A stretch of 64,000 bases of DNA from Caminibacter pacificus (GCF_003752135.1 NZ_RJVK01000001.1:248001-312000), one strand, 5' to 3'. Shown: positions 1-64,000, counted from the stretch's first letter. Numbers and translations: made by a program. Notes: generated by a model from the sequence alone, not told the origin.

Positions 1-1370
1 AATAATTTTTTTATAAGTTCGTCCGTTTGGATGATTTGGGAGTCGTGATTTATTAATTTTTGAATCTCATTTGATATTTTTTGAGTTTTTTTGCTTCTAT
101 CAAATATCGCTGCGCCTTTTGAAAGAGCTTTTTTTTCGTAGTGTTTCCACGAAAGTGAGTTTTCAAAAAGCCTTTTTCTCTCTAAAAAAGATTTTTTAAT
201 ATCGGGATTTGGGTCTATGAAAATCTCTTTTGAAGATATTGCGGCTATGAGCTTGAAGTTTTCATTCATAAGCATTCCGTTGCCAAAAACGTCTCCTCTC
301 ATAGAGCCCACACCCACGACGCTTATTTCGTCTTTGAATATATTTTTGTTTATTTCCAAAAAGTGTCTGTTTGCTGAGGTCAAAGCTCCAAGAGCAGTAA
401 TTCCCAATTTTTTATGAGAATATCCGTTTTTGCCGCCGCTTGCAAAAGCGTCTTTGAAAAAATATCCTCTTTTAATCGCTATTTCGTTTGCTATGTCGCT
501 AAAGTCGCTCGTACCTTTATCGGCCGCCACTACGAAATAAAAATCTTTATCTTCCCCGTACTCAAAATCCACCAAATCAAGAAGTGCGTCGATATATAAC
601 GAATAGCATTTTTTAATTTTTTCTCTGCTCGGATTTTCATCAAAAATAAAAAATCCTCCTTTTGCTCCGTTTGGGATGATAATTGCGTTTTTGTATTGTT
701 GGGTTGTCATTAAATCTTTTATCTCTTCTCTAAAATCCACTCTTTGAGAATATCTGATACCGCCTCTGCTGATTTTACTCATCCTAAGATGAACGCCGCA
801 AAAATCGTTATGATAAACAAAACTTTCGATATTGGGATTAATTCCTTTTAATAGGTGCTTGAAGTTTTTGATATCGATTTTAAAAGCTATAGTTTCTTTG
901 TTTTTTTCCAAATTAGTTTTTATTATGTTTTTTTTAATTTCTCTAAAAATCAAAAGTACTTGATGTTCGCTTTGATTATCGGTGTCTATTTCTAAAGAGG
1001 GATTTTTTATAAATGAAGAATATTTTATGTAGGTGTTGATAATGAATTCGTAAGAAAATTTCATTATTTGAGACTGATAAATAGCTAAGGCTCTTAAAAA
1101 ATTTATCTCTTTTAAAGAAAAATCAAGCTGATAAAAATAGTAAAGTTTGCATTTTTTAGGTATTTTTCCAAGGAGTGCGTTTTTTAAGATTTTAGTAAAA
1201 AGTTCTTTGTTCTTTATCGGTTTATTTACTTCTATTTCGTAATTGTTTTGTGAAGTGTTCAGTTTTTGTATTGTGAATTGAAAATTCTCTAAAAGATCAA
1301 CGATTTCGTTAATTGTTAGAGGATTTTGAGAGGTGATTGTGAGATTTTTTTCATTTATTTTTATTTGCAT
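1..1370 (-). CDS. NAD-specific glutamate dehydrogenase, large type (5' part, cut by window edge)
   Basis: Oxidative deamination of glutamate to 2-oxoglutarate with NAD (or the reverse), linking amino acids to the TCA cycle. The frame is open without a stop from ATG at 1370 to the window edge, about 456 codons. From about residue 190 the protein carries the signature of the large bacterial NAD-GDH family: a SKISRGGIRYSQR-type segment, then KNAIIIPNGAKGG (catalytic lysine region), then DAFASGGKNGYSHKKLGIT, then VVGVGSMRGDVFGNGML. Only about 190 residues precede the catalytic core, much less than in the 115-180 kDa members, so this is a form with a shortened N-terminus. The C-terminus is outside the window. 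It lies 33 nt downstream of a basic microprotein and probably shares its transcript. Confidence 0.9.
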   Translation of the reverse strand, partial: MQIKINEKNLTITSQNPLTINEIVDLLENFQFTIQKLNTSQNNYEIEVNKPIKNKELFTKILKNALLGKIPKKCKLYYFYQLDFSLKEINFLRALAIYQSQIMKFSYEFIINTYIKYSSFIKNPSLEIDTDNQSEHQVLLIFREIKKNIIKTNLEKNKETIAFKIDIKNFKHLLKGINPNIESFVYHNDFCGVHLRMSKISRGGIRYSQRVDFREEIKDLMTTQQYKNAIIIPNGAKGGFFIFDENPSREKIKKCYSLYIDALLDLVDFEYGEDKDFYFVVAADKGTSDFSDIANEIAIKRGYFFKDAFASGGKNGYSHKKLGITALGALTSANRHFLEINKNIFKDEISVVGVGSMRGDVFGNGMLMNENFKLIAAISSKEIFIDPNPDIKKSFLERKRLFENSLSWKHYEKKALSKGAAIFDRSKKTQKISNEIQKLINHDSQIIQTDELIKKL

Positions 1371-1388
1371 TCATTTTCTTTGTGTTAA

Positions 1389-1440
1389 GAAAAGAAAGAG
1401 AAATTATTTAGAATATAAAACTCTTCTTCTCTTTCTTTTC
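1389..1440 (-). promoter_or_regulatory. 14-bp perfect stem between microprotein and glutamate dehydrogenase genes
   Basis: GAAAAGAAAGAGAA (1389-1402) is the exact reverse complement of TTCTCTTTCTTTTC (1427-1440), with 24 nt between. In the minus-strand transcript the 5' arm is the Lys/Arg-rich second half of the microprotein and the 3' arm lies just after its stop, 19 nt before the dehydrogenase ATG. No U-tract follows, so it does not look like a simple intrinsic terminator. A translating ribosome on the microprotein would melt it, which suggests translation-dependent control of the downstream gene. The arms are purine/pyrimidine biased, so part of the symmetry could arise from composition. 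Confidence 0.5.
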
Positions 1441-1463
1441 ATTTTGAATTTTCCTCTTGCCAT
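1404..1463 (-). CDS. 19-aa highly basic microprotein or leader peptide
   Basis: ATG at 1463 follows a near-perfect Shine-Dalgarno (AGGAGG, 5 nt spacer) and an extended -10 box, and runs 19 codons to TAA: MARGKFKMKRKRRRVLYSK. Ten of 19 residues are Lys or Arg. I do not recognise the family. The strong initiation signals and dedicated promoter argue that it is translated. It may be a very small ribosome- or RNA-associated protein, or a leader peptide whose translation controls the glutamate dehydrogenase gene through the stem that overlaps its 3' end. In the mRNA, CTCC and GGAG flank the SD across a 6-nt loop (a weak 4-bp hairpin), so initiation itself could be modulated. Confidence 0.6.
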   Translation of the reverse strand: MARGKFKMKRKRRRVLYSK

Positions 1464-1491
1464 ACGCACCTCCTATTATGGAGTAGGTAAA

Positions 1492-1500
1492 ATTATATCA
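1492..1500 (-). promoter_or_regulatory. Extended -10 promoter for microprotein and glutamate dehydrogenase
   Basis: On the minus strand TGATATAAT is a consensus -10 hexamer with the TGn extension. Transcription would begin around 1485, giving a leader of about 22 nt before the microprotein ATG. No clear -35 is visible, usual for this phylum. Confidence 0.65.
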
Positions 1501-1514
1501 AAATTAAATTAATA

Positions 1515-2306
1515 TTAAATGAATATCGCGCTCATATATCCCACAACTTGGCTTTCATCGCCGCTTACATCGGCACTTGTTCTATAATCTACGATAAATG
1601 GAGTTAGTCCGAGCTCGCTTGCGGCTATAATCATTGCGCTCACTCCTATTTTACCGCATGCTTCACATTTATCAAGTGCTTGTAAATCAAGATTTTGCAC
1701 CGCTTCAAGACAATTATAATCAAGTGCGTTTGCGGTTTTTAGGTCGTAATAATGGCTCAAATCCGTAGAAATTACCACTAAAGAGCCATCTTCTATCGCA
1801 TATTCGATAATATTTTTTAATTTTTCAGGCGAATAATTGCCATAGATTAGTTCTACAACAGGAATAGGACCGAAATAGTGATAAATAAACGGCATTTGCA
1901 CTTCGGTAGAATGTTCTTGGTGCACTTCTTCTAAGTTTTGTACGCCGAAATTTTCTATAAGACTTTTTGCAAACTCTCTATCTATTGGCAAAAGCCCGCA
2001 AGGCGTTTCGTAACTCTCTTCAAGAGTTGTCGAAATGCCGTTTATCGGAAATCTGTGCGATGGTCCTATGACTACTACTCTTTTAGGTTTTGTATTGCTT
2101 GCTATTCTGTATGCGAAATTAGCGGTAAATCCGCTATACATCCACCCGGCATGAGGTACTATTATCGCTTTTGGTTTTAAAGAAAAAACTTCGGCGGCTT
2201 TGTCTGCTTCGACGTTTTCGTCGATTATTTTATTAAAATGCTCTATATACTGCTCAACAGCCTCACAACTACCGCCGTACCACTCTTTTACTACCGCTCT
2301 TCTCAT
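1515..2306 (-). CDS. amrB: AmmeMemoRadiSam system protein B (MEMO1-like)
   Basis: 263 residues, matching the MEMO/AmmB family along its length (TIGR04336 / Memo type). Visible family features are VPHAGWMYSG (H52), VVIGPSHRFP (second His), and a Cys-containing CEACGKIGVSAM segment near the C-terminus; corresponding His and Cys residues bind metal in human MEMO1. The fold is related to extradiol dioxygenases, but the bacterial reaction is not established. It begins 10 nt after the radical SAM gene amrS, so the two are one operon. The third partner (AMMECR1-like protein A) is not in this window. ATG at 2306 has a good SD (AAGGAGT). Confidence 0.92.
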   Translation of the reverse strand: MRRAVVKEWYGGSCEAVEQYIEHFNKIIDENVEADKAAEVFSLKPKAIIVPHAGWMYSGFTANFAYRIASNTKPKRVVVIGPSHRFPINGISTTLEESYETPCGLLPIDREFAKSLIENFGVQNLEEVHQEHSTEVQMPFIYHYFGPIPVVELIYGNYSPEKLKNIIEYAIEDGSLVVISTDLSHYYDLKTANALDYNCLEAVQNLDLQALDKCEACGKIGVSAMIIAASELGLTPFIVDYRTSADVSGDESQVVGYMSAIFI

Positions 2307-2316
2307 TTTTTACTCC

Positions 2317-3318
2317 TTATTTCCAAACTCCTGGAATCACTTCGCCGCAAGTAGGGCAGCGAGCGACCCCTTGGTTGTCAATTTGCAAGATATTTTTTTC
2401 TACTCTGTAAATGGTTCTTACAATAAGCTCTTCGTTACATTTCGGACAATATGTCACCACAGGCAGTGCCACGTTTCCTAAATAGACATATTTTAATCCC
2501 GCTTTTTTTCCTATTTCATACGCTTTTATCATAGTTTCCATAGGAGTTGCCGGTTTGTCTTGGACTTTGTAATCAGGATGAAATCTACTGATATGCCAAG
2601 GTATGTCGGTACTTACACTTGCTATAAATTCGGCAATTTTAGTAAGCTCTTCTTCGCTGTCGTTATCTTGCGGCACTATAAGAGTCGTAATTTCTTGCCA
2701 AATTCCAACGTCATGTAATCTTTTTATGGTATCAAGGACGTCTTCTAAATTACCTTTTAATACTTTTTTGTAATATTCGGGTTTGAAACTTTTCAAATCG
2801 ACATTGCATGCATCGACCCAATCTTTCATATCTTCTATCTCATATACACTTTCAAATCCGTTTGTTACAAATACGTTTTTTAGTCCTTTTTCTTTTGCCA
2901 AAACTCCTACGTCTCTTGCATACGGATAAAATATACTCGGTTCGTTGTATGTGTATGCGATAGATTTGCAGTTATATTCGAGTGCGAGTTTTACCATTTC
3001 TTGCGGTGAAACGTATACCGAATCGTTTACTTTATTGGTATGGGCTATTTGCCAATTTTGACAAAACGGACATTTAAAGTTACATCCCACAGTTCCGAAA
3101 GACAAAACACCGCTTCCCGGTAAAAAGTGAAAAAGCGGTTTTTTCTCTATCGGATCGACGTTTATACTTGAAGGATGTCCGTATACTAAATTAACCAGCT
3201 CGCCGTTTTTATTCATATTAACACCGCAAATACCTACTTGTCCATCTTTGAGTATGCAGTGATGACGACACAAAAGACATCTGATTTTTCCGTTTTCAAG
3301 AGCTTCGTAGTATTTCAT
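2317..3318 (-). CDS. amrS: AmmeMemoRadiSam system radical SAM enzyme
   Basis: 333 residues. The radical SAM cluster motif is C79-N-F-K-C83-P-F-C86. An N-terminal Cys group (C14, C17, C21, C31) and a C-terminal CPKC...CPTC zinc-ribbon-like pair (about 290-325) suggest further metal sites. This matches TIGR04337, often misannotated as pyruvate formate-lyase activase. The substrate is not established. It is first in an operon with amrB. The promoter is visible upstream on the minus strand as TGGTATAAT (extended -10) followed by AAGGAGGGG before ATG at 3318. The system is common in archaea and thermophilic bacteria, consistent with a vent organism. Confidence 0.92.
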   Translation of the reverse strand: MKYYEALENGKIRCLLCRHHCILKDGQVGICGVNMNKNGELVNLVYGHPSSINVDPIEKKPLFHFLPGSGVLSFGTVGCNFKCPFCQNWQIAHTNKVNDSVYVSPQEMVKLALEYNCKSIAYTYNEPSIFYPYARDVGVLAKEKGLKNVFVTNGFESVYEIEDMKDWVDACNVDLKSFKPEYYKKVLKGNLEDVLDTIKRLHDVGIWQEITTLIVPQDNDSEEELTKIAEFIASVSTDIPWHISRFHPDYKVQDKPATPMETMIKAYEIGKKAGLKYVYLGNVALPVVTYCPKCNEELIVRTIYRVEKNILQIDNQGVARCPTCGEVIPGVWK

Positions 3319-3402
3319 TTCCCCTCCTTAAACTTTTATATATTATACCACAAGGAGGAGAAAAAGTAAATAGTTTGATTTAATGAAGTTGATATAAGGA
3401 GG

Positions 3403-4389
3403 CTAAATAATTCTTGCTCTCACTCTCGTATAAGGGCAGTTTTTGCCTTTGCTTGCGAAGTTTTCGAAATCCACTTCGAATTCACCAAGTTCAATCTCCA
3501 TATATTCGTCTATATCTATGCCGAAAAGTTTTGCAGGGTTGGTCGAGATGAGTTTCGTTATTATTTCATGTGAAATAGGCAATGAATATGCAAGCTGAGA
3601 GAAAATGTCGAGTTTGCTTATTCCGAATTCCGCTTCTTCAAACGGAATGTCTTTTTGGTTTGTGGCGATATGATTTGATGATATAAAGTCGATTAATCCT
3701 TCCTCACAGGCTTTTAATAGTGCGTTTTTGTCTTTTTCGCTTCTTAAAGGCGGGAAAGTTTTATATAAAGTATTGAAATCTTTTAGGTTTTCGTCGGTAA
3801 AATAGAGATTATCGATACATACGTCTATAAAGATGTTTTCGGGTTTGTTTTTTAGAATTTCAAGAGATTCTTTTGTGGTGATACTTTGAAATACCACTTT
3901 TGCATTGAAGTGGCTTGATAATTCGTAAATTTTGGCGACTTCTACGCTTTCGGCATAATTAGGTATGCCGCTAACTCCCATGGCATATGCTATTTCGCTG
4001 TCGTTCATAACGCCGTAGCTTAGGGATTTGTTGTGGCAGTTTACGAAAATAGGAATATCCAAAAATTCGGCATACTCAAAAACTCTTTTTATAAGATTCA
4101 TATCTTCATCGCTATTGATAAATATAGCGCTTGCACCTTTTTGTTTTAAAATGGAAATTTCGCTGAGTTTGCCTTCATGAATTCCTTCTACCGCTACTAA
4201 AAGATTGAAATTTTCTTCGTTCGCTCTTTTGAGGTTGTAGGCTAAATGCAGTTTATCGAAAATCGGTTTTTGTTTCGGAATCATAAGAGCGGCTATTACT
4301 CCGCCGTTTTTTGAAGCGGCTGCTATTCTTGCTACGCTTTCGGAGTTTTTCACGTTTAAATCTACGGATTTTGGGACTTTGATTTTCAT
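3403..4389 (-). CDS. Dihydroorotase-like amidohydrolase, probably non-catalytic
   Basis: 328 residues that align by eye with dihydroorotase: NGGVIAALMIPKQKP replaces the GG-T-V--MPNT-P segment, and FPPLRSEKDKNALL matches the conserved PPLR-E-D--ALL motif. The zinc-binding HxH at the N-terminal strand is absent, and the DHAPH motif has become NHIAT, so the metal site is lost. Known inactive dihydroorotase homologues serve as scaffolds for aspartate carbamoyltransferase; a similar role is possible but no pyrB is in the window. An active pyrC is presumably elsewhere. ATG at 4389 follows AAAAAAGGACC with a compact divergent promoter upstream. Confidence 0.8.
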   Translation of the reverse strand: MKIKVPKSVDLNVKNSESVARIAAASKNGGVIAALMIPKQKPIFDKLHLAYNLKRANEENFNLLVAVEGIHEGKLSEISILKQKGASAIFINSDEDMNLIKRVFEYAEFLDIPIFVNCHNKSLSYGVMNDSEIAYAMGVSGIPNYAESVEVAKIYELSSHFNAKVVFQSITTKESLEILKNKPENIFIDVCIDNLYFTDENLKDFNTLYKTFPPLRSEKDKNALLKACEEGLIDFISSNHIATNQKDIPFEEAEFGISKLDIFSQLAYSLPISHEIITKLISTNPAKLFGIDIDEYMEIELGEFEVDFENFASKGKNCPYTRVRARII

Positions 4390-4392
4390 TTA

Positions 4393-4431
4393 GGTCCTTT
4401 TTTAATATAATTTTACTAAAAAAGGCGCTAA
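4393..4431. promoter_or_regulatory. Compact divergent promoter, dihydroorotase-like / small membrane protein
   Basis: TATAAT (4406-4411, plus) and TAAAAT (minus, 4410-4415) overlap by two bases. Each is followed almost at once by an AAAAAAGG Shine-Dalgarno: 4418-4425 on plus and GGACC-side AAAAAAGG at 4396-4403 on minus. Both leaders would be about 15-20 nt. Confidence 0.65.
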
Positions 4432-4614
4432 ATGGGTTTGTTTGTTATTATTAATCTTATTATTTTATCCACGGTAGTTGCATATTTTGCATATCGTTTA
4501 GGTCATAATCACTGGATATTTTTTATAATTTCGATATTGCTATCACCAGTAGTGGGGAGTTTGTTGCTTGCTATTTGGGATTATTACAAAACGTTTATAA
4601 AAGGAAGAGTATGA
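4432..4614 (+). CDS. Small membrane protein, 60 aa
   Basis: Two hydrophobic segments, about residues 3-20 and 27-47, separated by YRLGHNHW, with a short basic C-terminus: a small inner-membrane hairpin protein. No family recognised; phospholipase-D-nuclease-like small membrane proteins have a similar shape. It is preceded by TATAAT and AAAAAAGG, and its TGA overlaps the ATG of the next gene (ATGA), so the two are translationally coupled. Confidence 0.7.
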   Translation: MGLFVIINLIILSTVVAYFAYRLGHNHWIFFIISILLSPVVGSLLLAIWDYYKTFIKGRV

Positions 4615-5105
4615 GTTTGAGAGATAAATATTTAAAACTTTTAAAAGAGGTGTATGTCGGGGATGAGAAAGATATGGAAGTTTTCGAAGAGATTATGAAT
4701 GACGAGGGGCTTGGAAAATGTAAGCCGAAATTTAATTTAAAAGCGTTTATTTTCGGTTGGTTTTATCTTTTGTATAAAAGAGCGGTGCTCGAAGCGTTTT
4801 CGGTTCTTGTAATATCTTTAATGATTGCTTATTTAATGGCTTATGCGAAAATTCATCCGTTATTGGTGCTTGCTACGATTATAATCGTAAATTCTTTACT
4901 AAGCGGTTTTTGCTATTACTTTTTGTATCTTAATAAATTTAATAGGGATGTGGATTATTGTGGAGAGTATAATACGGATATCGAGTGTTTGAAAAAAAGA
5001 GTAAAACCTAAAATATCATATGTGATTATCGCTGTTATCGTAATTATCGCTCTTATTTGGCCTTGGCTTTTCGCACTGATTACTGGGTATTCATTAAAGA
5101 CTTAA
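4611..5105 (+). CDS. DUF2628 domain membrane protein
   Basis: 164 residues when begun at ATG 4611, which has an AAGGAAGAG SD and overlaps the previous stop; an ATG 12 codons upstream lies inside the preceding gene and lacks an SD. A soluble N-terminus (about 1-40) leads to KFNLKAFIFGWFYLLYKR, the DUF2628 hallmark of a basic/aromatic stretch before the first membrane helix. Helices follow at about 60-80, 85-108 and 135-158. Function unknown; family members are inner-membrane proteins. Confidence 0.75.
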   Translation: MSLRDKYLKLLKEVYVGDEKDMEVFEEIMNDEGLGKCKPKFNLKAFIFGWFYLLYKRAVLEAFSVLVISLMIAYLMAYAKIHPLLVLATIIIVNSLLSGFCYYFLYLNKFNRDVDYCGEYNTDIECLKKRVKPKISYVIIAVIVIIALIWPWLFALITGYSLKT

Positions 5106-5110
5106 TTTGT

Positions 5111-5130
5111 TATAATTTCGCAAAAAAAGG
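5111..5130 (+). promoter_or_regulatory. purD promoter with very short leader
   Basis: TATAAT at 5111-5116, then TTTCGC and an AAAAAAGG-type SD, then the purD ATG at 5137. Transcription and translation signals lie within about 25 nt. Confidence 0.6.
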
Positions 5131-5136
5131 CTTGAT

Positions 5137-6393
5137 ATGAAAAAAGTTTTGATAATTGGCGGCGGTGGTAGAGAGTATAGTATCGGATATTTTATGAAAG
5201 ACGAAGCGGAAATTTTTTATGCACCCGGAAACGGAGCTACTGAAGAGTTCGCTACAAATATAGATATTAAAGATTTCGAAGAACTTGCTAATTGGGCGAA
5301 AGAAAACAATATCGACTTGACAATAGTAGGGCCTGAAGACCCTCTTGTTAAAGGTGTCGTGGACGTATTCAAATCTCACGGGCTTACAATTTTCGGACCT
5401 TCAAGCAAAGCTGCAAGACTTGAAGGAAGTAAAGTTTATATGAAAAACTTCCTAAAAAAACACAATATTCCTACAGCAAGATATATCGAAACGGACGATA
5501 AACAAAAAGCTTATGAATTTATCGACTCGATGGATAAACTTCCAATAGTCGTAAAAGCCGATGGACTTTGCGCCGGAAAAGGTGTAATTATTGCCGAAAG
5601 TAAAGAAGAAGCCAAAAAAACGGTAGAAGATATGCTAAGCGGAAAAGCATTCGGTGATGCCGGTAAAAAAGTAATTGTCGAAGAGTTTCTTGACGGGTAC
5701 GAGCTTAGTATGTTCGCTATTTGCGACGGAGAAGATTTTGTACTTTTACCTGCGGCACAAGACCACAAAAGGCTACTTGACGGAGATAAAGGTCCGAATA
5801 CCGGAGGTATGGGTGCGTACGCCCCAACTCCTCTTGCAAACGAAGAGCTTTATGAAAAAGTAAAATCAAGAATTATAAAACCTACTCTTAAAGGAATGCA
5901 AGAAGAGGGAGCGCCTTTTGAGGGAGTACTTTTTATAGGGCTTATGATTGTGGATAACGAGCCTTATGTGCTTGAATATAACGTTAGATTCGGTGACCCT
6001 GAGTGCGAAGAACTTATGGCACTGATTGACAGCAGCGTTTATGATATGTTTTTTAACGGTGCGACCAAACAGCTTGATAAAATCGACGTAAAAATCAAAG
6101 ATATGGTGGCTGTGGGAGTTGTGTGTGCTTCTAAAAACTATCCTTATTCAAGTAGTGAACCTGCGGAAATTACCGTTGATGATTTGAGTGATTGCAACGG
6201 ATATATCGCTTATGCGGGAGTTAAAAAAATAGACGGAAAACTTATGGCTACAGGCGGTAGGGTGCTTGTGTGCGTCGGTTTTGGAAAAGACGTAAAACAA
6301 GCAAGAGACGAAGCTTATAAAATCGTAGATAAAGTGCATTTTGAGGGTAAAAAATATAGAAAAGATATAGCATATCAAGCAATAGGGAAATAA
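5137..6393 (+). CDS. purD: Phosphoribosylamine-glycine ligase (GAR synthetase)
   Basis: 418 residues, normal length. Catalyses ATP-dependent ligation of glycine to 5-phosphoribosylamine, the second step of purine synthesis, in the cytoplasm. It begins [19 protein letters not shown], shows the ATP-grasp pattern with [13 protein letters not shown] (about 145-157), [10 protein letters not shown] (about 220) and [11 protein letters not shown] (about 280), all GARS signatures. It opens a long plus-strand run, and its TAA overlaps the ATG of the RDD gene (TAATG). Confidence 0.97.
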
Positions 6394-6839
6394 TGGAACT
6401 TGTAGATAAACTCCATATGCAAGGCTTCAAAGAAGCCTCACTTTTTAAAAGAGCGGTTTCTATGACAATAGACGACCTTCTTGTCTCTTTTATTATTTTT
6501 ATAGCGTTTTTCGATTCTTTTGTTAATGCTAAAACGTTAGAGCAGCAAATAATATTAACAAACGAGCTTATAGGGTATATATTTTTGGCATATACTCTAT
6601 ATCATTGGATTTTTATTGCGCTTTACGGGAAAACTATAGGTAAAATGATTATGAAAATCAAAACTATCGATATCGAAACATTCGATAAGCCGTCATGGGG
6701 CAGGGCGCTTATAAGGAGTATCGTTAGAAATTTTGACGAAATGTTTTTTTATTTGGGTATGGCGTATGCTATCGTTGACCCACTAAATAGAGCAATTCAC
6801 GATATCGTAGGGAAATCAGTTGTTGTTGAAGATAATTAG
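6393..6839 (+). CDS. RDD family membrane protein
   Basis: 148 residues. RDD proteins have an Arg near the start of helix 1 and an Asp pair; here KRAVSMTIDDLLVSFIIF (about 19-37) shows this, followed by a second helix about 56-76 with the family GKTIGKMIMKIK motif and a third about 110-130. Family members have been linked to ion transport or stress, but no function can be assigned. The position between purD and lptD is conserved in this phylum as far as I recall. Confidence 0.85.
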   Translation: MELVDKLHMQGFKEASLFKRAVSMTIDDLLVSFIIFIAFFDSFVNAKTLEQQIILTNELIGYIFLAYTLYHWIFIALYGKTIGKMIMKIKTIDIETFDKPSWGRALIRSIVRNFDEMFFYLGMAYAIVDPLNRAIHDIVGKSVVVEDN

Positions 6840-8814
6840 TATTCTTTTTTTCGCAATATTCGCTTATGCGGATATTATAAAAGTTTATGCCACAAAAGCT
6901 TTGGAAGAGAATAAAACTATTATTCTTCAAAAACCTCTTATTATCTATAAAGATTTTATTATTCAAGCTCAAAAAGGTATCGTAAAAAACGATAAAACCG
7001 CTGTTTTGGAAGGAAATGTGACTGTTTTTTATCAAAACAGCGCCATAGAAGCGGATAAGGTTACAGTAATTTCCAAAAATAAAATTTTTGCTAAAAACAA
7101 TATTATTTACGATAGAAATCTCGATTTGTGGTTTAAAACGAAAAACGTTTCGATAAACGGCGATTTGATTAAATTTAAAAAGGTTATTTTTAGTAGTTGT
7201 TGTATCGATAAGCCCGATTGGTTTATCTATTCCAAAAAAGGAAGTTACAACAAAAAAACAAAATATATAAAGCTTTATAACCTTACTCTTTACGTTCATA
7301 AAGTACCGGTTTTTTATTTTCCGTTTTATTTTAACTCTCTTGATAAAACAAGGCGTTCGGGATTACTTAGACCGTATTTCGGATATTCTGCAAAAGAGGG
7401 CTTTTTATATACACAACCGGTTTATATAGTTTTGGGTCAAAGGGCCGATTTGGAATTCGATCCGACGATCAGAACTGCAAGAGGTAGAGGTTTATACGCT
7501 ACTTTTAGGTTTGTAGATTCTCCAAATTCTTATGGAGAAATAAAACTGGGTGAATTTATTGATTATGATAAATATTTTACTAAATATAATTTGGCAAACA
7601 AAAAACATTTCGGATATCAGTTTTTATACGAGAGGAATTCGACCGTCTTTACAAACGATAAATTATATATGGATTTAAAATACGCAAACGACGTCGATTA
7701 TTTTTATCTTAATCCTTATAATTATACTTTTAACACTTCGTATCTTATCGATAAAACAATTACTTCAAAAATAAATTATATTAATAGATTTAATACGAAT
7801 TATATATTTGGAATTTACGCTAAATATTTTATTGATACTTCAAAACTTTCAAATGAAGATACGATACAGGTTTTACCACAAATTAATTTACATAAATTCG
7901 TAACGAAAAACAGCAATATTTTAAACTCTTTTGATGCGAATTTTTACAATTATTATTCTATTCCTACAAAATATTATCAGTTTGATACTTTATTACCGAT
8001 AAGCTATTCAAAAGCAATATTAAATCATTATCTTTCATATAAAATAACGGAATCTTTTAGTTTTGCGAGTGCGAATTATTATAATTCTCAAACAAAACCG
8101 GACGTTTTTTCGCAGCTTTATACGAGTGTTGAGTTATACTCTTCTTTGATAAAAAAAGACGGATATTTACATATTATTAATCCTTCCGTTACTTTTAATT
8201 TTAACAACTATAACCATATTCAAAACTCCAATAATTTATTGGGAGAGTTGAAAATTAACAATAGCGTTAATTTAAAACTTTTCCAAATTTTTGAAAACGG
8301 AAATTTTTATTTGGATCATTCTTTGTCGCAAATGCTTTATATAGATTCGAACCAAAAAAACGATTTGGAAAATACATTAAATGTAAAAAAAGGAAATTAC
8401 TCTCTTAATTTGCAAAATAAATATTCTTGGGATTATAAAAGAACAATTTATAACGCATTAACGGCTTCTTATTCGGATAGTAATTATCTTTTAAAAATGA
8501 CACATATTTATAAATATGATAAAATTAATACGAATAAAATCAAAACGATTACTTTAAGGTTCGAAAAAAGCTTGAATCAATACAAACGATTTTATACGGA
8601 ATATAGTTATGATTTGTTAAATAGATATAATAAGTATATACTTTTAGGTGTAAAAATGTCAAAAAAATGTTGGCAGTACGATATCGGGTTTAAACGAAAT
8701 AGAATTCCGGTACTTAAAGAAGACGGAATTTCTTATAGAAACGATTATATTTTGAATTTTAACGTCTATTTTAATCCTATCGGCGGGTTAAAGCAGAGTA
8801 TATTATTAAACTAA
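6823..8814 (+). CDS. lptD: LPS assembly outer-membrane protein LptD
   Basis: About 663 residues from TTG 6823 (a TTG at 6820 is also possible), overlapping the RDD gene by 17 nt. A signal peptide (KIISILFFAIFAYA) is followed by an OstA/LptA-like jellyroll domain (about 20-110: QAQKGIVKNDKTAVLEGNV, then AIEADKV) and a long Tyr/Asn-rich beta-barrel region to the C-terminus. SSCC before W (about residue 125) recalls the conserved cysteine region of LptD. It is shorter than the E. coli protein (about 780), normal for this phylum. Inserts LPS into the outer leaflet of the outer membrane; the partner LptE is not seen. Confidence 0.85.
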   Translation: MLKIISILFFAIFAYADIIKVYATKALEENKTIILQKPLIIYKDFIIQAQKGIVKNDKTAVLEGNVTVFYQNSAIEADKVTVISKNKIFAKNNIIYDRNLDLWFKTKNVSINGDLIKFKKVIFSSCCIDKPDWFIYSKKGSYNKKTKYIKLYNLTLYVHKVPVFYFPFYFNSLDKTRRSGLLRPYFGYSAKEGFLYTQPVYIVLGQRADLEFDPTIRTARGRGLYATFRFVDSPNSYGEIKLGEFIDYDKYFTKYNLANKKHFGYQFLYERNSTVFTNDKLYMDLKYANDVDYFYLNPYNYTFNTSYLIDKTITSKINYINRFNTNYIFGIYAKYFIDTSKLSNEDTIQVLPQINLHKFVTKNSNILNSFDANFYNYYSIPTKYYQFDTLLPISYSKAILNHYLSYKITESFSFASANYYNSQTKPDVFSQLYTSVELYSSLIKKDGYLHIINPSVTFNFNNYNHIQNSNNLLGELKINNSVNLKLFQIFENGNFYLDHSLSQMLYIDSNQKNDLENTLNVKKGNYSLNLQNKYSWDYKRTIYNALTASYSDSNYLLKMTHIYKYDKINTNKIKTITLRFEKSLNQYKRFYTEYSYDLLNRYNKYILLGVKMSKKCWQYDIGFKRNRIPVLKEDGISYRNDYILNFNVYFNPIGGLKQSILLN

Positions 8815-8823
8815 GGGAAAATA

Positions 8824-10215
8824 ATGAAAACTGAAGTTAAAGTCGGTCTTTTTATATTAGTAGGACTTTTATCGCTTTTATATATGACTTTTCAGATAAA
8901 GACTCTTGAAGATTTTAAACAAAAAGGCTATCCGGTTTATGCTATCGTAAACGATGCAAGCGGTATTACTAAAAAATCAAAAGTCAAACTCAGAGGTGTG
9001 ACTATAGGATATGTAGATAGTATGAAACTTCTTGATAACGGAGTTAAATTAAAACTTTTGATTCAAAAAGGTGTAAAAATTCCTGTCGGTTCGGAAGTTG
9101 CCGTAGCTCAGGATAACGTTCTTGGCGGAAAATATCTAAAAATTATTCCTTCGAATAATACGGCATATCTACAACCAAAAGGTGTTATTAAAAAATACGT
9201 ACCTTCCGCTTCTATGGAAGACGTACTTACAAATATTAATAAAGCCGTAGGTGATGTAAGGGTATTGCTTGCAAAGCTTAATACTACACTAAATCAGCAA
9301 ACTATAGATAACATTCACGCTATGATTGCAAATTTAAAAGTTTCTTCCGAGAGATTAAATGATATTTTAGCTACAACTCAAATGAAGTTGCCTAAAATTT
9401 TGGATAATGCAAACGCTCTTGTGGTTTCGTATAAAGAGACGGGTGATATTATTAAGCGCAAAATTCCTGAAATTTTGGATAAAACCGATATGTTACTTGC
9501 TAAATTGAACAAAACGGGTGAAATTTTAAATACCAAACTTCCTAAATTGGCGGATGAGTATATAAATTTAGGAAAAAACGCAAATCAACTTCTTGTCGAA
9601 AACAAACAAGGACTTAAAAATACTATTGACGCAGCGAGTGATTTCTTTGCAAGTGGAAGCAAAAGTTTTCAAAAGCTTGACGATATGCTCGCAAGTATGC
9701 AAAAATCACAAATTCAAGTCGATATTTTCTCAAATTATATGACACGAGACGACTACTTTAAAACGACGGCAAATATTGCATATATGCCTAATCCTACAAA
9801 ATATTACATCGTAGGAGTTACGAGTACGAAAGACTATTCGACTAAAAATCCTAGTGATGAAGATAAAATCTATTTTAACGCCGAGCTTGGTAAAAGATAT
9901 GACAATTTACTAATTAGAGGAGGAATTATAGAAAGTACCGGCGGTGTTGGAGCCGATTATTTTCTTGATAAAGACAGGGTGAAATTGAGTGCCGATATTT
10001 ATGATTTCAATTCGGTTAACGACATAAGAGGGAATAATCCTAATCTTTCTTTAAAAGCTACATATCTGTATTTGAAACACTTGGAGTTTATTGCCGGTGT
10101 TGATAATATTCTAAATGCCGATGCGAGAACGTTTTTCTTAGGTGTGGGTGTTAAATTTATCGATAACGACTTGAAGACCATTATTGCCGGAGGAGGTACG
10201 TCATTTCTAAAATAG
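8824..10215 (+). CDS. MlaD/MCE family periplasmic lipid-transport protein
   Basis: 463 residues. One N-terminal membrane anchor (about 6-23), then an MCE domain (about 35-115; ASGITKKSKVKLRGVTIGYV and AVAQDNVLGGKYLKI are typical), then a long helical region (about 135-290) with repeated LPKILD/IPEILD/LPKLAD motifs, then a C-terminal beta-rich part of about 160 residues. MCE proteins form hexamers that shuttle phospholipids between membranes. The usual MlaE permease and MlaF ATPase are not adjacent. The C-terminal region ends like an outer-membrane strand, so this MCE protein may reach the outer membrane; that is inference. Confidence 0.85.
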   Translation: MKTEVKVGLFILVGLLSLLYMTFQIKTLEDFKQKGYPVYAIVNDASGITKKSKVKLRGVTIGYVDSMKLLDNGVKLKLLIQKGVKIPVGSEVAVAQDNVLGGKYLKIIPSNNTAYLQPKGVIKKYVPSASMEDVLTNINKAVGDVRVLLAKLNTTLNQQTIDNIHAMIANLKVSSERLNDILATTQMKLPKILDNANALVVSYKETGDIIKRKIPEILDKTDMLLAKLNKTGEILNTKLPKLADEYINLGKNANQLLVENKQGLKNTIDAASDFFASGSKSFQKLDDMLASMQKSQIQVDIFSNYMTRDDYFKTTANIAYMPNPTKYYIVGVTSTKDYSTKNPSDEDKIYFNAELGKRYDNLLIRGGIIESTGGVGADYFLDKDRVKLSADIYDFNSVNDIRGNNPNLSLKATYLYLKHLEFIAGVDNILNADARTFFLGVGVKFIDNDLKTIIAGGGTSFLK

Positions 10216-10466
10216 ACGAAATAAAAGAGGCTTGTAACATTTTGGAGATTAAGCCTCTTAGTACTATGAAAGATATCGACAAAAAATATAAAAAACTTGC
10301 AAAAAAATATCACGCTGATATGGGCGGAGATGATGAAAAGATGAAAAAAATAAACGAAGCTTATAAAATTTTAAAAGATTACGTTTTAAATTATAAATTT
10401 ACATTTAGCGAAGAAGAAATTTTAAAACAATATCCGGATGAATTTATCAAAAAATTTAAGGTGTGA
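10203..10466 (+). CDS. Small J-domain protein with HAD instead of HPD; probable ATT start
   Basis: A bare J-domain. Helix I is ACNILEIKPLSTMKDIDKKY; helices II/III are joined by H37-A38-D39 where DnaJ proteins have HPD, so stimulation of DnaK may be weak. No ATG, GTG or TTG precedes helix I: the first TTG (10242) would remove half of it. AGGAGG at 10191-10196 stands 6 nt before ATT 10203, giving an 87-aa protein that overlaps mlaD by 13 nt, so I place the start there. The SD falls in Gly codons of mlaD and could be chance; ATA at 10212 is another option. The next gene starts 2 nt after the stop. Confidence 0.75.
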   Translation: MSKIDEIKEACNILEIKPLSTMKDIDKKYKKLAKKYHADMGGDDEKMKKINEAYKILKDYVLNYKFTFSEEEILKQYPDEFIKKFKV

Positions 10467-10467
10467 G

Positions 10468-11058
10468 ATGATTTTCGAAAATAGAGAAGACGCTTTGAAT
10501 AAACTTCTTGAAGTGGTAGATAAAGATATTTTTACTGATTGCGTTATTTTAGCGATAAGTAAAAACGGAGTATATTACGCAAGAGAGCTCGGGCTTAGAA
10601 ACGGGCTGGTTGAGGGGGATTTTCTTTTTATCGAGGAAGTTAAATCTCCGATTAATAAAGATACTTCACTTGCGGCTGTTAGTGAGACGAGAGATTATGT
10701 TTTGATTGACGAGCTTATCGAGTCGTTTGAAATTACAGATGATTATCTGTTTGGCGAGATAGAAAGGGTGTATGAGGAGAAAATTTTAGAGGATATTTAT
10801 CAATTTCGTGCGGGAGAGGGTATAATTTCACTTGAGAATAAAAATGTTTTATTAGTGGATGAGGGAGCGAATACAGGACTTACTTTATTATGTGCCATAA
10901 AAAGCTGTATTTCCAAAAACGTAAGTTCAATAAGTGTTGCGATACCCGTAATAGCAAAAGAAACGGCGGAGATGGTTGAAAAACTTGTTGACCATACGTT
11001 TTTTGTTAAAGTTGTAGAAGATTATATAGATACCGAATTTTATTTTAAGGAGTTTTAA
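10468..11058 (+). CDS. Phosphoribosyltransferase-like protein
   Basis: 196 residues from ATG 10468 (SD AAGGTG); an upstream TTG would overlap the J-domain gene and lacks an SD. The PRPP-binding loop is NVLLVDEGANTGLTLL (about 131-146), a variant of the type I PRTase motif with acidic residues followed by G-NTG. An N-terminal region resembles other PRTases that handle nucleobases or unknown substrates. The substrate cannot be named. Its TAA overlaps the pnp ATG (TAATG), and this pairing is typical in Campylobacterota. Confidence 0.7.
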   Translation: MIFENREDALNKLLEVVDKDIFTDCVILAISKNGVYYARELGLRNGLVEGDFLFIEEVKSPINKDTSLAAVSETRDYVLIDELIESFEITDDYLFGEIERVYEEKILEDIYQFRAGEGIISLENKNVLLVDEGANTGLTLLCAIKSCISKNVSSISVAIPVIAKETAEMVEKLVDHTFFVKVVEDYIDTEFYFKEF

Positions 11059-13223
11059 TGAGTTGTGAAGTTGATATTAAGTTAAACGATAAAGAACAAA
11101 AGTTAATATTAAATAAAGTTGCGAAACAAGCGGATAGCTCTATTTGGTGGCAAGAAGGAAATACCGTAATGCTTGCTACTTTAACATACAATCCCGATGA
11201 GGTAATCGAAGAAGATTTCGTACCTTTAGTAGTGCAATACGTAGAAAGAGCTTATGCGGTAGGGAAAATTCCTGCGGGATTTGTAAAAAGAGAACAAAAA
11301 CCGGGAGATTTCGAAACATTAACCGCAAGAATAGTAGATAGAAGCCTAAGACCTCTTTTCCCGAGAAACTACGGATACGATACTATTATTACCATTATGG
11401 CTTTGAGTGCGGATGAAGATAGCGATTTGCAAGTGGCGGCTATGAATGCGGCGGCTGCGTGTATGTATATGAGCTCTTTGCCTTTTGCAAAAATGGTACA
11501 CGGGGTTAGAATCACAAGAATCGACGGGAAATTGGTTGTTAATCCGTCTTTAAGCGAACTTGAAAAGGGTGATTTTAATCTTTTCGTAACGGGTACGAAA
11601 GACGAGCTTTTAATGATTGAGTACGCAAGCCAAGGTCAAGAAGAGATTGAGATAATTCCTGTTGAAGATATTATGCTTGACGGGGCTCCTATTGAAAACA
11701 CTATCGTAAAATATAAAACGAACGAAATTAGTGAAGACGAGCTTATAGAAGCTTTAAAATTGGCACAAGAAAAGATAAAAGAAGGTGCGGAAATTTATGA
11801 AGAAGCGCTTAAAAACTTCGTAAAAGAAAAAGTTAATTTCGAAGAGAGAAAAGAGGTTGATTTAACTCCTTATATTAAAGAAATCAAAGAAAAATATGCC
11901 GATGAGCTTAGAGAAATTATCAAACATTTAAGTAAAAGCGAAAGAGATTATCTCCTAAAACAATTCGCAAGAAAAATTGCAAGCGCGCTTGGCGAAGAAG
12001 AGAACTTCGATGCGATTTTAAAAGCTGTTAAAGAAGTGAAAAGAGAAATTGTCAGAGGTATGATTTTATATGAAAACGTAAGGGCAGACGGAAGAAAACT
12101 TGACGAAATCAGACCTATTAGTATCGAAACTAACGTACTTCCAAGAGCACACGGAAGCTGTCTGTTTACAAGAGGACAAACTCAAGCTTTAGCGGTGGCT
12201 ACAAGAGGTAGTGAAATGGATGCGCAAGTTTATGCAAACCTCACAGATAAAGAAGAAAAACTTGAAAGATTTATGCTTCACTACAACTTCCCGGCATTTG
12301 CGGTTGGTGAAGCCGTAAGACTCGGACCTCCGAGCAGAAGAGAGCTTGGACACGGAAACTTGGCTAAAAGAGCGATAGAACCGTTAATCGACCCTGAATT
12401 TGATGAAACAGTAAGAGTTGTGAGCGAGATTCTCGAAAGTAACGGTTCATCTTCAATGGCAACCGTTTGTGCGAGCGCTATCGCTTTAAAAGCGGCAAAA
12501 GTACCTCTATTAAAACTTGCTGCGGGTATCGCTATGGGTATGGTTAGCGAGGGTGATAAATACGCTATTTTAACTGACATTATGGGACTTGAAGACCACG
12601 ACGGAGATATGGACTTTAAAGTTGCCGGTACGTGGGACGGAATTACAGCAATGCAAATGGATATTAAACTCGGAGGAATTTCTCTTGATATCTTAAAAGA
12701 AGCGCTTTATCAAGCAAAAGAAGCAAGAGCGTTTATTTTAGAAAAAATGGAAAACGCGGTAGAAAACATCAAATATAATGAAGACGTACTTCCAAAAAGC
12801 GTAAGCTTTAAAGTGGAACCTGACAAAATTATCGATATTATCGGTACGGCAGGAAAAACGGTTAAAGAAATTATTGCAAAATTCGGTATTACTATCGACC
12901 TTGACAGAGAAACGGGTAAAGTTAAGATTTACGGAGATAGTTACGACCAAATGAACGCGGCAAAAGATTATATTCTAAACGTAATTTGTAAAGACGACAA
13001 ACCAAAAATACCTAACTTCGAAATCGGAAGCGTGATTGAGGGAACTATTAAAAGAAAAGTACCATTCGGAATGTTTGTAGAAATCGCACCTGATGTCGAG
13101 GGGCTTTTACATATCAGCAAACTAAACGGAAGAAGCCTTGATGAGTTTGAAGAAGGTCAAAAAATCAAAGTAAAAGTCCTCTCTCAAAGCGGATTTAAAA
13201 TCGAACTTGCTTTGGCGGAGTAG
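11058..13223 (+). CDS. pnp: Polyribonucleotide nucleotidyltransferase (PNPase)
   Basis: 721 residues. Trimeric phosphorolytic 3'-5' exoribonuclease of mRNA decay. Two RNase PH-like domains (about 10-230 and 335-550), the second with RADGRKLDEIRPI, SCLFTRGQTQAL and the phosphate-binding GSSSMATVC region; a KH domain (about 565-625, IIGTAGKTVKEI carrying GxxG); and an S1 domain (about 640-720, IEGTIKRKVPFGMFVEI). All domains are intact. SD AAGGAG. Confidence 0.97.
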   Translation: MSCEVDIKLNDKEQKLILNKVAKQADSSIWWQEGNTVMLATLTYNPDEVIEEDFVPLVVQYVERAYAVGKIPAGFVKREQKPGDFETLTARIVDRSLRPLFPRNYGYDTIITIMALSADEDSDLQVAAMNAAAACMYMSSLPFAKMVHGVRITRIDGKLVVNPSLSELEKGDFNLFVTGTKDELLMIEYASQGQEEIEIIPVEDIMLDGAPIENTIVKYKTNEISEDELIEALKLAQEKIKEGAEIYEEALKNFVKEKVNFEERKEVDLTPYIKEIKEKYADELREIIKHLSKSERDYLLKQFARKIASALGEEENFDAILKAVKEVKREIVRGMILYENVRADGRKLDEIRPISIETNVLPRAHGSCLFTRGQTQALAVATRGSEMDAQVYANLTDKEEKLERFMLHYNFPAFAVGEAVRLGPPSRRELGHGNLAKRAIEPLIDPEFDETVRVVSEILESNGSSSMATVCASAIALKAAKVPLLKLAAGIAMGMVSEGDKYAILTDIMGLEDHDGDMDFKVAGTWDGITAMQMDIKLGGISLDILKEALYQAKEARAFILEKMENAVENIKYNEDVLPKSVSFKVEPDKIIDIIGTAGKTVKEIIAKFGITIDLDRETGKVKIYGDSYDQMNAAKDYILNVICKDDKPKIPNFEIGSVIEGTIKRKVPFGMFVEIAPDVEGLLHISKLNGRSLDEFEEGQKIKVKVLSQSGFKIELALAE

Positions 13224-13226
13224 CGG

Positions 13227-14318
13227 ATGTTTGAAAAATATCCTTTTGAAAAACTAAACGAACTTTTAAAAGACGTTCCTCATCCCGAGGAAGTTTTGTC
13301 TTTGACAATCGGCGAGCCTCAATTCGAAACTCCCAAATTCATTCAAGATTCGCTTTGCAAAAACGCAAAATACCTAAACAAATATCCAAAAACTGCGGGT
13401 GAAGAAGTTTTAAAAGAAGCTCAAAGAGGCTTTGTAAAAAGAAGATATTCGATTGAGCTTAAAAAAGACGAATTATTGCCGAGTTTCGGGACAAGAGAGC
13501 TTTTATTTAACTTTCCGCTTTTTTTAAGACCTAAAAAAACCGCTTTTCCTAATCCTTTTTATCAAATATACGAAGGTGCGGCAATAGCGGCCGGTAGCGA
13601 AATAAATTATATGGAGCTAAAAAAAGAAAACGACTTTAAAAATAGATTGTCTCAGCTTGAGGGGGATGAGGATTTTATAATCTTAAATACTCCAAATAAC
13701 CCCACAGCAAGCGTTATGAGTTTGGATGAGCTTAGTGAGTGGGTTGAGTATGCTTTGAAAAACGATGTGGTTATTTTGAGTGACGAATGTTATAGCGAAC
13801 TGTATATAGACGAAAAACCGCCGAGTATTTTAGAAGCGGCGATAAATGTCGGAAATAAAAATTTTAAAAATATTTTGGCGATTAATTCCATTTCCAAAAG
13901 AAGCAGTGCGCCGGGGCTTAGAAGCGGATTTATCGCAGGCGATAGCGAAATATTAAAAAGATACTTGTCTTTTAGGACCTATGTGGGATGTGCTTCTCCG
14001 CTTCCTTTACAATACGCTGCGGCTGAGGCTTGGAGTGATGATGAACATGTCGAGCCTTTTAGAGAAAAATATAGAAAAAATTTCGAGATTGCAAAAGAGA
14101 TTTTGGGAGTGGAGATTCCAAAAGCCACTTTTTATATCTGGCTTGAGGTGGGTGATGATATAGAATTTACAAAAGAGGCGTATAAAAGAGGCGTAAAAGT
14201 AATGCCGGGACGTTTTATGGGAAGAAAAGGAGCCGGTGAGGGGTATGTGAGAATTGCCCTTGTGTATGATGAAGAAAGAACGAAAAAAGCATTAAAAATA
14301 ATTAAGGAGCTATTATGA
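13227..14318 (+). CDS. dapC: Class I/II PLP aminotransferase, probable succinyldiaminopimelate transaminase
   Basis: 363 residues. PLP lysine in SISKRSSAPGLRSGF (about 222-236); NTPNNPTASVM (about 153-163) and SDECYSELY (about 188-196) are aminotransferase landmarks; the C-terminal Arg lies in YVRIAL. The length and SIGEPQ/LTIGEP-type N-terminus match the DapC branch used for lysine and diaminopimelate synthesis. The substrate is inferred from family resemblance only, so aspartate-type activity is possible. It starts 3 nt after pnp, and murC is two genes downstream, consistent with a peptidoglycan precursor role. Confidence 0.8.
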   Translation: MFEKYPFEKLNELLKDVPHPEEVLSLTIGEPQFETPKFIQDSLCKNAKYLNKYPKTAGEEVLKEAQRGFVKRRYSIELKKDELLPSFGTRELLFNFPLFLRPKKTAFPNPFYQIYEGAAIAAGSEINYMELKKENDFKNRLSQLEGDEDFIILNTPNNPTASVMSLDELSEWVEYALKNDVVILSDECYSELYIDEKPPSILEAAINVGNKNFKNILAINSISKRSSAPGLRSGFIAGDSEILKRYLSFRTYVGCASPLPLQYAAAEAWSDDEHVEPFREKYRKNFEIAKEILGVEIPKATFYIWLEVGDDIEFTKEAYKRGVKVMPGRFMGRKGAGEGYVRIALVYDEERTKKALKIIKELL

Positions 14319-14785
14319 GTATTGCACAAAAATATAAAGAATTGGAAAAATACCTGCATAAAGACGATGCGGAAAAAATAAATAAAATTTTTAGCGAGAT
14401 TTTAAAAGAAACATTCGACCTTGTAAATAAAAAGATAGAATCTAAAGGTACTTTTGATATAAACGACCCTGAAGAGGCGGCGGCTGTTAGAGCAATGTTC
14501 GAATATATGCTCGAATTGTGGAACGACGGCGAAATCGAAGAGGCAAAAGAGGTCGGCTATGATATGGCGTATCTTGTTAACGACCCTAAAATTAAAGAGA
14601 TGTTTAGTATGTATGTGCTCGGAATGCTTGATAAATTGGATATCGATACGTTTTTTGAAAAATATGTTGACGATTCAAAAGCGTATAAAGATATGTTTTT
14701 AGCGGAATTTAACGATGATATCGACGAGCTTGTTATAAAACACAAAAAACAATTTCAAGAAGAGTTTAGTAAAGACGCAAAATGA
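14315..14785 (+). CDS. Uncharacterised acidic helical protein, 156 aa
   Basis: No family recognised. It is soluble, strongly charged and predicted mostly helical, with an acidic middle (NDPEEAAAVRAMFEYMLELW) and no signal peptide. It overlaps the aminotransferase at its start and murC at its end (ATGA type, 4 nt each), so it is an integral part of this operon and likely cytoplasmic. SD AAGGAG precedes ATG. Confidence 0.75.
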   Translation: MSIAQKYKELEKYLHKDDAEKINKIFSEILKETFDLVNKKIESKGTFDINDPEEAAAVRAMFEYMLELWNDGEIEEAKEVGYDMAYLVNDPKIKEMFSMYVLGMLDKLDIDTFFEKYVDDSKAYKDMFLAEFNDDIDELVIKHKKQFQEEFSKDAK

Positions 14786-16089
14786 ATCACGTTCATTTTG
14801 TTGGAATCGGGGGTATCGGGCTTAGTGCCATTGCGAGATATTTAAACGCTGCCGGAGTGAAGGTTAGCGGTAGCGATATAAAAGAGACGCCTCTTACTGC
14901 AAAACTTAGAGTCGAAGGAATCGAAGTAAATATTCCTCATGATGAAAAAAACGTAACGACTCCGGATTTGCTCGTTCATACTGCCGTAGCAAAGCCAGAT
15001 AACGTAGAACTTATAGCGGCAAAGAAAAAAGGTATTAAAACTTTAAGTAGAAGAGAGTTTTTGCCATATATCGTAAATGATAAAAAAGTTTTGTCCGTTT
15101 GCGGAGCACACGGAAAAAGCACGACTACTGCTATTTTATCTTCCGTTTTGCCTCAAGCTAACGCCTTAATCGGAGCCGAGAGTAAAGAGTTTCATTCGAA
15201 TGCAAGAAGAACGGATAGTGAGCTTTTGGTATTCGAAGCGGATGAGAGTGACGGAAGTTTTGTAGATTCTAATCCTTATATCGCTATTGTGACGAATACA
15301 GAGCCCGAGCATATGGAGTTTTATAATCACGATTTGGATAAATTTTACGCTCATTATGAAGAATTTTTGAAAAAAGCGAAAATCAGAGTTGTTAACGGAG
15401 ATGACGAATTTATCAAAAAACTTGATTTACCTATGAAAAAAGTCTATTTAAAAGACGCAAAAAACATTCGTTACGAAGTAAGAGACGGACTTCCTAAAAC
15501 CGTATTCGAATATGAAAATAGAGAGTTTGAAGTTTACGGATTCGGAGAGCATTTGGTGCTTGATGCGCTTCTTGCTATTGAAGCTGCAAGAGAGTTTTTG
15601 AATATTGACGAGATTGTAAGTAATATTAAAAATTTCATTGGTATCAAAAAGAGATTCGATATTATAAGACATACCGATAATTTCGTTTTGATTGACGATT
15701 ACGGACATCATCCTACCGAAATAAAAGCAACTCTTCATTCGGCAAAGATATACGCTATGCTAAACGGACTTGATAATGTCGTAGCTATTTGGCAGCCTCA
15801 CAAATACAGCAGAACGATCGATAATCTTGAAGGGTTTGTTGAATGCTTCAATGAAGCGAGCGAGCTTGTGATACTTCCGGTATGGTCTGCGGGAGAGAAA
15901 GAGGTGTTTATTGATTTTGAAAAGCATTTTGCAAAACATAATCCAATTTTTGCAAAGAGAGTAAAAGTTGATGGAAATAATATTATGTTAATTGATGAGA
16001 ACGGAGAAATTATAAAAACAATAGATAATGGATTGATTATCGGATTCGGAGCGGGTGATATCACGTATCAACTAAGAGGATATTTATGA
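14782..16089 (+). CDS. murC: UDP-N-acetylmuramate-L-alanine ligase
   Basis: 435 residues. Adds L-alanine to UDP-MurNAc, the first step in building the peptidoglycan stem peptide. N-terminal Rossmann HFVGIGGIGLSAIARYL, the ATP loop CGAHGKSTTTAIL (about 110-122), the Mur motif EADESDGSF and the C-terminal IDDYGHHPTEIKATL (about 300) are all present. Slightly shorter than E. coli MurC (491). It overlaps both neighbours by 4 nt. Confidence 0.96.
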   Translation: MNHVHFVGIGGIGLSAIARYLNAAGVKVSGSDIKETPLTAKLRVEGIEVNIPHDEKNVTTPDLLVHTAVAKPDNVELIAAKKKGIKTLSRREFLPYIVNDKKVLSVCGAHGKSTTTAILSSVLPQANALIGAESKEFHSNARRTDSELLVFEADESDGSFVDSNPYIAIVTNTEPEHMEFYNHDLDKFYAHYEEFLKKAKIRVVNGDDEFIKKLDLPMKKVYLKDAKNIRYEVRDGLPKTVFEYENREFEVYGFGEHLVLDALLAIEAAREFLNIDEIVSNIKNFIGIKKRFDIIRHTDNFVLIDDYGHHPTEIKATLHSAKIYAMLNGLDNVVAIWQPHKYSRTIDNLEGFVECFNEASELVILPVWSAGEKEVFIDFEKHFAKHNPIFAKRVKVDGNNIMLIDENGEIIKTIDNGLIIGFGAGDITYQLRGYL

Positions 16090-16766
16090 AAACATGCGGA
16101 ATAATAGGCGGAATGAGTTGGGAGAGTAGTGCGGAGTATTATAAACTCATAAACGAACAAATCAACCGAAAACTTGGAGGGTTACACAGCGCAAAGATAA
16201 TACTTTATAGTGTCGATTTTCAAGAAATTGCAGAATATCAAAAAAATAATTTATGGGAAAAAAGTGCTGAAGTATTATCTAACGCTGCAAAATCTCTTGA
16301 AAAAGCAGGTGCCGATTTTGTAATGATAGCTACAAATACGATGCATAAAGTAGCCGATAAAGTAAAATCTTCAATTTCCATACCTCTTTTGGATATAAGA
16401 GACTCTCTTATCGAAGAGATTAAAGCTAAAAATTTAAAAAATGTGCTGTTGTTGGGTACTAAATTTACAATGGAAGATTGTTTTTATGTGGATTATTTGA
16501 AAAAAAGAGGAGTGGATGTAGTTGTTCCTGAATCTCAAGATAGAGAGATTATTCATAAAGTAATATTTGATGAGTTGTGTCTTGGTGTGACTAAAGATTC
16601 GTCAAAAAAAGAGTTTTTAAAAATAATAGAGAAGTATGAAACCGAGGGTGTAATTTTAGGGTGTACCGAAATCGGAATGTTGATTTCTCAAAAAGACACT
16701 TCAAAAACTATTCTTGATACTACGAAAATTCATTGCAATTTTGCAGTTAAAATAATGTGTCAGTGA
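16086..16766 (+). CDS. Aspartate/glutamate racemase family protein
   Basis: 226 residues. Begins TCGIIGGMSWESSAEYY, the signature of the RacD/YgeA branch, with the first catalytic position in IATNTMHK (Thr/Asn where many racemases have a Cys) and the second Cys intact in GVILGCTEIGML. The YgeA-type enzymes often show a Cys/Thr pair. Might supply D-aspartate or D-glutamate for the cell wall; its coupling to murC (4-nt overlap) supports that, but the substrate is not proven. Confidence 0.85.
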   Translation: MKTCGIIGGMSWESSAEYYKLINEQINRKLGGLHSAKIILYSVDFQEIAEYQKNNLWEKSAEVLSNAAKSLEKAGADFVMIATNTMHKVADKVKSSISIPLLDIRDSLIEEIKAKNLKNVLLLGTKFTMEDCFYVDYLKKRGVDVVVPESQDREIIHKVIFDELCLGVTKDSSKKEFLKIIEKYETEGVILGCTEIGMLISQKDTSKTILDTTKIHCNFAVKIMCQ

Positions 16767-16802
16767 TATTGTCATCTTAGTGTCATTATAGGTTAATAAA
16801 AT
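16758..16802 (+). promoter_or_regulatory. Pho-box-like operator (three TGTCA repeats) and -10 box
   Basis: TGTCA occurs at 16758, 16770 and 16781, spaced 12 and 11 bp, on one helix face. The last two form TTGTCAT-CTTA-GTGTCAT, a 7+4+7 layout very close to the enterobacterial PhoB box. Ten nt after the second heptamer is TAAAAT (16797-16802), the right place for a -10 in an activator-dependent promoter with no -35. It precedes a 27-aa membrane microprotein. The regulator is unknown; it could be any OmpR/PhoB-family protein. Confidence 0.55.
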
Positions 16803-16835
16803 ACCTCCGAGAAAAGATGAAAAAGGGGGTCAAAG

Positions 16836-16919
16836 ATGAAAGGGACTGCATTACTTGATGATTTTATATTTTTATTTTTAGTATTAAACATTATTCTAAT
16901 CGCAAAATTCGTTTATTAA
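16836..16919 (+). CDS. 27-aa single-helix membrane microprotein
   Basis: ATG 16836, preceded by AAAAGGGGGT (strong SD, about 6-nt spacer), runs 27 codons to TAA. Residues 1-9 are polar with DD at 8-9; residues 10-27 form one hydrophobic helix (FIFLFLVLNIILIAKFVY) ending in a basic/aromatic cap. This shape fits small accessory or regulatory membrane peptides (KdpF-, MgrB- or CydX-like), but no homology is evident. It has its own operator-like promoter and no co-transcribed partner, since the next gene converges on it. Confidence 0.65.
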   Translation: MKGTALLDDFIFLFLVLNIILIAKFVY

Positions 16920-16938
16920 TCGTTTCTTTTTTAACCGA

Positions 16939-17412
16939 TTATCTCAGTAATAGATAAATTTCGTTGCATGTGTGTAAATTATCGTAAATTTTATAAAGTT
17001 TTTCTTCTTCGAATCTTATTCTTTTAAATAAAAATGTTCGTATTATATTAAACAATTCTTGTGCTTCTGCAAAATTTTTTTCTTCTAAAGTATTTTTGAG
17101 TTGTAAGAACAAGGTGGCGTTTTTCGGAATTTCTTCTTTAATTTCTTTAAGTTTTTTTAAATTGCAAAATCTGTATTTAGATTCCAAATGTGTGTAAAAT
17201 TGAGAATTTTCTAAAATTAGATGAAGTTCTAATTCATCAATGAAATGATGAAGTTTTTTAATTGCATTCGGTGATTTTTTGTTTATAGCTTCTTCTAAGG
17301 CTAAAAAAAGCTTTAATAATTTTTGATGATCTTTTTGTAATTTTTTTATTAAATCTCTTTTATGATATTTATTTTCTTTACTTCTAAGAGTTTTTCTAAT
17401 GCTTTTTAGCAT
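16939..17412 (-). CDS. Hemerythrin/Rsd-like four-helix protein
   Basis: 157 residues with four helices. KDHQKLLKLF (about 27-36), LHHFIDELELHLILEN (about 53-68) and RIRFEEEKLYKIYD (about 131-144) follow the hemerythrin HHE spacing, but the His usually found in the last motif is Arg/Lys here. The same pattern also resembles the anti-sigma factor Rsd (AlgQ). It may therefore bind iron/oxygen weakly, or not at all. ATG at 17412 has an AAGGTG SD. It lies downstream of recG on the same strand with about 40 nt between. Confidence 0.55.
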   Translation of the reverse strand: MLKSIRKTLRSKENKYHKRDLIKKLQKDHQKLLKLFLALEEAINKKSPNAIKKLHHFIDELELHLILENSQFYTHLESKYRFCNLKKLKEIKEEIPKNATLFLQLKNTLEEKNFAEAQELFNIIRTFLFKRIRFEEEKLYKIYDNLHTCNEIYLLLR

Positions 17413-17451
17413 CCGGCACCTTTTTTTATTTAATGTTAACTTAATATAGTG

Positions 17452-19215
17452 CTAAGAAAGTGCCAAGTGCTTTTTTGCTTCTTCTAAAATTTCTAAATCT
17501 TTCGTTTCGTCGAAATATTGAAACGTTTCACCGCTTTGGAGTTTTCCGTCTATTATGTCTCCGGCTTTTCTGAATTTCAAATCAAGCTCCGCTATTTTAA
17601 ATCCGTCGAGTGTTTTTGCGAATTCTTGTAATCTTTTGTTGTTTTTGTCGTTTGTATATAAAAAGCAATAACCTTTTTGACCGTATCGTCCGACTCTACC
17701 TCTTAATTGATGTAGTGTGGCAAGTCCGAGTCTTTCGGCTCCAACTATTACTATAGTTGTTAGTCTCGGAAGAGAAATACCTACTTCAATAACGGTAGTA
17801 GTGATTAAAATATTTCCTTTTTCTCTAAATTCCACAAGCACTTCTTCTTTGTTTTTGTCTTTTCCGTGCGTGATATATACTCCTTCGAAATATTTAAGCC
17901 AAAAATCTTTTCCTTCTTCTATGCTTTGATATCCGAAATTTTCGGATTCTTCCACCAAAGGATATACGATAACGACTTGGTTGTTGTTTTGAATCTCTTT
18001 TTTTATATGCGCTAAAAGCTCTTTGAAGTTTTCTTTTGTTATTATTTTCGTTTCGATATCTTTTTTAAAAGGCAACTCTTTTATAAGACTTACATTCACA
18101 AAACTACTCATAATAAGCGCCTGCGTTCTTGGGATAGGCGTGGCGCTGAATTGAAAATAGTGAGGAAGCGTTTTTCCGTCCGTCGTTAGTTTTTCAAGCA
18201 TTGCTCTTTGTTTTGTACCGAATCTATGCTGTTCGTCCACCATTATAACGTTTAGTTTGGGAAGGTTTTGATAAAGAAGTGCGTGTGTGCCGATTAACAG
18301 GTCGGAGTTTTCTAAGTCTTCTTGGGTATATTTGCTTTTTTGGGTTACGAGAGTGATTTTAAAGCCGAATTTACCTAAAAATTTATTCGCTTCTTCGAAA
18401 AGTTGATTTGCCAAAATTGAAGTTGGTGCCATGATAGCGCTCTTTTTTGCCATAAAAGCCGTCGCAAGCATTACAAGAGTTTTTCCGCTACCTACATCCC
18501 CGATGATTACTCTTCTTGCTTGAATCGGCTTTTTTATATCCTCTTTTATTTCGTTAATAACTTTTATCTGGTCGTTTGTGAGTTTAAAAGGCAAGGAATT
18601 TATAAATTTGTCGGGCTCCGCTTTTATAGGAGTTGCCGGATAGACTCTTTTTTTGCTTTGGAGTTTATAAAGATAATTAAAAATTTCTGCAAATTTTAGA
18701 GCGTAATTAATCTTTTTTTCGTCGATATCCTCAAAACTTCTTGGAAAATGCATATAATAAAGAATCGAAGCTATTTTTTGAGGCAGGGGATTTAAAGATT
18801 CAATAGAGAGATATTTTCTTACTAAAGCCTTAAAACTTCTTTGATTTATAGGCGTTTTATAAACGGGAGTAATTTCTCCTATTTTTGAAATGGGTTTTGG
18901 TTGGATTATTTGATTGTTTCTGACTTCTCCTCTTATATATAGGTTTTTGCCTTTATAAAATGTCGCTTCGTGCCATTTTTTAAACGTAAAAAAAACTCCC
19001 CACATTATCGTTTGAATGTTTTTTAGATAAAACTTAACTCTTGTAATTTTTGTTGATTTTTGAATGTCAAGTACTTCCGCCTCAAAAGCCTGAGGCTTGC
19101 CGGTGATGAAAGGGTAGATGTTGTTATCTTCCCATTCTTTGGGCTTTATTAATGCAAGCTCTATTGTGTTGGTAATGCCGATTTTATTTAGTTTTTCGTC
19201 GTTAATTTTTGTCAT
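17452..19215 (-). CDS. recG: ATP-dependent DNA helicase RecG
   Basis: 587 residues, about 100 shorter than E. coli RecG, as usual in this phylum. Reverses stalled forks and processes Holliday junctions. An N-terminal OB/wedge region (about 50-140) precedes Walker A GDVGSGKTLV (about 238), DEQH box (about 325), FSATPIPRT (motif III) and the motif VI segment QLRGRVGRYGQKGYC, all intact. Its start overlaps the end of the M16-like gene by 14 nt, so they are co-transcribed. Confidence 0.95.
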   Translation of the reverse strand: MTKINDEKLNKIGITNTIELALIKPKEWEDNNIYPFITGKPQAFEAEVLDIQKSTKITRVKFYLKNIQTIMWGVFFTFKKWHEATFYKGKNLYIRGEVRNNQIIQPKPISKIGEITPVYKTPINQRSFKALVRKYLSIESLNPLPQKIASILYYMHFPRSFEDIDEKKINYALKFAEIFNYLYKLQSKKRVYPATPIKAEPDKFINSLPFKLTNDQIKVINEIKEDIKKPIQARRVIIGDVGSGKTLVMLATAFMAKKSAIMAPTSILANQLFEEANKFLGKFGFKITLVTQKSKYTQEDLENSDLLIGTHALLYQNLPKLNVIMVDEQHRFGTKQRAMLEKLTTDGKTLPHYFQFSATPIPRTQALIMSSFVNVSLIKELPFKKDIETKIITKENFKELLAHIKKEIQNNNQVVIVYPLVEESENFGYQSIEEGKDFWLKYFEGVYITHGKDKNKEEVLVEFREKGNILITTTVIEVGISLPRLTTIVIVGAERLGLATLHQLRGRVGRYGQKGYCFLYTNDKNNKRLQEFAKTLDGFKIAELDLKFRKAGDIIDGKLQSGETFQYFDETKDLEILEEAKKHLALS

Positions 19216-20359
19216 TTGTCACAACTGAGAAACTTAAATTTTTTATCTCTTTATGTCTTTTGATAAAGTCGTTTATTTCATCAAGCGTTGTGTTTTTGAT
19301 TAGGTTTAATTCTTTTTCGAAATATCCGTCCCCAAGTCCCAAATAATATTCGTTAAATTTTCTAAGCAGTCTTTGCGAGAGCGTTTCATTTCTTAGAGGC
19401 TCGCTTCCTATTAGAAATTTTTTAGCACTATCAAGCTCTTCTTGGGTTATTCCTTTTTCTAAAAAAACGTTAATTATATCTACCACTAAGTTTTTAGCGT
19501 CAATCGTATTTTCGAGTTTTGTTTGGAGGTGTCCTTTTAGGATTTGATAGCTTTTTTTAAATTCGTTCATAGCGTATGCGGAGTATGCATAACCTCTTTT
19601 TACTCTTATCTCTTCCATCATCCTACTACCAAAACCTCCCGCTCCTAAGATAAAAGTAGCTATCTTTGCAAGATAATACTCCTCTTTTTTCACTTCAAAA
19701 GGAGCGGCGAAATAGATATAGCTTTGTTCTACTTCTCTTTTTTCTTCGATGTGAGATTGTTTAGGTTTGAAAAAGAGGTCGTTTTTAGGCTTTGAGTTAG
19801 GCAATGTTTCTATAAATTCGGCGATGTCGATTTTTTTGCCTCCGTTTATAAATACGGCGTTTTCTTTTGCGAAATATGAAAAATGCTCTTTTATATCTTC
19901 CAATGTAACGTTTTGAATATTTTCTCCTATTGTTTCTCTCTCAAGCGGCGTGTTTTTGAAGATAGCCTTAAAAAGATTTTTCGATGCGATATAGTCGTGG
20001 TTGTTTTTTAGGTTCTCTTTTTTTGCGAGAATCTCTTTTTTTGATTTTTCAAGAGCTTCTTGCGTAAAATTGGGATTTTGCAAAAGTTCTATAAGTTTTT
20101 TAACGGCAAAAGAGCTCTTTTCGTTTAAAAAAGTCATTGAAACGGTCGAAAATTCTTTGTTTGTCGTGATTGTTAAATTAATAGCTTTCTCTTCGAGTTG
20201 AGAATAAAATTTCTCTTTTTTATCAAGTGTTCCTTTTGTGTTTAGTATATGAGCGGTCATATACGCCACCGCGTCTTTTGCGTATATACTTCCGGTGTTT
20301 TTAAAAACAATCTCGAAAATTGTTCTACCAAGAGCATCTTTTTCATAAATAAAATACAT
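19202..20359 (-). CDS. M16 peptidase-like protein lacking the zinc motif
   Basis: 385 residues with the two-lobed M16 (insulinase/PqqL) layout, including the C-terminal signature GGFGSRMMEEIRVKRGYAYS and the RNETLSQRLLRKF segment. The catalytic HxxEH that should lie in residues 30-44 is replaced by AVAYMTAHILNTKGT, so the zinc site is gone. M16 proteases often work as an active/inactive pair, so this is likely the non-catalytic partner of another M16 protein encoded elsewhere. No signal peptide is visible. Confidence 0.8.
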   Translation of the reverse strand: MYFIYEKDALGRTIFEIVFKNTGSIYAKDAVAYMTAHILNTKGTLDKKEKFYSQLEEKAINLTITTNKEFSTVSMTFLNEKSSFAVKKLIELLQNPNFTQEALEKSKKEILAKKENLKNNHDYIASKNLFKAIFKNTPLERETIGENIQNVTLEDIKEHFSYFAKENAVFINGGKKIDIAEFIETLPNSKPKNDLFFKPKQSHIEEKREVEQSYIYFAAPFEVKKEEYYLAKIATFILGAGGFGSRMMEEIRVKRGYAYSAYAMNEFKKSYQILKGHLQTKLENTIDAKNLVVDIINVFLEKGITQEELDSAKKFLIGSEPLRNETLSQRLLRKFNEYYLGLGDGYFEKELNLIKNTTLDEINDFIKRHKEIKNLSFSVVTNDKN

Positions 20360-20368
20360 CTTTTTCCT

Positions 20369-20932
20369 TTAATTAGTGGAATTCAATAACATATAAGCGC
20401 TATTTTCCAATATTACGGCTTTTTTTAATATTTCTCTTAAGTCTCTGCCTTTTAGATATACGCTGTGACCTTTTATAATTACGATATCTTTGTGTTTTAG
20501 CTCTTTTGCTACTATAAATTCTTTGTTTTCTTCCCACTCTTGTAGAGAGTTGATTTCGATGATATTTACTTTTTTTATAAAATGCTTACCGATAAAATCG
20601 ATCGGTTTTAAGCAGTTGTGTCTTTTTAGCGAATAGGTAATGACGTTTTTGGGGCAAATATGAATTATTGCTTTTGCGCTCGGGACTTGTTCGTAAATTT
20701 TAGAATGCACTTTTACATCATCGGTCGCTTCTTCCCAAGCCATATCTTCTTTTAGAATATGAAGAGTTTTTATAAAATCCTCTTCGTTTACGTGTTTGTT
20801 TTTTTTGTTTATTATCATTTTGTCGGCTTTTAGTTTCATAGAGATACTGCCAAGCCCGATGTGCATAAAATCTTTTTTAAAAAGTTCTCTTGCGACGAGC
20901 AAATATTCGTCTATTAGCGTAGAAGTTACCAA
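20369..20932 (-). CDS. Class II aldolase/adducin-like protein, altered metal site
   Basis: 187 residues from TTG 20932. I prefer this start because AAAAAGG stands 6 nt before it; the upstream in-frame TTG at 20953 lies within the promoter itself. The aldolase II fold is recognisable: GLGSISMKLKADKMIIN, AIIHICPKNVITYS and IVIIKGHSVYLKGRDL. The family zinc ligands HxH appear as H91-I-C93, so metal binding or activity may be changed. Substrate unknown. SD and promoter are shared in mirror image with rsmH. Confidence 0.7.
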   Translation of the reverse strand: MVTSTLIDEYLLVARELFKKDFMHIGLGSISMKLKADKMIINKKNKHVNEEDFIKTLHILKEDMAWEEATDDVKVHSKIYEQVPSAKAIIHICPKNVITYSLKRHNCLKPIDFIGKHFIKKVNIIEINSLQEWEENKEFIVAKELKHKDIVIIKGHSVYLKGRDLREILKKAVILENSAYMLLNSTN

Positions 20933-20937
20933 ATATC

Positions 20938-20969
20938 GCCTTTTTTGATACAATTATAACAAAAAAGGC
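20938..20969. promoter_or_regulatory. Mirror-image divergent promoter, aldolase-like / rsmH
   Basis: GCCTTTTTTG (20938-20947) and CAAAAAAGGC (20960-20969) are exact inverted repeats, and each carries the SD of one gene. Between them TACAAT (20949-20954, plus) and TATAAT (20953-20958, minus) serve as -10 boxes. Two promoters and two ribosome-binding sites fit in 32 bp. Confidence 0.7.
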
Positions 20970-20972
20970 TTT

Positions 20973-21881
20973 GTGTTGGATACTCCTCATATTCCCGTGT
21001 TATTAAACGAAACCGTTAATCTTTTCAAAGATATAAAAGAGGGTTATTTTGTCGATTGTACTTTGGGATTCGGCGGTCATAGCGAAGCTATGCTTGAGAG
21101 ATACCCTCATATCAAACTCATAGGTATAGACCAAGATAAAGACGCAATGGAGTTCGCTAAAAAAAGACTCGCGAAATATTCCGATAGAGTGGAATTCATA
21201 AACAAAAGAGCAAGCGATGCTTTAAAAGAACTAAAAGGGTTAAATATTACCGGAATATTGGCCGATATAGGAGTTAGCAGTTTTCAGCTTGACAATCCCG
21301 AAAGAGGCTTTACTTTTGATAGTGATACTCTTGATATGAGAATGAATAAAGACCAGGATTTCAGCGCAAAAGACGTTGTGAATTTTTATAGCAGAGAGGA
21401 TTTGGAAAGAATCTTAAAAGAGTATTCTGAAGATAGAAGATATAAAAAAATCGCCGATTTTATTATAAAAAACAGACCTATTACGTCAAATAGAGAACTA
21501 AGCGAAGTTTTAATGAAAGCGGGTCTAAAAGACAAAAAACAGCTCGCACCTATATTTCAGGCTATAAGAATCGAAGTAAATAACGAACTAAACGAGCTCG
21601 AAAATATTCTAAACGAGTCTGAAAAACTTGCAAAAAATGGTACAATACTCGGAATAATAACTTTTCATTCTTTGGAAGACAGAATAGTAAAAAATCGTTT
21701 TAAAGAGTGGGCTAAAAAATGCATTTGTCCGCCTGAAGCAATAAGATGCGAATGCGGAAATAATAACCAAAAAGGAATAATCCTCACCAAAAAACCGATA
21801 ACCGCTACAAAAGAGGAGATTCAAAAAAACCCGAGAAGCAGAAGCGCAAAACTTAGAGGATTTATGTTTACAAAGGGATAA
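20973..21881 (+). CDS. rsmH: 16S rRNA (cytosine(1402)-N(4))-methyltransferase
   Basis: 302 residues. Methylates C1402 of 16S rRNA with SAM. HIPVLLNETVNLF at the N-terminus, the SAM motif DCTLGFGGHSEAML (about 28-41) and GVSSFQLDNPERGFTF are family hallmarks; the C-terminus has the usual RSRSAKLRGF. GTG at 20973 or TTG at 20976 are both possible; AAGG at 20965-20968 is spaced better for TTG. It heads a remnant of the division and cell wall cluster with an FtsL-like gene next. Confidence 0.95.
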   Translation: MLDTPHIPVLLNETVNLFKDIKEGYFVDCTLGFGGHSEAMLERYPHIKLIGIDQDKDAMEFAKKRLAKYSDRVEFINKRASDALKELKGLNITGILADIGVSSFQLDNPERGFTFDSDTLDMRMNKDQDFSAKDVVNFYSREDLERILKEYSEDRRYKKIADFIIKNRPITSNRELSEVLMKAGLKDKKQLAPIFQAIRIEVNNELNELENILNESEKLAKNGTILGIITFHSLEDRIVKNRFKEWAKKCICPPEAIRCECGNNNQKGIILTKKPITATKEEIQKNPRSRSAKLRGFMFTKG

Positions 21882-21882
21882 A

Positions 21883-22167
21883 ATGGAGAAAATGGATGAA
21901 AAAAGGGTGGTTTTAGAAGAGGTTTACGACCAAATTGAGAGTGAAAAATTATCGGTTACAATTATCAGAAACGTCGTAATCGCAGCACTTTTTGTGTTGA
22001 TGCTTTCTATTCCGAAGATATACGTAGCGACAAATATCTACTACACTTCGGTAAAAATCAATAAACTTCTTAACGAATACTATTCTCTCGAAGCCGAAAA
22101 TTCGCTTCTAAAATCAAAAATAGAGAAGCTCAAATTTAAAAACAGGATGGCTTCATCTTCTTTTTAA
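21883..22167 (+). CDS. ftsL: FtsL-like bitopic division protein
   Basis: 94 residues. A short cytoplasmic N-terminus (about 1-27), one membrane helix (about 28-46) and a coiled coil (about 55-90: TSVKINKLLNEYYSLEAENSLLKSKIEKLKFK written in parts as VKINKLLNEY and LEAENSLLKSKIEKL). Size, topology and location one base after rsmH match FtsL, which links FtsB and FtsQ to FtsW/FtsI in the divisome. The sequence itself is poorly conserved in this family, so the call rests on topology and context. Confidence 0.75.
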   Translation: MEKMDEKRVVLEEVYDQIESEKLSVTIIRNVVIAALFVLMLSIPKIYVATNIYYTSVKINKLLNEYYSLEAENSLLKSKIEKLKFKNRMASSSF

Positions 22168-22204
22168 TCTTTATGTGCTACAATTCGCCTAAAAAAGAGG
22201 GTAT

Positions 22205-25200
22205 ATGAAAAGAATAATCGAGTTTTTTATCAAAAATGCCGCTTTTACTCATACGCTATTTATTATCGTGATAATTTCCGCAATTTTAGCTTATAAAAAC
22301 GTTCCAAAAGAGCTTTTTCCACCTGCAACGCTCGATAAGATTCTGATTCAGGGTGCGTATCCTGGAGCAAGCCCCGAGACTCTTGATAAAATGGCGGTGG
22401 TGCCGATTGAAGACGAACTTAAGACTTACCAGGAAGTCTCTTCTGTAGAGTCTGTCATAAGCTCGGGGAATTTTGTAATTACGGTCAATCTAAAACCCGG
22501 AAGCAACAAACTCGAATTATTAAACGAATTTAAAAACGTCGTGGCGAATATCAGGCAGGATTTGCCAAGCGATATGACCGAACCTACCGTAACAATTGCA
22601 AAAAAAGCTTTTCCTTTGATGTTTATATCAGTTGCAAGCAATACCTTAAATAAAGACCAGCTTTTAAAAGCGGCGGATGAGGTGAAAAAGGAGCTTAGCA
22701 AACTAAAAGATTTAACTCAGGTAGAAATTAGAGGCGATAGTGATAAAAATATCTATTTTGAGCTTGATAACAAAAAAATCGAAGCTTTAGGACTTGATAA
22801 AACCCTTTTGATTAACGCATTGAGTTCCGTTAATACTATTTTCCCGGTAGGAAAAGTGGAAGATTCGAAACACTATTTCGTATCAATGTTTCCTCAGGGT
22901 GTGAAAGATTTCAAAAATACATTGATAAAAGTAGGGGATAAGATTGTCAGACTTAGCGATATCGCAATAGTAAAAAGGGCTTATGCCACTCCTACTCAAA
23001 TAGGAAAATACAACGGAATTCCGAATATTACGATTGACGTTAGAAAAGGTGAGAGCGGGGATGCTATTGCTTTAAGTAAAAAAATCAGAGAAATTCTAAA
23101 AGAGTATCACAAAAAACATCCCGAAGTTATTTTCGGTATCTCCACTGATACGAGCAAATGGGTTAGAAACAGATTCAATACCGTTGTTAGTAATATTATT
23201 TTCGGGTTGATTTTGGTCTTTTTCATTATGTGGATTTTTCTCAATTGGAGGATTTCTCTTGTTGTTACGCTTGGGATTCCGACATCTTTTGCAATTGCTA
23301 TGATTGCGCTTGATTATTATAATTTTTCGCTAAATCTTTTATCCATGCTCGGGGCTTTGATAGCTCTTGGGATGATTGTGGATGAGGCGATAGTGGTAGG
23401 TGAAAACATATATCGTCATATGGAAATGGGAAAAACTAAACTCCAAGCAGCAATTGACGGAACTGTGGAAGTTTTTTGGCCGGTGGTGGCAGCTGCAATG
23501 ACTACCGTGCTTGCGTTTTTACCTATGCTTTTGATAAAAGGTGAAATCGGTGTGTTTATTAAGATTTTGCCGGTTATGATTACTATTTTAATATTAAGTT
23601 CGCTTTTTGAAGCGTTTGTATTTTTGCCTCTTCATTCAAAAGAAATTTTAAAGGTCGTACCTTCTAAAAAAGAGATTTTTTGGGAGAAATTTCAAAACTT
23701 TTATAGAAAGACTCTCGAAGTTATTTTTAGATTCAGGTATGTTGCTCTTTTCTTTTTCTTGGTAATCGTTCCGTTTTTACTTGCTATGGGCTTTAAACAC
23801 TCTAAATTTCAACTTTTCCCGACGTTTGATGCGAGTCAGATATATGTAAACGGAAAATTCGAGGGCAATTATACTATCACTCAAACTGCTCGGGCTATTA
23901 AACCTATCGAGAAAGTATTAAAAAAATATTTGGGGCCCGATGTTGAAGGATTTACGACCGTAGTCGGAATGCAGATGAATAATAAAGGCGAAGCGAATGT
24001 CGGAGCGAACTATTTTCATATTTTTGTGGATTTGAAAGATAAAAAGCCGACCGATTTTTACAATAAATATATCGCTCCTATTTTTCAACCTATAAAAGTT
24101 ACCGGACAAACAAGGACAGTAACTGCTCAGCAATTGGCAATGGAATTGAAAAAAGAGTACAAACATATAAAAATCCCCGGGCTTACGGAGCTTAATGTAA
24201 TAGTCCCGCAAGCAGGAGTCGTTAAGAGCGATATTGTCATAAGTATTGCCGGAGACAATCAAGAAAAAATCTTAAAAGCGATAAAAATGCTTGAGAGTGC
24301 CATGGCGAAAATAAAAGGGGTTTATAATATTTATGACGATGCGGAGCTCGGGGCGTATGAGCTTAAGATAAAACCTAACGCTTACGGCGAAAAATTGGGA
24401 TTTAGCGAGGGGAATATCTTTTCGCAGTTAAGAGCGTTTTTTGGTGAAGCGGAGTATGCGAAGACTTTTGATAAAGACGGAATAGTTAAAATCATTATAA
24501 AAGATATAAACAAAGACAAAATCGATGAACTTAAATATTTCAGACTTACAATTCCCGGGACCAATCAGTTAATCGAGCTTGATAAAGTAGCGGATTTCAT
24601 CGTTAAACGTTCATTCAAAAAAATCCATAAATATGACGGAATAGCGGCAAAAAGCGTATATGCGAGCGTAAATAAAAAAATATTAACCGTTAATGATTTT
24701 TATAAAAAAATAGATCCCGTACTTGAAAAAATTAAAAAAGAAGGTCTTAAAATTTTAATCGGCGGTGCGGCTAAGACGAGTAAAGAGTTTATGAATGACT
24801 TGAAAGAAGCGCTTGTGGTTGCGATACTTCTTATTTTCTTGATTTTGGTTTTGATGTTCGATTCGATTCTTTTACCTTTTGTGATTATTTCTGTAATTCC
24901 GCTTTCGTTTTTGGGAGTGATTTTCGGGAATATGGTTATGCATATGAATATGACTATGCTTGGGATGATAGGTATCGTCGGGCTTGCCGGGGTAGTGGTG
25001 AATGACGGAATAGTAATGGTCGATTTTATTAAAAAAGCAAAAAACATCGAAGAGATACTTCTTTTTGCGTCGTACAGACTAAGGCCTGTGCTTCTTACGT
25101 CTATTACGACGTTTTTCGGGCTTTTTACACTTATGTTTTTCCCTTACGGCCAAAGCGCGATTTTACAGCCTTTGGCCATCGCGTTAGGTTTCGGGCTTAT

Positions 25201-25324
25201 GTGGGGGACAATACTTAACCTCTTTTATTTACCTGTCTTTTATTATATACTTAATAAAAACAGGCTCAATAATAAAAGCGGGCTTTTAAAAAGAGCGTAT
25301 GAAAAAATATTTAAAAGGGGTTAA
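22205..25324 (+). CDS. RND superfamily efflux permease
   Basis: 1039 residues, full AcrB-type length. Helix 1 (about 10-28), a large periplasmic domain with YPGASPETLDKMAVVPIE, a bundle of helices about 335-500 with the proton-relay GMIVDEAIVVGENIYRHM (D-E where AcrB has D-D), a second periplasmic loop, and helices about 860-1020 with GIVGLAGVVVNDGIVMVDF. The proton-driven trimer pumps drugs, lipids or metals. No membrane-fusion protein or TolC-like gene is adjacent, so it is an orphan in this window. TACAAT and a purine-rich SD precede the ATG. Confidence 0.92.
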   Translation: MKRIIEFFIKNAAFTHTLFIIVIISAILAYKNVPKELFPPATLDKILIQGAYPGASPETLDKMAVVPIEDELKTYQEVSSVESVISSGNFVITVNLKPGSNKLELLNEFKNVVANIRQDLPSDMTEPTVTIAKKAFPLMFISVASNTLNKDQLLKAADEVKKELSKLKDLTQVEIRGDSDKNIYFELDNKKIEALGLDKTLLINALSSVNTIFPVGKVEDSKHYFVSMFPQGVKDFKNTLIKVGDKIVRLSDIAIVKRAYATPTQIGKYNGIPNITIDVRKGESGDAIALSKKIREILKEYHKKHPEVIFGISTDTSKWVRNRFNTVVSNIIFGLILVFFIMWIFLNWRISLVVTLGIPTSFAIAMIALDYYNFSLNLLSMLGALIALGMIVDEAIVVGENIYRHMEMGKTKLQAAIDGTVEVFWPVVAAAMTTVLAFLPMLLIKGEIGVFIKILPVMITILILSSLFEAFVFLPLHSKEILKVVPSKKEIFWEKFQNFYRKTLEVIFRFRYVALFFFLVIVPFLLAMGFKHSKFQLFPTFDASQIYVNGKFEGNYTITQTARAIKPIEKVLKKYLGPDVEGFTTVVGMQMNNKGEANVGANYFHIFVDLKDKKPTDFYNKYIAPIFQPIKVTGQTRTVTAQQLAMELKKEYKHIKIPGLTELNVIVPQAGVVKSDIVISIAGDNQEKILKAIKMLESAMAKIKGVYNIYDDAELGAYELKIKPNAYGEKLGFSEGNIFSQLRAFFGEAEYAKTFDKDGIVKIIIKDINKDKIDELKYFRLTIPGTNQLIELDKVADFIVKRSFKKIHKYDGIAAKSVYASVNKKILTVNDFYKKIDPVLEKIKKEGLKILIGGAAKTSKEFMNDLKEALVVAILLIFLILVLMFDSILLPFVIISVIPLSFLGVIFGNMVMHMNMTMLGMIGIVGLAGVVVNDGIVMVDFIKKAKNIEEILLFASYRLRPVLLTSITTFFGLFTLMFFPYGQSAILQPLAIALGFGLMWGTILNLFYLPVFYYILNKNRLNNKSGLLKRAYEKIFKRG

Positions 25325-26539
25325 GTGAAGGTTTTTATTAAGACGTTCGGGTGCAGGAGTAATATTTTTGATAGTGAGATTATGAAAAATATAATCGGTG
25401 AAGTTGTAGATAGTGAAGATAAAGCCGATTTGATAATCGTCAATTCCTGCACCGTTACCAATTTCGCCGATAGGGATTTGAGACAATATATTAATAAGTG
25501 GCAGAGTAAAGATATTATGTTAACCGGCTGCGGTGCATATACTCAGGGTAAAAAGCTTTTAAAAGAGGGGAAAGTAAAAGCGGTTCTCGGACATAAGTAT
25601 AAAGAAGAAATTGATAAATATTTGGATTTTAGAGGTATTAAACTTGGAGATTTTAATTTCAAAAATTCAAAAATTTTGCAAAACATCTCGAAAACGAAAG
25701 CTTTTATCAAAATCCAAGAAGGGTGTGATTTTGAGTGCGCTTATTGTATTATTCCTTATGTCAGAGGGCATTCGAGAAGTATAGAAGAAAACGTAATATT
25801 GGATGAAATAAAAAAACTAAGAGATGCCGGTATTAGCGAATTCGTTTTGACAGGTATCAATATGGGAAGTTATGGCAAAGATACCGGTACGACTCTTAGC
25901 GGGCTTATAAAAAAAATATCTGAAATCAGAGGAGTTAAGAGGATACGTCTTGGGAGTCTTGAGCCGAGTCAGATAGATGAGGAGCTCATAGACCTAACCC
26001 AAAACGGAATTCTTGAAAAACACCTTCATATCGCCTTACAACACACAAGTGATAAAATGCTAAGAATAATGAAAAGAAGAAACAGAGTAAAACCCACTCT
26101 TGAGCTTTTTGAAAAACTCGCTTCAAAAAATATAGCTTTAGGGACCGATTTTATCGTCGGGCATCCCGGAGAGAGCGAGGAGATATGGCAAGAAGCGCTT
26201 GAAAATTTCAAAAAATATCCGCTCACTCATATTCATATTTTCAGATACTCTCCTCGAGAAGGAACGCTAAGTGCTACGATGAAACAAGACGTTCCCGGCG
26301 ATATTGCCAAAAAACGTGCTAAAATTTTAGACGAAATAGTAAAAAGAAATAATTACGAGTTCAGATTAAAAAACAAAAATTTACCGCTTTTTGTGCATAT
26401 TGAGGATTTTAAAGACGGATATTATACCGGATATGACGAGTTTTATAACAAAATGAAATTAAAAGGCGATTTTAATAAAGGAGAGTGGGTGAGAGTGAAA
26501 AATTACGAGGTAAAGGAAATCGAAAATGTCAAAGAATAA
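25325..26539 (+). CDS. mtaB: tRNA (t6A37) C2-methylthiotransferase
   Basis: 404 residues, GTG start directly after the RND stop. Converts t6A37 to ms2t6A37 in tRNAs reading ANN codons. N-terminal UPF0004 domain with FGCRSNIFDSE, VNSCTVTNFADRD and TGCGAY cysteines; radical SAM motif CDFECAYC (about 135); C-terminal TRAM-like region. TFGCRSN (rather than LGCKTN as in MiaB/RimO) plus length supports MtaB. It overlaps the FtsH-like gene by 14 nt. Confidence 0.92.
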   Translation: MKVFIKTFGCRSNIFDSEIMKNIIGEVVDSEDKADLIIVNSCTVTNFADRDLRQYINKWQSKDIMLTGCGAYTQGKKLLKEGKVKAVLGHKYKEEIDKYLDFRGIKLGDFNFKNSKILQNISKTKAFIKIQEGCDFECAYCIIPYVRGHSRSIEENVILDEIKKLRDAGISEFVLTGINMGSYGKDTGTTLSGLIKKISEIRGVKRIRLGSLEPSQIDEELIDLTQNGILEKHLHIALQHTSDKMLRIMKRRNRVKPTLELFEKLASKNIALGTDFIVGHPGESEEIWQEALENFKKYPLTHIHIFRYSPREGTLSATMKQDVPGDIAKKRAKILDEIVKRNNYEFRLKNKNLPLFVHIEDFKDGYYTGYDEFYNKMKLKGDFNKGEWVRVKNYEVKEIENVKE

Positions 26540-28007
26540 AAATTCTTTAATTATAATCAGCATAGTTGCCATACTTTTTATGCTTTTGATTTGGGCTGGG
26601 ATTAAATCCGGAGATTTAAACGCAAGCGTTCTTATGTCGCAAATAATAGCGGTAGTGATAATTTTCGGATTTTTTATCGGATTTTTACTGCTTCTTAAAA
26701 AATTGGCACCACAACCGCAACAACCGACTCAGCATGTACAAGTGGAGATGAATACGGGGATTGAAAAAGATTTTGTAATTCAACCGACCACTTCAAACGT
26801 AACGTTTAAAGACGTAGCCGGGATTAGCGAAGTAAAAGAAGAGCTTTTTGAGATAGTTGATTTTCTAAAAAACCCTGAAAAATACAGAAGTTTCGGAATT
26901 AATCTTCCAAAAGGGGTTTTATTGGTAGGGCCTCCGGGAGTCGGGAAGACTCTTATAGCAAAAGCTCTTGCCGGAGAAGCCGGAGTGCCGTTTTTTTATC
27001 AAAGCGGAAGTAGTTTCGTGCAGATGTATGTAGGTGTAGGGGCTAAAAGAGTTAGGGATTTGTTTAGCAAAGCAAAAGCGATGGCTCCGAGTATCATATT
27101 TATCGACGAAATCGACGCGATAGGAAAAGCCAGAGGAAATTTAAGAAACGACGAAAGAGAAGCTACTCTTAATCAGCTTTTGACCGAAATGGACGGGTTT
27201 GAAGGGAGTGAAGGCGTTATTGTTATAGGTGCTACGAATAAAGTGGAATTATTGGATGAAGCGCTTCTTAGACCCGGGAGATTCGATAGACGCGTATTTG
27301 TAGAGCTTCCGGGACTTCAAGACAGAATCGCTATTTTAAAAGTCCATTTGAAAGACAAACCATTTAAAGGAAACCTTGAAAACATTGCAAAAATGACGGT
27401 CGGTTTTAGCGGGGCGGCTCTTGCTTCTTTGGTGAATGAAGCTAGTATTCACGCACTAAAACAAGGCAAACATTTTATCGACGAAGAAGACTTTTACGCA
27501 GTAAAAGATAAAGTGATTTTAGGAAAAAAACGCCTAAATACCTACTCTCCGAAAGAAAAAGAAATTCTTAGCTATTATCAAGCGGCAAAAGCTGTTATCG
27601 CGGATTGGCTCGGGGTGGATTTCGAGAGAATTTCTCTTGTTAAAGACGATTTTAAAGAAGAAGACAAAGAGATTGTTTCAAAAACCGAGATTATGAGTAA
27701 AATAGAAACTCTTCTTGCCGGACGAGTGGCTGTAGAAGAGAAATTTAACGAAAAATATTCAAACGCACATAAGGATATCAAAAAAGCAAGAGAGCTCGCA
27801 CTTCTTATGATAAGAGAATACGGAATGGGCGAGAGTGTTGTAGGAGATGAGAGCGAAGCGGCTAAAATCTTAAACGACGCTTATGCCGAAACAAAAGTGC
27901 TTTATAATTCCAACCTTGATTTGATAGAAAAAGCTTACGAAAAAATGTTAAAAGACGAAGTTATTCACAAAGAAGATTTGAAAAAAATAAAAGATGAAAT
28001 TTTTTAG
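26526..28007 (+). CDS. FtsH-like AAA protein without the peptidase zinc motif
   Basis: 493 residues. Two membrane helices (about 8-26 and 38-60), then an intact FtsH-type AAA module: TFKDVAGISEVKEEL, Walker A GPPGVGKT (about 135), pore loop FVQMYVG, Walker B IIFIDEIDAIG, and the second region of homology LLRPGRFDRRV. The peptidase domain follows but HEAGH has become YYQAAKA (about 350), so two His and the Glu are lost. It should be an ATP-driven unfoldase or membrane chaperone without proteolysis. A second FtsH-like gene of this sort also occurs in Helicobacter next to an mtaB homologue, as I recall. Confidence 0.88.
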   Translation: MSKNKNSLIIISIVAILFMLLIWAGIKSGDLNASVLMSQIIAVVIIFGFFIGFLLLLKKLAPQPQQPTQHVQVEMNTGIEKDFVIQPTTSNVTFKDVAGISEVKEELFEIVDFLKNPEKYRSFGINLPKGVLLVGPPGVGKTLIAKALAGEAGVPFFYQSGSSFVQMYVGVGAKRVRDLFSKAKAMAPSIIFIDEIDAIGKARGNLRNDEREATLNQLLTEMDGFEGSEGVIVIGATNKVELLDEALLRPGRFDRRVFVELPGLQDRIAILKVHLKDKPFKGNLENIAKMTVGFSGAALASLVNEASIHALKQGKHFIDEEDFYAVKDKVILGKKRLNTYSPKEKEILSYYQAAKAVIADWLGVDFERISLVKDDFKEEDKEIVSKTEIMSKIETLLAGRVAVEEKFNEKYSNAHKDIKKARELALLMIREYGMGESVVGDESEAAKILNDAYAETKVLYNSNLDLIEKAYEKMLKDEVIHKEDLKKIKDEIF

Positions 28008-28479
28008 CGGTTTTTGTTTGTGTAACGAAAAAGAGCTTTTTGCGGATTACTTGGAGGATAGGGAATTCGTAGTTGCCGGATTTAGCAAAGGAGCTCAAAT
28101 AGCGTTGGATTATGTCTTAAATACTAAAAAAAGAGTCGATAAACTCCAACTTCTCTCTCCCGCATATTTCAACTATACCGATAAAATAATCAAAATGAAC
28201 TTAATCGCCTTTGAAAAAGACAAAAAAGCCTATATTAAAAATTTTTTAAAAAAAGCCGGTTTGCCGGATGAAAAATATGTTTGTGATTGCGATATAGAGG
28301 AACTAAAAGAGCTTTTTACTTTTGATTGGGAAAAAATAAAGCATTTAAAAAATGTAAAAGTCGAGGTTTTTTTAGGAGAATATGATAAAATTTCGGCTTT
28401 AAAAGCGGCATATGAATTTTTTAGAAACTATGCCGATGTTTATTTTATAAAAAAAGCAAATCATTTTTTAAGGAGTTAA
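27994..28479 (+). CDS. bioV: Pimeloyl-ACP methyl ester esterase, BioV type
   Basis: 161 residues, small alpha/beta hydrolase. Nucleophile S31 in VVAGFSKGAQ, acid D131 in LGEYDKIS, and H157 near the C-terminus in ANHFLRS give a full triad. This small esterase type is the Helicobacter BioV, which demethylates pimeloyl-ACP methyl ester to allow biotin ring assembly. BioC/BioH partners are not in the window. It overlaps the FtsH-like gene by 14 nt. If not BioV it is a close esterase relative. Confidence 0.7.
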   Translation: MKFFSGFCLCNEKELFADYLEDREFVVAGFSKGAQIALDYVLNTKKRVDKLQLLSPAYFNYTDKIIKMNLIAFEKDKKAYIKNFLKKAGLPDEKYVCDCDIEELKELFTFDWEKIKHLKNVKVEVFLGEYDKISALKAAYEFFRNYADVYFIKKANHFLRS

Positions 28480-28480
28480 A

Positions 28481-29617
28481 TTGCACCAGCGGCAAGAGCA
28501 TTCGGAAAACAAATATATTGAAATTTTCAAAGATTATTGGGATATTTTCGTAGGATTTTCGTCTTTACCACTTGCGATTATTTTTCATCTACAAGGAGTT
28601 CATCTTTTAGCGACTATATTTGCTGCGATAGGAATAGGAAGTTTGGCCGTTACTATTTCCGAAATTGCAGAGATTTTGGCTGAGAGGTTCGGGGAGCCTT
28701 TCGGGAGTATGATATTGACATTTAGTGCTGTATTGGTTGAGATTTTGATTCTTTTTATGGTGATTATGGAAGCCAAAACACACCCTGAAGTTTTAGAGAC
28801 CGTTAAAAACGGGATAGTAGCTACGGTAATCGTCGATTTGAACGCGCTTTTAGGACTTGCCGTATTTGTCGGGGGGCTTAGTTTTAAAGAACAAGTCCAC
28901 AACGAAGATACTTCGGCAAGCTATACAACCGTGCTTTTCGTAGCGGCGGCTATGCTTTTGGTACCTACTACCATTTCGCTTCATTCAAGTCAAGACGCTT
29001 TATTTAAAGCAAGTGTGATTATCGCCGTGCTTTTGTTTATTTTTTATTTCTTTATTTTCAAATTCCAAACGGATACTCACGTTCACTTTTTCAAATTCAA
29101 AAAAAGAAGTAGGGTAAAAAAATATATAAAAGAAGACGAGCACGACGATTACTATTTCGATAGAAAATCAAATATTTTTAATATCGTGTTTTTGGCGTTT
29201 TTGCTTGTGTTAATCGGCGTACTTTCGGAAATATTCGCAAACGACGGAGTCGTTGTTTTTAATAGTTTTGGGCTTACGGCCGGGTTTGTAGGGATTTTGA
29301 TAGCATTCGTAACGGTTGCTCCCGAGCTTTTTACAGCTATTAGAGCGGCAAAAAACGACGAAATGCAAAGAGTTATCAATATCGCAATGGGTGCGAGTAC
29401 CGTTAGTATTCTTTTGACGGTGCCGGCTTTGATTTTCCTTTCTATGCTTATAGGCGTAAAACTTACGCTTGATTTTACTCCTTTGCAAGTAGGGGCGCTA
29501 CTTCTTACTATTATGCTTGTATGGAAAACCACGGAAGACGGGGAGACGAATTATCTTGAGGGACTTTCTCACCTAATGATATTCTTAAGTTACGCGGTTA
29601 TCGCTATTTTCTATTAA
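28481..29617 (+). CDS. Calcium/proton antiporter, ChaA-like (CaCA family)
   Basis: 378 residues with about 11 membrane helices. Two inverted alpha repeats carry the CaCA acidic signatures: ITISEIAEILAERFGEPFG-like region written as SEIAEILAERFGEPFG (about 66-81), and TVAPELFTAIRAAKND (about 275-290). A His/acidic cytoplasmic loop (about 195-225, including HVHFF and DEHDDYY) lies between the halves. It exports Ca2+ (or Na+/K+) in exchange for H+. Start is TTG at 28481, 2 nt after bioV, with AAGGAG as SD. Confidence 0.85.
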   Translation: MHQRQEHSENKYIEIFKDYWDIFVGFSSLPLAIIFHLQGVHLLATIFAAIGIGSLAVTISEIAEILAERFGEPFGSMILTFSAVLVEILILFMVIMEAKTHPEVLETVKNGIVATVIVDLNALLGLAVFVGGLSFKEQVHNEDTSASYTTVLFVAAAMLLVPTTISLHSSQDALFKASVIIAVLLFIFYFFIFKFQTDTHVHFFKFKKRSRVKKYIKEDEHDDYYFDRKSNIFNIVFLAFLLVLIGVLSEIFANDGVVVFNSFGLTAGFVGILIAFVTVAPELFTAIRAAKNDEMQRVINIAMGASTVSILLTVPALIFLSMLIGVKLTLDFTPLQVGALLLTIMLVWKTTEDGETNYLEGLSHLMIFLSYAVIAIFY

Positions 29618-29680
29618 TTTTTTCTTTTTTTCTCTCTTTTTTGATAAAATGAATCGTTAAAAATTTAAAAAGGAGAGAGA

Positions 29681-30775
29681 ATGGATAGAAGAAAATTCTT
29701 AAAAACTGCGGGAATAGGAGCGGTTGCCACTACTGCATTTACTACTAATCTTTACGCAAAAACGAGAAAAACTCTAAAAGTATGTCTTTCTTGGCCAAAA
29801 ACTTTGCCTATTATGGGTGAGGGAATCTTTTTCTTTGCAAACAGAGTAAAAGAACTAAGCGGCGGCGCATTAAAAATCAAAGTTTACGGAGCGAACGAAC
29901 TCGTACCGGCCCTTGGCGTATTTGACGCATGTAGCAAAGGACTAATCGACGGGTTCCATTCGGGTCCTTATTATTGGAAAGGTAAAAACCCTGCATTCAG
30001 TCTATTTACTGCGTATCCGTTCGGAATGGTAGCGGATGAAATGCAAGGTTGGCTTGATTTTGCTGGAGGAATGGAGCTTTGGAGAGAGCTTTATGCAAAA
30101 TACAACCTAATTCCTTTCAAAGGCGGTAACACAGGAAACCAAATGGGAGGATGGTTTAGAAAACCTATTAAATCTCTTGCGGATATGAAGGGACTTAAAA
30201 TAAGAATCCCGGGACTTGGCGGTGAAGTAATGGCAGCACTTGGAGTAAAACCTGTAAATATTCCTGGAGGTGAGCTATACACCGCTCTTGAAAGAGGCGT
30301 AATTGATGCGACGGAATGGGTAGGACCTGCACTTGATACGAAAATGGGATTCTATAAAGTAGCGAAATATTACTATTCCGGATGGCATGAACCTGGAACT
30401 AACCTCGAACTTACGTTTAATAAGAAAAAATTCGAAAGACTTCCAAAAGAGTTCCAAGCTATCATCGAAACTGCGGCAAACGAAATGAACGCAAGAATGC
30501 TTGCGCAATTCCAATACGAAAACGGAAAAGCGCTTAAAAAAATTATGAGCGGTGAATACGGTGTAAAACTTTGCGAATTCCCGGCAGACGTAAACGAAGC
30601 GGCTAAAAAAGCTATCAAAAAAATCCTTGAAGAAAACGCAAACAAATCAAAAGACTTCGCAAGAGTATATGAAAATATTCAAAGCTACTTCCCTGATACG
30701 AGAAAATGGACTGATGTCGGTATGAAATGGTTCCTTGATACGAGAGATACGGATTTCAAATACGACAAATGCTAA
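29681..30775 (+). CDS. TRAP transporter substrate-binding protein (DctP family), Tat-exported
   Basis: 364 residues. Tat signal MDRRKFLKTAGIGAVATTAF (twin Arg at 3-4). The DctP fold shows GLKIRIPGLGGEVMAALGVK (about 167-186) with its carboxylate-binding Arg, and GVIDATEWVGP, resembling the TakP branch that binds 2-oxo acids or other monocarboxylates. The membrane subunits DctQ and DctM are absent here, so it must work with a transporter elsewhere or as a sensor component. -10 TAAAAT at about 29645 and SD AAAGGAGAG precede ATG; a terminator follows. Confidence 0.9.
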   Translation: MDRRKFLKTAGIGAVATTAFTTNLYAKTRKTLKVCLSWPKTLPIMGEGIFFFANRVKELSGGALKIKVYGANELVPALGVFDACSKGLIDGFHSGPYYWKGKNPAFSLFTAYPFGMVADEMQGWLDFAGGMELWRELYAKYNLIPFKGGNTGNQMGGWFRKPIKSLADMKGLKIRIPGLGGEVMAALGVKPVNIPGGELYTALERGVIDATEWVGPALDTKMGFYKVAKYYYSGWHEPGTNLELTFNKKKFERLPKEFQAIIETAANEMNARMLAQFQYENGKALKKIMSGEYGVKLCEFPADVNEAAKKAIKKILEENANKSKDFARVYENIQSYFPDTRKWTDVGMKWFLDTRDTDFKYDKC

Positions 30776-30780
30776 TTTTT

Positions 30781-30806
30781 CTCCCTTTTTCGGGAGCTTA
30801 TTTTTT
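30781..30806 (+). terminator. Intrinsic terminator after the TRAP binding protein
   Basis: CTCCC-TTTTTC-GGGAG stem (30781-30796) followed by CTTATTTTTT. It ends the plus-strand gene; the converging minus-strand gene ends at 30798 within it. Confidence 0.7.
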
Positions 30807-32567
30807 CAAAATAAAAAATTTACCCTCACTTTTTCCTATCAGATAAAAAACTTGATTGATTCTTATTCCTCCGTAAAGATAAAAATCATCTATCCAAATA
30901 TCGTTATGACAAATCACTCTTCCGTATACTCTATCTTCCGAAATGATTTTAGTATTTCCGATAACGCAATAAGGAGAGAGGATTTTTTCTATTTCTCCGA
31001 TTTTAAAATCCCTATAAACGTCGTATGAGTTGTCTTTGAATTTATAAATACCGACTTTGTCCTTCCAGAAAGAAAAAGTTTCCGTAAAATAGATAGCCTT
31101 GTCTTCCGGATAATAAATAGGTGAAACAATTCCTTCAAAAGTGGTCTCGAAAGTATCCAAGTGATTTGCATTCGAATCGAATATCAAAAAATATATTTTA
31201 GGAAAGTTTCCTTGCGTGCTTGCTATGACGAAATATTTATCGTTATATTTTAAAATATCCGTTGCTACCGAGGTAGTGTTTAGGTATGTTTTGTTTACGA
31301 GTTCGTTTAGGTTTTTATCGAGTTTTACTATTACCGCTCTTTTGGTATATTTGCCGAGTAAATCGAAAAATTTATATCCAACGGCTAAAAAGCCGGTTTT
31401 TGTTTTTACGATATCGTAGGCTTGAGAGTTTTTAAAATAACTTTTTTCTTTTAGAAGCTTTCCGTTTTTATCAAGTACGCCAATCCAAAAAAAGTTGTTT
31501 TTACTTCCCAAAAGATAAATTTTTCCGTTTATGTATCTCATTTTATTTATTTTTGCGGAAAAATTTTTTTGCCAAATTATTTTTAGGTTTTTGTTAAACA
31601 TAGTCAGGGTATATTTGTCTTTTTTCGTTAAGACAAGAGGATTGTCTGCGTTGATGATTTTTGCAATAAATGCTGTTTTAAGCTCTATTTTTTGAGGGTT
31701 GGTTAATTCTTCTTCCAAAATAAAAGCTCTGTTTTTAACGATTAAAATAGGTTTTTTTAAAAAAACAATATCTTTTAGGCCTTTTATTTTATAGTTCCAT
31801 AAAGGTTTTTTGGAAGAATAGACGTATTTATATAGCACCCCGTCTATATAAACGTAAACGTCTTCACCTTTTGATTTTATAAAATCGGGCTTTCCTGGGA
31901 GTTTTATCGTTTTGACTTTGCCGTTTTTTTTCAAAAAAAGTTTGTAATTAACGGCTTTTATTTTTATATTACTATTTCCATAGGTTCCAAAGGAGGTTAT
32001 ATTTACATTGAAAAAATCATCCGGTATATCATACTCTATATTTCTTGAGTATCCTACATAGATATCTCCGTCATATAGGCGGACTATATTGTCCGAGAGG
32101 TATCCGGAATTAGCTTTTAGGTTGGAATTGAAGAGAAAAACTCCGTTTTTTATATCTTTTCCGCTTATTACCAAAAGATATTTGTCTTGGTGTTTTACAA
32201 CGTATTCGGGTTTGAAGTCTTTAAATTCCACGACTTTATAGATGATATTTTGGTTGATTAGATAAGCCGCTTTGTTTGTAAAAACTATCATCCTATCTTC
32301 GATAGGATACGCTCCTATGTATTTTCCTTTTATAGTAACTTTTCCGAATTTAATCGTTTGAGTTTTCGGGTAGTAATATAAAATAATCTTTTTGCCGTTT
32401 TTTACGATAAATTTTTTGCCGTTGGGTGTATTTGTTAAAAAATAGACTTTTCCGTCTATTACCTCAGCCGTTTGAATGTCCGATTTAAAAGTTTTTAGGG
32501 GTTTTAGTTCTATGTTGTATCTTGCATAAAGCAGTGAAAATAGCAATAAAAATATAACTCCTCTCAT
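30798..32567 (-). CDS. Secreted beta-propeller-like protein of the Bat locus
   Basis: 589 residues. A signal peptide (MRGVIFLLLFSLLYA) is followed by repeated short beta-strand blocks with -GKVYFLTNTPNG-, -KNGKKIILYYY-, -DKYLLVISG-, -NGKIYLLGSKN- and -DKYFVIASTQG-: a repetitive all-beta pattern like a propeller. No family recognised. It overlaps the upstream DUF58 gene by 4 nt, so it is made with it, and is likely periplasmic. May be a ligand- or partner-binding component of the MoxR/VWA system; that is inference from position. Confidence 0.65.
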   Translation of the reverse strand: MRGVIFLLLFSLLYARYNIELKPLKTFKSDIQTAEVIDGKVYFLTNTPNGKKFIVKNGKKIILYYYPKTQTIKFGKVTIKGKYIGAYPIEDRMIVFTNKAAYLINQNIIYKVVEFKDFKPEYVVKHQDKYLLVISGKDIKNGVFLFNSNLKANSGYLSDNIVRLYDGDIYVGYSRNIEYDIPDDFFNVNITSFGTYGNSNIKIKAVNYKLFLKKNGKVKTIKLPGKPDFIKSKGEDVYVYIDGVLYKYVYSSKKPLWNYKIKGLKDIVFLKKPILIVKNRAFILEEELTNPQKIELKTAFIAKIINADNPLVLTKKDKYTLTMFNKNLKIIWQKNFSAKINKMRYINGKIYLLGSKNNFFWIGVLDKNGKLLKEKSYFKNSQAYDIVKTKTGFLAVGYKFFDLLGKYTKRAVIVKLDKNLNELVNKTYLNTTSVATDILKYNDKYFVIASTQGNFPKIYFLIFDSNANHLDTFETTFEGIVSPIYYPEDKAIYFTETFSFWKDKVGIYKFKDNSYDVYRDFKIGEIEKILSPYCVIGNTKIISEDRVYGRVICHNDIWIDDFYLYGGIRINQVFYLIGKSEGKFFILKK

Positions 32568-33289
32568 TCGAACGTCTCTTTTAATATCGAGATTAAATTT
32601 TTATCCGAATAGATTTTTCTTACTTTTTCTTTTTTGTAAATTTTATCATTTTTTTTGAGAGTGTTTAGGTAGTGAGTCAGGTTGTTTAAATTTAAAAAAG
32701 CACTCTGTTTTTTATCGAGAGAAATTAAGTTGTTAAATAGCAGTTTTTTGGGGTTTTCTTCGATTTTTTTTCTTATAAACAACAAAACGTTTTTATTTTT
32801 CGGGTTTAGTTTTATTTTGTAAAAGAAATCACCTATATAAATTGCCAAAAAGTTTTTTTGTTTTAAATAAAAAGGCTTTAGGGTCGTTTTTTTTAAATCA
32901 AGCGATAAAATATATTTTTTGATTTTTTCGACGTCATCAATTTTTTTAGGGATGAATTTTTTCATTTTATCGCTTATTATAAAAACTTCAAGTTTTTGTT
33001 TGTAATAAATAGCAGAAATTGCAAGAATTTCGAAAGTTTTTAGCGCTATTTGGAGTTTGTCTTCAAAAAGCATATTTATATCAAGCAGTAAAATTAAGGC
33101 GATTTTTTGATTTTTCAGGTGTTCTTTTTCGATTGCAAGAAGTTTTGAGGCTCTTGCGGAGCTTAGCCAGTGGATGTTTCTTATGTCTTCTCCCGGAATA
33201 TACTCCCTAAGCTCTTTAAAATCATCATCAACACCGAATTTTACAAGACTTTTTGTTAGGATTTGTTTTTTGAATTTTACTTTTTTCAA
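32564..33289 (-). CDS. DUF58 domain protein
   Basis: 241 residues. The DUF58 signature is clear: FKELREYIPGEDIRNIHW (about 24-41) followed by SSARASKLLAIEKEH. The rest resembles a von Willebrand-like fold with LLLDINMLF. DUF58 proteins nearly always sit with MoxR ATPases and VWA proteins, as here, with the MoxR gene at the end of the divergent operon. TTG start at 33289 with AAAAAGG 6 nt upstream. Confidence 0.88.
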   Translation of the reverse strand: MKKVKFKKQILTKSLVKFGVDDDFKELREYIPGEDIRNIHWLSSARASKLLAIEKEHLKNQKIALILLLDINMLFEDKLQIALKTFEILAISAIYYKQKLEVFIISDKMKKFIPKKIDDVEKIKKYILSLDLKKTTLKPFYLKQKNFLAIYIGDFFYKIKLNPKNKNVLLFIRKKIEENPKKLLFNNLISLDKKQSAFLNLNNLTHYLNTLKKNDKIYKKEKVRKIYSDKNLISILKETFE

Positions 33290-33303
33290 AAAAAGCCTTT
33301 TTA

Positions 33304-33315
33304 GTATAATTATAC
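33304..33315. promoter_or_regulatory. Palindromic divergent -10 of the Bat locus
   Basis: GTATAATTATAC is a perfect 12-bp palindrome containing TATAAT on both strands (33305-33310 plus, 33309-33314 minus). It serves the DUF58 operon on one side and the Bat operon on the other. The minus leader carries AAAAAGG. Confidence 0.65.
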
Positions 33316-33328
33316 AAAAAGAGTTACG

Positions 33329-33430
33329 ATGGAAGTAATGGTCGTAAATTGTAATTTGGATTTTTTTAAATATATTATTTTGGGAGTAATAGGTGCTTTT
33401 TTGATTTTTAGATTAAGGAAATTTTTGTGA
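33329..33430 (+). CDS. 33-aa membrane microprotein at the head of the Bat operon
   Basis: ATG 33329 to TGA 33430: N-terminus MEVMVVNCNLDFF, one helix about residues 14-26 (IILGVIGAFLIF) and a basic end RLRKFL. It follows the divergent promoter by 13 nt with a weak AAAAAGAG SD, and its TGA overlaps the GTG of the VWA gene (GTGA), so it is coupled to BatA translation. It may be a small subunit of the Bat membrane complex or an upstream ORF that sets BatA expression. Confidence 0.55.
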   Translation: MEVMVVNCNLDFFKYIILGVIGAFLIFRLRKFL

Positions 33431-34266
33431 CGTTTCTACATCCGGAATTTGCACTTTTCGGAATTTTAGGGCTTTTGTTTTTACTTTTTCAAAAAAAAAG
33501 AAAATTTACACATCTTCATTTTTTCAAAAACACCAAAAGTTTTAGTGTCGATATAGTCGATTTGCTTATTTTGATATTTTTGACTCTTAGTTTGATGTAT
33601 CCCGTGAAATACACTACAAAATATATAACTTCAAAAGTCGATTATCAATTTTACAATAACAAAAAAGAAAAAATCATAATCATTTTAGACGATTCTCTTT
33701 CTATGGAGGATTATGTAAAATTAGAAAAGAGTATTGCCTTAAACATTATCGAAAATAATAAAGCCAAAGCCGATATAATGCTTGTGATTTTTGAAGGGGA
33801 TTATAAAATTCTTAGTTATTTTACCGATAACTACGACGAATTGAAAAAACAGATTAACGATTTGTACTTCAATGCGGTAACCGGCAAAGGCGGGTCGATG
33901 CTTAGAGATACGATAAGCGGTGTGATTAATGCTTTTAGACCATATAATCCGAAAATCTATATTTTAACCGACGGAAGTCCCAATGACGAATCTTCCGTAA
34001 GTGTACAACAGCTAAAAAAACTTGCAAACGGTATGCAAATAAAATATATAGGTTTCGGAGATGACAAAAACAATAAAATTTATGAAAAAATTTTTAACAA
34101 CACCAAACTAAAAAAATACAATCCCGTATCGAAATATCAAGAAAAAACAAAAGTCTATTCTTATCAAGAAGAAGAGTTTTTTTATTGGTTTTTGGTGGCT
34201 GCTTTTATGCTGATGATATATAAAATTATAAGGCTTAGATTTGAGAATTTTAATTTTGGCGTTTAG
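33427..34266 (+). CDS. VWA membrane protein, BatA-like
   Basis: 279 residues from GTG 33427. An N-terminal helix (about 8-20, after LHPEF as in BatA/BatB), a second helix (about 44-60), then a VWA domain (about 83-225) with complete MIDAS motif D88-D-S90-L-S92 and later ILTDGSP, and a C-terminal helix (about 253-270). MIDAS metal sites bind protein partners. Bat proteins were named for aerotolerance in Bacteroides; their role is probably envelope protein assembly or stress with MoxR. Confidence 0.85.
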   Translation: MTFLHPEFALFGILGLLFLLFQKKRKFTHLHFFKNTKSFSVDIVDLLILIFLTLSLMYPVKYTTKYITSKVDYQFYNNKKEKIIIILDDSLSMEDYVKLEKSIALNIIENNKAKADIMLVIFEGDYKILSYFTDNYDELKKQINDLYFNAVTGKGGSMLRDTISGVINAFRPYNPKIYILTDGSPNDESSVSVQQLKKLANGMQIKYIGFGDDKNNKIYEKIFNNTKLKKYNPVSKYQEKTKVYSYQEEEFFYWFLVAAFMLMIYKIIRLRFENFNFGV

Positions 34267-34930
34267 TTTTGCTTTGCTTTTTGCAACGGATGTAAAAATA
34301 AAATTCGCACCACAGACTTCTACGCTTTATATTTATACGATTTCAAAAAACAGAATAAAAAGTTTTAAAGTCCAGCCTTTTATGATAACACAAGGTGATA
34401 TTTTGGAAAAAGAGAAATTCTCATTTTGGCATAACGACAAATTTTATATCGGAGAAAAATTTAGGATTTTTTATCACTCGAAACTCGAAGTATTACCGCT
34501 AAAAGTTTATATAAATAATCGCGAATATAAAACTCCGAAATTCGTCTATAACCGAAGCAAAATAAAAAATTTCGATATAAATTTGGAGTTTCCAAAACCT
34601 CGAAAAAACGATTTTTGGTCGATTTTGGCTTTTATCTTTTTTGCGTATATTTTGGCGCTTTTGTATTTGATGAACAAAAAGAAAAAAGAATTTTTGGTTA
34701 AAAGCGGAGTTTTTGAGAGTGATATTAAAAAATTTTATTATTACGTTTTGAAAAATTATCCCGAAAAAATAGAGAGCTTGAATAAGTATAGGAACTATTT
34801 TTCAAAAAAACTAAATGAATTCGATTATTTGATAAAAGAGTTACAAAACGATATAACTAAAAAATATAAAAACGAAATAATTATTTTCGGCATATTGTTT
34901 ATATTAGCTTTATTGCAAGGTGCGATATGA
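34241..34930 (+). CDS. BatD-like membrane protein of the Bat locus
   Basis: 229 residues from TTG 34241, overlapping the previous gene by 26 nt. Signal peptide (RILILAFSFALLFA), an all-beta periplasmic domain (about 17-115), a membrane helix (about 128-146), a charged cytoplasmic helical segment and a last helix (about 210-226). This topology and placement between two VWA genes fits a shortened BatD. There is no direct sequence motif, so the call rests on context. Confidence 0.6.
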   Translation: MRILILAFSFALLFATDVKIKFAPQTSTLYIYTISKNRIKSFKVQPFMITQGDILEKEKFSFWHNDKFYIGEKFRIFYHSKLEVLPLKVYINNREYKTPKFVYNRSKIKNFDINLEFPKPRKNDFWSILAFIFFAYILALLYLMNKKKKEFLVKSGVFESDIKKFYYYVLKNYPEKIESLNKYRNYFSKKLNEFDYLIKELQNDITKKYKNEIIIFGILFILALLQGAI

Positions 34931-36129
34931 AGATTTTGTATCCTTATGTTTTGATTTTATTACCGATATTATGGGCTTTTGTGAATAAAAAAAACTTTTT
35001 TTATATACTAAGCGCTTCTTTTATCGTTATAGCCCTCAGCGGTGTTGCTAAAGTGTCACAAAAAGAGATAAAAACGGATAAAGATATCTATTTTATTTTT
35101 GATACGACCTATTCGATGGCATGTAAAGACCTAAAACCCGATAGACTTGAATATGCGAAAAAAGAGTTTTTCAGCCTCATAAAAAAACTTAAAAAACCGG
35201 TGGGGGTTTTTAGTTTTGATAAAGAGGTTAAGTTTATCAGTTTTCCTACTACGGATTATGAATTTTTAAAACAAAAAATAGAAAAACTAAAACCGGTAAA
35301 AGCCTCAACGGATATAAAGATGGCGATAAATAGAGTAAAAACGGTAAGCAACGGAGATAAAATTATAGTGCTTATTAGTGACGGGGGAGAGAAAAAGGTG
35401 CAGGGCGATTTTGTTTTTTGGGGTTTTGCTACTGAAAAAGGAGCGAAAGTCCCCGGATTTGATGCGATTAGTAAATTAAATATCATCGGAAAAAAATATT
35501 TCGCATATAATGAGGGTGATAAACTACTAAAATACCTAAAAAAACAATCTTACACCACCAAAAAAATCACAACTTACAAACGAATCGATTATATTTTCGT
35601 AGTTTTGGCTTTTATATCTTTTCTTTTAGGCGGGGTTTATAATAGATTCGTTTTGGTCTTTTTGATTTTTTTGATTCCAAGGCACCTTTATGCCGGGGAT
35701 TTTTTGGGGTGTTTATATGAAAAGATAGGTTTGCAAAGTGCGGCTCTTAGCGAATTTAAAAAAAGCGGTAGCGATTTTGCGAAAATTAAACTTGCTACTT
35801 TTTATATGAAAAACGGAGAGCTTAAAAAAGCATATAATCTTTTAAAAGATGTAAAAGGGTATGAAAAAATAAAAAATTACGATATGGCTTTGATATTGAC
35901 GAAAATGAAAAAATATAAAAAAGCGTATGAGTTGGTCAGGAAGTTAAAAGAGAAATATAGCGATGAGAGGATTGATAGGTTATATGATTTTGTGAGTCTT
36001 TATAAAAACGAAGATAACTTAAAAACAATAATAATCCCTACTAAAAAAACTAAATCTTCAAGCGAAGAAAAAACTAAAAGCAAAAATGATTTTAAAAATT
36101 TATCTATAAAAAAGGAGCCTTTATGGTAA
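34927..36129 (+). CDS. VWA + TPR membrane protein, BatB/BatC fusion
   Basis: 400 residues. Two N-terminal helices (about 5-20, 25-42), a VWA domain (about 52-210) with MIDAS D59-T-T61-Y-S63 (Thr replacing the first Ser) and LISDGGEK, two helices (about 218-250), then TPR-like helical pairs (about 255-350: SAALSEFKKSG, LKKAYNLLKD, YKKAYELVRK), ending in a Lys/Ser-rich tail. In Bacteroides BatB and BatC are separate, so this is a natural fusion. Overlaps its neighbours by 4 and 7 nt. Confidence 0.8.
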   Translation: MKILYPYVLILLPILWAFVNKKNFFYILSASFIVIALSGVAKVSQKEIKTDKDIYFIFDTTYSMACKDLKPDRLEYAKKEFFSLIKKLKKPVGVFSFDKEVKFISFPTTDYEFLKQKIEKLKPVKASTDIKMAINRVKTVSNGDKIIVLISDGGEKKVQGDFVFWGFATEKGAKVPGFDAISKLNIIGKKYFAYNEGDKLLKYLKKQSYTTKKITTYKRIDYIFVVLAFISFLLGGVYNRFVLVFLIFLIPRHLYAGDFLGCLYEKIGLQSAALSEFKKSGSDFAKIKLATFYMKNGELKKAYNLLKDVKGYEKIKNYDMALILTKMKKYKKAYELVRKLKEKYSDERIDRLYDFVSLYKNEDNLKTIIIPTKKTKSSSEEKTKSKNDFKNLSIKKEPLW

Positions 36130-37016
36130 AAAAACTAAAACAAGAGCTAAAAAAAGCTATCGTAGCACAAGACGAGCTGATAGATTCTTTGGTTGCGGCG
36201 TTGTTTGTTGACGGGCATATTTTGGTAGAAGGGTTGCCGGGTGTTGCAAAAACCACGGCTATTAAACATCTCTCTTCAATGCTTGATTTTAAATTTTCAA
36301 GAATCCAATTCACTCCCGATTTGCTCCCGAGCGATATAATAGGAGGTGAAATTTACTCCATGCAAAAAGATGAATTTTATATCAAAAAAGGGCCGATTTT
36401 TGCGGACTTGATATTGGCGGACGAAATCAACAGGGCTCCTGCGAAAGTCCAAAGTGCGCTTCTTGAAGCGATGCAAGAAAGACAGGTGAGTATCGGAGAT
36501 AAGAGTTATGACTTAAAAGAGCCTTTTTTGGTAATGGCGACGATGAACCCGATAGAAGAAGAGGGGGTTTACGATTTGCCAAAAGCTCAACTTGATAGAT
36601 TTTTGATGAAAGTTATCGTAAATTACCCGTTGGAAAAAGAGGCCGAAAAAGCGATTTTAAACGTATTTAATAAAAAATTCAGTTTTCCTAAATTCAGTAG
36701 TTCTCAGTTTTTCAATACCAAAAGACAAATTGGCAAAATAACCGTTAATCCGGAAACGATAGATTATATTGCCGAGCTTATTATCGCTTTTAGAAAAGAT
36801 GAAGAGATTGAAGTGGGCCCTTCTCCAAGAGCTTCGATTGCTTTATATAAACTTGCTAAATTTACGGCATATGAAAACTCAAGAAACTTCGCAATGCCAA
36901 GTGACGTATTGAAATATATCAAGCCCGTCCTTAGACACAGAATTACTCTTGATATCGAAAGTGAAAAAACCGAAGATGAGGTGATTGATAAGATTATCAA
37001 AAAAGTAAAAGCCTAA
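36123..37016 (+). CDS. MoxR family AAA ATPase
   Basis: 297 residues. Walker A EGLPGVAKT (about 37-45), FTPDLLPSDIIG, Walker B LILADEINRAPAKVQSALLE and sensor 1 ATMNPIEEEGVYDLP are the classic MoxR signatures. MoxR ATPases act as chaperones that insert metal or remodel complexes together with VWA proteins. It closes the Bat operon; its stop overlaps the convergent tcdA stop by 4 nt. Confidence 0.93.
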   Translation: MVKKLKQELKKAIVAQDELIDSLVAALFVDGHILVEGLPGVAKTTAIKHLSSMLDFKFSRIQFTPDLLPSDIIGGEIYSMQKDEFYIKKGPIFADLILADEINRAPAKVQSALLEAMQERQVSIGDKSYDLKEPFLVMATMNPIEEEGVYDLPKAQLDRFLMKVIVNYPLEKEAEKAILNVFNKKFSFPKFSSSQFFNTKRQIGKITVNPETIDYIAELIIAFRKDEEIEVGPSPRASIALYKLAKFTAYENSRNFAMPSDVLKYIKPVLRHRITLDIESEKTEDEVIDKIIKKVKA

Positions 37017-37639
37017 ACAAAATCTTTTAGCACCTCGCTACATAATGCAAACCCGAAAGCTCCCGTAACTCCCACAAAGCTTCCCATATCGCAAGGTATG
37101 GGCTTTTCAAGTGAAAAAACAGCTTTAAAATCGCCTTTGAAATTCTCTTTTTTTAGTCTGTCTCTTATTTTTTTGGCAAACGGGTCGTTTTGTGTTTTCC
37201 AGATACTATCTATTCTGATTTTTGTAGGGTCAATTCTCTTTGCCGCTCCCATTGATGAGACGATTTTAGGGTATGCTTTTAAAATCAGTGCAATTTTTGC
37301 ATTTAAGTCGTCTATCGCGTCTATAACAATGTCGTATTTTTCCAAATTCAGATTTTCAATGTTTTGAGGAGTAAGCTTCATATCGATTGGAGTGACTCCC
37401 GGATACAACCTCGCTAAAACTTCCACTTTTTTTTCACCCAAAAACTCACTTCCGATTTGTCGGTTTTGGTTTGTGATATCGAACGTATCGAAATCCACAA
37501 TTGTGATATTTTTAACTCCCGAGCGATAAAGACAATCAAGAGCGTATCCTCCTACACCCCCGACTCCGCAAATCAGGACGTTTAGTTTTTGAAGATGCTC
37601 GAATTTACCGAATAATTTTTTACATCTATCGTAGCGCAT
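37013..37639 (-). CDS. tcdA: tRNA threonylcarbamoyladenosine dehydratase
   Basis: 208 residues. ThiF/E1-like fold: VLICGVGGVGGYALDCLYRSGV with the nucleotide loop, VDFDTFDITNQNRQ, and IDAIDDLNAKI are the TcdA (CsdL) pattern. Cyclises t6A37 to ct6A with ATP. It is shorter than E. coli TcdA (268). The presence of mtaB, another t6A-modifying enzyme, in the same window is of note. Overlaps ycaO by 14 nt. Confidence 0.88.
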   Translation of the reverse strand: MRYDRCKKLFGKFEHLQKLNVLICGVGGVGGYALDCLYRSGVKNITIVDFDTFDITNQNRQIGSEFLGEKKVEVLARLYPGVTPIDMKLTPQNIENLNLEKYDIVIDAIDDLNAKIALILKAYPKIVSSMGAAKRIDPTKIRIDSIWKTQNDPFAKKIRDRLKKENFKGDFKAVFSLEKPIPCDMGSFVGVTGAFGFALCSEVLKDFV

Positions 37640-38834
37640 TTAATTCCTTTGAGAGTTTTAGGATGTTTTGATATTCAGAGCCGAATTCATATCCCTCATA
37701 CAGCTCGTCAAGATTTTCAAGAGTATATTTTTTATCGAAAATCACTCCGATAAACTGCCCGATATCCCAAGCTCCGTGTTCGTAGATATAATCGATGACT
37801 TTTTGTTTGTTTTGTCTTTGTAAAATATCTTTTCGGATGAATTTGCCTTTGTTGATATTGTGATAAATCAAATCGTCTATCGGATATATTTCGCTTATTT
37901 GTGGAATAATCAAATGTACGGCGTAGAAATTTTGAGCTGTGTAGATTTTGATGTATTCGTCTTCTTTGAAAACTCCCAAATTGTCAAAATCCCATTTAGC
38001 TTCTTTAAAATAAGGCTTTTTCAAAAAATTAATATGCACGTCTCCGCTTAAATCTATAAAATGTTTTGTGAGATTGAAGCTGTCTTTTACGCTGTCGTCA
38101 TCTATTAGCTTTCCTCTTTTTTTAAGCTCCGTTTGGAATAGCTCCAAATAGGCTTTTTTTATCGCTTTTTCTCTATCAAGGTCGCAACCGAAACTTAGAA
38201 TTATTTCATTGTCTTTTATAAAACTCACAGCCATTACCGGATATTTTCCCCCGAGTGTGGCGTCATAGACCTGAATAAATTCGTCATTTAGCGGGTGAGA
38301 AATTTTAGGAATTGATAGGGTGTAGCGTATGACTTCGTATTTTACGAATCTTTCGATTATTTCGGTTTTGGCGTTATAATAAGCCGTCTTTAAATCGCTA
38401 TAAAAAGCCATTCCGTTGCTTGCATATAGATTTTGGACGATATTTATAGGAAAATAGACGATTTCTCCGGTTTTGGGGTTTGTAAAAGGAATTGAGAGGA
38501 TATCGAAAACATCCGAATTAAAATCCAGAAGCTCTTCTTTTTCAAGTTCGTCTATTTTGTAAAATTCTCTTAAAGGTTCGTTTAGAAATTTATCCGTAAC
38601 TATTGCGTCGGGGTAAAGAGCGTTAATGTAGTATTCTTCTAAAAAGTTTCTTGTCAAAATCCTCTCGCACATTTCTCCGTATGCGCTGTTTAACGCCTCA
38701 TCGAGGCTTTCGCCTTTGCCGAAACTCACAAAAGGCAAATCTATTGCGTTTAAGGTTACGTTATAGACGTTTGAGGTGGGCTTGGTGTATGAAAAGAGCG
38801 TTTTTACGCCCAATTTTTCCAAAAACTCTCTCAT
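37626..38834 (-). CDS. ycaO: YcaO domain protein, E. coli YcaO type
   Basis: 402 residues. YcaO ATP-binding elements: SFGKGESLDEALNSAYGEMC (about 37-56) with the first Glu set, and SNGMAFYSDLKTAYYNAKTE then IIERFVKYEVIRYTLSIP (about 134-170), closely matching E. coli YcaO, which assists beta-methylthiolation of ribosomal protein S12 by RimO. E. coli YcaO has about 586 residues, so the C-terminal extension is missing here. No peptide precursor gene is near, arguing against an azoline natural-product role. Confidence 0.85.
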   Translation of the reverse strand: MREFLEKLGVKTLFSYTKPTSNVYNVTLNAIDLPFVSFGKGESLDEALNSAYGEMCERILTRNFLEEYYINALYPDAIVTDKFLNEPLREFYKIDELEKEELLDFNSDVFDILSIPFTNPKTGEIVYFPINIVQNLYASNGMAFYSDLKTAYYNAKTEIIERFVKYEVIRYTLSIPKISHPLNDEFIQVYDATLGGKYPVMAVSFIKDNEIILSFGCDLDREKAIKKAYLELFQTELKKRGKLIDDDSVKDSFNLTKHFIDLSGDVHINFLKKPYFKEAKWDFDNLGVFKEDEYIKIYTAQNFYAVHLIIPQISEIYPIDDLIYHNINKGKFIRKDILQRQNKQKVIDYIYEHGAWDIGQFIGVIFDKKYTLENLDELYEGYEFGSEYQNILKLSKELNALR

Positions 38835-39604
38835 AAGTCGCCTAAATCGGTATTTTTTAATTCATTTAGCGCTTCGTATCCCGTCATATCCAATTTGATA
38901 GGAGTGATTGAGACGTATCCGTTTTTTATAGCGTCAAAATCGGTGCCTTTTTCTTCTTTAAAAGCTAAAGGATGTAGCCCTATCCAATAATATTCTTCTC
39001 CTCTTGGATTTTTGTGTTTGTGCGCGTCGTTTCCGTATAGGCGATAGCCGAGCTTTGTGAATTTGAAGCCTTTGATTTTTTTTGTATTCGGGATATTTAC
39101 GTTTAAAATATGGCGATGTGGGATTTTTATTTTGCCATCAAGCACCGCTTTTGTGATTTTTCTTGCAGCTTTTGCCGCTTGGTCCCAATCTATTTCGCTT
39201 GGAGGATTGTCGTAGCTTTTTATAAGCTGAGAAAATGCGATAGAAGGAATGCCGTGAAGCGCTCCTTCCATTGCGCCTCCGGCAGTGCCCGAATATGTGA
39301 CATCTTCTCCTAAATTTGCTCCGTGGTTTATACCGCTTAGTACGATATCTGGTTTTTCTCCTCCGAAAAATTCGGGAAAAGACAAATATACGCAATCAGT
39401 AGGCGTTCCGTCGTCGAGTTTGTAGAAGTTATCGGCTACTTTTATAAATCTTAGCGGTTTTGTGATTGTAAGAGAGTGAGAGCATGCGCTTTTTGGAAAA
39501 GCCGGAGCCGCCACATACACTTCTCCCAAATCTTTTACCGCATTTACTAAAACCTCAAGACCTTTCGCTTCGAACGAGTCGTCATTTGTTATTAAGATTT
39601 TCAT
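38831..39604 (-). CDS. surE: 5'/3'-nucleotidase SurE
   Basis: 257 residues from ATG 39604, which has AAAAGGAA as SD; an in-frame ATG nine codons upstream lies within the promoter. Metal site ILITNDDSFEAKG (D8-D9 type), PTDCV, LSGINHGANLG and YSGTAGGAMEG are all intact. Hydrolyses nucleoside monophosphates in stress. Overlaps ycaO by 4 nt, and its promoter is shared divergently with the next gene (TATAAT at 39618-39623 on plus). Confidence 0.95.
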   Translation of the reverse strand: MKILITNDDSFEAKGLEVLVNAVKDLGEVYVAAPAFPKSACSHSLTITKPLRFIKVADNFYKLDDGTPTDCVYLSFPEFFGGEKPDIVLSGINHGANLGEDVTYSGTAGGAMEGALHGIPSIAFSQLIKSYDNPPSEIDWDQAAKAARKITKAVLDGKIKIPHRHILNVNIPNTKKIKGFKFTKLGYRLYGNDAHKHKNPRGEEYYWIGLHPLAFKEEKGTDFDAIKNGYVSITPIKLDMTGYEALNELKNTDLGDL

Positions 39605-39617
39605 TAAATTCCTTTTG

Positions 39618-39637
39618 TATAATTTCATCAAAAAAGG
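39618..39637 (+). promoter_or_regulatory. Compact promoter and SD of the 173-aa hypothetical gene
   Basis: TATAAT (39618-39623) then TTCATC and AAAAAAGG (39630-39637), ATG at 39645. The surE start is 14 nt to the left on the other strand. Confidence 0.6.
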
Positions 39638-39644
39638 TTTTTGA

Positions 39645-40166
39645 ATGGATTATAAAAAATACCTAAGAGATGATATAGATTTTAAAATTTTATCAAATTA
39701 TACTTTTGCATATGCCGATATCGAGGAAGATTTTGAGGAGTTCAAAAGAAGACTCGGCGGTTATGACGTTGGAGTGTGGGTGGATAAAATGGAGAATGGA
39801 GAATTGAAAATGGAGAATGGACAATGGAGAATGGATGAGATTCGTTTTTTCAATTCTCAAGGAGAAGAGCTAAGCTGGGAGGATTTGGTTTTAAATTATA
39901 TGAAAGCGTTAAATACTTTTATGAGAGAGCAAATAGGCGTTTGTATCAATAAAAACATTCCGAGAACCCTTGATAACGACCTTACATATCTAATCGTGCA
40001 AAGAAAAGATTATAAAGATTTTCACGACAACTTTTTTATTGCGGTTGACGGGGAGGTGATTTTTCCTATGATTACGAAAAATTTCGATATCGATTTGGCG
40101 ATTATTAAGCTTGTAGAGTGGAAAAATAGAGCGGGGATGAAAAATTTGATAAAATTTCACAATTAA
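39645..40166 (+). CDS. Uncharacterised protein, 173 aa, with an in-frame heptanucleotide repeat insertion
   Basis: No family recognised. It is soluble and acidic, without a signal peptide. Residues about 48-65 (KMENGELKMENGQWRMDE) are encoded by seven AATGGAN repeats and look foreign to the rest of the protein, which reads as a normal folded sequence before (FAYADIEEDFEEFKRRL) and after (SWEDLVLNYMKAL). The -10 for gpmA lies inside its last codons. Confidence 0.65.
   Translation: MDYKKYLRDDIDFKILSNYTFAYADIEEDFEEFKRRLGGYDVGVWVDKMENGELKMENGQWRMDEIRFFNSQGEELSWEDLVLNYMKALNTFMREQIGVCINKNIPRTLDNDLTYLIVQRKDYKDFHDNFFIAVDGEVIFPMITKNFDIDLAIIKLVEWKNRAGMKNLIKFHN
39788..39836 (+). repeat. Heptanucleotide tandem repeat AATGGAN x7 inside a coding region
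   Basis: Units: AATGGAG twice, AATTGAA, AATGGAG, AATGGAC, AATGGAG, AATGGAT. At 49 bp it is not a multiple of three. A change of one unit would shift the frame of the surrounding gene. The same unit recurs at 46565 and 47566. Confidence 0.9.
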
Positions 40167-40184
40167 TTTTTTAAAGGGGATGTA

Positions 40185-40874
40185 ATGGCAAAACTTGTTC
40201 TTGTTAGACACGGAAAAAGCGAATGGAACAAACAAAACAGATTCACGGGTTGGGTTGATGTCGATTTGGCACCTGAGGGAATCGAAGAAGCGAAAAAAGC
40301 GGGTCAAAAGCTTAAAGAAGCGGGATTTGCTTTTGATATTTGTTTTTCAAGTTATTTAAAAAGAGCGATAAAAACTGGAATTATTATTTTAGAAGAGCTT
40401 GATTTGTTATGGATTGATCATCTTAAAGATTGGAGATTCAACGAAAGATTTTACGGAGCTCTTACGGGGCTTAATAAAGACGAAGTAAAAGCGGAAGTAG
40501 GTGAGGAAAAATTCTTGCTTTATAGAAGAAGCTACGACGTACCGCCTCCACCGCTAAGTGAAGACGATCCGAGACATCCGAGATTCGATCCGAAATATAA
40601 AAACTTTCCGGTAGAGCTTTTACCAAGTACTGAGAGTTTAAAAGATAACCAAATAAGAGCTATGGCGGCGTTTCACGAAAGAGTGGCTCCTTTACTTGTA
40701 GAAGGAAAAGACGTACTTATTACGGCTCACGGAAATACTATCAGAGGTATGGTAAAAGAGCTTGACGGAATCAGCGACGAGGATATTCCGAAATTCGAAA
40801 TCGCAACGGGTGTTCCGAGAGTTTATGAATTCGATGAAGCTTTACATATCAAAAACGTATACAATTTAGACTAA
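40185..40874 (+). CDS. gpmA: 2,3-bisphosphoglycerate-dependent phosphoglycerate mutase
   Basis: 229 residues. Interconverts 3- and 2-phosphoglycerate in glycolysis and gluconeogenesis. Phospho-acceptor His in VLVRHGKSEWN (H9), NRFTGWVDVDL, ERFYGALTGLNKDE, and the second His in LITAHGNTIRGMV are the dPGM set. SD AAAGGGG. Convergent with fetB, overlapping by 4 nt. Confidence 0.95.
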   Translation: MAKLVLVRHGKSEWNKQNRFTGWVDVDLAPEGIEEAKKAGQKLKEAGFAFDICFSSYLKRAIKTGIIILEELDLLWIDHLKDWRFNERFYGALTGLNKDEVKAEVGEEKFLLYRRSYDVPPPPLSEDDPRHPRFDPKYKNFPVELLPSTESLKDNQIRAMAAFHERVAPLLVEGKDVLITAHGNTIRGMVKELDGISDEDIPKFEIATGVPRVYEFDEALHIKNVYNLD

Positions 40875-41590
40875 TACGCACCTTTTTCGCGTATATAAAA
40901 AAAGCTTCCGAATAGCGAGCTGAAAAGATTGATACTCACAAGCATATAAATAATAACTATCTGATAAGTTACCGCTTTTAGCGGGCTTGCTCCCGCAAGC
41001 AGCATTCCGGTCGTAATCCCCGGAATCGCTACGACTCCTATCGTTTGAAGCATATTATTTACAGGTATTAAAGCGGCTTTTATAGCCTGGCGCTGCATAA
41101 TTTTAAGAGCGTCGCTGTATCTTGCTCCTATTGCGATAAAGGCTTCGATAAGCTCTCTTTGAAGTTCTATTTCTCTTTTTAATCTCTCGATTGTCAAAGT
41201 ATAGGTATTTAGAGCGTTTCCGATTATCATTCCCGCAATCGGAATGAATTCGTTAGGTTTTAATGATATGATTTTTAAAGATATGAGAATGGTTAGAATA
41301 ATGGTAGTGGCAAGCGTTAGAGATAAAAATGCCGCTTTGTATGAATATTCGGTACGTTTTTTAGCGATATATGCAGAATATAAAAGCATAAACAAAACAA
41401 CCGGAATATAATATAAAGGGTTTGTAATTTTAAATAAAAATCCGAGTATAAAACCTAAGGCCGTTAATTGAAGTAGGGCTCTTATGGAGTTTTTTAGTAT
41501 CTCTTTTTCAATTCCGATATTCAGTTTGTAGGTTATGATTGAGGGAATTAAAACCAAAACGAAGCTTAAAGCTATCAAAGAGAGGTTCAT
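40871..41590 (-). CDS. fetB: FetB-type ABC permease (UPF0014), no ATPase partner nearby
   Basis: 239 residues from ATG 41590 (SD AAAAAAGG, -10 TACAAT at about 41613); an upstream TTG lies in the promoter. About seven helices. The family core is intact: GNALNTYTLTIERLKREIE and VGVVAIPGITTGMLLAGASPL-like segment (IPGITTGMLLAGASPLKAV). E. coli FetAB exports iron and protects against oxidative stress. FetA is not adjacent, so its ATPase must be encoded elsewhere. Confidence 0.88.
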   Translation of the reverse strand: MNLSLIALSFVLVLIPSIITYKLNIGIEKEILKNSIRALLQLTALGFILGFLFKITNPLYYIPVVLFMLLYSAYIAKKRTEYSYKAAFLSLTLATTIILTILISLKIISLKPNEFIPIAGMIIGNALNTYTLTIERLKREIELQRELIEAFIAIGARYSDALKIMQRQAIKAALIPVNNMLQTIGVVAIPGITTGMLLAGASPLKAVTYQIVIIYMLVSINLFSSLFGSFFYIREKGAY

Positions 41591-41628
41591 CAAATGCCTT
41601 TTTTGGCGTAATTGTAACAAAAAGAAGC

Positions 41629-42396
41629 TTAGAAGCTATATCCTAAGCTTCCTATAAGCGTATAGTTTGCCGATTCTTCGATATCAAAAGAGTAATCCAC
41701 TAAAACGCCTAATTTTTTGTTTATCGGATAATAAACGCTCATACCTAAATATTTGCTCCAATCACCCGAATCGTAAGCGGAATTTTCAACATATGCATAT
41801 GGTGAAATAAATAGTTTTTTATATGTAGTACCGACGCTTGCCGTAATAGTGTCTTTTGCGTTTGTTCCGCTTTCTCCGTAAATTTTGTGTTTTTCACTAA
41901 GAGAAAAGCTGTAGTTTTTGTAATAATACGTACCTTTTATATAAAGCGCATAATCGGTTTTGTCGTTAAAATACGTAGGCAGGTAAATTTTTGCGCCTAA
42001 TTTCAAATTGATATTGCTGTTTTTGACATTATTTAGATAATAATATCCTGCTAAAATCAGGTCGTTTGATTTATATCCGTCGCTGTATCCGTCATCTTTT
42101 ACTGAAAAATATAATTTTGCTTTTAGTTTGTCTTTTTTTGCCGAAATTGACGTAAAGAAAATATTCGAATCTTTATAGTCTTTATATCCGTCTTTTTCAT
42201 ATCCGAAATTAAAATAGTAGTTGATTTTGTTGAGTTTTTTTAATTGTTGCTTCGAGCATCCGTATTTATTTACCGTTTGTAAAAACGGAGTGTTAGGGCA
42301 TAAGTCAATATTATCAGGTACTCCGTCAAGGTCGCTATCTACGGTTTGTGCAAAACAAGATAGGGCAATAAGCCCCGTTAATATTAACTTTTTCAT
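41629..42396 (-). CDS. Outer-membrane beta-barrel with one thrombospondin-type-3 calcium repeat
   Basis: 255 residues. Signal peptide (MKKLILTGLIALSCFAQ), a TSP3 calcium motif DSDLDGVPDNIDLCPNTP (about 20-37), then Tyr/Lys/Asp-rich amphipathic strands to a terminal Phe (LIGSLGYSF), the usual outer-membrane end. Probably an 8-12 strand barrel with a Ca2+-binding periplasmic segment. It follows the acidic/His-rich gene by 11 nt, in the operon of the two-component system. Confidence 0.75.
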   Translation of the reverse strand: MKKLILTGLIALSCFAQTVDSDLDGVPDNIDLCPNTPFLQTVNKYGCSKQQLKKLNKINYYFNFGYEKDGYKDYKDSNIFFTSISAKKDKLKAKLYFSVKDDGYSDGYKSNDLILAGYYYLNNVKNSNINLKLGAKIYLPTYFNDKTDYALYIKGTYYYKNYSFSLSEKHKIYGESGTNAKDTITASVGTTYKKLFISPYAYVENSAYDSGDWSKYLGMSVYYPINKKLGVLVDYSFDIEESANYTLIGSLGYSF

Positions 42397-42407
42397 GGTT
42401 GAAATCC

Positions 42408-42848
42408 TTATTTATCGATATCAGTGTCTTTATCAGTATCTGTGTCTACATCAGGATGATCAGGTACGTCAGGATGTTCGATGTCGTGATCCATATCCGG
42501 ACGTTCTACATCATTATCCATTTCATGTTCTACGTGTTCCATTTCGTGTTCTACATGTTCTCTTTCTTGTTTCATCTCTTGATGTCTGTTTTGCATTTTA
42601 GCTTTTTTTTCTTCCATTTTTTCTTGCATCATTTGTTGTTTTTCGGCAAGTTCTTGGATAATTTTTTCTCTTTCTTGCTCGTTTAGTTGTCTTATTTGTT
42701 CTTTAAGTTCGTTCATTTTTTGAACTCTCTCTTGTAAAGGAAGATTTTCAATTTTTTGAATCTCTTTTTCAACATCTTGAGCTGTTAAGGCGAATGCCCC
42801 TGTTGTAATTATACTTAAACTTAATAGTGATAGTGCTAATCTTTTCAT
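42408..42848 (-). CDS. Secreted acidic, His-rich coiled-coil protein (CpxP/Spy-like by shape)
   Basis: 146 residues from ATG 42848 (SD AAAGGAGTGAC), preferred over an upstream in-frame start without SD. Signal peptide (KRLALSLLSLSIITTGAFA); a helical region with LPLQERVQKMNELKEQIRQL and NEQEREKIIQELAEKQQMM (about 35-75), recalling the LTxxQ helices of CpxP/Spy; then EHVEHEM twice in tandem and a tail of D, H, P and T (DHDIEHP, DHPDVDTDTDKDTDIDK). Likely periplasmic and metal- or Ca2+-binding. It directly follows the sensor kinase gene, the position expected for a sensor-modulating or target protein. The family is not established. Confidence 0.65.
   Translation of the reverse strand: MKRLALSLLSLSIITTGAFALTAQDVEKEIQKIENLPLQERVQKMNELKEQIRQLNEQEREKIIQELAEKQQMMQEKMEEKKAKMQNRHQEMKQEREHVEHEMEHVEHEMDNDVERPDMDHDIEHPDVPDHPDVDTDTDKDTDIDK
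42521..42562 (-). repeat. Two tandem 21-bp coding repeats (EHVEHEM)
   Basis: The DNA encodes EHVEHEM twice with a few third-position differences. Such repeats can expand or contract in frame and so tune the number of His/Glu ligands. Confidence 0.6.
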
Positions 42849-42931
42849 AGTCACTCCTTTTTTTGTTTTTTCGTTGTTGAAAGTATAGAAGAAAAGTGCA
42901 AACATTTCGTTAATTTAGTGTTTACGAAGTA

Positions 42932-43993
42932 TTAACAATAACGACTTAAATCCAAAATAACTTTTGTGCCTCTGTTTTTTTCGGATTCGATTTTTATATC
43001 TATTTTTAATTCGTCGCAAAGTTTTTTTACTATATTCATTCCTATTCCGATACCTCTTTCGTTTTCTTTATAAAAACGATTAAAAACTTTTTGAGGATTT
43101 TTTATGCCAATTCCCGTATCTTCGATAATGAGTTTTTTGTCTTTCATATATACTTTTATCTCTCCGCCTTTTTTGTTGTATTTAAAAGCGTTACTTATTA
43201 TGTTTTCGATTACTGAATTAAAAGCGTTTTTGTTTATTGTTATTTCACAATCGGCACTGTTGGTATGTTTGATATGAGGGTAATTTATCGAATAAAACGA
43301 CAATTTTTCGTCGATTAAATCTTTTATATTGAATGTTTCGACTTGGTTGGGATTGTTTGAGAGGAAATTTTTTAAATTTTCTTGGTAATTTAGGATGGCT
43401 TTTATATTTTGTTCTAATTTTTTGATTCTTTGATTTTCACCTATCTCTTTTTTTAGAAGATAAATATTTAATTTTAAAGATGTTAGAGGTGTATTTAGGT
43501 CGTGAAGTATGTCTTTTATGAATGTTTCGTTTATTTTGTACGCTTCTTTTAGGGGCTTATATAAAATATACGTTAGAATTAATGAAAATATAAGTATAAA
43601 AGTAAATTCGACAATAAATTGTCTGAAAATGTTTTCTTTGATTTTTTTTAAGGCATTTAGATATTCTATTTTTGAGATTGAAAGTTTTAGATAATACTTT
43701 TTTAGATAAGGTACGTCAAAAATCATAAAAAAACTGTTTTTGTCTTCTTTGAGTTTTAATATTTCGGGTTTTGGTTTTTTGTTTTTGGGTATGAAGTTTA
43801 TATCGGTTTTCGGGCAGTTCATTTTATAAGAGCAGATAATAAGCTCTTTTTTCGTTTTGTTGTTTAAAAAACCGACTTGCAGGTTATAGCTGTTGTAGTT
43901 TATATATAAAATAAAAGCGAAAAGAATTGAAAAGATAATTAAAAAGCTTGAAATTAAAAACTTTTTTTCATAATTCAATAGTATATCCTTCAC
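42932..43993 (-). CDS. Two-component sensor histidine kinase
   Basis: 353 residues. TM1 about 13-32, periplasmic sensor about 33-124 with Cys pair C54/C60, TM2 about 127-145, no obvious HAMP, H-box FIKDILHDLNTPLTSL with H164, N-box NAFNSVIENIISNAFKYN, G1 IIEDTGIGI, G2 NERGIGIGMNIVKK. All catalytic boxes are present. It overlaps the response regulator by 26 nt. Given its partner genes, it may sense envelope damage or metals; signal unknown. Confidence 0.92.
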   Translation of the reverse strand: MKDILLNYEKKFLISSFLIIFSILFAFILYINYNSYNLQVGFLNNKTKKELIICSYKMNCPKTDINFIPKNKKPKPEILKLKEDKNSFFMIFDVPYLKKYYLKLSISKIEYLNALKKIKENIFRQFIVEFTFILIFSLILTYILYKPLKEAYKINETFIKDILHDLNTPLTSLKLNIYLLKKEIGENQRIKKLEQNIKAILNYQENLKNFLSNNPNQVETFNIKDLIDEKLSFYSINYPHIKHTNSADCEITINKNAFNSVIENIISNAFKYNKKGGEIKVYMKDKKLIIEDTGIGIKNPQKVFNRFYKENERGIGIGMNIVKKLCDELKIDIKIESEKNRGTKVILDLSRYC

Positions 43994-44597
43994 CTCTTAT
44001 GTTTTTGATATCTATTCCCAATTTGTTTTTTAATTTTGTGATATTAACCCTTAAAGTTGCGTCGCTATGGGCGTTTGTAAGCTCTAAAAGTCTATCTTTT
44101 GGAACGACTTTGTTTTTATTTGTAATTAGCTCGTGGAAAATGTCTTTTAATACGAATCCTAAAGAGATGATTTTCCCGTTCTTTTTTACCTCTTTTGTTT
44201 GCGGGTCGTATTCGATGTCGTTTATTTTTATGATGTCGTGGTGCGGTTTTAACTTCGCTTTTAGTCTGATAAGTAATTCTTCAGGTTCGAAAGGTTTTTT
44301 TATAAAATCATCAGCTCCCGCATCAAACGCTTTTGACATCGTATTTAAGTCGGTAAGAGCCGTAATATAAATAGTAGGAGTTTCGTCATCCGCGTCTCTT
44401 AGGTTTTTTAGGACTTCTATTCCGTTTTCATCGGGTAAATTGATATCGAAAATATAAAGGTCATATTTTTCGTTATATGTTTTTTCGTATGCTTCTTGTG
44501 CGTTGTTTGCGATATCTACTTCAAAACCCTCCGATTCCAAAACTTCTTTTAATGTATCCGCTAACGTGAAATCATCTTCTAAAAGTAAAATTTTCAT
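43968..44597 (-). CDS. OmpR-family response regulator
   Basis: 209 residues. Receiver domain with acidic pocket EDD (7-9), phospho-acceptor D51 in YIFDINLPDENG, Thr in ITALT and Lys in KKPF; C-terminal winged helix (about 125-209) ending in IRGEGYTIEL, the OmpR/PhoB DNA-binding signature. Pairs with the overlapping histidine kinase. Direct repeats in front of its promoter are candidate binding sites. Confidence 0.93.
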   Translation of the reverse strand: MKILLLEDDFTLADTLKEVLESEGFEVDIANNAQEAYEKTYNEKYDLYIFDINLPDENGIEVLKNLRDADDETPTIYITALTDLNTMSKAFDAGADDFIKKPFEPEELLIRLKAKLKPHHDIIKINDIEYDPQTKEVKKNGKIISLGFVLKDIFHELITNKNKVVPKDRLLELTNAHSDATLRVNITKLKNKLGIDIKNIRGEGYTIEL

Positions 44598-44628
44598 TCA
44601 AAACCTTTTTTTCATAATTTTATCATAT

Positions 44629-44661
44629 GTTTAGTTTCGGTTTAGGTTAAAGGTTTATAAT
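44629..44661. promoter_or_regulatory. GTTTAG direct repeats and -10 between response regulator and ABC operon
   Basis: GTTTAG at 44629-44634 and 44640-44645 (11-bp spacing), with a weaker GTTTAT at 44653. TATAAT (44656-44661) is the -10 of the ABC operon, which places the two GTTTAG copies in its -35 region. On the minus strand TAAAAT near 44620 is the response-regulator -10. Eleven-bp direct repeats are typical of OmpR-family sites, so one regulator could control both operons. Confidence 0.5.
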
Positions 44662-44679
44662 GAAAAAAAAGGAGCAGAT

Positions 44680-45351
44680 ATGGTTAAGCTCACAAACGTT
44701 CACAAATCTTATAAATCGGGAGAAATCGAAGTAAAGGTTTTAGAAGGTCTTGATTTGTATATCCAAAAAGGCGAATTTGTAGCTCTTATAGGACCGAGCG
44801 GTAGCGGCAAAACCACTATTTTAAATATTATCGGAGCACTCGACAAGGCTGATAGCGGCAATGTGGAAGTAGCGGGAGTCGATATTACGAATAGAGATGA
44901 AAAAGAACTTACAAAATTTAGAGCCGATCATTTGGGGTATATTTTTCAGGATTTTAACCTTATTGAAGTTTTCAGCGTTTTTGAAAACGTAAATTTTCCT
45001 TTGAAAGTCATACATAAAAGAAAAGACGATGAAAAGGTAAAAGCGCTTTTGGAAGATATCGGCATGAGTGATCAGATAAATAAATTCCCCGACCAGCTCT
45101 CAGGCGGTCAAAAGCAAAGAGTAGCGGTCGCCAGAGCTCTTGTTAGCGACCCTCTTATAGTACTTGCTGATGAGCCTACGGCAAATCTGGATAGTGTGAC
45201 GAGTCATAAGGTGATAGAGCTTATGAGGAAGATGCAAAGAGAATTTAATACGACATTTATTTTCTCCACTCACGATACCCATTTGATTGATGAGGTTGAC
45301 AGGGTTTTATATTTGCAGGACGGAAAAATTATAAAAGACGAAAGGAAATAA
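44680..45351 (+). CDS. ABC transporter ATPase, LolD/MacB type
   Basis: 223 residues. Walker A GPSGSGKTTIL (about 39-49), Q-loop FQDFNL, signature LSGGQKQRVAVARAL (about 143-157), Walker B LIVLADEPTANLD, H-loop FSTHD. The LSGGQ/DEPTANLDS arrangement is of the LolD/FtsE/MacB group. It works with the FtsX-like permease that follows by 1 nt. SD AAGGAG. Confidence 0.92.
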   Translation: MVKLTNVHKSYKSGEIEVKVLEGLDLYIQKGEFVALIGPSGSGKTTILNIIGALDKADSGNVEVAGVDITNRDEKELTKFRADHLGYIFQDFNLIEVFSVFENVNFPLKVIHKRKDDEKVKALLEDIGMSDQINKFPDQLSGGQKQRVAVARALVSDPLIVLADEPTANLDSVTSHKVIELMRKMQREFNTTFIFSTHDTHLIDEVDRVLYLQDGKIIKDERK

Positions 45352-45352
45352 A

Positions 45353-46561
45353 ATGGAAAGTTTTAAAATTGCGTTTCGTAACCTCATCAGAATGGGAAGA
45401 AGAACGTTTTTAACCGGTTCACTCATAGCAATTGGCGTCGTGTTTGTGGTTCTATATATCACATACGCGGAGAGTTTTAAAAACTCTATGATAGCTCAGA
45501 TTACGGACAGCGTAATGGGTGAACTTCAAATTCACAAAAAAGGCTACGTTTCAAGTCTCGATTCACTGCCTCTTGATAAAAATTTGCCTCCAAAAACAGT
45601 CAAAAAAATAGAAGAAAAGCTAAATTCGATGCCGGAGATTTATTCATACAGCAAAAGCCTTAAATTCGGAGGAATGATTAGTAATTATACCGATTCTACG
45701 AATATAAGACTTAACGGAATCGACCCTGAAATGGAAGCAAAAACCCTGCCTCTGCTTAAAGAGCGCTTAAACGGTCATCTTCCAAAAGAAGGGGAAATAG
45801 TAATTCCTGAGCTTATAGCAAAAGGGCTTAAATTAAAAAAAGGTGACGTCGTAGTGCTTGTAGCTACCAATAAAAACGGAAGTATGAACGCAAAAACTTT
45901 TAAAATCAGTGGAATTGTGGGAATTATTTCGGGTCCCGGAGGTAGAGACGGGTATATAAACATAAAAGACGCACGAAAACTTCTTAGAATCAAAAAACCG
46001 GAAATTAATGAAATAGTTATAAAACTAAAAAATCCTGAATTGCTTGAGAGAGTAAATAAAGAGCTTATCGGTTTTACAAAAACTATTCAAAAACCGAAAC
46101 TTGAAGTGCATACGTGGATAAAACTCTCACCATTTGCGAATATCATAAAAATGCTTGATATTATGACTTTCAGTATTGAAATAATTTTGATTTCAATTGT
46201 ACTTGTTTCCATTCTTAACGTTATGATAATGAGTGTTTTTGAGAGAATAAAACAGATAGGGACTATGAAAGCTATGGGTACTTCTAAAAGTTTTATAGTA
46301 TCGATGTTTGTAAATGAAGGATTGCTTCTTGGGATATTCGGATTTATTATAGGAGTGGCGGCAAGTGTTGCTTTTGTCTATTTAATCGGTGATATCCATT
46401 ATAACTTCGGTCGTCAAAGCAACTTACTTTTGGTGCCTCATATCGATTATAAAAGCGTGCTAAGTGTGGGAGCTATGGTTGTGATTATTGCGATAATAGC
46501 GAGTCTTTATCCGGCGTTTAAGGCTGCGAGCTTAAAACCGATTGAAGCACTTAGGAGTTAA
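45353..46561 (+). CDS. FtsX-like ABC permease (LolC/E or MacB type)
   Basis: 402 residues. One N-terminal helix (about 19-38), a periplasmic MacB-PCD-like domain (about 40-265), then three C-terminal helices (about 277-300, 322-350, 365-385) with the FtsX motif ERIKQIGTMKAMGTSKSFI. With the upstream ATPase and a downstream LolA-like carrier, it probably extracts lipoproteins or another lipid cargo from the inner membrane. The true substrate is unknown. Confidence 0.88.
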   Translation: MESFKIAFRNLIRMGRRTFLTGSLIAIGVVFVVLYITYAESFKNSMIAQITDSVMGELQIHKKGYVSSLDSLPLDKNLPPKTVKKIEEKLNSMPEIYSYSKSLKFGGMISNYTDSTNIRLNGIDPEMEAKTLPLLKERLNGHLPKEGEIVIPELIAKGLKLKKGDVVVLVATNKNGSMNAKTFKISGIVGIISGPGGRDGYINIKDARKLLRIKKPEINEIVIKLKNPELLERVNKELIGFTKTIQKPKLEVHTWIKLSPFANIIKMLDIMTFSIEIILISIVLVSILNVMIMSVFERIKQIGTMKAMGTSKSFIVSMFVNEGLLLGIFGFIIGVAASVAFVYLIGDIHYNFGRQSNLLLVPHIDYKSVLSVGAMVVIIAIIASLYPAFKAASLKPIEALRS

Positions 46562-46564
46562 TTT

Positions 46565-46648
46565 TATGGACAATGGAAAATGGATAATAGACAATGGAAA
46601 ATGGATAATGCAAAATGGAGAATTGAGAATGGAGAATGGACAATGCAA
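46565..46648 (+). repeat. Heptanucleotide tandem repeat AATGGAN x12
   Basis: Twelve 7-bp units directly after the permease stop, mostly AATGGA plus one free base, with variants TATGGAC, AATAGAC, AATGCAA and AATTGAG. No gene is supported in it. Confidence 0.9.
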
Positions 46649-46657
46649 AATATATAA

Positions 46658-46832
46658 ATTGGAAGACAGAAAAGTCGTGTTTATTTACAGACTAAATATA
46701 TTCAACAATAATGCAAATTTCGGACATTTCAAAAAAGCTAAAAAGTACAGACCGCTTCGCTTTGGGTGTACTTTTTTTAACGCTTTTTTTTCATTGAAAT
46801 TTGCAGTTGTTTCATAATATTTGTCTTCCAAT
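46658..46832. repeat. 175-bp palindromic element with 11-bp terminal inverted repeats
   Basis: ATTGGAAGACA (46658-46668) and TGTCTTCCAAT (46822-46832) are exact inverted repeats. Inside are nested pairs: TGCAAATTTC (46712-46721) with GAAATTTGCA (46796-46805), AAAAAAGC (46731) with GCTTTTTT (46782), AAAAAGTACA (46740-46749) with TGTACTTTTT (46767-46776). The whole could fold as one hairpin. It has no coding potential. It looks like a MITE/REP-like element or a structured RNA. Together with the heptamer array it fills the 302-bp gap between the permease and the LolA-like gene. Confidence 0.75.
46740..46790 (+). terminator. Terminator-like hairpin at the core of the palindromic element
   Basis: AAAAAGTACA-N17-TGTACTTTTT with flanking runs of A before and T after resembles a bidirectional intrinsic terminator; a T-run follows at 46784-46791. 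It would lower expression of the LolA-like and beta-barrel genes relative to the ABC pair. Confidence 0.5.
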
Positions 46833-46863
46833 ATTATATTGAATTTAATCTTAAGGAGAAAAA

Positions 46864-47562
46864 ATGAAAAAATTATTATTAGCAGTACTTATTCCGGTGT
46901 TTTTGTTAGCATCGAATATTCTTGAAGAGATTGATAAAAATCTAAACCCTTCAAGCTTTGAGGCTTACAAGAAACTTATAAACATCGAACCCGACGGAAG
47001 TCGTAAAGAATTTCTTATGTGGATGATAAAAAAAGACAAAGACAAAATCGCAAACCTCTTTTTAAAGCCTGCAACTGACAACGGAAGATCGCTTTTAAGA
47101 CTTGGAGATAATATGTGGCTTTATATTCCGGGTATTGCTAAGCCTCTAAGAGTTGCATCGGCTCAAAGCGTAACAGGGGGCGTTTTCAATAACAGCGATA
47201 TTTTAAGAGTCGATTATGCCGTTGAATACGATATCGAAAAACAAGAAGGCGATACGCTTTATCTAAAAGCAAAAAACGAAGATGTTACATATGAAAAAAT
47301 AGTTATGAAAATAGATTTAAAAAGAAAATTGCCAATTAGGCTTGATTGTTATGCGGGCGGGATATTAATAAAAACGATTGAATACGGAAAAATTACAGAT
47401 TTTGGAAACGGAATAGTAAGACCTGCCGTTATGCAAACGACTTCACCGCTTCAAAAAGGTTATAAAAGTATAATGATTTGGGCGAAAATCAAACCGAGAG
47501 AGCTTAAAGACGAATATTTTACGCTTGAATTTATGCCTCATCTTAATGAGATTAGAAAGTAA
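46864..47562 (+). CDS. LolA-like outer-membrane lipoprotein-sorting protein
   Basis: 232 residues. Signal peptide (KKLLLAVLIPVFLLA), then the LolA-like (PF17131-type) pattern: LMWMIKKDKDKIANLFLKPATDNGRSLLRLGDNMWLY in part (GRSLLRLGDNMWLYIPG, about 78-94) and VTGGVFNNSDILRVDYAVEY. It should be a periplasmic carrier with a hydrophobic cavity. SD AAGGAG. Its neighbours (LolD-like ABC pair upstream, beta-barrel downstream) form an inner-to-outer-membrane path. Confidence 0.82.
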   Translation: MKKLLLAVLIPVFLLASNILEEIDKNLNPSSFEAYKKLINIEPDGSRKEFLMWMIKKDKDKIANLFLKPATDNGRSLLRLGDNMWLYIPGIAKPLRVASAQSVTGGVFNNSDILRVDYAVEYDIEKQEGDTLYLKAKNEDVTYEKIVMKIDLKRKLPIRLDCYAGGILIKTIEYGKITDFGNGIVRPAVMQTTSPLQKGYKSIMIWAKIKPRELKDEYFTLEFMPHLNEIRK

Positions 47563-47565
47563 TTT

Positions 47566-47586
47566 AATGGAAAATGGAGAATTAAG
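47566..47586 (+). repeat. Short heptanucleotide repeat remnant (AATGGAN x2-3)
   Basis: AATGGAA, AATGGAG, AATTAAG lie between the LolA-like stop and the next ATG, and the first codons of that gene (ATGAAAA, ATGGAAA) look like decayed units. The array seems to have supplied the start region of the beta-barrel gene. Confidence 0.7.
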
Positions 47587-48603
47587 ATGAAAAATTTAAA
47601 ATGGAAAATTTTGTTTTTATTGCCGGTTTTTATGTTTGCCGGTGATTTAGACAATATCGACACTTCTTTTGATTTGGGAGATGTTGATAAGCCGTATTCT
47701 TACAAAGGATATGTTAAACCCGAAGCTTATTATATCGATGATAAAGACAAATATAAAAAAATAAAAACTGAGCTTAATTTTGAGGGTGATTATAAAAAGA
47801 ATCTTTGGTATTTTAAGTTTAATTGGAGCGGATATTATATAAATGACGAAAAAGATATTCAAACTTTCGGCGTTTTAAACGAAGGATACGTAAAATACGG
47901 CGATGTTAATAAAAACATTACTATAGGAAAAGAGCTTTTAAAATGGGGTAAGGGATATGCATATAGTGCTGTGAATTTTTTTACAAGAGAAAAAAATCCC
48001 TTATATCCTGAGGATTTAAAACAAGGATACGATTTATTGCATTTAAAAACTATTAGTTCTTTAAATTCCGATATTAAAAATTACTCAATTGATTTAATTT
48101 ATATGCCCGTAACCGACACATTAAATTCAGACCTAAAAAAATCCCAAAATTTCGGAGGAAAACTTTATATGCTATATAAAGACGTCGATATCGATTTTAT
48201 GTTTGAAAAAAGCAATACTTATGCCGACAGATTCGGTGGTGATTTTTCTTTTAATTTAATGACGGAGCTTGAAATTCACGGGGAATACGCATTTGACAGC
48301 GATAAAAACAACTCCTATCTCTTAGGTGCAAAATACGCAAGCGATTATGATTATACGATAACTTGCGAGTGGTATAAAAAATGGGATAATAATAAATTTT
48401 TGTATCTTAAAGTTTCTCAAAAAGATTTTTTTATAGATTATCTGACGGCATATATGACGGGCATCAGAAACTATACTCAAAATATAAATTCTTTACTAAT
48501 AGGCGGAAGTTATGACTTTAAAAATAATTTTATATTTACAACCGAGTTTTTGACTTCCACTAAACAAAAGTATCTTAAAGTATCTTTGGGGTATTATTTT
48601 TGA
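47587..48603 (+). CDS. Outer-membrane beta-barrel protein of the LolA-like cluster
   Basis: 338 residues. The N-terminus MKNLKWKILFLLPVFMFAG is a signal peptide partly made of repeat-like sequence. The rest is alternating Tyr/Lys/Asp strands with turns, ending KVSLGYYF with terminal Phe, typical of an outer-membrane barrel. It resembles the DUF1302-like or alginate-export-like barrels that accompany LolA-like carriers, but no family is certain. No conventional SD is visible; GGAGAATTAAG from the repeat precedes ATG. Confidence 0.75.
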   Translation: MKNLKWKILFLLPVFMFAGDLDNIDTSFDLGDVDKPYSYKGYVKPEAYYIDDKDKYKKIKTELNFEGDYKKNLWYFKFNWSGYYINDEKDIQTFGVLNEGYVKYGDVNKNITIGKELLKWGKGYAYSAVNFFTREKNPLYPEDLKQGYDLLHLKTISSLNSDIKNYSIDLIYMPVTDTLNSDLKKSQNFGGKLYMLYKDVDIDFMFEKSNTYADRFGGDFSFNLMTELEIHGEYAFDSDKNNSYLLGAKYASDYDYTITCEWYKKWDNNKFLYLKVSQKDFFIDYLTAYMTGIRNYTQNINSLLIGGSYDFKNNFIFTTEFLTSTKQKYLKVSLGYYF

Positions 48604-48634
48604 TATTATTTTATAAAAAGAATAAAGGCAGAGT

Positions 48635-49924
48635 ATGAAAATACTTGATGTTAATAATCCCGGATTTAAAAAAGAGTTTGAAGAGATTTTGGCTCGTGGG
48701 AAAATGGATATCGAAAACGTTGAAGGTATCGTAAAAGGTATTATTAACGAAGTGAAAGAAGAAGGAAACAAAGCGCTTTTTAGACATATAGCTAAGTTTG
48801 ATAGATGGGAGCCTAAAAGCGATAATGATTTGGAAATTGGTAAAGATGAGATGAAAAAAGCGTATGAAAACTTGAGTGACGAACTAAAAAAAGCCCTTCA
48901 TTTGGCATTTGATAGAATAAAAGCTTATCATGAAAAACAACTTCCTAAATCATGGCTCGATTTTGAAAAAAACGGAACTATTTTAGGACAAAAAGTAACA
49001 CCTGTGGATAAAGCGGGTGTGTATGTACCGGGAGGTAAGGCTTTTTATCCGAGCTCTCTTTTAATGAACGTAATTCCGGCAATTGTCGCCGGAGTGGAAG
49101 AGATTGTAGTAACGACTCCGGTTATCGAAAACAAACCCAACGAGCTTCTACTCGGAGCTCTTTATATTTGCGGATGCCCTAAAACATATAAAGTCGGAGG
49201 GGCAAGCGCTATTGCGGCTATGGCTTACGGGACCGAAACCATTCCTAAAGTTGACGTAATTACGGGTCCTGGAAATATTTTCGTAGCGACTGCTAAAAAA
49301 TTGGTTTATGGAGATGTAAATATCGATATGATAGCAGGACCGAGCGAAATAGGAATAATCGCCGATGAAAGCGCAAGGCCTAACTATCTGGCTATCGATT
49401 TGCTCTCTCAAGCCGAGCACGATGAAATGGCAAGTTCGATTTTGATTACCGATAGTAAAGAAGTTGCCGATATGACGGCTATTGAGGTTGAAAAATTCCT
49501 AAAAAACTTAGAAAGAGAAGAGATTGCAAGAAAATCAATCGAAGAAAGAGGCGCTATTATCGTAACCAACGATATAGACGAAGCAATAGAGCTTATGAAT
49601 AAAATAGCACCGGAACATCTTGAGATTATGACTAAAAATCCGTTTGAATTGTTACCGAAAATCAAACACGCGGGTGCTATTTTCTTAGGAGAATATACGC
49701 CTGAGCCTATAGGAGATTATATAGCGGGACCAAACCACACTCTTCCGACAGGCGGTACGGCTAAATTTTATTCGCCTTTGAACGTCGAAGTGTTTATGAA
49801 AAAAAGTTCGATTATTTCATTTAGCAAACAAGCTATTGAAGAGATGGGCAAAGAGTGTGCCGTATTAGCGCATACAGAAGGCTTAACGGCGCATGAAAAA
49901 TCAGTACTTGAAAGACTTAAATAA
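48635..49924 (+). CDS. hisD: Histidinol dehydrogenase
   Basis: 429 residues. Last two oxidation steps of histidine synthesis, zinc- and NAD-dependent. VPGGKAFYPSSLLMNVIPA, GPGNIFVATAKKLV, AGPSEIGIIAD, LLSQAEHDEMASSI (catalytic and zinc residues) and EHLEIMT are all present. No other his genes are in the window. Confidence 0.97.
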   Translation: MKILDVNNPGFKKEFEEILARGKMDIENVEGIVKGIINEVKEEGNKALFRHIAKFDRWEPKSDNDLEIGKDEMKKAYENLSDELKKALHLAFDRIKAYHEKQLPKSWLDFEKNGTILGQKVTPVDKAGVYVPGGKAFYPSSLLMNVIPAIVAGVEEIVVTTPVIENKPNELLLGALYICGCPKTYKVGGASAIAAMAYGTETIPKVDVITGPGNIFVATAKKLVYGDVNIDMIAGPSEIGIIADESARPNYLAIDLLSQAEHDEMASSILITDSKEVADMTAIEVEKFLKNLEREEIARKSIEERGAIIVTNDIDEAIELMNKIAPEHLEIMTKNPFELLPKIKHAGAIFLGEYTPEPIGDYIAGPNHTLPTGGTAKFYSPLNVEVFMKKSSIISFSKQAIEEMGKECAVLAHTEGLTAHEKSVLERLK

Positions 49925-50347
49925 TTGTGGCTCATAGATAAAATAGAGGACCTTTTCCCTTCAACTCCTCTTGCTTTTTTAATCTATTTAGGCGCTTTTA
50001 GTTTAATTAGTGTAATTTTGATATTTGTTGCGGCAAAAATTTTTAATAAACCAAAAAAAACTATGAAAACTCCGAGCAAAAAAGAGCTTACTATTGATGA
50101 TTTGTTAAAAATTGCAAAAAATCCGAAATCTTCAAAAGCCGATTTAATAACCGCGATAGAATTATTTGTACAAAACTTTAAAATCAAAAATGATGAAAAA
50201 AAATCTTTTGAATTTTTTGAAAAATTATTGAATCATAAAAATAGAGATAAAAAAATCTTTGATATTTTTCACGGAAAAGTAATTGCGGCGAATATTGAAT
50301 ATAAAGACAGGCTTGATAAGATGGAAAGAAAAGCGTTAAATAAGTAA
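49925..50347 (+). CDS. Uncharacterised membrane-anchored protein, 140 aa
   Basis: TTG start directly after the hisD stop. One helix (about 16-38), then a Lys-rich cytoplasmic domain (about 45-140) with TIDDLLKIAKNPKSSKADL and repeated aromatic/charged helices. No family recognised. Coupled to hisD by position only; converges on rpsO with 10 nt between the stops. Confidence 0.65.
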   Translation: MWLIDKIEDLFPSTPLAFLIYLGAFSLISVILIFVAAKIFNKPKKTMKTPSKKELTIDDLLKIAKNPKSSKADLITAIELFVQNFKIKNDEKKSFEFFEKLLNHKNRDKKIFDIFHGKVIAANIEYKDRLDKMERKALNK

Positions 50348-50357
50348 GAGAAAGAGA

Positions 50358-50633
50358 TTAAACTCTGTCTCTTAGGTTAAGCTCAGCGATAACTTTTAGA
50401 TATTTATCGTGATCTTTTTTCTTTAGGTATCTCATAAGTCTTTTTCTTTGACCTACAAGTTTAAGAAGACCAAGTCTGCTTGAATGGTCATGTTTGTGTT
50501 TTTGTAAGTGTTCGTTAATCTCGTTGATTCTTTCAGTCAAAAGCGCGATTTGAACCGCTGGACTTCCAGTATCATTTTCGTTATTTCCGAATTTAGCGAT
50601 AATTTCTCTTTTTTTCGCCGAATCCAAAGCCAT
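50358..50633 (-). CDS. rpsO: 30S ribosomal protein S15
   Basis: 91 residues, normal length. [38 protein letters not shown] and [10 protein letters not shown] are diagnostic. Binds the 16S rRNA central domain. SD AGGAGG. A leader of about 45 nt with a small hairpin precedes it. Confidence 0.98.
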
Positions 50634-50689
50634 AGTAGCCTCCTGATTGGTAAATTTCGTTTTAATAAACGTTTTGAAATGAAAGTATA
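50634..50689 (-). promoter_or_regulatory. rpsO promoter and leader with hairpin
   Basis: Minus-strand TATACT at 50684-50689 is the -10; transcription near 50677. The leader contains AAACG (rc of CGTTT, 50658-50672 region) forming CGTTT-ATTA-AAACG-like stem about 25 nt before the SD. S15 represses its own mRNA through structured leaders in several phyla; this leader could do the same. Confidence 0.4.
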
Positions 50690-50753
50690 TCTTTATTTTA
50701 GAGAAAATGCAAATTTATGATAAAATTTTGCAGTATTAATCGAAAGGGGATAA

Positions 50754-52478
50754 GTGAGAATTCTGTTTTTGCTGTTTTTGGCGGTGTTTTTGTTTGCAAA
50801 AAACATTTTGATTATCAATTCCTACTCCATAAAACTTCCTTGGACTAAGGGTGAGCTTGAAGGTATTTTGGAAAAAATCAATAATAAGCAAAATTTAAAA
50901 ATTTTTATAGAATTTATGGATACGAAATATTTTCAGCCGACACCTATGAGGATGTTAAATTACTACTATTATTTAAAAGACAAATATAAAAATATAAACT
51001 TCGATATCGTAATCACCACTGATGATAATGCTTTGAATTTCGTTAGAAAATATAAAAACGAACCGATTTTTTCAAACGCAAAGGTCTTTTTTGCCGGTGT
51101 AAACAACCTAAAACTCGCCGATACGCTGCCAAAAAACGTTTATGCCGGCGTATTTGAGAAAAAAGAGCCTCTTGTGAATCTTAATTTTGCAAAAAAAATC
51201 GTACCGAATCTAAAAACCGTATATGTGGTTGCCGATAATTCGAACTCCGCAAAAGCCGTTATGAAAGAGTACAAAAACGCGTTTAAAAATATAAAATCTC
51301 CGACTTTAATATATTTAAATGAAAAAAATTTGGAAAATATCCTTGAGACGATAAAAAAAGCACCGAAAAATTCGGCTATGTTATTGCTGACACCTTTTAG
51401 TTTTTCTTTGGAAGATAGTCATATAAGCTATAAATACGCAATAGTTTTGATATCTCAAGTTTTTCCTCATCCGATTATTATTCATACCGATCTTTTGGCA
51501 AACGTGCCGAATTCCAACGTAGTGGGCGGAAAAGCCACCGATGCTTTAACTCAAGGAAAAGAAGCGGGTAAAAAAGTGCTTGAATATCTATCCGGTACGC
51601 CTATGCAAAAGATAGGTTTTACGTTCGAAAAAGCAAATAAAATGTACCTAAACGTCCTCAATCTTAAAAAATTCGGTATCGATGCGTATGCTTTAGGATA
51701 TAAAAACGCAATATATGTCAATAAACCTCGCACTTTTTATGAAATGTACAAAGAGTGGATAATCGGAAGTATTATTATATTTTTTGCCGTTTTGATGATG
51801 ATTGTGATTTTGATTTTGAAAAATATACAGCTTAAAAAATATAACGAAAAAATATCGAAAATGAATAAAGAGCTTGAAGAGAAGATTTTTAGTGCGTTAA
51901 GCGAACTGAAAGAAAAAGAAAAATTACTTCTTCATCAAACAAAAGTGTCCGCAATAGGTGAGATGTTTTTGATGGTTTCAAGAAAAATTAAAGAAAAACT
52001 TCATAAGCTTTTGGAAAAAGAGGAAACAAAAGAAGAAGCTACATATATTTTAAATAAGCTCACTATGATAGAAAAATATTTTAACGACAGCTCGGTACTT
52101 GAATTCGACCTCAAAGAAGCGACAAAAGAGGTTGTTTACAGCTTAAAAGACGTTTTAAATGAGGGACTTGTAGAAATAAAAGGCGAAAATATTTATATAT
52201 TCGGATATAAAAATAAATTTCAACAAGTGATTTTGGACTTTTTGTATAATATGTCAAAATTTCAAAACGAAATTGAAAAAATCATTTTCGAATTCAAAGA
52301 AGACAAAATCGAGATTCATATCCGTTTTAAACATTTTTCGAAAAATTTAATCGATAATTTCGAAAACGTACTTAATAACGAACTTTATTATACTCGTTTG
52401 ATTATGCAGCAGTATTTTTGCAGTGAGTGTAATTACAGAGTGGATAAAAACAGCGTAATTATGGAAATAATTTTATAA
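50754..52478 (+). CDS. Membrane sensor with ABC-substrate-binding-like domain and degenerate histidine kinase
   Basis: 574 residues, GTG start. Signal or anchor (about 3-15), a periplasmic ABC-type substrate-binding-like domain (about 17-320; INSYSIKLPWTKGELEGI is typical of the PF04392-like sensors), TM about 337-360, a coiled coil (about 365-390), then KVSAIGEMFLMVSRKIKEKL where active relatives in this phylum have GEMIGNIAHQWRQPL: the phospho-acceptor His is Arg. The N-box is poor and no G-boxes are present. It probably signals by conformational contact with another kinase, or is inert. Confidence 0.8.
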   Translation: MRILFLLFLAVFLFAKNILIINSYSIKLPWTKGELEGILEKINNKQNLKIFIEFMDTKYFQPTPMRMLNYYYYLKDKYKNINFDIVITTDDNALNFVRKYKNEPIFSNAKVFFAGVNNLKLADTLPKNVYAGVFEKKEPLVNLNFAKKIVPNLKTVYVVADNSNSAKAVMKEYKNAFKNIKSPTLIYLNEKNLENILETIKKAPKNSAMLLLTPFSFSLEDSHISYKYAIVLISQVFPHPIIIHTDLLANVPNSNVVGGKATDALTQGKEAGKKVLEYLSGTPMQKIGFTFEKANKMYLNVLNLKKFGIDAYALGYKNAIYVNKPRTFYEMYKEWIIGSIIIFFAVLMMIVILILKNIQLKKYNEKISKMNKELEEKIFSALSELKEKEKLLLHQTKVSAIGEMFLMVSRKIKEKLHKLLEKEETKEEATYILNKLTMIEKYFNDSSVLEFDLKEATKEVVYSLKDVLNEGLVEIKGENIYIFGYKNKFQQVILDFLYNMSKFQNEIEKIIFEFKEDKIEIHIRFKHFSKNLIDNFENVLNNELYYTRLIMQQYFCSECNYRVDKNSVIMEIIL

Positions 52479-52494
52479 AATAAGATTATTTTTG

Positions 52495-52512
52495 TATAAT
52501 TTCCTAAAAAGG
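52495..52512 (+). promoter_or_regulatory. Promoter and SD of the Rrf2 gene
   Basis: TATAAT (52495-52500), TTCCT, AAAAAGG (52506-52512), ATG at 52519. Confidence 0.65.
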
Positions 52513-52518
52513 ACTCAT

Positions 52519-52935
52519 ATGATATTTACGAAATCTACCGCATATACTTTACAAGCGCTTGTCGAATTATCGAAATTCGATAAACCGGTCGATGTTACGA
52601 AACTATCTGAACTCACGGAGCTTCCCAAGCCGTTTTTAGCTAAACTTCTTCAAACTCTCTCAAAAAAAGGGTTTGTTAAGTCGTTTAAAGGAATTCACGG
52701 AGGATTCGTATTGGCAAAAGAGCCTAAAGATATTAAAATTACGGATGTATTTAGTGCTATGGAAGATAAAGAGTCTCTTGTTTTTTATTGTTCTAAAAAT
52801 ATAAACGATTGTACGAGAGACAGAGGCGGAGTTTGTTCGTTGTGGCCTTTTTTTGCAAAACTTGAAGGCGAAATATCGAAAATTTTAGATAAATATACTT
52901 TAGAAGACGTTATAAGGATGAAATCTGGTAAATAA
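52519..52935 (+). CDS. Rrf2-family regulator with three cysteines
   Basis: 138 residues from ATG 52519; an in-frame TTG-type start nine codons upstream would lie inside the promoter. Winged helix (about 1-65) with LPKPFLAKLLQTLSKKGFV and HGGFVLAK, then C91-x6-C98-x7-C106, the triad that holds an Fe-S cluster in IscR/NsrR. A likely redox, iron or NO sensor. It directly precedes flhA (overlap 11 nt), so it may link redox state to flagellar export or simply share a transcript. Confidence 0.88.
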   Translation: MIFTKSTAYTLQALVELSKFDKPVDVTKLSELTELPKPFLAKLLQTLSKKGFVKSFKGIHGGFVLAKEPKDIKITDVFSAMEDKESLVFYCSKNINDCTRDRGGVCSLWPFFAKLEGEISKILDKYTLEDVIRMKSGK

Positions 52936-55099
52936 AGTCAAAAACGCATTAAGATTTTTTAATGAAATAACTGATATAGGCGTAGTATTATTCGTATTTG
53001 CAATACTACTGATTATTATCGTACCGCTGCCAAGCGGGCTTTTGGACTTTTTTCTTACTATCTCTTTAGCCGTTGCGGTTTTGATTTTGCTTTTATCTTT
53101 ATATATTCCAAAGCCTACGGATTTTACGACCTTTCCTACCATTATTTTGATTGTTACGCTTTATAGACTTTCGCTTAACGTCGCTACTACGAGAATGATT
53201 TTAAGCAAAGGATATGAAGGTCCCGATGCCGTTAGTAAAATTATTTCGGCATTTGGGGAGTTTGTTGTAGGTGGAAATTATGTAATCGGGATAATAATTT
53301 TTATTATTTTGGTTGTCATTAACTTTATGGTTATTACTCAAGGTTCTACGAGGGTTGCGGAAGTTGCGGCAAGATTTACTCTTGATGCTTTGCCTGGTAA
53401 GCAAATGGCGATAGATGCCGACCTAAATGCCGGTTTGATAGACGAACAAGAAGCAAAAAGACGTCGTGAAGAGCTTATAAAAGAGGCGAATTTTTACGGG
53501 GCTATGGATGGGGCGAGTAAATTCGTAAAAGGTGACGCTATTGCCGGAATTATTATTACTGTAGTAAATATTATAGCCGGATTTTTGATAGGTATTTTCC
53601 AACATGGAATGGATTTGGCTCAGGCGGCTTCTACGTATACGATTCTAACAGTCGGTGACGGACTTGTAGGACAAATTCCCGCTCTTATGGTATCGACAGC
53701 TACAGGTATTATTATTACTCGTGCGACAAAAGATGAGAGCAATTTCGCAGAGGGCGTTATCAAACAGCTTATGAGAGATTATAAAGTCGTCATAATAGTC
53801 GGTGTGATACTTGTATTTATGGCGTTTATTCCCGGATTTCCTACCGGAAGTCTTTTATTTGTGGGCGGGGTGTTTTTGATCGCCGGATATTTGATGATGG
53901 AGACTCAAAAAGGTGTCGACCCTATTGAAAGCTTGATAGCGAAATTCAGAAAAAAACCTCCTCCGAAAAAAGAGAGCAAAAAAGAACAAAAAGAATCAAA
54001 AGAGGAAAAACCTAAAAAATCTCCTGAAGAAGAAGCCAAAGAAGAGGAAAAAGTCCTTGAAGATATCTTAAAAGTCGAGCTTATTGAGCTTGATATCGGA
54101 TATCAGCTTATTAAAATAGCCGACCCGAATCAAGGAGGGGATTTGCTTGACAGAATAAAAGCTATGCGTAAAAAAATAGCCGCCGATTTCGGATTTTTGG
54201 TGCCGCAAATTAGAATAAAAGACAATCTGAATATCAAACCGACGGAATATATGATTTTATTAAAAGGCGTAGAAGTTGCAAAAGGAGAAATTTATCCGGA
54301 TAAATATCTTGCAATGTCAACGCCTATGGTCGTAGAAGAGATAGAGGGAATAAAAGTAAAAGAGCCGGCATTCGGAATAGAGGCTCTTTGGATTGACGAA
54401 GATAAAAAAGAAGAAGCTCTTATGAACGGATATACCGTTGTCGATCCTTCTACCGTAATAGTTACTCATTTAAGCGAAATAATCAAAAAATACGCTGAAG
54501 AGCTTCTTACTCGTCAAGACGTCCAAGCTCTTCTTGACAGAGTCAAAAAAGATTTCCCTGCAATTGTGGATGATGCTTTAAAAGTTGCGAATATCGGGCT
54601 TATTCAAAGAGTTTTGAAATCACTTCTTCATGAAAAAATCCCGATTAAAGATATGATAACTATTTTAGAAACTATAGCGGATGTGGCGGAATACACTAAA
54701 AATATCGACGTTATAGTAGAGCATGTAAGAAGCGCGCTTAGTCGTGTTATTACAAAACTATACGAAAGTGAAGACGGAACTCTTAAACTTGTAACGTTTG
54801 ATGCCGGGACGGAGCAGTATTTGATTTCAAAACTTCAACAGCAAGGCGAACAAAAGCAGTTTATGCTAACCGTAGCGGAGATGAATAAGCTCGTAGAAGA
54901 GGTCAATAACGCCGTAAACGAACTCGTAAATAAAGGCGTTGCGCCTGTGGTGTTAATCGTAGACCCGCTCATAAGAAAACCGCTTGCTGAGATTTTGGAG
55001 AGATTCGGCGTTGAGATAGTAGTGTTGTCCCATGCCGAAATAGACCCTAACGCCAAATTTGAAGTATTAGGAAGTATAAGTATCGACTTTAACGCTTAA
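52925..55099 (+). CDS. flhA: Flagellar export protein FlhA, probable CTG start
   Basis: About 724 residues. Core of the flagellar type III export gate. Helices in the first 310 residues include [42 protein letters not shown] and [14 protein letters not shown]; a charged linker (about 355-385) and a cytoplasmic domain with [10 protein letters not shown] and [15 protein letters not shown] follow. The conserved stretch [20 protein letters not shown] lies upstream of the first ATG/GTG/TTG (TTG 53042). The frame is open back only to 52922, and CTG 52925 is 6 nt after AAGGA (52914-52918), so initiation there is likely. Confidence 0.93.
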
Positions 55100-55808
55100 A
55101 AGCTATAAAAGTCGCGAAATTATTCCACCTAAAAATAACTTCGATATCTTTAAAGCCCGCATTTTTTAGCATTTCTATGTTTTCGTTCATCGTATAAGGA
55201 ATGAGAACGTTCTCAAGAGCTTCTCTTTTTTGCGCTATTTCGTATTCGCTGTATCCCATTTTTTTCTTGTAGTCGTAATATAAATCGATCATAATTTTAT
55301 TTAGTTTTTTGTTTTCGGTAATAAGCTTTTCGCTCATTAAAAAAATTCCCTCATTTACCAAAGAATCGTAAATTTTTTTTATAAGTTTTTCTCTTTTTAG
55401 AGGTCTTACGAACTGAACGGTATAATTTGCCACTATCGCTTTGGAATTTGAAAAATCATATTCCAAAAAATCCGCTTCTACAAAATTTACCTTCACACCG
55501 AACGCTTTTGCTTTATGAGTCGCTCTTTTTATCATAGCAGGAGAGTTGTCTATTCCTATTAGGGATAGTTTTTTATCAGTTTTTTTGGCAAGCTCGATTA
55601 AAAACGTCCCTGTAGAGCTTCCTAAATCTACAATTTTGTCGTTTTTATCTAAGAAATTTTTTAAAATATCTATTTGAAGATTCAGATTTTCCTTGTAAAA
55701 AGGAACACTTCTATTAAGCATATCGTCAAAAACACTGGCAACTTCCTCGTCAAATTCGAATTGTTTGCTAATTGGCTTATTAAAAACTTCGTCTTTTGGA
55801 GTATTCAT
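55089..55808 (-). CDS. cmoA: Carboxy-S-adenosyl-L-methionine synthase
   Basis: 239 residues. Makes carboxy-SAM from SAM and prephenate for cmo5U34 tRNA wobble modification. [26 protein letters not shown]-type N-terminus (in part [15 protein letters not shown]), SAM loop [28 protein letters not shown] and [12 protein letters not shown] match CmoA. cmoB is not in the window. Its last 11 nt overlap the flhA end. Confidence 0.92.
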
Positions 55809-55818
55809 TCATCTCCTT

Positions 55819-55852
55819 TTGATATAATTTGGATAGATTTTATCATAAAAGG
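55819..55852. promoter_or_regulatory. Divergent promoter region cmoA / metY
   Basis: TATAAT (55823-55828, plus), a purine-rich ATAAAAGG (55845-55852) before metY ATG 55861, and AAAAGGAG before the cmoA ATG on the other strand. No SAM riboswitch fits in the 52-bp gap. Confidence 0.5.
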
Positions 55853-55860
55853 ATAAACAA

Positions 55861-57114
55861 ATGAAAGACGCTACTATCGCTCTTCACTACGGCTACGAAA
55901 AAGACGCCCAAAAAACTATGAATGTTCCTATCTATATGACTACGGCATACGAATATCAAGATACCGACCATGCGGCAAGACTTTTTGCTTTGGAAGAAGA
56001 GGGAAATATCTACACAAGAATCGGAAATCCCACTACGAGAGTTTTTGAAAGAAGAATATCGGCACTTGAGAGAGGAATAGACGCTTTGGCCGTTGCAAGC
56101 GGTATGGGGGCTATATTTTATTCTATTTCCAATCTTGTAAGAGCGGGGGACAATATAATCATTTCTCAAAAACTATACGGAGGAAGTATCACTCTATCGA
56201 CTCAAACGCTAAAACAATTCGGAGTAAGCGCAAAATATTTTGACCCTCAAAAACCGGAGGAATTAATAGAGCTGATAGATGAAAAGACTAAACTGATACT
56301 ATTTGAAAGCATTGCAAATCCGGCTTTAACGGTGCCTGATTTCGAAGGAATAGTAAAAATAGCGAATGAAAAAGGTGTTGTTACGATATGTGATAATACA
56401 ATGGCTACACCTTATGGCGTTAAGCCTATCGAGCTTGGCGTGGATGTAGTCGTACATAGTGCGAGTAAATATATTGTCGGAAACGGAAGTGCGATTGCGG
56501 GGTGTTTAGTGGAAGCTAAGCATTTAAAAGAAAAACTGAAATCAAAAAGATATCCTCAATTTAACGAACCGGACGAGAGCTATCACGGGCTTGTTTATAC
56601 ACAAAAATTCGAAAATCCTTTTATTGCAAGAGCGAGACTCGCACTTCTTAGAGACTACGGAGCGGTAATATCTCCTTTTAACTCCTGGCTTTTAATAAAC
56701 GGACTTGAGACTCTACATTTAAGAATAAAAGCTCACTCTCAAAACGCTTTGGAAATTGCGAAATTTTTACAAAAACATCCGAAAGTAAAAAAAGTTAATT
56801 ATCCGTTTTTGGAAGGTGACGAAAATTACGAATTTGCAAAAAAATATCTGAAATTCGGAGGAGGAATATTAAGCTTTGAGCTCGATAGTTACGAAGAGGC
56901 GAAAAATTTCGTAAAAAAACTAAAGATTTTTTCATTAGTGACGAATATAGCTGACAGTAAGTCTCTTGTAACGCATCCGGCAAGTACGACTCATCAACAA
57001 TTAAGTCAAGAAGAGCTAAAAGCCGCCGGAGTACCAGAAGGTCTTATTAGGCTTAGTGTCGGAATTGAAGATATAGAAGATTTAATAACCGATATAAAGA
57101 AAGGACTTGATTGA
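55861..57114 (+). CDS. metY: O-acetylhomoserine sulfhydrylase
   Basis: 417 residues, PLP-dependent Cys/Met metabolism family. YTRIGNPTTRVFERRISALE, ALAVASGMGAIFY, and the PLP lysine in HSASKYIVGNGSAIAG (about 200-215) with the C-terminal SLVTHPASTTHQQL. Makes homocysteine from O-acetylhomoserine and sulfide, so the cell can build methionine directly from H2S, suiting a sulfidic vent. The substrate maker metX is one gene downstream. Confidence 0.93.
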   Translation: MKDATIALHYGYEKDAQKTMNVPIYMTTAYEYQDTDHAARLFALEEEGNIYTRIGNPTTRVFERRISALERGIDALAVASGMGAIFYSISNLVRAGDNIIISQKLYGGSITLSTQTLKQFGVSAKYFDPQKPEELIELIDEKTKLILFESIANPALTVPDFEGIVKIANEKGVVTICDNTMATPYGVKPIELGVDVVVHSASKYIVGNGSAIAGCLVEAKHLKEKLKSKRYPQFNEPDESYHGLVYTQKFENPFIARARLALLRDYGAVISPFNSWLLINGLETLHLRIKAHSQNALEIAKFLQKHPKVKKVNYPFLEGDENYEFAKKYLKFGGGILSFELDSYEEAKNFVKKLKIFSLVTNIADSKSLVTHPASTTHQQLSQEELKAAGVPEGLIRLSVGIEDIEDLITDIKKGLD

Positions 57115-59261
57115 AAAAAAACATACTTTTACTCTCTTACCTGCCGATTGTTATAGTTTTTACGATATCGGTAGCCTTTTTTATTTTTTTGTATTTCGCT
57201 TTTGAAGATAATATCGACAAAGAGCTAAAATTAACCCAAGAAAAAGTTATTAATCTTGAAAAAAGATATTTAAAAAAGAGCGTAAAAGATTTCAAACAGA
57301 CATTTTCTTTGTTTAAAATAAGTATTTACGAAAGAACTCAAGATGATTTGGCGGAGTTTTTGAAATATCTTATAAAACATACCGATCTTCATACGTTAAA
57401 ACTTGACGGAGACGATATTATTGCAGGTGAGATTCCCCAAAACGTCAAATTTAATTATGTAATTGAAAATAATAAATTCGTTATTTTAAAACACGGAGAG
57501 TGTGAATATTTGGTTTATTTTACCAATTTAGGAAAAAAAGTTTATCTTGCCGGGATTAATAAAAAGATTATTGATTCTTTCGTGCTGGAAAAAATAATTT
57601 CCTATCTTGATAAGATAAACAAAAACAACCCAAGCTACATCGCTCTTGGAAAAATATTGACTTTTACTCCTGATAAGAACGGAAATTTCGGATATCTTTT
57701 TTATATGCCGCCTAATTTAAAAAGCAAAGAGGGGATGATTTTATCTGTAAATAAACCCGATGTTAAAGGCAACTATTTTAGAGAGGAATATTTTAATTGT
57801 CTGAAAAAAGGAAAGAGCTGTTTTGTAAGTTATTATTTCGAAAATCCTAAAACCGGAAAAGTTGAAAAAAAAGTCTCTTATTATTCACTTTTGCACGAAT
57901 ATAATCTTTCTATTCTAAAAGGAATATACGAATCTCAAATAAAACAGGAATTAAAAAATAAAATCGATTATGTAGTTAGGCAGTTTAAAAACTTTTTCAT
58001 ATTATCGATTGTGATTTATATTTTGGTTTTTATAATTTTTATGTTTTTCTTCGTTCCTTTTATAAACAGAACGAAAAGCGATTTGATTAAAGAATATGAA
58101 GGGCTTATTTCCAAACTTAAAAATCAATATTATTATGATGAACTAACTCATCTGCCCAATAGAAATAAGCTTTTTGAAGATATGGAAAAATTTAAAGGTT
58201 TGATAGTTTTCGATATCGATAATTTTTCTACTATAAATGAGATTTACGGATTTGAATTCGGAAACGAAATTTTGAAAAAAGTAAAAGAAAAATTCAGAGC
58301 TTATAAATATTTTTATAGAGTGGGTAGTGACGAATTTGCGATAGGATATCCGCATCAAATAAACGGTTTTGAATTAAAAAACGTACTTAATATGTCTTTT
58401 GAATACAACAATATCGATATAAATTACGAAATAGGCGGAAGTAATATAAAAGAAAGACTCTTTCAAACTGCCGAAATGGCAATGAAAATGGCTAAAAAAA
58501 ACAAACTCAAATATCTTCTTTACGACGAAAAAATAGAAAAAAGCCAAAAAGAGAAATTTAATAAAATCCAATCTCTTCATCATGCTTTAAAAGAGAAAAA
58601 AGTTTTTCCTTATTATCAATGTATTGTCGATAAAGACGGAAAAATCTGTAAATACGAAGCTTTGATGAGAGTTGAGGTCGATGGCAAAATAATCTCTCCT
58701 TTTGCATTTATGGATTTGATAAAAGAAGCGAATATCTATCACGATTTTTCAAAAATAATGATTGAAAAAGTGTTTGAAGACTCAAAAAAAATAGACGTTC
58801 CGGTATCTATTAATCTCTCTTTCGAAGATATCGTAAATAGAGAAATTAACGAGCTTATCTTTTCTCTTCTTGAAAAACAAGGAGGAGAGAATATTGTTTT
58901 TGAAGTGCTTGAGAGCGAGAGTATCAAAAATTTCGATATGGTAAAAGAGTTTATCGTAAAAGTAAAATCATACAACGCTCAAATAGCGATTGACGATTTC
59001 GGAAGCGGATATAGTAACTTTGTAAATATTTTGGATTTGAATCCGGACATTATAAAAATCGACGCTTCGATTATCAAAAACTTAAATAACGAAAAATATC
59101 GTAAAATCGTAGAGTTAATCGTAGAATTCGCAAAAAATTTCAATATAAAAACGGTTGCGGAATTTGTAAGTGACGAGGAAAAATTTTTAATTTTAAGCTA
59201 TCTTGGAATTGACGAATATCAAGGATTTTATTTTTGTGAGCCTATTGAGCTTAGTTTATGA
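57111..59261 (+). CDS. Membrane GGDEF-EAL protein with altered GSDEF and intact EAL
   Basis: 716 residues, TTG start overlapping metY by 4 nt. TM1 about 8-30, periplasmic domain about 31-290 (two Cys near residues 225-242), TM2 about 296-318, GGDEF domain about 340-490 where the active loop is GSDEF (about 405) and no RxxD inhibitory site precedes it, then EAL domain with YEALMR (about 515), SINLS, FEVLES, IAIDDFGSGYSNF, IKIDASII and the last Glu. Likely a c-di-GMP phosphodiesterase with a regulatory cyclase-like domain. Its place between metY and metX is odd. Confidence 0.88.
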   Translation: MKKNILLLSYLPIVIVFTISVAFFIFLYFAFEDNIDKELKLTQEKVINLEKRYLKKSVKDFKQTFSLFKISIYERTQDDLAEFLKYLIKHTDLHTLKLDGDDIIAGEIPQNVKFNYVIENNKFVILKHGECEYLVYFTNLGKKVYLAGINKKIIDSFVLEKIISYLDKINKNNPSYIALGKILTFTPDKNGNFGYLFYMPPNLKSKEGMILSVNKPDVKGNYFREEYFNCLKKGKSCFVSYYFENPKTGKVEKKVSYYSLLHEYNLSILKGIYESQIKQELKNKIDYVVRQFKNFFILSIVIYILVFIIFMFFFVPFINRTKSDLIKEYEGLISKLKNQYYYDELTHLPNRNKLFEDMEKFKGLIVFDIDNFSTINEIYGFEFGNEILKKVKEKFRAYKYFYRVGSDEFAIGYPHQINGFELKNVLNMSFEYNNIDINYEIGGSNIKERLFQTAEMAMKMAKKNKLKYLLYDEKIEKSQKEKFNKIQSLHHALKEKKVFPYYQCIVDKDGKICKYEALMRVEVDGKIISPFAFMDLIKEANIYHDFSKIMIEKVFEDSKKIDVPVSINLSFEDIVNREINELIFSLLEKQGGENIVFEVLESESIKNFDMVKEFIVKVKSYNAQIAIDDFGSGYSNFVNILDLNPDIIKIDASIIKNLNNEKYRKIVELIVEFAKNFNIKTVAEFVSDEEKFLILSYLGIDEYQGFYFCEPIELSL

Positions 59262-59288
59262 TAAAATTTCAGTTAAAAAAAGGCAAAA

Positions 59289-60407
59289 ATGAAAATCTCT
59301 ACACATATTGCAAAATTTACCAAGCCTTTATATTTGGAAAGCGGACGTATTTTAGAGCCGTGGCAGATTATTTATGAGACGTACGGAGAGCTAAACGAAG
59401 ACAAAAGCAACGTAATATTAATCACTCATGCATTATCCGGCTCTCATCACGCGGCTGGTTTTTACGAAGGAGATAGGAAACCGGGCTGGTGGGATGCTTT
59501 GATTGGAGATGGGAAAGCTATAGATACCACCAAATATTTCGTAATCGCTACGAACGTAATCGGTAGTTGTTTCGGTTCAACCGGTCCTATGAGTCCGATT
59601 TATCCCGGAAGCAATGAAAGGTACAGACTTAAATTCCCGGTAATTACCATAAAAGATATGGTAAAAGCTCAAAAAATTCTTTTGGACTCTTTGGGAATCA
59701 AAAATCTTCTTGCCGTAGTAGGCGGAAGTATGGGAGGAATGCAGGCTTTAAGGCTTGCGGTTGATTATCCGGGCTTTGCAAAATACGTAATTCCTATCGC
59801 CACAACGTATCAGACGAAACCTTATGTTATCGCTATAAATAAAGCGATGATGGAAGCCGTTAGAGCCGATAGCGAATTTAAAAACGGGAATTACGACCCC
59901 GATATTATTAAAGAAAAGGGTCTAAAAGGCCTTGCCGCGGCAAGAATGATCGGATATCTGAATTATATTTCACCGGCCACTTTTGAGAAAAAATTCGGAA
60001 GAGAATATGTAAAAACTGACGGAATGTTCGAGCTATTCGGTAGATTTCAGGTTGAATCTTATCTTGAATACAACGGTGCTAATTTTCCTAAGTGGTTTGA
60101 TCCTTTGAGTTATATTTATCTTTTAAAGGCAATTTCTCTTTTTGATATAAGCAGAGGCTTTAATTCGCTTGATGATGCTTTTTCGCAAATAAAAGATAAC
60201 CTCTATTTAATCTCTTTTTCCGGAGATACGTTATTCTTTCCTCAGGAGATGAGAGATATCAAAAAATATATGGATAAAGTGGGCGGTAAATGCCAATATT
60301 ATGAAATTGATAGCGATTACGGGCATGATAGTTTTTTGGTCGAAGTTGATAAATTCGACTTTTTAATCAGCGATATTTTAAAAGGAGAACTTGATGCAAG
60401 ATTTTGA
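59289..60407 (+). CDS. metX: Homoserine O-acetyltransferase
   Basis: 372 residues, alpha/beta hydrolase type. THALSGSHHAAG, nucleophile Ser in VVGGSMGGMQALRLAVDYP (about 145), catalytic Asp in SFSGDTLFFPQ and His in YGHDSFLVE. Produces O-acetylhomoserine for MetY. -10 TAAAAT near 59263 and AAAAAAAGG SD precede ATG. A serine or succinyl variant of the family cannot be excluded. Confidence 0.92.
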   Translation: MKISTHIAKFTKPLYLESGRILEPWQIIYETYGELNEDKSNVILITHALSGSHHAAGFYEGDRKPGWWDALIGDGKAIDTTKYFVIATNVIGSCFGSTGPMSPIYPGSNERYRLKFPVITIKDMVKAQKILLDSLGIKNLLAVVGGSMGGMQALRLAVDYPGFAKYVIPIATTYQTKPYVIAINKAMMEAVRADSEFKNGNYDPDIIKEKGLKGLAAARMIGYLNYISPATFEKKFGREYVKTDGMFELFGRFQVESYLEYNGANFPKWFDPLSYIYLLKAISLFDISRGFNSLDDAFSQIKDNLYLISFSGDTLFFPQEMRDIKKYMDKVGGKCQYYEIDSDYGHDSFLVEVDKFDFLISDILKGELDARF

Positions 60408-60567
60408 AAAAAAACTTGAAGAAGCTAAAAAACTTCTTGAAAAATTAAACGACCCTGAAATTACGCTTCATGAAGCAATGGAGACATACAAAAAGGGTAT
60501 CAAGCTTTTAGAAGAAGCGACTAAAATGATAGAAGAAGCCAAACTTCAATTTCAAGAGATAAAATGA
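60394..60567 (+). CDS. xseB: Exodeoxyribonuclease VII small subunit
   Basis: 57 residues from ATG 60394 (SD AAAGGAG), overlapping metX by 14 nt and the next gene by 4 nt. DFEKKLEEAKKLLEKLNDPE, LHEAMETYKKGIKLL and a final helix are the XseB coiled-coil pattern. Works with XseA (not in the window) in degrading single-stranded DNA. Confidence 0.88.
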   Translation: MQDFEKKLEEAKKLLEKLNDPEITLHEAMETYKKGIKLLEEATKMIEEAKLQFQEIK

Positions 60568-61337
60568 ATATCGCAATAATGCAATCGGACTCTTTGCCTC
60601 TTGATAAGGCGAAAATCAACTATTTTCTTTCACAAGCAAGAAAAGAAAAGGCTAAAATTTTCGTATTGCCCGAGTATGTGTTAAACAGGTTTTTTAAAGA
60701 GCTTGAAAAAATGCCTTTAGGATTTATAAAAAAACAGACTTCTCATCAGGTTAAATTATTAAAAAAATTAAGCGAAGTGTATGATATGACGATAATCGCG
60801 CCTTTGATAATGGTAAAAGGCGATAATGTGTATAAAGTAATAGGAAAATTTTATAAAAATAGCGTCAGATATTATTACTCGCAAGTTTTTATGCCTTATT
60901 CTCATTGGAACGAAGATAAGTTTTTTTCAAAAAAAGAAAACAAGCCTATGGTTTTTAGTGTAGGAAATATAAGATTCGGTGTGATGTTCGGATTTGAAAG
61001 TCATTTTGATGATTTTTGGGAATATTTTAGGGATAAAAAAGTCGATTGTATTTTGATTCCGAGCGTCGGGACGTTCGGTTCGCACAAAAGATGGTTTGAA
61101 ATGCTTAAAAGCAGGGCTTTTATGAATAATATGTATGTTGTAAGGGTCAATAGAGTCGGAACTTTTGAAGATTGGGAGTTTTACGGTAACTCTTTTGTGA
61201 TAGACCCTGAGGGAGAGTGTGTTAATATGCTCGGTTCAAGCGAAGAGATGGCTATAAGTGATATAAAAAAAGAAAAAGTTAAAGAGGCGAGAAAAGAGTG
61301 GAAGTTTTTAAAACTTTATAAAAATATAGAGTTTTAA
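60564..61337 (+). CDS. Carbon-nitrogen hydrolase-like protein lacking the catalytic Cys
   Basis: 257 residues with the nitrilase fold. E37 of the triad is in IFVLPEYVL. The Lys segment reads YYYSQVFMPYSH with no clear Lys, and the Cys motif GVxxCYDxxF is GVMFGFESHF, with G143 in place of Cys. Two of three catalytic residues are therefore missing. It is probably a structural or regulatory paralogue. Its pairing with xseB is known to me from other members of this phylum. Converges on mqnC with a 4-nt stop overlap. Confidence 0.85.
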   Translation: MNIAIMQSDSLPLDKAKINYFLSQARKEKAKIFVLPEYVLNRFFKELEKMPLGFIKKQTSHQVKLLKKLSEVYDMTIIAPLIMVKGDNVYKVIGKFYKNSVRYYYSQVFMPYSHWNEDKFFSKKENKPMVFSVGNIRFGVMFGFESHFDDFWEYFRDKKVDCILIPSVGTFGSHKRWFEMLKSRAFMNNMYVVRVNRVGTFEDWEFYGNSFVIDPEGECVNMLGSSEEMAISDIKKEKVKEARKEWKFLKLYKNIEF

Positions 61338-62380
61338 TCGAAAATTTCCAATATCTCATAAGCCGTATTTCTTTTAGCCGGAATTTCTCCTACGTCTTTG
61401 ATTAATCTTATCATCTCTTCTTGATTCATTCTGTTTTGTGCGCCGGCACTTCTGACTACGTTTTCTTCCATCATCGTAGAGCCCAAATCGTTTGCACCGT
61501 AAAGAAGAGCCATTTGTCCTATGTAGCTGCCTTGTGTTACCCATGAGCTTTGAATATTTTTGAAATTATCAAGAAATAGCCTTGCTACGGCCAAATATCT
61601 TAAATATCTGTTCGAAGAAGTTTTATGGGTTACTATTCCTTCTTTCATAAGCTGAGTGTTATACGGCTGAAAAGACCACATTATAAAAGCTCTAAATCCT
61701 CCGGTTTGGTCTTGAAGCTCTCTAATCATATTCCAATGCTCCACAACTTCTTCAACCGTCTCTACAGTTCCGAACATCATAGTAGCTGTCGTTTTCATTC
61801 CTATTTCGTGTGCTGTTTTATGTATTTCTATCCATCTTTTGGAGTCTATTTTTTTAGGAGCGATAATGTCTCTTACTCTATCACTAAGTATTTCGGCTCC
61901 GGCTCCGGGGATTGAGCTTAGACCTTTTTCTTGTAATCTCTCAAGTACTTCTTTTATCGAAATTTTCGATACTTTTGCTATATAATCGATTTCCGGTGCA
62001 CTGAATCCGTGAATTGTAATTTGAGGATATTTTTTATGGATATGCTCTACAAGATTTTCGTAATAGTCTATTTTCAAATTCGGATGAACGCCCCCTTGAA
62101 AAAGAATCTGAGTACCTCCGATTTCAAGCAGTTCGTCTATTTTTTTGTCTATTTCTTCGAAACTAAGAATATAAGCGTCTTTGTCTTTTTTGTGTCTGTA
62201 AAAAGCGCAGAATTTACAATCCACCCAGCATATATTGGTATAGTTTATGTTTCTATCTACTATAAAAGTTGTGATTTTTTTAGGGTGAAGTTCTCTTTTT
62301 TTCGCAAGAGCCATTTCTCCGAGCGTTCTTAAATCTTTGTTTTCAATTAAATTTATTGCATCTTTTTTAGAAAGCCTCAA
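61334..62380 (-). CDS. mqnC: Cyclic dehypoxanthinyl futalosine synthase
   Basis: 348 residues. Radical SAM step of the futalosine menaquinone pathway. NINYTNICWVDCKFCAFYR with CxxxCxxC (about 51-58), GGTQILFQGGVHPNLKIDYY, HGFSAPEI, and IPGAGAEILSDRVRD are MqnC signatures; CofH/MqnE are related but differ in these segments. TTG at 62380 has AAGGAGA as SD. Menaquinone is the likely respiratory quinone. Confidence 0.9.
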   Translation of the reverse strand: MRLSKKDAINLIENKDLRTLGEMALAKKRELHPKKITTFIVDRNINYTNICWVDCKFCAFYRHKKDKDAYILSFEEIDKKIDELLEIGGTQILFQGGVHPNLKIDYYENLVEHIHKKYPQITIHGFSAPEIDYIAKVSKISIKEVLERLQEKGLSSIPGAGAEILSDRVRDIIAPKKIDSKRWIEIHKTAHEIGMKTTATMMFGTVETVEEVVEHWNMIRELQDQTGGFRAFIMWSFQPYNTQLMKEGIVTHKTSSNRYLRYLAVARLFLDNFKNIQSSWVTQGSYIGQMALLYGANDLGSTMMEENVVRSAGAQNRMNQEEMIRLIKDVGEIPAKRNTAYEILEIFD

Positions 62381-62412
62381 TTTTTCTCCTTAATATCCGA
62401 TAATTTAGTAAC

Positions 62413-62430
62413 TATAATAGCAAAAAAGGG
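62413..62430 (+). promoter_or_regulatory. Promoter and SD of the diguanylate cyclase gene
   Basis: TATAAT (62413-62418), AGC, AAAAAAGGG, ATG at 62437. The mqnC signals are mirrored on the other strand. Confidence 0.6.
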
Positions 62431-62436
62431 AAAGTT

Positions 62437-63315
62437 ATGGAAGAATTGATTAAAGAAATAGCAAATAAAACTATGCAAGACTTGGAAAAGGCTAAAAAAC
62501 CGCCTTATCCTTTATATTACAGGGACGTTTTTAATGCGATTGCAAACGAAAAAGGAATACTTAATCAACTAAATCCTAAACTTTTGTGTATAGCTCCGAC
62601 TCTTGATGAGATAATACTTGCGAAAACTTCGGAAACTATCAGTGAAATATCTATTCATACCAAAGATATAAAAAACGATTCAAGAGAGATAATAGACGAA
62701 GTAAACGTTGCCGATGCTGATGAAATAAAAGAGATGGTTATTAAATTTTCCGCCAACTTGATAGAAAAAGTTAATCAAATGGAAGAGAGAATTCAAGAAC
62801 TTCAAAGCGAGCTTGATAAAGCTTATAAAGAGCTTTTGATTGACCCTTTGACAAAAGTATATAACAGAAAAGCGCTCGAAAAAGACTTAGGTGAAATTTT
62901 AGAAAAAGGAAAAGATAGAAACCTTGATTTGGTGATAGCTATCGTAGATATAGATAATTTCAAAATGGTAAACGATAAATACGGACATTTGGTGGGAGAT
63001 TTCGTTTTAATCAAGCTTGCCGATACGATGAAAAGTTTAATTAGAAAAAGTGACAAAATCTACAGATACGGGGGTGATGAATTTATAATCGTATTTAATC
63101 GTTCAACTCTTGAAAACGCCGAAAAAAGTATTGAGAGAATTATTTACAAAATTTACCGCACAACCTTAAAATATAAAGAAAATTATATTAAAATTACGAT
63201 ATCTGCCGGAATCACTCAACACAGAGCCGGTGACACAATCGAGTCAATGATAAAAAGAGCCGATGAGGCGCTATATAAAGCGAAGGTGGAAAAAAACGGC
63301 TATAAAATTTTGTAA
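62437..63315 (+). CDS. Diguanylate cyclase (GGDEF)
   Basis: 292 residues, soluble. An N-terminal helical domain (about 1-125; residues 100-130 form a coiled coil LIEKVNQMEERIQELQSEL) leads to a GGDEF domain (about 131-292) with DPLTKVYNRKALEKDL, D in VDIDNFKMVND, and active site YGGDEFII (about 211). RKSD lies five residues before GGDEF, the RxxD product-inhibition site. It should make c-di-GMP. It is followed by a CvpA gene after 8 nt. Confidence 0.92.
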   Translation: MEELIKEIANKTMQDLEKAKKPPYPLYYRDVFNAIANEKGILNQLNPKLLCIAPTLDEIILAKTSETISEISIHTKDIKNDSREIIDEVNVADADEIKEMVIKFSANLIEKVNQMEERIQELQSELDKAYKELLIDPLTKVYNRKALEKDLGEILEKGKDRNLDLVIAIVDIDNFKMVNDKYGHLVGDFVLIKLADTMKSLIRKSDKIYRYGGDEFIIVFNRSTLENAEKSIERIIYKIYRTTLKYKENYIKITISAGITQHRAGDTIESMIKRADEALYKAKVEKNGYKIL

Positions 63316-63323
63316 GGAGAATA

Positions 63324-63848
63324 ATGAGTATTTTTGATGCGGTAATTATCGGTATTACGCTTATTCTGGCGATTAAAGGTTTTTTTAACGGTTTTATAAA
63401 AGAAATAGCTGGACTTGTCGGAATTGTCGGCGGGCTTATTTTGGCAAGCAAGTTTTATCATCAAGTGGGAGTTTATATTAATCAAAACCTTTTTGCTATT
63501 CCGAACAAATCAGCAATAGATTTGGTAGGTTTTATCGCAGTATTCGTCGGTTTTTGGTTGTTTGCCGTATTTGTTGGATTTTTGCTTGCTAAAATCTTAA
63601 AATTAAGTGCTCTTGGCGTGTTTGATAGAATCTTGGGATTTGTTTTTTCGGGAGCTAAATTTTTCGTTTTGATAGCGGTGATAATCGCGCTTTTATATCA
63701 AGTGAAATTCGTACGCGAAAAAATGCATGAATATACTCAAAAAAGTCTTGTTTATCCCGTGCTTTTAAAAGTGGGAGAAAAGATTATAAATATTAGCCCT
63801 CAAGATTTAGAAAAAGTCTCTAAAAATGTTAAAATTCCAATAAAGTAA
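63324..63848 (+). CDS. CvpA family membrane protein
   Basis: 174 residues with four helices (about 3-20, 24-42, 62-85, 100-122) and an amphipathic C-terminus. IFDAVIIGITLILAIKGFFNG, GFIKEIAGLVGIVGG and FDRILGFVFSGAKFF match CvpA (colicin V production/biofilm related). Precise role unknown. In Campylobacterota it commonly precedes lysS, as here. SD AAGGAG. Confidence 0.9.
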   Translation: MSIFDAVIIGITLILAIKGFFNGFIKEIAGLVGIVGGLILASKFYHQVGVYINQNLFAIPNKSAIDLVGFIAVFVGFWLFAVFVGFLLAKILKLSALGVFDRILGFVFSGAKFFVLIAVIIALLYQVKFVREKMHEYTQKSLVYPVLLKVGEKIINISPQDLEKVSKNVKIPIK

Positions 63849-63864
63849 TCCTAAAAGGAGATTG

Positions 63865-64000
63865 ATGTTTTCAAATGAATACGTAAAACAAAGAATGGCG
63901 AAAGCCGAAAAATTAAAAGAAGCGGGAATCAACCCGTACGGGCATAATGCAAAAAGAGATACTAAAATCGCTGAATTTTTAGAAAAAAACAAAGACGTTT
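63865..64000 (+). CDS. lysS: Lysyl-tRNA synthetase, class II (N-terminal fragment)
   Basis: ATG 63865 with AAAAGGAG 5 nt upstream. The first 45 residues (MFSNEYVKQRMAKAEKLKEA then GINPYGHN) match the start of class II LysS before the OB fold. The rest is beyond the window edge. Order cvpA-lysS supports the call. Confidence 0.8.
   Translation, partial: MFSNEYVKQRMAKAEKLKEAGINPYGHNAKRDTKIAEFLEKNKDV

Follow-up and report, generated by a model that had tools for sequence, protein, structure and literature searches.

The eight genes analyzed here lie in a 64,000-nucleotide stretch of the Caminibacter pacificus genome (the window; its genome is labelled G000, and "family" and "genus", with labels such as f1, g1, and g2, indicate kinship), and synteny showed that they are two independently inherited modules meeting at a junction. 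Module A consists of a response regulator (RR1), a sensor kinase (HK1), a small secreted protein, and a TSP3-repeat barrel, and module B consists of a LolD-like ATPase, an FtsX-type permease, a LolA-like carrier, and another barrel. We consider it likely that the modules are independent, that module B was acquired beside module A, and that it answers, as predicted, to RR2, the regulator of an unlinked two-component system (RR2/HK2). A sequence-only reading had joined the eight genes into one module with a shared operator. All eight open reading frames (ORFs) were present on the strands it gave, and the claim of unity failed because the genes were not kept together in related genomes. The features, in window coordinates, are as follows.

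41629..42396, minus strand: module A TSP3-repeat outer-membrane barrel gene (ORF; weak TSP_3 match; orthologues beside the same two-component genes).
42408..42848, minus strand: module A small secreted helical protein, 146 aa, with an acidic/His-rich tail (ORF; N-terminal core).
42893..42936, minus strand: predicted RR1-type operator made up of four 11-bp repeats ahead of the small secreted protein gene (sequence, matrices); the end of the last repeat overlaps the HK1 stop region.
42932..43993, minus strand: module A sensor kinase HK1 with periplasmic C54/C60 (HisKA, HATPase_c; Cys pair).
43968..44597, minus strand: module A OmpR-type response regulator RR1 (Response_reg, Trans_reg_C).
44628..44661, plus strand: predicted module B promoter, RR2-type (PhoP-like) box TGTTTA-N5-GGTTTA, then 11 nt and TATAAT.
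44680..45351, plus strand: module B LolD-like ABC ATPase (ABC_tran; below the LolD equivalog cut-off).
45353..46561, plus strand: module B FtsX/MacB_PCD permease (Pfam).
46658..46832, strand not assigned: palindromic repeat element within module B, in the gap between the FtsX and LolA-like genes.
46864..47562, plus strand: module B PF17131 LolA-like periplasmic carrier (Pfam; AlphaFold, Foldseek).
47587..48603, plus strand: module B 18-strand outer-membrane barrel (AlphaFold; porin-like folds).

The flanking genes pgm, fetB-like, and hisD were syntenic across the family. The fetB-like gene was directly next to hisD, with nothing between them, in G002, G005, G012, and G017. In G013 (genus g2), exactly RR1, HK1, the small protein, and the TSP3 barrel lay between fetB-like and hisD, with no ABC operon, and contig fragments of G008, G010, and G011 (also g2) agreed with module A at this site without module B. 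In the window genome, module B lay between module A and hisD. The LolA-like gene was found in 2 of the 21 family genomes, G000 and G017 only. The G017 operon was at another locus, flanked by a small lipoprotein-like gene on one side and a DNA-ligase-like gene on the other, and no two-component genes adjoined it. Its identity to the window copy was 93% for LolD, 91% for FtsX, 97% for the LolA-like carrier, and 76% for the barrel. Since sister loci hold module A alone or neither module, and G017 carries module B elsewhere, the window carries both units side by side. A very recent transfer between G000 and G017, an idea prompted by the 97% carrier identity, was weakened because the ABC genes were about 83% identical at the DNA level and the barrel 76% at the protein level.

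Many Campylobacterota have module A as a conserved unit of four genes. Pfam matches in the two modules were to HisKA/HATPase, Response_reg/Trans_reg_C, ABC_tran, MacB_PCD/FtsX, and PF17131 LolA_like, and RR1/HK1 was of the OmpR/PhoB type, with a receiver and winged helix in the regulator and HisKA and HATPase domains in the kinase. HK1-like kinases (E up to 1e-35) were present in 96 of 397 sampled class genomes, a count that takes in more distant paralogues. Of 18 class loci picked by HK1 similarity, 15 had a TSP3 barrel beside the two-component genes, and in 13 the gene after the kinase coded for a small secreted protein that shared the N-terminal core. The periplasmic domain of HK1 contained a C-[SA]-x4-C pair (C54, C60) that was invariant in all aligned orthologues (28 rows, 25 distinct genomes). 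The barrel had been described as carrying calcium repeats; the repeat was kept in orthologues, but it was a single PF02412 copy scoring 18.1 bits against the Pfam gathering threshold of 25.

The small secreted protein had been characterized by its acidic/His-rich sequence. Such a tail was present here, but it was lineage-specific, and the short N-terminal helical core alone was conserved. Tails of orthologues ranged from acidic/His-rich to Gln/Met/His-rich, and the acidic tail is therefore not what is conserved. The CpxP/Spy-like label had been drawn from gene position alone; no PF07813 LTXXQ match was obtained at E up to 0.1 (Pfam) or 0.01 (a second search), and membership of the Spy/CpxP family was rejected.

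The small-protein gene was preceded by tandem 11-bp repeats; the window and two sister genomes each had four, and the RR1 box repeats were GYTAACAYTTT-like across the class. An RR1-type box was also found upstream of RR1 itself in six f7 genomes, mostly 38 nt before the start. Module A may be an envelope sensor that regulates its own expression and reports thiol-redox or metal state. We read it as an old campylobacterial signalling unit in which the invariant Cys pair probably lets HK1 sense a thiol-redox or metal signal in the periplasm, and RR1 would activate the small-protein and barrel genes through the tandem GYTAACAYTTT-type repeats.

The repeat upstream of module B was of a different kind. 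Exact GTTTAG-N5-GTTTAG was found at 44629-44645, as had been noticed, followed by a perfect TATAAT at 44656-44661. Genome-wide motif searching bore out this observation in part: the perfect copy was the sole one in the 64-kb window and in the 1.86-Mb genome, but with two mismatches allowed, matches in the window were about as frequent as chance predicts (12 found, 9.15 expected), so that spacing and comparative evidence carry the weight. In the PhoP-box register, the sequence reads TGTTTA-GTTTC-GGTTTA, 11 nt, TATAAT. The promoter (44628-44661) matched the PhoP-type operator pattern, (T/G)GTTTA-N5-(T/G)GTTTA located 11-12 nt upstream of the -10 hexamer (PMC3335776), including the distance to the -10. 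The suggestion of an OmpR-family operator therefore held up, as a PhoP-type box predicted by motif.

The adjacent regulator was not the one that the box matched. With the RR1 matrix built on small-protein promoters, the window operator scored -4.2, against 15.3 for the window small-protein promoter, which was in the training set. Family-specific RR1 matrices gave the operator -1.3 and 1.9, which is background level, and the repeat was rejected as an RR1 operator. No GTTTAG-type box was found in the RR1-hisD intergenic regions of genus g2. The shared-operator claim was accordingly not upheld: the box matched unlinked RR2, and RR1 had its own box upstream of the small protein.

A perfect copy of the repeat was located by pattern search at G017:C1:345808, just before the RR2 gene. 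Across the family, the RR2/HK2 system was conserved and lay between a moaA/sirtuin-like region and DUF2202 genes. GTTTA-N6-GTTTA occurred in promoters of RR2, DUF2202 genes, or a small secreted protein gene in eight genomes, and most of these boxes were accompanied by a -10-like hexamer. A matrix was built from 14 RR2-locus sites of the eight genomes, with no module B promoter included. The module B promoters scored 20.6 (G000) and 22.4 (G017), and across 399,600 positions no other site outside the training set scored above 15.4. The module B box differed from the G017 RR2 promoter box at 1 of 17 positions. Because the module B promoter carries an RR2 box by motif, module B most likely belongs, as predicted from sequence, to the RR2 regulon. 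Module B is present in just two family genomes, so the conservation of its box rests on two promoters of common descent.

Among the matches listed, zero-mismatch boxes with TATAAT were at the RR2 locus in G001, G002 (two), G003, G005, and G009, those in G000 were at module B and C3:191041, and that in G006:C59 was not at the RR2 locus. The box and TATAAT at G000:C3:191041 lay upstream of a Peptidase_M99 gene (L196:483-1481), which is a candidate further RR2 target; Peptidase_M99 is a cell-shape carboxypeptidase family. The recognition helices of the two regulators differed (SDATLRVNITKLK in RR1 and NENSLRVFIKDLR in RR2). RR2 scored 102.5 bits against the NCBIfam PhoP equivalog cut-off of 336 and is, judged by this profile, not PhoP itself. 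The conserved two-component genes at L156 (G000:C2, about 30.4-35.5 kb) were accompanied by genes for two DUF2202 proteins and for a membrane protein with DUF4405; a TolC-HlyD-MacB-ABC set followed this system in G009. A search of a literature library found no paper on DUF2202.

Use of the repeat by a third OmpR-type regulator, or by several with overlapping specificity, rather than by RR2 specifically, is quite unlikely in our judgement. The genome encodes several HK paralogues, OmpR-family boxes look alike, and GTTTA is common to RR1 and RR2 boxes. One RR1-promoter site of G013 scored 14-16 with the RR2 matrix, and the G017 module B box scored 8.9 with a pooled RR1 matrix, a value reached by just 62 background sites; taken with the shared GTTTA, these scores make cross-talk between RR1 and RR2 possible. 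In other Campylobacterota, module B promoters had an 11-bp repeat of another type, TTAAYAT, near the -35, found upstream of LolD in L107, L108, L112, L113, L115, L118, L120, and L122. However, the RR2 matrix placed both module B promoters among genuine RR2-locus sites, far above all else, and the single difference from the G017 RR2 box also argues for RR2 itself. Whether the other campylobacterial module B promoters are RR1 targets was ambiguous, with most best scores at 4.9-10.3 and one at 15.7.

A single eight-gene system, in which RR1 senses the envelope via HK1 and the acidic protein and drives the divergent export operon from a shared operator, appears very unlikely. RR1 and LolD are adjacent and divergent, 82 bp apart, and the RR1 unit was within about 10 kb of a different, non-orthologous PF17131 LolA-like gene in six f7 genomes (G252, G302, G344, G353, G369, and G345; L284-L289). 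The f7 operon, where complete, was LolA-FtsX-FtsX-LolD-OMP; G302 and G344 showed the LolA-like gene alone. The RR1 unit was adjacent and divergent to the LolA-like locus in two of the six, each with one RR1 box within the shared intergenic region. However, no RR1 box in the f7 genomes examined was oriented toward the LolA-like gene, and the scattered inheritance in the family, the background RR1 scores of the window operator, and the g2 intergenic regions lacking such a box all speak against one system. The f7 neighbourhood, which may reflect shared synteny or a functional link, is the main reason for not wholly dismissing the idea. In two lineages, the window and f7, module A is found beside LolA-like/FtsX/LolD loci that are not orthologous to each other, as if its sensor had repeatedly been paired with such exporters. 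An undescribed envelope system spanning the class, with the Cx5C kinase unit tied in function to LolA-type outer-membrane export, nevertheless strikes us as unlikely.

Module B is an accessory operon of the type VII ABC kind and is widespread, occurring in several phyla. The permease/ATPase pair gave Pfam matches to FtsX (66.1 bits, cut-off 25.5), MacB_PCD (55.6, cut-off 27), and ABC ATPase (118.2, cut-off 25), and on these domains the transporter is of type VII (mechanotransmission). The ATPase missed the LolD equivalog cut-off (TIGR02211, 232.3 against 307.75), and the permease that of LolC/E (TIGR02212, 134.3 against 362.45). The carrier matched PF17131 with 109.6 bits against a gathering threshold of 30 and was below that of canonical LolA (PF03548, 13.6 against 23.6 bits); its predicted structure had a LolA-superfamily fold (AlphaFold pLDDT 84; Foldseek TM 0.80 to 3buu). 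The barrel was predicted to have 18 strands (AlphaFold pLDDT 85), and a fold search returned general porin matches and no specific relative. A housekeeping Lol role is unlikely because the operon is an accessory one and the genome has a further FtsX-domain permease gene, similar in length, at G000:C1:360498.

The LolD-FtsX-LolA-like-barrel order was kept in 13 of 16 campylobacterial loci; the rest were broken or lay at a contig edge. Most of 80 loci outside Campylobacterota, from Desulfobacterota/Deltaproteobacteria, Nitrospirae, Gamma- and Betaproteobacteria, and others, also kept it. An extra protein was sometimes inserted before the LolA-like gene, of the Nitro_FeMo-Co type in L211 and cytochrome-like in L119. 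Many module B operons from other phyla had an apparently secreted Nitro_FeMo-Co-type protein just before the LolA-like gene, as seen in L211, L213, L216, L218, L221, L222, L239, L244, L273, and L281, with the family match established for L211 alone among these ten. A search of a literature library found no paper on NE2245.

The gap between the FtsX and LolA-like genes (302 bp) carried a genome-wide palindromic repeat. This element (46658-46832; DNA fold z -7.2) had a core of about 112 bp with 15 further partial copies in the genome, and a similar element was at the equivalent place in G017. Rfam gave no match at the gathering threshold. Imprecise ATGGANAATGGA-type tandem repeats in 14-nt steps were seen at 46566-46660; ORF 39645-40166 contains a similar stretch (about 39700-39800), and the barrel gene is preceded by a short one.

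Reading the plus-strand operon as a Lol-like exporter held up as a prediction. A PhoP-type box 11-12 nt from the -10 is in an activator position; phosphorylated RR2 would bind the direct repeat, placed for activation, and switch on module B. Type VII ABC proteins work by mechanotransmission, and LolA folds bind acyl chains. LolD/FtsX might extract lipidated or hydrophobic cargo from the inner membrane, with both cargo and direction being presumed, the LolA-like protein would carry it onward, and the barrel would receive or release it at the outer membrane. Module B might instead serve efflux or detoxification, for example by expelling metals or antimicrobials, and the LolA-like protein would then be its periplasmic binding partner; we regard this as possible if rather unlikely. 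Its neighbours varied, including ArsP and LMWPc-type genes, DUF411, an RcnA-like permease, and OmpR- and NtrC-type two-component genes, with LTXXQ/Metal_resist, EF-hand, and TolC-HlyD-MacB genes elsewhere. The ars-type genes, DUF411, the RcnA-like permease, LTXXQ/Metal_resist, and the TolC-HlyD-MacB sets would suit efflux, as would the MacB-like periplasmic core domain of the permease. However, the operon has no adaptor protein or TolC, the neighbours are not constant, many loci are without resistance genes, and the known members of the carrier's fold bind acyl chains, all of which speaks against efflux.

Two uncharacterised, well-delimited envelope modules thereby become testable: a campylobacterial two-component unit whose kinase has a conserved pair of periplasmic cysteines and whose operator can be read, and a four-gene export operon, present in several phyla, in which a Lol-type ABC transporter and a LolA-like carrier come with a barrel of their own. 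An operon that lies beside one regulator but bears, by motif, the operator of another also calls for caution in inferring regulation from adjacency.

Among known systems, LolCDE-LolA-LolB resembles module B in its LolD-like ATPase, FtsX-type permease, and LolA-fold carrier toward the outer membrane. Module B differs in having one permease, an ATPase and permease below the Lol equivalog cut-offs, a PF17131 rather than a PF03548 carrier, a barrel in place of LolB, and an accessory distribution (2 of 21 family genomes). LolA2/LolB2 of the Flavobacterium flexirubin locus likewise include a specialised LolA-like carrier in a dedicated operon, with pigment or a locus lipoprotein as the suggested substrate, but the available part of that report mentions no FtsX/LolD pair or barrel (PMC11885536). 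The enterobacterial PhoP box has the same half-sites, spacing, and 11-12 nt to the -10 as the module B box (PMC3335776), but the RR2 regulon is different and RR2 scores 102.5 against the PhoP-model cut-off of 336. CpxAR-CpxP and Spy resemble module A in combining an OmpR-type two-component system with a small secreted helical protein, whereas the module A protein is without the LTXXQ domain, HK1 scores 68 bits against the CpxA-model cut-off of 486, and module A has a Cys pair in its sensor domain and a TSP3 barrel as a partner.
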